DNA of 22,598 nt. Origin: Candidatus Helarchaeota archaeon (lineage in GTDB: Archaea > Asgardarchaeota > Lokiarchaeia > Helarchaeales > HEL-GB-A). The stretch spans positions 1 through 22,598 of the forward strand of contig JAEOSY010000304.1 in NCBI GenBank assembly GCA_016840125.1, read 5' to 3'. Shown in pieces: positions 1-22,598 of the stretch. A model generated the notes under the pieces. The model ran no database searches, had not been told where the DNA came from, and saw nothing but the letters and a program-made list of their open reading frames with translations. The translations under genes were made by a program, and so were the position numbers. The number at the start of each line of letters is the position of its first letter. Position 1 is the first letter of the stretch.

Positions 1-3000
1 GATTGATTGCCCCTAAGAACACATCATCGTTCGGGATCGTAAAATTGATTTCAAATATATCGCTCCCGAGGTAGGACAGTGAAAGATTATACCAGCTGCT
101 ATCGCTGCGATTGACCGCGAGGTAGCCAGCAAGCGCAGGGTCACTATCCTCCACATCGGTAATGGTAACATTGACGCGGATGGTCTCATTCCTATTCATG
201 GGAGTTGTATCATTTGAAATAATGTTGGAAATTTCAGGTTGGTTGTTTAATACATTCACCGCGCCCAGCACGGTTTCCACCCAACCTCCTTCCGTGTCAT
301 TTGCCCTGACAATAACGTTCATTGACCCCAAATACGGATCCGTTGTCGGGATTGTGAAGTTGTACTCAAAGAAATCACTTCCTAAGTACGTCATCGAGAT
401 ATTATTCCACCCGCCCGAAGGAATGTCAATACAGAGGAACACGGTTAGGTTTGGATTCAGATCTTCTACATCGACTACGGTGGCGTTGGCCCAGATCATT
501 TCATCTCGGAACATAGAGGGGGTCTGGTTCGTTGCGGTGTCCGAAATGACGGGTGCATTATTCTGCACGATGACCGTGGCGACTAGAGACGAGAGAGTAT
601 AACCAGAATCGGAATCTGTAGCATAAATATACAGATTGATTGCCCCTAAGAACACATCATCATTCGGGATCGTAAAATTAATTTCAAAAATGTCACTCCC
701 AAGGTAGGTGAGGGAGACATTATACCAGCTGCTATCACTCCGATTGACCGCGAGGTAACCCTGGAGTGCAGGGTCAATGTCCTCTACATCGGTGATGGTC
801 GCATTAACACGAATAGTTTCATTGCGGTTCATGGGAGTGGTATCATTTGAAATAATGTTGGAAATTTCGGGCTGGTTGTTTAATACATTCACCGCGCCCA
901 ACACGGTTTCCACCCAACCTCCTTCCGTGTCATTTGCCCTGACAATAACGTTCATCGACCCCAAATAAGGATCCGTAGTCGGGATCGTGAAGTTGTACTC
1001 AAAGAAATCACTTCCTAAGTACATCATGGAGATATTATTCCATCCTCCTGAAGGAATATCAATGCAGAGGAACACGGTCAGGTTTGGATTCAGATCTTCT
1101 ACATCGACTACAGTTGCGTTTGCCCAGATCATTTCATCTCGGAACATAGAGGGGGTCTGGTTCGTTGCCGTGGCTGAAATGACGGGTGCATTATTCTGAA
1201 CAACGATTGTAGCGATAAGAGATGAGAGGATGTAACCCGAATCGGAATCCGTAGCGTAAATATACAGGTTTATTGCCCCTAAGAAGATATCATCGTTCGG
1301 GATCGTAAAGTTAATTTCAAATACGTCACTCCCAAGGTATGTGAGGGAGACGTTATACCAGCTGCTATCGCTGCGATTGACCGCGAGGTAACCCTGAAGT
1401 GCAGGGTCAATGTCCTCTACATCTGTGATGGTCGCATTAACACGAATAGTTTCATTGCGGTTCATGGGAGTGGTATCATTTGAAGCAATGTTGGAAATTT
1501 CGGGCTGGTTGTTGAATACATTCACCGCGCCCAACACGGTTTCCACCCAGCCTCCTTCCGTGTCATTTGCTCTTATAATAACGTTCATTGACCCCAAATA
1601 AGGATCTGTTGTCGGGATCGTGAAATTGTACTCAAAGAAATCACTTCCTAAATACATCATGGAGATATTATTCCACCCGCCTGAAGGAATATCAATGCAG
1701 AGGAACACGGTCAGGTTTGGATTCAGGTCCTCCACATCTATTACGGTGGCGTTGGCCCAGATCATTTCATCTCGGAACATAGAGGGGGTCTGGTTCGTTG
1801 CCGTGGCTGAAATGACGGGTGCATTATTCTGAACAACGATTGTAGCGATAAGAGATGAGAGGGTGTAACCCGAATCGGAATCTGTGGCGTGTATATAGAG
1901 ATTGATCGCCCCTAAGAACACGTCATCGTTCGGGATGGTGAAGTTGATTTCAAAGACGTCACTCCCTAGGTACGTCAGGGAGAGGTTGTACCAGCTGCTA
2001 TCGCTGCGATTCACCGCGAGATAGCCTTGAAGTGCAGGGTCGGTATCCTCCACATCTGTGATGGTCACATTAACCCGAATGGTCTCATTTCTATTCATAG
2101 GAGTCGTATCATTTGAAATAATGTTTGAAATTTCAGGTTGGTTGTTTAATACATTCACCGCGCCAAGCACTGTTTCCACCCAGCCTCCTTCCGTGTCATT
2201 TGCTCTTATAATAACGTTCATTGACCCCAAATAAGGATCTGTTGTCGGGATCGTGAAATTGTACTCAAAGAAATCACTTCCTAAATACGTCATGGAGATA
2301 TTATTCCACCCGCCTGAAGGAATATCAATGCAGAGGAACACGGTCAGGTTTGGATTCAGGTCCTCCACATCTATTACGGTGGCGTTGGTCCAGATCATTT
2401 CATTCCGGTACATTGAGGGGGTCTGGTTCGTTGCGGTGTCCGAAATGACGGGCGCGTTATTCTGGACAATGACCGTTGCGACTAGAGCTGAAAGGGTGTA
2501 ACCCGAGTCGGAATCCGTTGCGTGTATATAGAGATTGATCGCCCCTAAGAACACGTCATCGTTCGGGATCGTAAAGTTAATTTCAAAGACGTCACTCCCT
2601 AGGTACGTCAGGGAGAGGTTGTACCAGCTGCTATCGCTGCGATTCACCGCGAGGTAACCCTGAAGTGCTGGATCGGTATCCTCCACATCTGTGATGGTTA
2701 CATTAACGCGAATGGTTTCATTTCTATTCATCGGAGTCGTATCGTTTGAAATAATGTTTGAAATTTCGGGCTGGTTGTTCAATACATTCACCGCGCCCAG
2801 CACGGTTTCCATCCACCCCCCATCACTATCATTTCCCCTTATAATAACGTTCATCGATCCCAAGTAAGGATCTGTTGTTGGGATTGTAAAGTTATATTCG
2901 AAGAAGTCGCTTCCTAAATACGTCATGGAGATATTATTCCACCCGCCTGAGGGAATATCAATACAGAGGAACACGGTTAGGTTTGGATTCAGATCTTCTA

Positions 3001-3799
3001 TATCTATTACGGTGGCATTAGCCCAGATCACTTCATTGCGGTACATGGAAGGGGTCTGGTTCGTTGCTGTGTCAGAAATGACGGGTATATTATTCTGAAC
3101 AATGATTGTTGCGACTAGGGATGAAAGGGTGTAACCCGAGTCGGAATCTGTCGCGTGTATATAAAGATTTATTGCATCTAAGAAAATGTCATCATTCGGG
3201 ATCGTGAAGTTAATTTCAAAGACATCGCTACCCAAGTAGGTTAGGGAGAGGTTATACCAGCTGCTATCACTGCGATTAACTGCAAGGTAACTTGCAAGTG
3301 CAGGATCGGTGTCCTCCACATCTGTGATAGTGACATTAATTCGAATGGTCTCATTGCGGTTCATGGGAGTCGTATCGTTTGAAATAATATTGGAAATTTC
3401 GGGCTGGTTGTTCAACACATTCACCCCCCCTAAAACGGTTTCCAACCACCCCCCATCACTGTCATTTGCTCTGATTATGACATTCATAGACCCTATATAC
3501 GAATCCGTAGTGGGAATCGTAAAATTATACTCGAAAAAGTTACTCCCTAAATAAGTCATAGAGATGTTGTTCCACCCCCCTAAGGGGATGTCAATACAGA
3601 GGAAAGCGGTCAGGTTAGGGTTCAGATCTTCTATATCTACTACGGTTGCGTTGGCCCAGATCGTCTGATCCCGATACATGGTTGCCGTTTGATTTGTTAG
3701 TTCTCCAGATATTGCGGGCTGGTTATTCAGCACGGTGATAGTTCCTAGAGAATTTTCTACCCAACCATTATCAGTATCATTTGCCCGAATATATACTTG
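1..3799 (-). repeat. Six tandem 633-bp units (211 aa each) inside the giant surface gene
   Basis: The marker sequence GATTGATTGCCCCTAAGAA or close variants recurs at 1, 634, 1267, 1900, 2533 and 3166, exactly 633 bases apart, so 1-3799 holds six units and the array continues off the left edge. In a stretch of about 250 bases the units starting at 634 and 1267 differ at fewer than about 20 positions. The unit nearest the gene start (from 3166) is more diverged. Each unit encodes two different Ig/cadherin-like domains of about 105 residues, one around NRNETIRVNVTITDVED and one around MIWANATVVDVEDLNPN. The A and B domains differ from each other far more than A from A or B from B, so the duplicated block is the two-domain pair. 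Confidence 0.93.
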
Positions 3800-6754
3800 G
3801 ATCTGTCCTAAGTATGTATCATCATTCGGAATAGTGAAAAAGTAATTGAAAAGGTTCCCGGTCGGTGCCCCCATCGAGATGTTATTCCATGAGGTTTCTT
3901 CCACGAGATACACGCAAAGATATCCTGTCAAGCTGGGGTGGGTATCCTCCACATCTGTTATCGTAGCGTTCGCCCAGATGGTCTGATTCCGGTACATGGT
4001 AGCAGTTTGATTGGAGAGGGGAGTTGTTATTATAGGTTGATTATTTTGAACGGTGATAGTTCCAACCGACGTTTCAACCCAACCATCATCTGAATCATTC
4101 GCCCGAATTGTTAATTGAATTTGCCCGAGGTAGGTATCATCTGTTGGAATAGTATAGTTATAATCAAAAATATTACCTGCTTCCACTGTCATGGAAAAAT
4201 TCGTCCATACTATTTCCTCAACGCGATAAACACATAAATAAACTGATAAATCGGGAGGGGTGTCCTCTAAATCTGTTACTGTCGCGTTAATCCATATAGT
4301 TTGATCACGATTCATAGTGGCAGTATGATTCGATGTTAACGTAGAAATTACGGGAGGATCGTTCAAAATTTGGATTGATAGGGTTGTTTCGTTGTAGTCC
4401 GCATCCCATCTAGTCCCATTTACAATAATACTAAAATTATAAGGCAGGGTAACCTTTGGTCCCCACTCCGCTCCATCAAAAGTCCAAGAATAATTCCCAC
4501 TTCCAACATCAATCATTTGATACATGGTATTATTATATAGTACCGTGAGGTTGACATTCGCATTAGGTAGCCCTTCCGTATGGTAAATATCCTCGAAATA
4601 GGCTGTAATATCCATCGTTTGATTTGAATAAATAGATGTAAACGTTAATTGGCTCTGATTCAAGAATATGGTAAGATTACTGGGGCGTTTTTGTAGGTTA
4701 ATGGTGACATTTTCTGAATGGGATTGGTACCATGTTTTATTACAGTTTAAGAGGATGTAATACACTCCATCAGTCCATGAAGTGGTATCGAACGTTCGAT
4801 TGTAGTACCCTACTCCAAGATTCTCGAGATCGAGGGCAGCCCAGTCGACCCAAAGCCCCCCGGTGGCATTCTCCAACCGATAATAGGCTTCCGTCGTGGA
4901 AATTCCCCCTTTCAAGGGAGTGAAGGTATTATTGAAGAAGGAGGTCACGTTGATTTCATCTCCAATATACCGATCTAGAACCGTGTTGGTGGTATATTCA
5001 GACGAATCTACGTAGGAGGTTAATTCCGTTGGGTACCTGACTTCAATTGTGGTTTCATTCAATCCCACATGGGTACCGTTATACCAGACAACCCGGATCG
5101 TATAGGTACCATTGCTTTGGGTGGAGCCTGCGATTGTCCAATCAGTAAAACTCATGACCCCTCCAACGGCTGTCGTTGAATTGGGTGGATTATGGTCGGT
5201 ATAATTGGAAATTTGGGTTGGATTATAAACGGTAAGATTTCCATTTCCTCCCACGACAGAATTTCCCCCATTATCCTTAATCGAAGCATTTACTCGAATA
5301 ATATCAGTTATATTGAAAATCCCATCCGTATTCAGAGTATAAGTACCTGCATTATTTTCTTCGAGGGTGAGAGTTTTGACGAAATTATTAGAAGTTATAT
5401 TAAGGAACCATGCATTACTTGATTCAGAGAGATTCTCCATGGATAAGATCCTAGACGAAGGAGTCCAAAACCAATCATTAAAAGTAGTTTCAGGAGTCCC
5501 GGTCCTGTTATAAATCTGTAAGGGTTCCCATTGACTTGGGAGTGAGATATTAATAGCTTGGTTTGTATAACCACTGGGGAAGCTGTTTGACCAATTCACA
5601 TGCCAAGTCGCGTTTATATTTTTCTGAGCAAAAAAGTATGGCGTGGCAGTTATAGTTTTATTATATTCCCCTTGCCAATTAACATCATAAGTGATAGCCC
5701 AATCTGAGTCGACATCTATCGTCAAGTTGCCTGAGGCGCTAGTATACCGATCAACATTGGTCCAATTCCCATTTCCATAGCCACTATCGGTCACAGCGGA
5801 ACCATTGACCGTCATTCCAACTTGGGAAGGTTGAGGGGCATTTGCCGTGCCTGGTGCTTGCAATCCTATTTTCATATCATGATCAAACGCGGAAACACTC
5901 GCCGCCCAGCTGGCTCCTGAGGTTCCCCACGCATAAGCCTCATCAGCACTATCATTATTTATTCCCACGGATGGATCATTCCATCGCTTCCAATAGATAG
6001 TAGCGGCTTGAAAACTCCCTTGAGCTCGGAAATAAAACAAGAAAAAGGTGTTATCATACGTAGCGGAGGTGTTGAGGTATAAATTCGTAAAATTAAACGT
6101 GAGATATACATAACCTGCTGTTTCTGTGAGTTCATAATTCGCAGTTGTTAACCAACCTGTAACCGGAGAGCCAGCTGGCTTCGGGGTTCCACTATCATTA
6201 ATTGCTGAATAAATACGAACTGTGATATCAAAAGGGTCATCGCTATCAACAGAAGGCCATAATTGAGTGGTGACATTTGTTAAATAACAGCTGGCATTGA
6301 CTCGGAATGATTGAGAAAAGGCAGGGCTAAGTTGAGTGAATACTGTCGAAGCAGCTGCATCCTCAATTACTTTTGTGATATTTGGAGCATATATATTAGT
6401 AAAGTTAAGAAACATAGAGGATGTACCCCATGAAACATCTTGTGGAACGGCGAAATTGAAGTTTTGGGCATTAGAGAGACCTGTTTCACTACCTAATTTT
6501 TGAGCAAATAACGTTAGATCTCTGTTATTACCAGCAGCACTTAAAATGGATTGATATGGGTTACCTACTGCCTCATCTTCGGGATTTAGGATAAAATTAT
6601 TGTCAACGGGGTCTTTCTGGGGGGGGGCATCCAAGGGCTGCAAAGGAATAAGTACCAGAATGAACATGACTAATAAAACAAAGAGAACTATCGAATTACG
6701 AGAAGATAATGGATGAAATCTGGACTTTTTTCTTACAATATGACTTCCCGACAT
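1..6754 (-). CDS. Giant secreted Ig/cadherin-like repeat surface protein (C-terminus beyond window)
   Basis: The reading frame opens at ATG 6754-6752 and stays open to the left edge, giving at least 2251 codons without a stop. The start precedes a basic stretch and a hydrophobic segment (about residues 20-40, core NSIVLFVLLVMFILVLIP), which fits a signal peptide. Residues about 100-575 match the ectodomain of the divergent neighbour at 7091; shared motifs include SGTPKPAGS, IYWK-WNDPSVGI and GLNETTI. Several diverged beta-sandwich-like modules follow (about 600-985), then six 211-residue units to the edge. The sequence is dense in N-x-S/T sequons (such as NATV, NLTV, NFTI), as expected for a glycosylated surface adhesin or S-layer-associated protein. 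A run of nine C in the coding strand lies just after the signal peptide. No transmembrane anchor is visible because the C-terminus is missing. The function as an adhesin is inferred. The small plus-strand frames here are shadows of the repeats. Confidence 0.9.
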   Translation of the reverse strand, partial: MSGSHIVRKKSRFHPLSSRNSIVLFVLLVMFILVLIPLQPLDAPPQKDPVDNNFILNPEDEAVGNPYQSILSAAGNNRDLTLFAQKLGSETGLSNAQNFNFAVPQDVSWGTSSMFLNFTNIYAPNITKVIEDAAASTVFTQLSPAFSQSFRVNASCYLTNVTTQLWPSVDSDDPFDITVRIYSAINDSGTPKPAGSPVTGWLTTANYELTETAGYVYLTFNFTNLYLNTSATYDNTFFLFYFRAQGSFQAATIYWKRWNDPSVGINNDSADEAYAWGTSGASWAASVSAFDHDMKIGLQAPGTANAPQPSQVGMTVNGSAVTDSGYGNGNWTNVDRYTSASGNLTIDVDSDWAITYDVNWQGEYNKTITATPYFFAQKNINATWHVNWSNSFPSGYTNQAINISLPSQWEPLQIYNRTGTPETTFNDWFWTPSSRILSMENLSESSNAWFLNITSNNFVKTLTLEENNAGTYTLNTDGIFNITDIIRVNASIKDNGGNSVVGGNGNLTVYNPTQISNYTDHNPPNSTTAVGGVMSFTDWTIAGSTQSNGTYTIRVVWYNGTHVGLNETTIEVRYPTELTSYVDSSEYTTNTVLDRYIGDEINVTSFFNNTFTPLKGGISTTEAYYRLENATGGLWVDWAALDLENLGVGYYNRTFDTTSWTDGVYYILLNCNKTWYQSHSENVTINLQKRPSNLTIFLNQSQLTFTSIYSNQTMDITAYFEDIYHTEGLPNANVNLTVLYNNTMYQMIDVGSGNYSWTFDGAEWGPKVTLPYNFSIIVNGTRWDADYNETTLSIQILNDPPVISTLTSNHTATMNRDQTIWINATVTDLEDTPPDLSVYLCVYRVEEIVWTNFSMTVEAGNIFDYNYTIPTDDTYLGQIQLTIRANDSDDGWVETSVGTITVQNNQPIITTPLSNQTATMYRNQTIWANATITDVEDTHPSLTGYLCVYLVEETSWNNISMGAPTGNLFNYFFTIPNDDTYLGQIQVYIRANDTDNGWVENSLGTITVLNNQPAISGELTNQTATMYRDQTIWANATVVDIEDLNPNLTAFLCIDIPLGGWNNISMTYLGSNFFEYNFTIPTTDSYIGSMNVIIRANDSDGGWLETVLGGVNVLNNQPEISNIISNDTTPMNRNETIRINVTITDVEDTDPALASYLAVNRSDSSWYNLSLTYLGSDVFEINFTIPNDDIFLDAINLYIHATDSDSGYTLSSLVATIIVQNNIPVISDTATNQTPSMYRNEVIWANATVIDIEDLNPNLTVFLCIDIPSGGWNNISMTYLGSDFFEYNFTIPTTDPYLGSMNVIIRGNDSDGGWMETVLGAVNVLNNQPEISNIISNDTTPMNRNETIRVNVTITDVEDTDPALQGYLAVNRSDSSWYNLSLTYLGSDVFEINFTIPNDDVFLGAINLYIHATDSDSGYTLSALVATVIVQNNAPVISDTATNQTPSMYRNEMIWTNATVIDVEDLNPNLTVFLCIDIPSGGWNNISMTYLGSDFFEYNFTIPTTDPYLGSMNVIIRANDTEGGWVETVLGAVNVLNNQPEISNIISNDTTPMNRNETIRVNVTITDVEDTDPALQGYLAVNRSDSSWYNLSLTYLGSDVFEINFTIPNDDVFLGAINLYIHATDSDSGYTLSSLIATIVVQNNAPVISATATNQTPSMFRDEMIWANATVIDVEDLNPNLTVFLCIDIPSGGWNNISMMYLGSDFFEYNFTIPTTDPYLGSMNVIIRANDTEGGWVETVLGAVNVFNNQPEISNIASNDTTPMNRNETIRVNATITDVEDIDPALQGYLAVNRSDSSWYNVSLTYLGSDVFEINFTIPNDDIFLGAINLYIYATDSDSGYILSSLIATIVVQNNAPVISATATNQTPSMFRDEMIWANATVVDVEDLNPNLTVFLCIDIPSGGWNNISMMYLGSDFFEYNFTIPTTDPYLGSMNVIVRANDTEGGWVETVLGAVNVLNNQPEISNIISNDTTPMNRNETIRVNATITDVEDIDPALQGYLAVNRSDSSWYNVSLTYLGSDIFEINFTIPNDDVFLGAINLYIYATDSDSGYTLSSLVATVIVQNNAPVISDTATNQTPSMFRDEMIWANATVVDVEDLNPNLTVFLCIDIPSGGWNNISMTYLGSDFFEYNFTIPTTDPYLGSMNVIVRANDTEGGWVETVLGAVNVLNNQPEISNIISNDTTPMNRNETIRVNVTITDVEDSDPALAGYLAVNRSDSSWYNLSLSYLGSDIFEINFTIPNDDVFLGAIN
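3800..4360 (-). repeat. Diverged Ig/cadherin-like repeat modules preceding the 633-bp array
   Basis: Two further modules carry the same landmarks as the array, such as MNRDQTIWINATVTDLED, IPTDDTYLGQI and RANDSDDGWVE. They are strongly diverged at the DNA level, with more A/T at third positions. They look like older copies of the domain from which the homogeneous array was amplified. Confidence 0.75.
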
Positions 6755-7090
6755 GGTAATTTCACTCACTTTAATGAATGGGGGGATTATTAATTAAATA
6801 ACACGTTTGATATATGATTATACAAGTTATGAAGAAATGTATTGAGATCTTATTTTGTCGTAATTAGACATAATTATCTTTTGGCATGGAATCTCATACA
6901 TTTATAAAATAGGACCTATGAAGTCTCGTATCAAAAAAATAATAAGACAAAAAGAAATTAAAAATCTTAAAGGATTACTATTAAAAACGCTTGAGATTGT
7001 TTCAAACCATTTTCGTGAAATTATGTAGTATAGTAATTTTTAAGAATGATCTATTCGAAAATTGATTAAGTTTATGGATGGTTTAATGAG
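6755..7090. promoter_or_regulatory. Divergent intergenic region between the two surface-protein genes
   Basis: This 336-base AT-rich gap separates two head-to-head genes and must hold both promoters. On the minus side TTAATTAAATAA around 6789-6800 is a possible TATA element. On the plus side AT-rich stretches lie near 7030-7050, and GGATGGT at 7077-7083 is a plausible ribosome binding site seven bases before ATG 7091. A possible 36-codon frame, ATG 6918 to TAG 7028, is rich in lysine and leucine (start MKSRIKKIIRQKEIKNLKG). It has no convincing ribosome binding site, so I do not call it a gene. Confidence 0.55.
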
Positions 7091-10000
7091 ATGAGAAAAA
7101 ATAATCTATTTTCTGGATTTCTTTCGTATTTGCTAATAATTATGTTCATTTTTACTACTATTTTACCTGTAATTCCTCTCTGGAATACTTCTAACCTTAA
7201 TAATGAAAACATTATTTTGGAACAACAAGAGGCTAGCGCCTATTATATTAGTGCTAATTGGATAAATCAGCCTGTTATAGTTGATGGGAATATCACTTCC
7301 CTGCAAGAATGGAGTGATGCGACTGTTCTAAATTTGTGGTCTCCCAAATACTCCTTAAATGCTACACTTTATTTTAAGAACAATGCAACTCACTTAGCAA
7401 TTCTTTGTGATGCGTATGGTGATGAGACTCAAGACACAGTAGGTCCTGCTTTGGATCAACTAGATCACTTGGATATGGGATTTGACACAGGAAATGATGA
7501 TACTCAAACAGATGCACAAGAAGATTCCTTCTCATTACTCGCGAATGGAACCGTCCTTCAATGGGAGTACAATAGCACTGCCAGCGATTATAGTCAAGTA
7601 GCTTTGGATAATGTGGCTGGGGGTGTAACCTTTACGGCGAGTGCTCTTAATACAAATAATCACGAAATTTATGAATTTTTAATTAGTCTTAACACTATTT
7701 ACGCAAATGCGGGTGAAAAAGTTGGGCTTACAAGTCCTTTTATAAACTTACTCACCCTTGGATGGCCTTATGACTCTGCAGGGCAATTTAATACATACCC
7801 CCTCACTGCAACTTACTCAGACCTAACTTCTTGGGGCACCTTGAAATTAGCTGAACAATCACCTACTGCTACTATAACGGGACTAGGTGATAATTTAACA
7901 GTTCAATTCCATTGTGAAAATAATGGCACTACTTCGGGGCGCACCGAGAGCTCAGACTTCAACGTATCTATCCCTAGTGGGAATTGGAATCAAAATTGGG
8001 TGGATATCGATTTAACTAATATCTATGCACCAAACGATACTGACCAAATTGAAGATGCTTCTGCCTCCTCTGTTTTTGAAGAGCTCAGTCCAGCACATGC
8101 TCAATCATTCCGTGTTAATGCGAGCTGTTTATTACAGAATTTCACAGTACAACTCTGGCCTAGCACAGATAGTGATGATCCAGAAGATATCCTTGTACGG
8201 GTCTATCCTGCGATTGATAGCAGCGGAACTCCAAAACCAGCTGGTTCACTTTTGACCGGTTGGCTATTCAGCCAAGCCATTGAGCTGACAGAAACTCCCG
8301 GGTGGACTTATTTAACCTTTAATACCTCGGACTTATTCTTAAACATATCAGCCACTTATGATAAGACCTTTTTCATTATGCTGTTTGAAGATCCTGGTAG
8401 CTTTCAAAATGCTGTTATTTACTGGAAAAAGTGGAATGATCCCTCAGTTGGAATCAGTAATGATAGTAAGGATGAAGCTTATTTATGGGAGTCATCGGGG
8501 ACAAACTGGGCTGCTGTTACATCAGCTTTCGATATGGATATGAAAGTGGCGATAGCTCCCCTCTCCAATACACCTTTACCATCTCAAGTTGGAATAAAAA
8601 TTAATGGATCTATTGTGACTGATAATGGTATCGGTCAGGGCAAATGGAATTCGAGCCAAATTTTCACAGGCAGTAATGTTCTCTTTGATGTTCAATCGAA
8701 TTGGACGATTACTTATGATGTTGATTGGGGTACTAGTTATGAACTGACTGGTGTTGGAACTGTTGATTATCAGGCGGGACTGGCAGCGTTGGTCGATTGG
8801 AACGTAACTACCTCCATTACCTTCCCAACAACATTTCATTCCTTAGAGATTAATATGTCCATTCCACTTGACTGGAACGCAAGTTCCCCTACGGTATTAA
8901 ATGGGAGCAGTCTACCAGCTCTTGGAACTTATCTTCCTGCCAATTATATCTGGTATCCCTCCCAAGGGATCGTGCAAATAAAAAATATGAGCGAACCTCT
9001 AAATTACTGGAGGTTGGATTGTGCTGGATATAATTATTTGACTGGTGTTTCTCTAGAAAAAAGAGTAGGGTTGAGCTATGTAGGAATTTCTCTAGGAGAA
9101 ACAGTAAATATTACCGATACTCTTCGAATCAATGGAACTGTCGAGGATAATTTAGGTAACCCCATAACAGAGCTTAATTCTGGGAACTTGACGGTTTATA
9201 CGGCTTCACGGACTGCTCACACTGAGAATAATGTGGATGTAACAAGCGGCATTTTAAGTTTCACCGATTGGCTAATTTCAATGGATACGGACGAACTTGG
9301 GGTATACACAATTCGTCTTATCTGGTTCAACGGTCTGGAAGTCGGATTGAATGAAACTACAATCCAGGTGGTGATACCAACTGATGCTATTAAAATAATG
9401 CCTACTGAACAATACTTTTTCATTGGAGCAGGGGTTAATGAAATCAATGTCACAATCCTATACAATTGCACGTATTGGGCACAGCGAGGCGGTATTTCAA
9501 ATGTCAATGCCTCATTTCGAGTTTGGAACTATTCGACCATGTGGTGGGATTGGACTAATTTAGATCAAGAGGCTGTAGAATTTGGATATTACAACTACAC
9601 CTTTGATTATTCCTCATGGACAAATGGTACCTACACAGTTCAAATTAATTTGAACAAAACTGGATATCAATCTCAAGAAATCAACTATACAGTTTTTCTC
9701 GTATTTAATACGGGTATAGAACTCGTAGCACCTCCATCAAATCAAATAACATACGATTATCCTGATAACCTGACAATCCAAGTGAATTATACTAAGGCAA
9801 CTGGCGAAGAAATACTGACAGCTAGTGTATTATTGACTATCAATGGTAGTGCCCCCTTGGCTTTAAGCGTTGTTAGCGATTTATACGTAATCCAATTAAA
9901 TAGTACTGATTATGGCGTTGGATTTTATAACATCACCATAACTGCATCCTTATTAGGATACTTCACTCAGCAAATAAACATCAATTGGACCATCCAAGCA

Positions 10001-10936
10001 GCTACAACTAATTATATCCTCTTTGTGAATGGCACTTATGTTCTAGTTGGGGACTTTTGGGACTTCCATTATAATGATGTAATGAATATTTCAATCTTTT
10101 ACAATGATACAGTACATGGTGTACCAATAACAGGAGCACCTCTCAATTTAACACTTCTTGGGGTCGGTATCCAAGCCATTACAAATCAAGCCAATGGCTG
10201 GTATAATTGGATTATCAACACTTCAACCAGATCTGCTGGCCTCTGGAATTTCTCCTTATCAGTTGAGAAGTCAAACTACCAGAATCACACCCAAACTATT
10301 GAAATATATACGCGATATAACACAACTCTTGCATGGATTCGGGCGCCCCCAACTTCAGCTCGACCTGGTGACACACTTGGCGGAACGGTGAATCCAATCG
10401 AAGTAAATTTCACCCGTTTTGGCATTCCAGTTGCCGGACAGAATATAACATTCAGAATAACCACCGATAATGAAGTGTATAATTACTCTGTAAACACGGC
10501 AGCCAATGGATCTGCGAAATTCAATGAAGAATACATTATCAAGTCAGACGTAACAACGTTAAATATAGAAATTATTTATAACGGCAATACTACCTATTTC
10601 TCCTCATTAAGAAGCTACTCAATTACTATTATTCCAGGCGGAATCTTGGAACAATATTGGTGGGTGTTCATCCTTCTTGTGGCTCTTGTAGCCGTTGTTG
10701 CTATGGTGGTACGGTCTCGGAGGAAAGCAAGAGTAGCGAAAGAGGCAGCGAAGCAGGAGATCCTCACGTCTTTCCAGGATGTGACAAAGATTTTGCACCT
10801 TGTGGTCATTCATAAAGGGACGGGCGCAGATATTTTTGATTATAAGATTCAAGAACGGTTGGATCCCACCTTGCTGGCTGGATTTATTCAAGCGGTAAAG
10901 GAGTTTGGGAAACAACTAGATCAGGAGGGTCAATAA
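7091..10936 (+). CDS. Type I membrane surface protein: CBM9-like and Ig-like ectodomain, one TM helix, half longin-like cytosolic tail
   Basis: The protein has 1281 residues. A signal peptide covers about residues 6-33 (core LLIIMFIFTTILPVIPL). Residues about 50-255 resemble a CBM9/DOMON-like beta-sandwich (VDGNITSLQEWSDA, DHLDMGFDTGNDD). Residues about 290-765 are homologous to the divergent gene at 1-6754. Ig-like modules rich in sequons follow to about 1180. A single transmembrane helix at about 1189-1207 is followed by RSRRK, so the last 74 residues should be cytosolic. That tail is predicted as helix, strand (ILHLVVIHKG), strand (DIFDYKI), helix (PTLLAGFIQAVKEFGK), which matches the first half of a longin/roadblock-like fold common in archaeal regulatory proteins (inference). 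The stop TAA is followed at once, in the same frame, by the ATG of the next gene. ATG 7091 is chosen for the GGATGGT motif seven bases upstream. The ligand is unknown. Confidence 0.9.
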   Translation: MRKNNLFSGFLSYLLIIMFIFTTILPVIPLWNTSNLNNENIILEQQEASAYYISANWINQPVIVDGNITSLQEWSDATVLNLWSPKYSLNATLYFKNNATHLAILCDAYGDETQDTVGPALDQLDHLDMGFDTGNDDTQTDAQEDSFSLLANGTVLQWEYNSTASDYSQVALDNVAGGVTFTASALNTNNHEIYEFLISLNTIYANAGEKVGLTSPFINLLTLGWPYDSAGQFNTYPLTATYSDLTSWGTLKLAEQSPTATITGLGDNLTVQFHCENNGTTSGRTESSDFNVSIPSGNWNQNWVDIDLTNIYAPNDTDQIEDASASSVFEELSPAHAQSFRVNASCLLQNFTVQLWPSTDSDDPEDILVRVYPAIDSSGTPKPAGSLLTGWLFSQAIELTETPGWTYLTFNTSDLFLNISATYDKTFFIMLFEDPGSFQNAVIYWKKWNDPSVGISNDSKDEAYLWESSGTNWAAVTSAFDMDMKVAIAPLSNTPLPSQVGIKINGSIVTDNGIGQGKWNSSQIFTGSNVLFDVQSNWTITYDVDWGTSYELTGVGTVDYQAGLAALVDWNVTTSITFPTTFHSLEINMSIPLDWNASSPTVLNGSSLPALGTYLPANYIWYPSQGIVQIKNMSEPLNYWRLDCAGYNYLTGVSLEKRVGLSYVGISLGETVNITDTLRINGTVEDNLGNPITELNSGNLTVYTASRTAHTENNVDVTSGILSFTDWLISMDTDELGVYTIRLIWFNGLEVGLNETTIQVVIPTDAIKIMPTEQYFFIGAGVNEINVTILYNCTYWAQRGGISNVNASFRVWNYSTMWWDWTNLDQEAVEFGYYNYTFDYSSWTNGTYTVQINLNKTGYQSQEINYTVFLVFNTGIELVAPPSNQITYDYPDNLTIQVNYTKATGEEILTASVLLTINGSAPLALSVVSDLYVIQLNSTDYGVGFYNITITASLLGYFTQQININWTIQAATTNYILFVNGTYVLVGDFWDFHYNDVMNISIFYNDTVHGVPITGAPLNLTLLGVGIQAITNQANGWYNWIINTSTRSAGLWNFSLSVEKSNYQNHTQTIEIYTRYNTTLAWIRAPPTSARPGDTLGGTVNPIEVNFTRFGIPVAGQNITFRITTDNEVYNYSVNTAANGSAKFNEEYIIKSDVTTLNIEIIYNGNTTYFSSLRSYSITIIPGGILEQYWWVFILLVALVAVVAMVVRSRRKARVAKEAAKQEILTSFQDVTKILHLVVIHKGTGADIFDYKIQERLDPTLLAGFIQAVKEFGKQLDQEGQ
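10924..10930 (+). promoter_or_regulatory. Shine-Dalgarno AGGAGGG inside the 3' end of the surface gene
   Basis: AGGAGGG lies seven bases before ATG 10937 and within the last codons of the upstream gene, whose TAA touches that ATG. This supports independent but translationally coupled initiation of the second protein, and argues against the upstream stop being a sequencing error in one long gene. Confidence 0.8.
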
Positions 10937-12208
10937 ATGGCGGATGAATATGAACCAGAATATATCCCTTTTGCTGCACCAGTAGCTCCTGAAGATAAAA
11001 AGAAGAAAAAGAAGGAAAAAAAGGAAAAGAAGGAAAAACCAAAAAGGGAAGAACCAGTAAGAGAACCCGATCGAGAACCTCCAAAAAAAGGAAAATTTCC
11101 TCAAAAAGTCACTGTTGAGCAGATTAAAACCTATACTTGGCAAATGGAACGCTTTCAGATAATGTTAGCGGATAGTGAAGATGTTCTTGTTGCGTTGATG
11201 TTGGACTCTGCCCCGTCTGAACCTATTCGGGAAGCTCTTTTAAAGTTCACTTCAGAGTTTGAGAATAAATTTGCAACTGAGATTGAAAACTTTCGTGGAA
11301 ATGTTCAGTGGTTCAGACCTGCAAACGAAATCGCCGATGACTCATTTAATATGTTTCTAATGCGACCCCAATGCCTCCCACTTTCTCTGGCCGCATTGAA
11401 AGAAATCAATCTTACTCCCACTGAATCGAAGGTAGTCCGAATTGCTCAAGAAGTGGCGAAAAAGAGTGGCTATTTCTTCTTAGCTACTTTACTGAATGAG
11501 GTTTTACAACGTCATAAAATAGCCCGTGAAGTGGTACTCAAGACTTTTTTCACCCTCCATCGAAAGGGGGCATTTATTCCAATTCACATCCAAGATGTGT
11601 CAATAGAAGTCGAAAAGAGGGAATTATGGGAACAGGTTATTTGTGTCGATGGGCTTTCGGGTGAAGAATGCGATATACTTTTAGAAGACTTATTAGAATC
11701 TAATGAAGAGAGCAGAATAAGCTTACTTGCCAAGCTCTCTGATTTTAAGAAGAAGCAACGTGGAAATTTACTCCGTGAAGAAGTGGTGAAACGACGCCAA
11801 GTTCGCAAGGAACGGGATGTACTATTCAAACAAGTTGATCAGTACCTCAAAGCGAATGATTATAATTCAGTCGTCTATTTATTTGATCAAATCGTCCAAC
11901 TCTCCCTGCAAATAGGGGAAGACACGGTGGCTCAAGAATTAACGAACCGTGCAGAGGTCTTCCGGACTCAATTAACTCAAATGTCACAGCGGATCCCGGC
12001 ACTCCGTAGTGCACGGAATGAAGCGTTAAACAATGCGGAAATGCTCGAATTGAGTGGGCGATATGAAGAGGCAGCTGTGCAATTTGAATACGCAGCAAGT
12101 GTTTCTAATGAAGTTGGCGAAATAGATAAAGCCAAAGAGTTTATCAGCCAAGCAAATCGCTTAAGAAGTTTATCTGAGTTAGCTAGCCTTCGAGAGAAAC
12201 TTAGATAA
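10937..12208 (+). CDS. Cytosolic partner protein: second half of a longin-like domain, winged-helix-like segment, TPR-like helices
   Basis: The 423-residue product has no signal peptide or membrane segment. Residues 21-52 are extremely lysine/glutamate rich. Residues 71-137 read as strand (ERFQIMLAD), strand (VLVALMLDS) and a long helix (EPIREALLKFTSEFENKF), ending near NVQWFRPANEIADDSF. This is the usual second half of the longin/roadblock-like domain whose first half appears to sit at the C-terminus of the preceding membrane protein (inference). Residues about 155-215 look like a winged-helix unit (TPTESKVVRIAQEVAKKSG, LKTFFTLHRKGAFIPI). The rest is helical, with two TPR-like pairs (GRYEEAAVQFEYAASVSNE is the clearest). 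It is in the same frame as, and directly abutting, the upstream gene and is probably cotranscribed. A role as a cytosolic adaptor for the surface receptor is inferred, not shown. Confidence 0.88.
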   Translation: MADEYEPEYIPFAAPVAPEDKKKKKKEKKEKKEKPKREEPVREPDREPPKKGKFPQKVTVEQIKTYTWQMERFQIMLADSEDVLVALMLDSAPSEPIREALLKFTSEFENKFATEIENFRGNVQWFRPANEIADDSFNMFLMRPQCLPLSLAALKEINLTPTESKVVRIAQEVAKKSGYFFLATLLNEVLQRHKIAREVVLKTFFTLHRKGAFIPIHIQDVSIEVEKRELWEQVICVDGLSGEECDILLEDLLESNEESRISLLAKLSDFKKKQRGNLLREEVVKRRQVRKERDVLFKQVDQYLKANDYNSVVYLFDQIVQLSLQIGEDTVAQELTNRAEVFRTQLTQMSQRIPALRSARNEALNNAEMLELSGRYEEAAVQFEYAASVSNEVGEIDKAKEFISQANRLRSLSELASLREKLR

Positions 12209-12256
12209 ATTGTTTTCAAGGAACCTCAAATTTTCCATTTGGATCTTTCCTCCCTA

Positions 12257-12277
12257 TTTTTTCCGCTATTCTTTTTT
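12257..12277 (+). terminator. T-rich archaeal-type terminator after the surface/partner gene pair
   Basis: Two runs of six T (12257-12262 and 12272-12277) lie 49-69 bases after the stop codon of the partner gene, without a strong hairpin. Archaeal RNA polymerase terminates at such U-tracts. Confidence 0.5.
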
Positions 12278-12388
12278 GGCAAGCTGAAAGTTTTTAAAAA
12301 ATCATTCCCTAAAGTATAATGTATATTTTTATCGAAAGCGTAGATTTTATACAATAGAAAAGATTTAGATGAATAGAGGTTGAATCTC

Positions 12389-13819
12389 ATGCCATGGGAG
12401 GATTCACGACGAAAAGAACTGGTTTTTAAGAAAACCAATAACAATCAAGAGATTATTTTAAAGTCTGTTGAAGAAGACGATGGACGAACTACTATCAGCT
12501 TTGCATTAAAGAGTAATAATTTAATAACGGAAATAGAATCACTTAGCTCAGATGACTGGAAATCGATTTTAGAGTTCCTTACCATTACTAGTACTAAAAT
12601 TTTCGAGGTAATAAATGAAAAACAAGTAATAATCATTGCCGAACAAGTCGCAGAAGCGGGCGTAGAACCTAGTGCAGCGCCAGTGGCAACACCAATAGCG
12701 GAACCTGTAGCAGAACCAATAACAGAGCCAATAGCAGAGTCAGTCACAGAACAAACTAAAGAGCCAACCGTAGAACCTCTCGATGAGCCAGTTGCGGAAC
12801 CAGTTGCGGAACCAGTTGCGGAACCAGTTGCGGAACCAGTTGCGGAGCCAGTTGCGGAGCCAGTTGCGGAATCGGTTGCTGACACGATCATTGAACCTGA
12901 AGGCGAAATGGTTACAGACCAACTCACGAAGGCAGCTGAAGAACTCGCAATGGAATCCAGTATTGAAACAGAGGCAGGACAAACCCCTGAGCCTGCGACC
13001 GCTGTAGCTACAGTAAAGTTAGATACAATAGAAGCCGAACCAGTTTTTGATGAAACGTTTGATGAACTTGCTGCTGAATTGGAAAAGGTACCCGAGGTAT
13101 TTACTCCGGGAGTTCCAGTAGTTCCTTCGGAAGATGTTATTACAGAGATCCCCTCAAAACCTGTAATACAAGAACCAGTTTCTTTGGATGAATCCATATT
13201 ACAATCGGCAGCAGAAGTGACGAGCGAAAAACTCTCCACAGAAGATAGTTCAGCTACTGAATCAAATGTTTCGTTAACTTCAAAACCCGAACCTATTACT
13301 TTTGAACCTATAATCCCTGACCAATCTGCTGATGATGTCCCAATTGATTTGGATAATGTATCCGCTCCTCCAACCATTCCTAAAATTTCAGAACCATCAC
13401 CGCAAGAGCTAGAATCTCTGCTAACCCCCATTCTAAAACCGAAAATAAACTCCATCGAATCGGAGACTTTGGCTACGGAGAACAAGATAGATGAACCTCT
13501 AGCCGACCAAACAGACGTTTCTCAGGAAACAGAGGTTGAATCATCAATTCCAGCAACTAATTTGATAGAAGAAGATCACGATGTCGGGGAAGAATTTGAA
13601 ATTCCTCAAGAACCAGTTATGTTGAATAAAGCCGACGAATTACTAAGCACAGATGAAAAAGAAGCGAAAATTATTGCTGCTATGGAGGAAGTCGCCGCTT
13701 TAATGCCGCCAGGTCCTGCAAAAAAGTTTGTTGAAGAAATGATGCTAAAACGCACAACAGCTGTTAATGAAAATCATCCCCGGATTCCGCAAATCAACCC
13801 AGAAACCGAAAACAACTAA
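12389..13819 (+). CDS. Acidic low-complexity protein with EPVA tandem repeats, unknown function
   Basis: I do not recognise this gene. ATG 12389 (MPWEDSRRKEL, 476 residues) is preferred over the in-frame TTG at 12380 because GAGGT at 12376-12380 then sits eight bases upstream. Residues 1 to about 85 look like a small alpha/beta domain (IILKSVEEDDGRTTISFALK). The middle 300 or so residues are proline/glutamate/alanine/valine rich, with imperfect EPxAEP repeats and a perfect core of VAEP units, and are almost certainly disordered. The last 70 or so residues return to ordinary composition and look helical (EEVAALMPPGPAKKFVEEMM), so the protein may be two small domains joined by a long acidic tether. 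No signal peptide or membrane helix is visible. It follows the split-domain pair after a 180-base gap with its own terminator and probably its own promoter. It converges on the por operon with 27 bases between stops. Confidence 0.8.
   Translation: MPWEDSRRKELVFKKTNNNQEIILKSVEEDDGRTTISFALKSNNLITEIESLSSDDWKSILEFLTITSTKIFEVINEKQVIIIAEQVAEAGVEPSAAPVATPIAEPVAEPITEPIAESVTEQTKEPTVEPLDEPVAEPVAEPVAEPVAEPVAEPVAEPVAESVADTIIEPEGEMVTDQLTKAAEELAMESSIETEAGQTPEPATAVATVKLDTIEAEPVFDETFDELAAELEKVPEVFTPGVPVVPSEDVITEIPSKPVIQEPVSLDESILQSAAEVTSEKLSTEDSSATESNVSLTSKPEPITFEPIIPDQSADDVPIDLDNVSAPPTIPKISEPSPQELESLLTPILKPKINSIESETLATENKIDEPLADQTDVSQETEVESSIPATNLIEEDHDVGEEFEIPQEPVMLNKADELLSTDEKEAKIIAAMEEVAALMPPGPAKKFVEEMMLKRTTAVNENHPRIPQINPETENN
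12791..12874 (+). repeat. 12-bp minisatellite GTTGCGGARCCA, seven units, encoding VAEP
   Basis: Seven consecutive 12-base units start at 12791, 12803, 12815, 12827, 12839, 12851 and 12863. The first four are identical, two carry one silent A-to-G change, and the last ends TCG instead of CCA. They encode six VAEP plus one VAES in the disordered middle of the acidic protein. Copy number could change in frame by slippage. Confidence 0.92.
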
Positions 13820-13846
13820 AAAAAAGAGTTATAATAAAAAAAATAT
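13818..13846 (-). terminator. U-tract terminator of the por operon
   Basis: On the minus strand, directly after the porB stop, there are two runs of eight T (complement of 13836-13843 and 13818-13825). These are typical archaeal terminators and fill the short gap between the convergent genes. Confidence 0.6.
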
Positions 13847-14782
13847 TTAAAAACTGCTACAATATTCCAGTCGATGTTGTAAACTGACCCACTGATTGTC
13901 AACCCATGCCTGCAGCTGTTTTATTTCGTCATCACTAATCTTCCTAAATCGACCTTGTAGTTTAATGTACTCCTCGATGGGTTTCCTTTTTTCTTTGTCC
14001 AAAAGCTTTTTACTGGGACCTGAGAGAGTCAGTACTCCATTTTCAATTTCATAGAGGACCCACATCCCTGTTTGAACTGCTGTCCGGCCTATTTCAATTG
14101 TGAGTTCCGCTGGGAATCTCCACCCCGGAGCACATGGCGCAAGCGTATGGATATATTTAGTTCCTTGAATAGATTTGGCTTTTTTAGCCTTATTATAGAG
14201 GTCAAGAGGGTACGCTGCACAGGCTGTCGCTACATATGGAATCCCATGTGCTGCCATTATCATAGGTACATTCTTTTTATGTTCCTTCTTTCCAGTGGGG
14301 GTTGTTGTGGTCCATGCCCCAAGGGGAGTACCACCACTTCTTTGGGTGCCTGTATTCATGTAGGCTTCGTTATCATAACAAACATAGATAATATTTGTTC
14401 CTCGTTCTGCTGCCCCTGATAATCCTTGGATGCCGATATCAATTGTTCCACCATCTCCACCATAGACAAGAACCGTCACGTCTTCAAATGAGGGGTCTCT
14501 TTTTTTCCGGGCTGCAAATCCAGCTGCGATACCAGTGGCTGCCGCCGCACCTGCAGCGAAAGCCATATTGAGGTAGGGGACTGCCGCGGCGGCTTTTGGA
14601 TAAAGTCCAATTGTAACGTTAAAACAGCTTGCTGGTGTAACAACGACTGTTCGCTTTCCCAAAGCTTTTAGAATCCAGCGAAGCGATAGTTCTCCGCCAC
14701 AACCTGCACAACTCGAATTACCTTTAAGGAAGTATTCTTCTCCTGCAACAGGATCTATTACCAATTCTTTTAATTTCGCCAT
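13847..14782 (-). CDS. porB: Pyruvate:ferredoxin oxidoreductase beta subunit (TPP and 4Fe-4S binding)
   Basis: PorB holds thiamine diphosphate and the proximal iron-sulfur cluster of the heterotetrameric enzyme that oxidatively decarboxylates pyruvate to acetyl-CoA in the cytoplasm. The 311-residue product has SSCAGCGG with Cys25 and Cys28, TPASC with Cys53 and APCAPGW with Cys217, which is the four-cysteine pattern of the family. It also has the TPP/Mg motif GGDGGT at about 108-113 followed by YDNEAYMNTGTQ. ATG 14782 is chosen over GTG 14791 because GGAG lies eight bases upstream. It is the last gene of the operon, with its ribosome binding site overlapping the porA stop region. Related 2-oxoacid oxidoreductases share the fold, so the substrate is inferred from the whole operon. 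Confidence 0.93.
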   Translation of the reverse strand: MAKLKELVIDPVAGEEYFLKGNSSCAGCGGELSLRWILKALGKRTVVVTPASCFNVTIGLYPKAAAAVPYLNMAFAAGAAAATGIAAGFAARKKRDPSFEDVTVLVYGGDGGTIDIGIQGLSGAAERGTNIIYVCYDNEAYMNTGTQRSGGTPLGAWTTTTPTGKKEHKKNVPMIMAAHGIPYVATACAAYPLDLYNKAKKAKSIQGTKYIHTLAPCAPGWRFPAELTIEIGRTAVQTGMWVLYEIENGVLTLSGPSKKLLDKEKRKPIEEYIKLQGRFRKISDDEIKQLQAWVDNQWVSLQHRLEYCSSF

Positions 14783-14793
14783 ATCTTTCACTC

Positions 14794-16035
14794 CTATTTA
14801 TGTAATCCTGATAGAATAAGGTTTGTTTTTATTTCATTCGTTTCTGCCATTTCGACTGCCGTCTTAAGTACCTCCATTTGATCTTCCACCCTGACATCCC
14901 TTCCCCCTATTCCAGCAATTACTGGTAGGACATAGGGTTGTTTTGGATGTTGATAGAAGACCGCCTTCAAATCGACGGAGGCGATACCACCTGTAAGACC
15001 AAACGCCATACTCCGTTCCATTACTGGAAAGATACGAATTCGTTTTCCTAATTCCTGAAATTGTTCCGTTGGAAAGGGTTTAAAGCATCTAAGTTTAATT
15101 GCTCCAACCTTATAACCTTGCTCTCGTAAATTATCCACAGCGACTTTGGCTTGATCAGCTATGCACCCAATCGAAACTAATGCTACCTCTGTATCATCAC
15201 ATTTATACTTTTCAATGAGGTCTCCATGCCAAATTCCAAATTTCTTTTTATATTCCTTAGCTACGTCTATAATTACTTGCTTGGCGTTTTCCTGCGCCTT
15301 TTGGATTAAATAACGGTATTCGTAGTACCAGGTGTCCGGTGTAACGTTAGGACCTCCCGGACTCTGTAGATTACCGTGTGTAATTGGTCGATCTGGATCA
15401 AGGTAGAAATGGGGCCATCCATTTTCTGGAACTTCAGGTAAAAATTCATCGATCAAGCTTTGGTCTGGCATGTGTACTGGTTGCTGTGTATGGGACATTA
15501 TGAATCCGCCTAAACATACGAATGCAGGGAGAAATACATTTTCATTCTCACAGATTTTATACATTTGAATATGTGTATCAAAGATTTCTTGATGGTTCGA
15601 GGTGAAGAAAATCATCCAACCTGTATCGCGTTGAGCCATCACATCTTGATGATCCGCCCAAATATTCCATGGAGGTGCGACTCCGCGGTTTGCGATTCCC
15701 ATTACGATTGGGAGGCGCGCACCAGCTGCCCAGTGCAACATCTCATGCATATAAAATATTCCTTGACCGCTTGTAGCCGAGTACGTCCGGGCACCCGTAT
15801 AAGCAGCTCCAATTAGCGATGCCATTACGCTGTGTTCACTTTCTACTCTTACATACTCTGAAGCTAATTTCCCTTCTTCCACAAAATCGGAAAGTTTCTC
15901 AACAATCGTGGTTTGAGGGGTTATGGGATAAGCTGAAATAACATTTACTCTTGCGTACCGCGCACCCCATGCACATGCACTATTGCCTGAAATTATTCGA
16001 TCTGCTTCATCAATCATTAATTTTTGTTGTGTCAT
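14794..16035 (-). CDS. porA: Pyruvate:ferredoxin oxidoreductase alpha subunit
   Basis: The 413-residue product carries the alpha-subunit signature AYPITPQTTIVE (about 35-46), the ESEHSVMASLIGAA segment and SATSGQG (about 86-92). PWNIWADHQDVMAQRDTGW resembles the corresponding region of pyruvate-specific enzymes, and this is the main reason I prefer pyruvate over 2-oxoglutarate or branched-chain acids. ATG 16035 starts two bases after the porD stop with GGAG upstream, so translation is probably coupled. Length is normal for the archaeal four-subunit enzyme, and no residue looks missing. Confidence 0.93.
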   Translation of the reverse strand: MTQQKLMIDEADRIISGNSACAWGARYARVNVISAYPITPQTTIVEKLSDFVEEGKLASEYVRVESEHSVMASLIGAAYTGARTYSATSGQGIFYMHEMLHWAAGARLPIVMGIANRGVAPPWNIWADHQDVMAQRDTGWMIFFTSNHQEIFDTHIQMYKICENENVFLPAFVCLGGFIMSHTQQPVHMPDQSLIDEFLPEVPENGWPHFYLDPDRPITHGNLQSPGGPNVTPDTWYYEYRYLIQKAQENAKQVIIDVAKEYKKKFGIWHGDLIEKYKCDDTEVALVSIGCIADQAKVAVDNLREQGYKVGAIKLRCFKPFPTEQFQELGKRIRIFPVMERSMAFGLTGGIASVDLKAVFYQHPKQPYVLPVIAGIGGRDVRVEDQMEVLKTAVEMAETNEIKTNLILSGLHK

Positions 16036-16037
16036 TC

Positions 16038-16373
16038 TTATTTCTCTCCTTCAGGTGCTTTTTTTTCCTCGCGCACTTGCTCAATGGCCTTTTTTGGACA
16101 CTCATGAACACAAATCAAACACCCTTTACAGTAATCTAGATCGATTACAGGGTATCCCTCCTCATCGATATCAATAACCGCCTCGGGACAATACATCCAA
16201 CAGATATAACATCGATTACATTTTTCCTTATCGATTTTTGGTACAAATGTTCTCCAATCACCAGTTGCGCCTATACTTCCATAATTCGGTAAAGAAAGCG
16301 GTACTGGGGGAAGATCATCAATACTAGTGTGGGTTTCAATTTCTTTCCATTTCCAATATTTTTTCTTTGCCAT
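16038..16373 (-). CDS. porD: Pyruvate:ferredoxin oxidoreductase delta subunit (2x[4Fe-4S] ferredoxin-like)
   Basis: This is the electron-transfer subunit that passes electrons from the PorB cluster to external ferredoxin. The 111-residue product has two CxxCxxCxxxCP motifs: Cys52/55/58/62 (CNRCYICWMYCP) and Cys82/85/88/92 (CKGCLICVHECP). Its N-terminal 50 residues include GATGDWRTFVPKID, typical of PorD. ATG 16373 (MAKKKYW) is chosen over an in-frame TTG at 16391 because the Shine-Dalgarno GGAG would otherwise lie inside the coding sequence. It begins 21 bases after the porG stop. Confidence 0.93.
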   Translation of the reverse strand: MAKKKYWKWKEIETHTSIDDLPPVPLSLPNYGSIGATGDWRTFVPKIDKEKCNRCYICWMYCPEAVIDIDEEGYPVIDLDYCKGCLICVHECPKKAIEQVREEKKAPEGEK

Positions 16374-16394
16374 TGTTTTCTTCTCCTTCAAATT

Positions 16395-16961
16395 CTATTT
16401 GATCATATCATAAGCCTTTTTAGCTGCTTCAACATTTTTATCCGCCCACTTTCCTGGCCATTCTTCCCTAATACTCTCTGCAACAGTTTCAAAGTCAAGA
16501 ATCCCTGTTATTTTCGCGAACGCTCCTAACATTGGAGCATTAATAACTGGAGTTCCAGCGACTTCTAACCCTATTTTAATTGATATCCCCGTTGCGTCGA
16601 TTGATTTAATCTTATACCCATTTTCACCTTTCATATCCTCAGGGGAATTCACGAGAAGGATGCTCCCTTCTTTTAATCCAGCGGTAACCATTCCTTTATA
16701 AACCCAGAGTAAGGTGTGGTCCATTAAAATAACAATATCTGGTTCATAAATCTGTGAATGAAGTCGAACTTCATCCTTCGATAGGCGTGTGAATGCTTTA
16801 ATCGGAGCTCCTCTCCGCTCTGCACCAATCCAAGGTATCGATTGCACGCCTTTAAACCCTTGTTTGTAGGCAGCTTTCGCTAGCAGGTTTGCCGCGGTAA
16901 TAGTTCCTTGGCCACCTCGACCGTGCCATCTTATTTCAATCAATTTCTTATCTTTTGCCAT
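16395..16961 (-). CDS. porG: Pyruvate:ferredoxin oxidoreductase gamma subunit
   Basis: The 188-residue product is a normal-length PorG with the family motif HGRGGQGTITAANLLA (GRGGQG at 14-19), followed by GAERRGAPIKAFTR and the APMLGAFAKITGILD segment. It is the first gene of a G-D-A-B operon, the usual archaeal order. The frame stays open back to 17117, but ATG 16961 is the likely start: GGAG lies seven bases upstream, the protein then begins with the normal PorG N-terminus, and the upstream extension overlaps a hairpin and resembles nothing in the family. Confidence 0.92.
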   Translation of the reverse strand: MAKDKKLIEIRWHGRGGQGTITAANLLAKAAYKQGFKGVQSIPWIGAERRGAPIKAFTRLSKDEVRLHSQIYEPDIVILMDHTLLWVYKGMVTAGLKEGSILLVNSPEDMKGENGYKIKSIDATGISIKIGLEVAGTPVINAPMLGAFAKITGILDFETVAESIREEWPGKWADKNVEAAKKAYDMIK

Positions 16962-17053
16962 TTTTAATCTCCAACTTTTTAGTTCTATAGCACTATCCCT
17001 CATGATCGTTAATGTTACAAGAGCTATCTTAAAAAATTCAGGTTTTTTCTCCG

Positions 17054-17083
17054 CCCCCGTAACATTTCCGTACATTACAGGGG
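17054..17083 (-). promoter_or_regulatory. Hairpin in the porG leader
   Basis: Read on the minus strand, CCCCTGTAA and TTACGGGGG form a nine-base-pair stem with one G-U pair around a 12-base loop. It sits directly after the stop codon of the small peptide frame and about 90 bases before porG. It could be an attenuator, processing signal or RNA stability element. It is not followed at once by a U-run, so a classic terminator is less likely. Confidence 0.45.
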
Positions 17084-17085
17084 CT

Positions 17086-17193
17086 TTAAACAATGATAAT
17101 AATAAGGACGAGGACAACGATTAAAAGTACAAGAAGAGCACTCATGGATTTCTGCGTTTTTTCAATTGTCACATTCTCTTTAACGGTCTTCAT
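17086..17193 (-). CDS. Possible 35-residue single-span membrane peptide
   Basis: ATG 17193 opens a 35-codon frame with an 18-residue polar, charged N-terminus (MKTVKENVTIEKTQKSMS) and a C-terminal hydrophobic run of about 16 residues made of L, V and I, then a stop. The sharp polar/hydrophobic split looks like a tail-anchored micropeptide and is unlikely, though possible, by chance in AT-rich DNA. I see no good ribosome binding site. It lies upstream of porG in the same direction, but no function can be assigned. Confidence 0.35.
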   Translation of the reverse strand: MKTVKENVTIEKTQKSMSALLVLLIVVLVLIIIIV

Positions 17194-17384
17194 ATACTTC
17201 GGCTCAAATATATCGTTGTCTAGTAAGATATTATCACAGTCACATATAACTATAGACTTAGAATAAGAAATTCTCTGTCACAATAAAAATTTTTCCATAA
17301 ACCAGTAAAGTAACTGGTTTTCTCATTTAATATATTGCTGTTAATATGTCAAATTAACTTCTGACCATTCTTTTTTTTTCAATA

Positions 17385-17909
17385 TCAAACAAGCTCAAAA
17401 TGAATCCGCTCAATTCCTCCAATTTTCAACCCTTTTTCTCCCCATAATACGATCCGATTCCCGAATATATCATAATACAAATTAGTATCAACCTTTACAA
17501 TTTTCTTTGTCCCCTGGGGGAATTGCCATATCACATAACAATCATATTCCAATTCCTCCTCATCCGTTTCCGTTTCATATTTATTAATTCCTGTTTGAAA
17601 ATCTCCCTTAAAAGTGATAGTCCATATAATAAACGGATTTTGAGGTCGGCCTCTATATTGAATATCACAAAACTCAACTTTTGGATATACTACCACCCCA
17701 TTCACTTTATTCGTTTCTTCTTCCAAATAACCTTGCATATTCAACCACAATTTTCGAATTTCCTCTAAGAATTCTTCCCGTTTCAAATTTGAATAATATT
17801 CATCTGGGTCTGTGTAATCGTATTGTAGCAATTGGTGGAATTCTCCATCTTCAGATATACTAAAAAATGAAGAAGCATGGATAGGAACAACCTTCTCGTC
17901 GGATTTCAT
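17385..17909 (-). CDS. Unrecognised 174-residue soluble protein
   Basis: I do not recognise this protein. It has no signal peptide, membrane helix or obvious catalytic motif. Residues about 1-75 are acidic and include a likely helix (SNLKREEFLEEIRKLWLNM). Residues about 80-174 look like an all-beta barrel or sandwich, with alternating hydrophobics (PFIIWTITFKGDF, YDCYVIWQFPQ, NRIVLWGEKGLKIGGIERI). ATG 17909 is the only sensible start. No clear Shine-Dalgarno is present, and TTTAAAAG lies about 20 bases before it on the minus strand. It sits between the por operon and the ESCRT-III gene in the same orientation as both, with large gaps on each side, so an operon with either is doubtful. Confidence 0.75.
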   Translation of the reverse strand: MKSDEKVVPIHASSFFSISEDGEFHQLLQYDYTDPDEYYSNLKREEFLEEIRKLWLNMQGYLEEETNKVNGVVVYPKVEFCDIQYRGRPQNPFIIWTITFKGDFQTGINKYETETDEEELEYDCYVIWQFPQGTKKIVKVDTNLYYDIFGNRIVLWGEKGLKIGGIERIHFELV

Positions 17910-18302
17910 TTAGATCATACTTTTAAACTCTGTTACTAAAATGATCATAATACAAATCTACTCTTTATTAGATTTTGTATTGGCGTTGGAAGAGAAGCCA
18001 GAATTTGAGATTGTTCTGAATACCTTCCAAGCACCGTCTGGGGATTGTCAATGACTTTTTAGGTGAGTTCAAAACCCTGTTCGATTTTTGAAAAAGATGC
18101 AAAAACATGTTTGAGGAGAGGGGATAACTGGGGAAAAGTATAAATTTTTTAAAATTCTCTGAAATCCGGATATAGCCACTTGTTCACGTAGTGAGGACCG
18201 TAAATCGGTAAATTTGGTTTTCTTTCGATGACATTCTTTCAAAACCATCCGTTTCATATTAGTATGGTTAGTATTGCAAATCAACTCAGGTTATTTTAAG
18301 AC
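17910..18302. other. Intergenic gap between the ESCRT-III gene and the 174-residue gene
   Basis: In these 393 bases I see no convincing gene or RNA. A minus-strand frame of 71 codons at 18069-18284 has no ribosome binding site and no protein-like pattern. The T-runs on the minus strand downstream of the ESCRT-III stop are weak. Confidence 0.5.
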
Positions 18303-19019
18303 TTAAATTCTTTCTGGCGGAGTACCGGGTGTCTTCATCTCGTCGTTCTTACATAAACATATGTATAGATGTCCATATTTCTGGTAACAGATTATGCAAA
18401 TCGGAATGATTAAAGGAGGATCTGTTAAGGATTTGGAAGCATAATTTATTTCTTCCCCTCCGAACTCATCTTCCAGGTGTGAGAGTTCTTGATCTGCTTC
18501 CTTATCCAAGTCGTGGTCATCTACAGACGTTCCAGCGTAAATTTCACCAACTTGGTCGATTTCAGCCATCGCAGCGTCGGATTCAGCAGCAACCCGCTCG
18601 GCTTTTTCTATACTGACATCTTTTTGGATACTCTTCATTTCGACTAAACCCATTTTGATTGTATCGTCGAGACTTTTTACATCGTTTGCTTGGTCAATCA
18701 TAGTTATCCTATTGTGAAGGCGGTCAGAATACTCGATGTATCGCTCAGCGTATTTATTTAGCAGTATCCACTTTTTTAGGTGTTGTTTTGCAGCCGGTTT
18801 ATTGACAATTCGATAGTACTGCTTCGCTTTATAGTAATCCATTTGCGCTCTTTTTTTGAACGCGCGTTCTCGTAATTCTAACTTACTGATCATCTGTCGA
18901 AGTCGTGCAATTGTGGACTCCTTCTCCTTTTGCTTGTGTTCGGGGAGGATTTTCTTCGTATCCGGCAATTCATCCCTTCCAACTACTAATCCTAGTAGTC
19001 TTTTCAACAATTTAAACAT
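18303..19019 (-). CDS. ESCRT-III/Snf7-family membrane-remodelling protein with Cys-rich tail
   Basis: ESCRT-III proteins polymerise on membranes for fission and division, and Asgard archaea have eukaryote-like versions. The 238-residue product shows the family layout. It has a short amphipathic, basic N-terminus (MFKLLKRLLGLVVGR), then a long basic helical hairpin (about 28-105, with KESTIARLRQMISKLELRE and KPAAKQHLKKWILLNKYAE), then helices turning acidic (MIDQANDVKSLDDTIKMGLVEM, then DQVGEIYAG and DKEADQELSHLEDEF). The EADQEL-HLEDEF segment is where Snf7-type proteins have their acidic late helix. The last 45 or so residues are unusual: Cys208, Cys211, His217, Cys221 and Cys223, ending in KTPGTPPERI. 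That could be a small metal site or an AAA-ATPase-binding tail (inference). No Vps4-like gene is in the window. ATG 19019 is the first good start. Confidence 0.85.
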   Translation of the reverse strand: MFKLLKRLLGLVVGRDELPDTKKILPEHKQKEKESTIARLRQMISKLELRERAFKKRAQMDYYKAKQYYRIVNKPAAKQHLKKWILLNKYAERYIEYSDRLHNRITMIDQANDVKSLDDTIKMGLVEMKSIQKDVSIEKAERVAAESDAAMAEIDQVGEIYAGTSVDDHDLDKEADQELSHLEDEFGGEEINYASKSLTDPPLIIPICIICYQKYGHLYICLCKNDEMKTPGTPPERI

Positions 19020-19070
19020 TTTAAATCAACTCACTTCTTTATCTACTACGAACCAAGAAACTTGAGGATT

Positions 19071-19080
19071 ATTTTATTTA
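19071..19080 (-). promoter_or_regulatory. TATA-like box of the ESCRT-III gene
   Basis: On the minus strand TAAATAAAAT lies about 52-61 bases before ATG 19019. With archaeal spacing this puts the transcription start some 25 bases before the gene. The GC-rich island that begins next to it leaves little room for further upstream control. Confidence 0.4.
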
Positions 19081-19084
19081 AATC

Positions 19085-19308
19085 GAGGTACTGGAACCCC
19101 GCCGACTACCAGGTGATCCCTGTGCGGCATCGGCGGGCCTAGAGTTCAGATCCCATTGAGCTTTTTTTGTTAGGAAGTGTTCCCCCTCAAGAAACCAAAC
19201 CACATTGCCGAGTTTGGGCTCATCCTCGTGGTCGCGCGGAACTTACACACCGGCGCCATAGAGTACATCAACCGCAGTCAATACGGGCTAAAAATGCTTG
19301 TAGAATGA
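19085..19308 (+). other. GC-rich island with coding-like remnants upstream of tnpB
   Basis: Base composition rises sharply over about 220 bases between the AT-rich ESCRT-III promoter and the tnpB upstream region. One frame reads YWNPADYQVIPVRHRRA then stop at 19142. Another reads EVFPLKKPNHIAEFGL and continues GAIEYINRSQYGLKMLVE to a stop at 19308. Both look like real protein but are short and out of frame with each other, so decayed gene pieces or the left part of the transposon are likely. A 7-base inverted repeat CCGCCGA/TCGGCGG is also present (about 19100-19137). I checked for a tRNA and reject it. From 19309 to 19474 I see only AT-rich DNA with the palindrome AGTTTAAACT (19423-19432), presumably the tnpB promoter region. 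Confidence 0.4.
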
Positions 19309-19474
19309 CTGAAGGAGACCAGTACCAGATCCTTTGTTGGATAATTCAAATTTCGAAACCTCCGTGGAATATTTTTAAACTTCGAAAGCATCAACTTAAA
19401 CTCCAAAACCCCATCTTTTCGTAGTTTAAACTAACTCTCATGGGTGTGAGGGGAGAAATACGCGAAAGCCAACC

Positions 19475-21013
19475 ATGGATTTAAATAGATCGAACGCGTA
19501 TACTTCTCTGACTTTAGAGATGAACGTACCTTTTGGGATTCTGACGATGCTTACTACGACTATTTTTCGCTTGCACCCCTCTGCAGCGCAAGTATCCAAG
19601 CTCAACGAGATCTTCACCATTTACAACCAGGTCAAACGGAAAGGGTACAATCTCCTCTTCAAGGGCGAGCTTCAGATTCAACGGAAATTGATGCAAGCAT
19701 GTCATAATAACCCCTACGTAAATACGATTCTAATAGAGAACAAGACGAAGTTGAAGCAGCAGCAGACATGGCTGAAGAAAAATGGAAAATATTTGAAGCA
19801 TAAAATTGAAGTCGTCAAGGGGACGATTAACCGAGCAAAAGATCGAGATCCGAGAGATCGAAGGTTGCAAGGATTGTACGCGCGTCTATCCTCATTAGAA
19901 TATAGGTTAAGGAATCTAAAGTTGAGACCAATCGTATTTGGGACGAAACACCTATTTCGTGAACGGGTTCGAAAGAAGGTCTCACGGGATGCTTTCAGGA
20001 TCCAACGGGATGCATCCTTCGGGTGCATTGGAAAGGCGCAACAAGGACTGAAGAACCTCAACTTGAAGATCTTACCCACAAAATACGTGAAAGTGCGGAC
20101 ATTCAGTAAAAAAACAGGAAATAAATGGCTACTAATCCCGTTATTGGTGAATAGGAAACAATCATCCATTTTTCGGGAGATTTTACAAGTAGATAAATAC
20201 ACAGTCGTTGTCAAACGGAAAGTAATGAAGGGAGAAATTCGATATTACGCTCACATATCTTACGCGACCCCCGTCTCAGCAATCCAGCACAGCTTTGTAA
20301 ATGGGGCGATCGGATTGGATTTCAATCATAACTTCCTCGCCTTGGTGAATGTAGATTGTGCGGGACAGTTTTTAAGCTATCAAACCATCGGATTTCGGAA
20401 TTTACACTCCTACCGGAAAGGGCGACGGGATGATTACGCGAGCTTCAAGCTCGATAAAGTGGTAAATTATTGTTTGAATAAGGGGAAGGGATTGGTTATT
20501 GAAGATCTCTCCTTTAACTTATCTTTTTCATATAATAAGAACCGGAATCGTAAATTAAATCAATTAAAAACCTCAATGCTCCCTTTATTGGAGCGCAAAT
20601 GCGCCCGGTATGGGATTGCGGTGAAAAAAGTGCATCCGGCATACACCTCAATCATTGGAGTATTGAAATATGCATGGTCATATAACTTATCCGATCACAT
20701 TTTAGCAAGTTATGTGATAGCGCGAAGAGGTCTTGGGTTCATGGAAGACCTTCCAGCCTGTTATAAGCGGGTGCTCGCACAAGTCGGGGGCGTTCTAAAA
20801 CCCCGTTTGAAACCGAGCAGTCCCTACTATCAATGGGCGCAACTCTACGACCTTTTCAAGCAATACTGGGTAACACCCTTCAGATCTCCAGATCCTATGA
20901 CTAACCTCAAGAGGAACCTCTTGATCGTCCTCGACGCTACGCTGGATGGTTTGAACCCAACACTGGGCGTACCGCCTGATAACCTTAGGGCGGGTCTACT
21001 CGCATATGGGTAG
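19475..21013 (+). CDS. tnpB: TnpB-related RuvC nuclease of an IS605/IS1341-like element, without zinc finger
   Basis: TnpB proteins are RNA-guided DNA nucleases encoded by IS200/IS605-type elements. This 512-residue product has the RuvC-like pieces in order: GAIGLDFNHNF with Asp282, GKGLVIEDLSF with Glu343, and NLSDHILASYVIARRGLGF with probable Asp407, preceded by HPAYTSIIGVLKYAW. The CxxC pairs that normally form a zinc finger between the second and third motifs are absent, as in the TnpB-related branch. The N-terminal 270 residues are basic and helical, and about 90 residues follow the last RuvC motif. No tnpA is nearby, so mobility would need a transposase in trans. The gene is intact, and its composition is more GC-rich than its surroundings. 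A second, convergent copy begins at the right edge. ATG 19475 is chosen as the first Met; no good ribosome binding site is seen. Confidence 0.85.
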   Translation: MDLNRSNAYTSLTLEMNVPFGILTMLTTTIFRLHPSAAQVSKLNEIFTIYNQVKRKGYNLLFKGELQIQRKLMQACHNNPYVNTILIENKTKLKQQQTWLKKNGKYLKHKIEVVKGTINRAKDRDPRDRRLQGLYARLSSLEYRLRNLKLRPIVFGTKHLFRERVRKKVSRDAFRIQRDASFGCIGKAQQGLKNLNLKILPTKYVKVRTFSKKTGNKWLLIPLLVNRKQSSIFREILQVDKYTVVVKRKVMKGEIRYYAHISYATPVSAIQHSFVNGAIGLDFNHNFLALVNVDCAGQFLSYQTIGFRNLHSYRKGRRDDYASFKLDKVVNYCLNKGKGLVIEDLSFNLSFSYNKNRNRKLNQLKTSMLPLLERKCARYGIAVKKVHPAYTSIIGVLKYAWSYNLSDHILASYVIARRGLGFMEDLPACYKRVLAQVGGVLKPRLKPSSPYYQWAQLYDLFKQYWVTPFRSPDPMTNLKRNLLIVLDATLDGLNPTLGVPPDNLRAGLLAYG

Positions 21014-21033
21014 ATAGAGAATCAGCATAAAAC
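20880..21033 (+). ncRNA. Candidate omega-RNA / right end of the tnpB element
   Basis: The 3' end of tnpB overlaps several hairpins, as is known for TnpB guide RNAs. CAAGAG-GAAC-CTCTTG lies at 20908-20923. CCGCC/GGCGG pairs across 20972-20993. CTACTC-GCATAT-GGGTAG at 20996-21013 includes the stop codon. The copy at the right edge keeps the first hairpin with a different loop, keeps the second segment, and has an equivalent but different terminal stem. Similarity continues for about 20 bases past both stop codons (TAGATrGAG...GCATArAA). The element end and guide start would then be near 21030. Expression is not shown. Confidence 0.5.
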
Positions 21034-21052
21034 TATAAATTTATATAGTTTT
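21029..21052 (+). promoter_or_regulatory. AT-rich inverted repeat and TATA box before the 155-residue gene
   Basis: AAAACTATA (21029-21037) and TATAGTTTT (21044-21052) form a 9-base inverted repeat with a 6-base centre. It contains TATAAATTTATAT, a good TATA element about 40-50 bases before ATG 21087. It directly adjoins the transposon end and could be an operator as well as the promoter core. Confidence 0.5.
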
Positions 21053-21086
21053 ATAATTGATTAGAAGGTTAAATGGTGTGATTCTT

Positions 21087-21554
21087 ATGGAATTAAAGGT
21101 TACAAAAGAATACAGTGAAATAGTAAATCTTTTAGAAACCTTGGAAAAAAACATCGATACCGAAATTGATGTGATGCAGGAGGAATCCAAAACAACATTT
21201 TCCTTAGATATTACAAAGGAAATTGTGCAATACGCAACAGACCTAGTAAAAATGAAGATATCGATATTTTTCAAGGACGCAATTCAAGATTTCGACCGTT
21301 TCACTATAATACTCGATTGTTCGGAAGTTGAACTTAACATGAGCGAAGTTGAGGCGATAATTCGGCGAGTTGCCCGGCAAATGAAAAATAATATTCCTGA
21401 AGGTGCAGATCCCGAAAACATCCAAATTGAACTGAAAAAATATTTGAGAAAATTGATATGCAGAATCCCTTCAAAATGGACTAAACCTGTTGTACAAAAG
21501 TTTTTAACACGTTTCGAGGAAACTTTAAGTCAATTAGGAGTTATCGTTAGTTAA
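21087..21554 (+). CDS. Unrecognised 155-residue acidic helical protein
   Basis: I do not recognise this gene. ATG 21087 (MELKVTKEYSEI) is preferred over the in-frame TTG 21057 because GGTG lies about eight bases upstream and the TATA box then has normal spacing. The protein looks alpha/beta: an N-terminal helix (YSEIVNLLETLEKNIDTE), two strands (KTTFSLDI, FDRFTIILDCSEVEL) and several helices (MSEVEAIIRRVARQMKNN, PVVQKFLTRFEETLSQLG). It has no membrane segment or metal motif. Its last 21 bases overlap the 3' end of the riboflavin kinase gene on the other strand. The location between two transposon copies says little about its role. Confidence 0.75.
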   Translation: MELKVTKEYSEIVNLLETLEKNIDTEIDVMQEESKTTFSLDITKEIVQYATDLVKMKISIFFKDAIQDFDRFTIILDCSEVELNMSEVEAIIRRVARQMKNNIPEGADPENIQIELKKYLRKLICRIPSKWTKPVVQKFLTRFEETLSQLGVIVS

Positions 21555-22220
21555 TTCCACGCTTACCTTTAATTTATCCCCATCCTGCAAATTTAACTTC
21601 TTTCGAAGAAACTCTGGGCTAATTATTTCCAGAATATTGTCTCCATAATGCGTACGCTTGATTAATAAAAGTGCTCCTGGTAATGAGTCATTTATCTTTA
21701 TTCGAAAGCACTTTACTGCTCCAAAAGTCCTACTCTGATCTTTAAATCCTTCAATTCTAACACCTGAGTAGGAATCCGACTCCAAAACTCTTCTAATCTG
21801 TAAATCGGGTTGCTTTATTAGTCTAATATTAAGAGTTCCAGCATAAGGTGCAAAGCCCAATTTCTCCTCAAATTGGTCCCTATACCCCTTCTGTGTTACA
21901 TAATACGCTCCTTCTCCCATCCCTGAAAAAACTTCTCCTTCTAGATTCAATTCCCGTGGTTGTTTTGAAAATATACTATTTAATAGAAGGAAAATTTTAT
22001 GAAGCATCTCTAAGCCTTTATTAGTAATCTTTATTGACTGTCCTTTATGGGATATTATCCGGGTTATTAATTCTTTTCTTTCTAAATCTTTCAATCTCCT
22101 CGATGCCGTCTGTTGTGAGGCTCCAATCTTTTCCGCAAACTCGATTGACGAAATTTCAATTATTTCATATGCCCCTAAATTTGCTAGAGTGAATAAAGAA
22201 AACCACAATGACTCCGACAT
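21534..22220 (-). CDS. ribK: CTP-dependent riboflavin kinase with N-terminal winged-helix regulator domain
   Basis: Archaeal riboflavin kinase makes FMN from riboflavin using CTP. When fused to an HTH domain it also acts as the regulator RbkR. The 228-residue product has a winged helix at about 1-85 (IEFAEKIGASQQTASRRLKD, then KELITRIISHKGQSIKITNKG). The kinase domain at about 93-222 has the signature GEVFSGMGEGAYYV, then GFAPYAGTLNIRL (Pro125, Thr129, Asn131 region), then KRTHYGDNILEIISPEFLR and DGDKLKV. ATG 22220 follows GGAAGTG five bases upstream. AT-rich repeats before the gene are candidate autoregulatory sites (inference). FMN supply is a general need and no other rib gene is present. 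The 3' end overlaps the convergent gene by 21 bases. Confidence 0.92.
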   Translation of the reverse strand: MSESLWFSLFTLANLGAYEIIEISSIEFAEKIGASQQTASRRLKDLERKELITRIISHKGQSIKITNKGLEMLHKIFLLLNSIFSKQPRELNLEGEVFSGMGEGAYYVTQKGYRDQFEEKLGFAPYAGTLNIRLIKQPDLQIRRVLESDSYSGVRIEGFKDQSRTFGAVKCFRIKINDSLPGALLLIKRTHYGDNILEIISPEFLRKKLNLQDGDKLKVSVELTNDNS

Positions 22221-22243
22221 AGATGCACTTCCTTTTGATGAAA

Positions 22244-22251
22244 TTTATAAA
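22244..22251 (-). promoter_or_regulatory. TATA box of ribK
   Basis: TTTATAAA on the minus strand lies about 24-31 bases before ATG 22220, which fits a short-leader transcript that still includes the GGAAGTG ribosome binding site. Confidence 0.5.
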
Positions 22252-22291
22252 TACCTTATAAAAATCTTATACCTGTCAAAACCTTCCAATT

Positions 22292-22333
22292 AGTTATAAA
22301 AAGCTATAAAATCCGATAAAAAGTTATAACTTT
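22292..22333 (-). promoter_or_regulatory. TTATAA-type repeats and 14-bp palindrome upstream of ribK
   Basis: The segment contains AGTTATAAAAAGCTATAAAA (22292-22311) and the perfect palindrome AAAGTTATAACTTT (22320-22333). These could be operators for RbkR, since the kinase carries its own HTH domain. The palindrome lies next to the end of the second tnpB copy, so it may instead belong to the element or its target site. Confidence 0.4.
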
Positions 22334-22480
22334 CTATGCCAATGCTCCATCTACCCGCATGCGGATGCGGGAAGACCCGCCCTAAGGTTATCAGGCGGTA
22401 CGCCCGTCGCCGGGTTCAAGCCATCCAGCACGGTATCGAGGGCTACCAAGAGATTTCTCTTGAAGTTGGTTGCTGGGTCT
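22331..22480 (-). ncRNA. Candidate omega-RNA / right end of the second tnpB element
   Basis: It matches the structure proposed for the first copy: hairpin CAAGAG-AAAT-CTCTTG on the minus strand (22447-22462), the CCGCC/GGCGG segment near 22378-22400, and a strong terminal stem CCCGCAT-CCGC-ATGCGGG (22354-22371). The sequence after the stop also resembles the first copy. The terminal stem differs in sequence but is kept as a stem, which favours RNA or DNA structure over protein constraint. Confidence 0.45.
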
Positions 22481-22598
22481 GGAGACCGGAAGGGAGTTAC
22501 CCCGTAGTGCTTGAAAAGGTCGTAGAGTTGCGCCCACTGATAGTAGGGACTGCTCGGGTTCAAACGGGGTTTTAGAACGCCCCCGACTTGTGCGAGCA
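22351..22598 (-). CDS. tnpB: Second TnpB-related gene, C-terminal part only (5' end beyond window)
   Basis: The frame is open from the right edge to TAG 22353-22351 and gives 81 codons that closely follow the C-terminus of the copy at 19475-21013. Examples are PSSPYYQWAQLYDLFK, VTPFRSPDP, KRNLL and GVPPDNLRAGL. The two differ at scattered residues and in the last few (ASACG here, LAYG there), so they are related but not identical copies. It faces the first copy. The catalytic RuvC part would lie outside the window, so integrity cannot be judged. Confidence 0.85.
   Translation of the reverse strand, partial: LAQVGGVLKPRLNPSSPYYQWAQLYDLFKHYGVTPFRSPDPATNFKRNLLVALDTVLDGLNPATGVPPDNLRAGLPASACG

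What the first reader, a model, noticed from the sequence alone, without database searches (positions are those of the whole stretch)
10700..11350. A longin/roadblock-like domain apparently split between a surface receptor and its neighbour
Seen: the receptor ends TM helix, basic stop-transfer, strand-strand-helix (about 10760-10933), then TAA. ATG follows with no gap in the same frame, with AGGAGGG seven bases before it. The next protein, after a Lys/Glu-rich linker, supplies strand-strand-long helix (about 11147-11347). Known: longin and roadblock-like domains are single alpha/beta units, are abundant in Asgard archaea and often bind small GTPases. Inference: the two polypeptides may complement each other at the membrane, linking an extracellular CBM9/Ig-like adhesin to a cytosolic TPR-like adaptor. 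Gene fission, or occasional stop readthrough making a fused form, would explain the layout. I know of no described system with this layout.
Basis: partly seen in the sequence, partly recalled or inferred. Interest (0 to 1): 0.82.

Follow-up and report, generated by a model that had tools for sequence, protein, structure and literature searches.

The report
Longin domain split across two genes
In one lineage of Asgard archaea a small folded domain that related Asgard proteins make in one piece has been cut in two, one half left on a surface receptor and the other on a separate adaptor protein, and both halves are kept so strictly that the two proteins very probably rebuild the domain together at the membrane.

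The parts
7091..10936 (+). Surface receptor, 1281 aa: secreted ectodomain, one membrane helix, longin N-half at the C-terminus
   Evidence: 12 of 12 tail hits end alike
10655..10714 (+). Membrane helix (YWWVFILLVALVAVVAMVVR), followed by a basic stop-transfer stretch; assigned by eye
   Evidence: sequence; alignment A2
10790..10933 (+). Longin N-half: strand 1, strand 2, helix 1
   Evidence: AlphaFold2 strands 16-23 and 29-34, helix 41-66 of P0037; fused-longin HMM positions 7-74 (P0025)
10923..10929 (+). AGGAGGG ribosome-binding-like sequence inside the receptor's last codons
10934..10939 (+). TAA stop of the receptor abutting the ATG start of the partner, same frame
10937..12208 (+). Partner/adaptor, 423 aa
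   Evidence: 24 hits including itself, 2 further orthologues in G087 and G088
10937..11125 (+). New N-terminus of the partner: conserved ..YIPF..P..P motif, then Lys/Glu-rich linker, predicted disordered
   Evidence: residues 1-54 pLDDT under 50; 9-bp tandem repeat 10998-11037
11126..11371 (+). Longin C-half: strands 3, 4, 5, helix 2 and short helices
   Evidence: fused-longin HMM positions 82-162 at partner residues 65-145; AlphaFold2
11372..11611 (+). Winged-helix-like segment (inferred from secondary structure; fold not searched apart)
   Evidence: secondary structure; aligned in fused relatives
11612..12205 (+). Helical region with TPR/MIT-like helices at the C-terminus

Best explanation
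A single-chain Asgard surface receptor (ectodomain, membrane helix, longin domain, winged-helix-like segment, helical repeats) underwent one gene fission inside the longin domain, between helix 1 and strand 3. The receptor kept strand-strand-helix as its cytosolic tail; the rest of the chain became a soluble adaptor with a new start and a disordered charged linker. The two polypeptides rebuild the longin fold non-covalently on the inner face of the membrane, so the receptor tail acts as a docking half-domain that holds the adaptor, and whatever the completed longin and helical repeats bind, at the receptor. Shown by computation: homology of each half to complementary parts of a single-chain domain, conservation, one clade, existence as non-adjacent genes, a predicted fold that closes. 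Inferred: that the split form is the derived one, physical association in the cell, recruitment as its purpose, any GTPase or ESCRT partner.
Against: No complex was predicted as two chains, and only the best of five AlphaFold2 models is described (mean pLDDT 76.2, 70.4, 65.8, 65.0, 40.5). Foldseek itself gave no match at E 0.001 or better for that model (best 4.5e-3, Sec22b). A read-through chain with a linker raises local concentration, so closure of the model is not proof of binding. The comparison of partner alone with partner plus tail used alignments of different depth (23 and 14 rows) and different length. A half-domain could also pair with a copy of itself. In G087 and G088 the halves are not neighbours, which a strictly co-translational model would not predict. 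An orphan second half in G088 (L164) shows that such pieces can also be left over.
Confidence: 0.82

Rival explanations
1. The two proteins are made partly as one fused chain by readthrough of the TAA, or the split is an assembly or sequencing error of one fused gene.
For: TAA abuts ATG in frame; translation through the stop gives an open 494-residue chain from 10724.
Against: 12 of 12 receptors found stop at the same place; the longin match of the partners starts after helix 1 and the partners of alignment A1 have a conserved start and a charged linker that the fused rows lack; a ribosome-binding-like sequence precedes the ATG; the genes are 22 kb apart with other genes between in G087 and on different contigs in G088.
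Confidence: 0.06
2. The halves are relics of a fission that no longer meet: the tail works alone (for example as a homodimer or a docking peptide for something else) and the partner's half has a new role.
For: In two lineages the genes are not adjacent. The partner's half is still predicted as three strands and a helix when alone.
Against: Both halves are the most conserved parts of their proteins; the partner's half is predicted with lower confidence without the tail than with it; in each of the two genomes with strong orthologues both halves are present.
Confidence: 0.1
3. The split is a regulated switch: assembly of the half-domains is reversible and controlled (for example by ligand, by a GTPase or by the charged linker), so the adaptor is released or recruited on signal. 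This is a refinement of the best explanation rather than an alternative to it.
For: Separation frees the adaptor from the membrane, and a charged linker is kept though its sequence drifts (mean identity 0.52); separate genes allow unequal dosage (inference).
Against: Nothing here shows regulation; a buried strand-strand contact is more usually permanent (recalled, no call).
Confidence: 0.25

Closest known systems
Single-chain Asgard receptors: membrane helix, longin, winged-helix-like, helical repeats (e.g. L083, L126, L156, L185; no family above cut-off in the Pfam and NCBIfam scans)
   Same: Same order of parts; about the same length after the first half; same longin halves by HMM
   Different: One polypeptide, no charged linker between helix 1 and strand 3
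Longin domains of SNAREs and vesicle-coat or tethering complexes (Sec22b, Ykt6, VAMP7, TRAPP, AP sigma/mu chains)
   Different: Those are single continuous domains; sequence identity 5-14% in the listed rows
Asgard longin and roadblock proteins (PMC10933270, passages seen; PDB 8yqg, 9jue)
   Different: The words transmembrane, receptor and split do not occur in that paper's main text
Asgard proteins combining longin with TPR, Ig-like and HTH/PCI domains, noted in the ESCRT survey (PMC11188069, passages seen)
   Same: Overlapping set of domains
   Different: Mentioned there among proteins with Vps28-C or steadiness-box domains; no split longin in the passages seen
Alg13/Alg14 glycosyltransferase (recalled, no call)
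   Same: One protein split into a membrane-bound and a soluble polypeptide that meet at the membrane
   Different: There the cut lies between two folded domains; here it lies inside one small domain

Membership tests
Longin domain | Strand-strand-helix-strand-strand-strand-helix core | tested here: met
   for tail plus partner together; the partner alone lacks the first part, the tail was not folded alone
Longin domain | Core carried by one polypeptide | tested here: not met
Longin domain | Platform for small GTPases or SNARE/coat partners | not testable with these tools
   needs binding experiments
Roadblock domain | Roadblock-type fold rather than longin-type | tested here: inconclusive
Asgard membrane-longin-winged-helix-repeat receptor family (unnamed) | Hydrophobic helix and basic stretch directly before the longin | tested here: met
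   by eye
Asgard membrane-longin-winged-helix-repeat receptor family (unnamed) | Homologous C-terminal region of about 358 aa after helix 1 | tested here: met
Asgard membrane-longin-winged-helix-repeat receptor family (unnamed) | Single chain | tested here: not met
TPR proteins | Curated Pfam TPR score | tested here: inconclusive
   TPR_2 in 10 of 23 partners, best E 5.3e-4; none for the window's own partner at E 0.1
MIT domain (ESCRT-III binding) | Three-helix MIT bundle at the C-terminus | tested here: inconclusive

The most novel reading that the evidence does not exclude
A receptor and its adaptor share one domain as a trans-assembling lock: the receptor displays half a longin, the free adaptor carries the other half behind a charged tether, and completing the fold both docks the adaptor and creates the binding surface (for a small GTPase, or for ESCRT-III through a MIT-like end), so that the domain exists only where receptor and adaptor meet. 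This would be a natural split-domain signalling device.
Probability: 0.3. Interest if true: 0.85.

Novelty: new variant of a known kind. Interest (0 to 1): 0.66.

Why it matters
Fission inside a single small domain, kept as two conserved genes that need not stay neighbours, is unusual, and here it falls exactly at the step from a surface receptor to a cytosolic adaptor in the group closest to eukaryotes. It suggests that Asgard surface proteins signal or recruit through longin domains, the fold that organises GTPases, SNAREs and coats in eukaryotic traffic, and it names a pair short enough (about 60 and about 90 residues) to test at the bench at once. It also exposes a wider single-chain receptor family for which the Pfam and NCBIfam scans run here gave no family above cut-off.

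Tried and rejected
Readthrough as the general mechanism: rejected because the genes are on different contigs in G088 and 22 kb apart in G087. Assembly error: rejected (see rivals). Search for further splits among matches that I picked mainly for their short open frames or their place at contig ends, 20 loci L163-L182: 13 single-chain, 4 cut by a contig end (L168, L176, L179, L180), 1 complete by eye with a divergent first half (L170), 1 frameshift-like break inside helix 2 (L163, G011), 1 orphan second half of 186 aa behind a glycosyltransferase-like ORF (L164, G088; no first half upstream; relic or second split not decided). Of the 10 loci, 7 have both halves in one ORF; L085 has no scored tail but shows one by eye, and L086 and L090 match only in the helical part. 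The remaining matches, which were capped lists, were not examined one by one.

Fold search of the partner alone gave no Foldseek match at E 0.001, and the rows of the second look lie in the C-terminal helices; the winged-helix-like segment was not searched by itself. No Pfam or NCBIfam family scored above cut-off for the window's receptor or partner; one relative of the receptor, P0026, bears a precomputed Pfam PF09134. The first genome-contig scan with the partner alignment found no relative. Alignments A3 and A4 placed the tails wrongly and A5 did not align the first half of the read-through row, so they were dropped, and the full-length read-through chain was not folded; A6 was made and not used. 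Paper searches; none listed a split longin or this receptor family by title or abstract. The statement that no description was found rests on these alone; the library lacks most subscription journals. Of papers I saw passages of PMC10933270 and PMC11188069, and search listings of the rest.

Full report
What is there. The window is Asgard by its neighbours: an Snf7/ESCRT-III protein lies at 18303-19019, and the named relatives of both proteins come from Helarchaeota or Promethearchaeota MAGs, with one pair in a MAG labelled Deferrimicrobium. The receptor (7091-10936) has, by eye, a signal-like start, a long Asn-rich ectodomain, one membrane helix at about 10655-10714, a basic stretch and a tail of about 60 residues. 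The partner (10937-12208) starts on the next base, in the same frame, with AGGAGGG seven bases upstream.

The tail and the partner are two halves of one domain. Searches found 24 partners and 12 receptor tails, the window's own included. All 12 receptors end 8 or 9 residues after the same Phe-Gly. I then searched the 227 genomes held for the phylum of a Helarchaeota genome with both alignments: 132 of 227 match the partner and 149 of 227 match the tail at E 0.001. Only G087 and G088 hold partner orthologues at E below 1e-130 and tails at E below 1e-24; the next matches in the whole set stand at 1.8e-29 (partner) and 4.0e-16 (tail). Of the 30 loci returned for the tail search, 27 run on into the second half in the same ORF, 2 are split (G087, G088) and 1 runs off its contig (L140); of the 30 loci of the partner search, 28 carry both halves in one ORF and 2 are the G087 and G088 partners; of the 10 loci, 7 carry both. 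Some genes are counted in more than one of these sets. A profile of the longin region of 60 single-chain rows (some the same gene fetched twice) covers 14 of 14 tails only from positions 3-12 to 73-81 and 25 of 26 partners only from 70-88 to 162-163; the 26th, fragment P0023, covers 106-162. In most fused rows with helical repeats about 355-360 aa follow the tail match (four rows have 375-388); the partner has 358-359 aa from its longin match on. So the partner is the rest of the receptor, with a new start and linker. One relative in G002, L087, carries the whole domain in a 509-aa protein without an evident membrane helix.

Selection. Among 12 receptors the tail has mean pairwise identity 0.86, the last 700 ectodomain residues 0.43 and the membrane segment 0.53; among 12 partners that I chose of 24, leaving out the more divergent ones, the longin half has 0.83, the linker 0.52, the winged-helix-like segment 0.65 and the C-terminal helices 0.71. 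Two gene products whose most conserved parts are the complementary halves of one fold are best explained by contact between them.

History. In a tree of 68 rows (14 split, 23 fused with repeats, 31 shorter fused; the short row L088 and repeats of a gene were left out) the split rows are one clade (SH-aLRT 99) and need one change (quick method, several long branches among the fused rows and warnings that such branches meet, root not determined). That the split form is the derived one is inferred from longin being a single unit in the other relatives seen. Within the split clade, G087 and the pair G088/P0024 lie outside a tight group that holds the window. In G087 the partner (C1:239640-241019) and the receptor with the half tail (212907-217619) are co-oriented but 22 kb apart, with a 6,782-aa adhesin-like ORF and a 283-aa regulator-like ORF as the large ones between. 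In G088 the tail lies at a contig end, its receptor cut by that end, beside a CoaBC-like gene, and the partner on another contig between an aldolase-like and an ADP-ribosylglycohydrolase-like gene (gene names by eye, not by a family scan). Both genomes also carry complete single-chain longin receptors (L183 in G088, L185 in G087). The split therefore works, if it works, between separate genes, and readthrough is at most a local extra.

Mechanism. Most likely the receptor tail completes the adaptor's longin domain at the membrane and so holds the winged-helix-like and helical-repeat part there. Longin domains in general serve as platforms for small GTPases and coat or SNARE partners (passages of PMC10933270); whether this one does is open. 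The C-terminal helices resemble TPR and MIT bundles, which would make an ESCRT link a lead, no more.

Novelty. The longin fold and Asgard longin proteins are known. I found no account of this receptor family or of a longin divided between two polypeptides in the eight paper searches listed, and the scans run here gave no Pfam or NCBIfam family above cut-off for the window's two proteins or for the fused relatives scanned (8, 2).

Noticed in passing
window 2-6769, - strand: Divergently transcribed giant repeat protein, at least 2256 aa and open at the window's end, with repeats and a stretch that by eye resembles the receptor's ectodomain.
   Followed up: partly
G087 C1:218218-219066 (L153, L154): A 283-aa regulator-like protein beside the split-tail receptor shares the partner's N-terminal motif (RPRR.PR.IPFQKP.IPEDKKKK, 62% over 55 residues) while its body belongs to a family of many paralogues in that genome: the N-terminus seems to have been copied between genes.
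   Followed up: partly
window 10920-10936: The receptor's last residues (DQ followed by E or G in 8 of 12 relatives) are, in the window, the codons that make up the partner's ribosome-binding-like sequence; the C-terminal sequence may be kept for that reason in the adjacent forms.
   Followed up: no
window 12389-13816: Pro/Glu-rich repeat protein (12-bp repeats at 12788-12879) next to the pair; a similar gene and a POR cluster also sit beside the partner in G087 (likeness by eye).
   Followed up: partly
L164 (G088:C62) 2717-3274: Orphan second half of a longin with winged-helix-like segment, 186 aa, behind a glycosyltransferase-like ORF, no first half upstream.
   Followed up: partly
L163 (G011:C90) 1460-3203: Longin receptor broken in helix 2 by what looks like a frameshift, real or from assembly.
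   Followed up: partly
window 19475-21013: TnpB-like ORF (Pfam Cas12f1-like_TNB E 0.0017, below cut-off).
   Followed up: no
window 18303-19019, - strand: Snf7-family ESCRT-III protein (E 1e-15), about 6 kb from the pair.
   Followed up: no
window 21534-22220, - strand: MarR-type HTH fused to a CTP-dependent riboflavin kinase domain.
   Followed up: no
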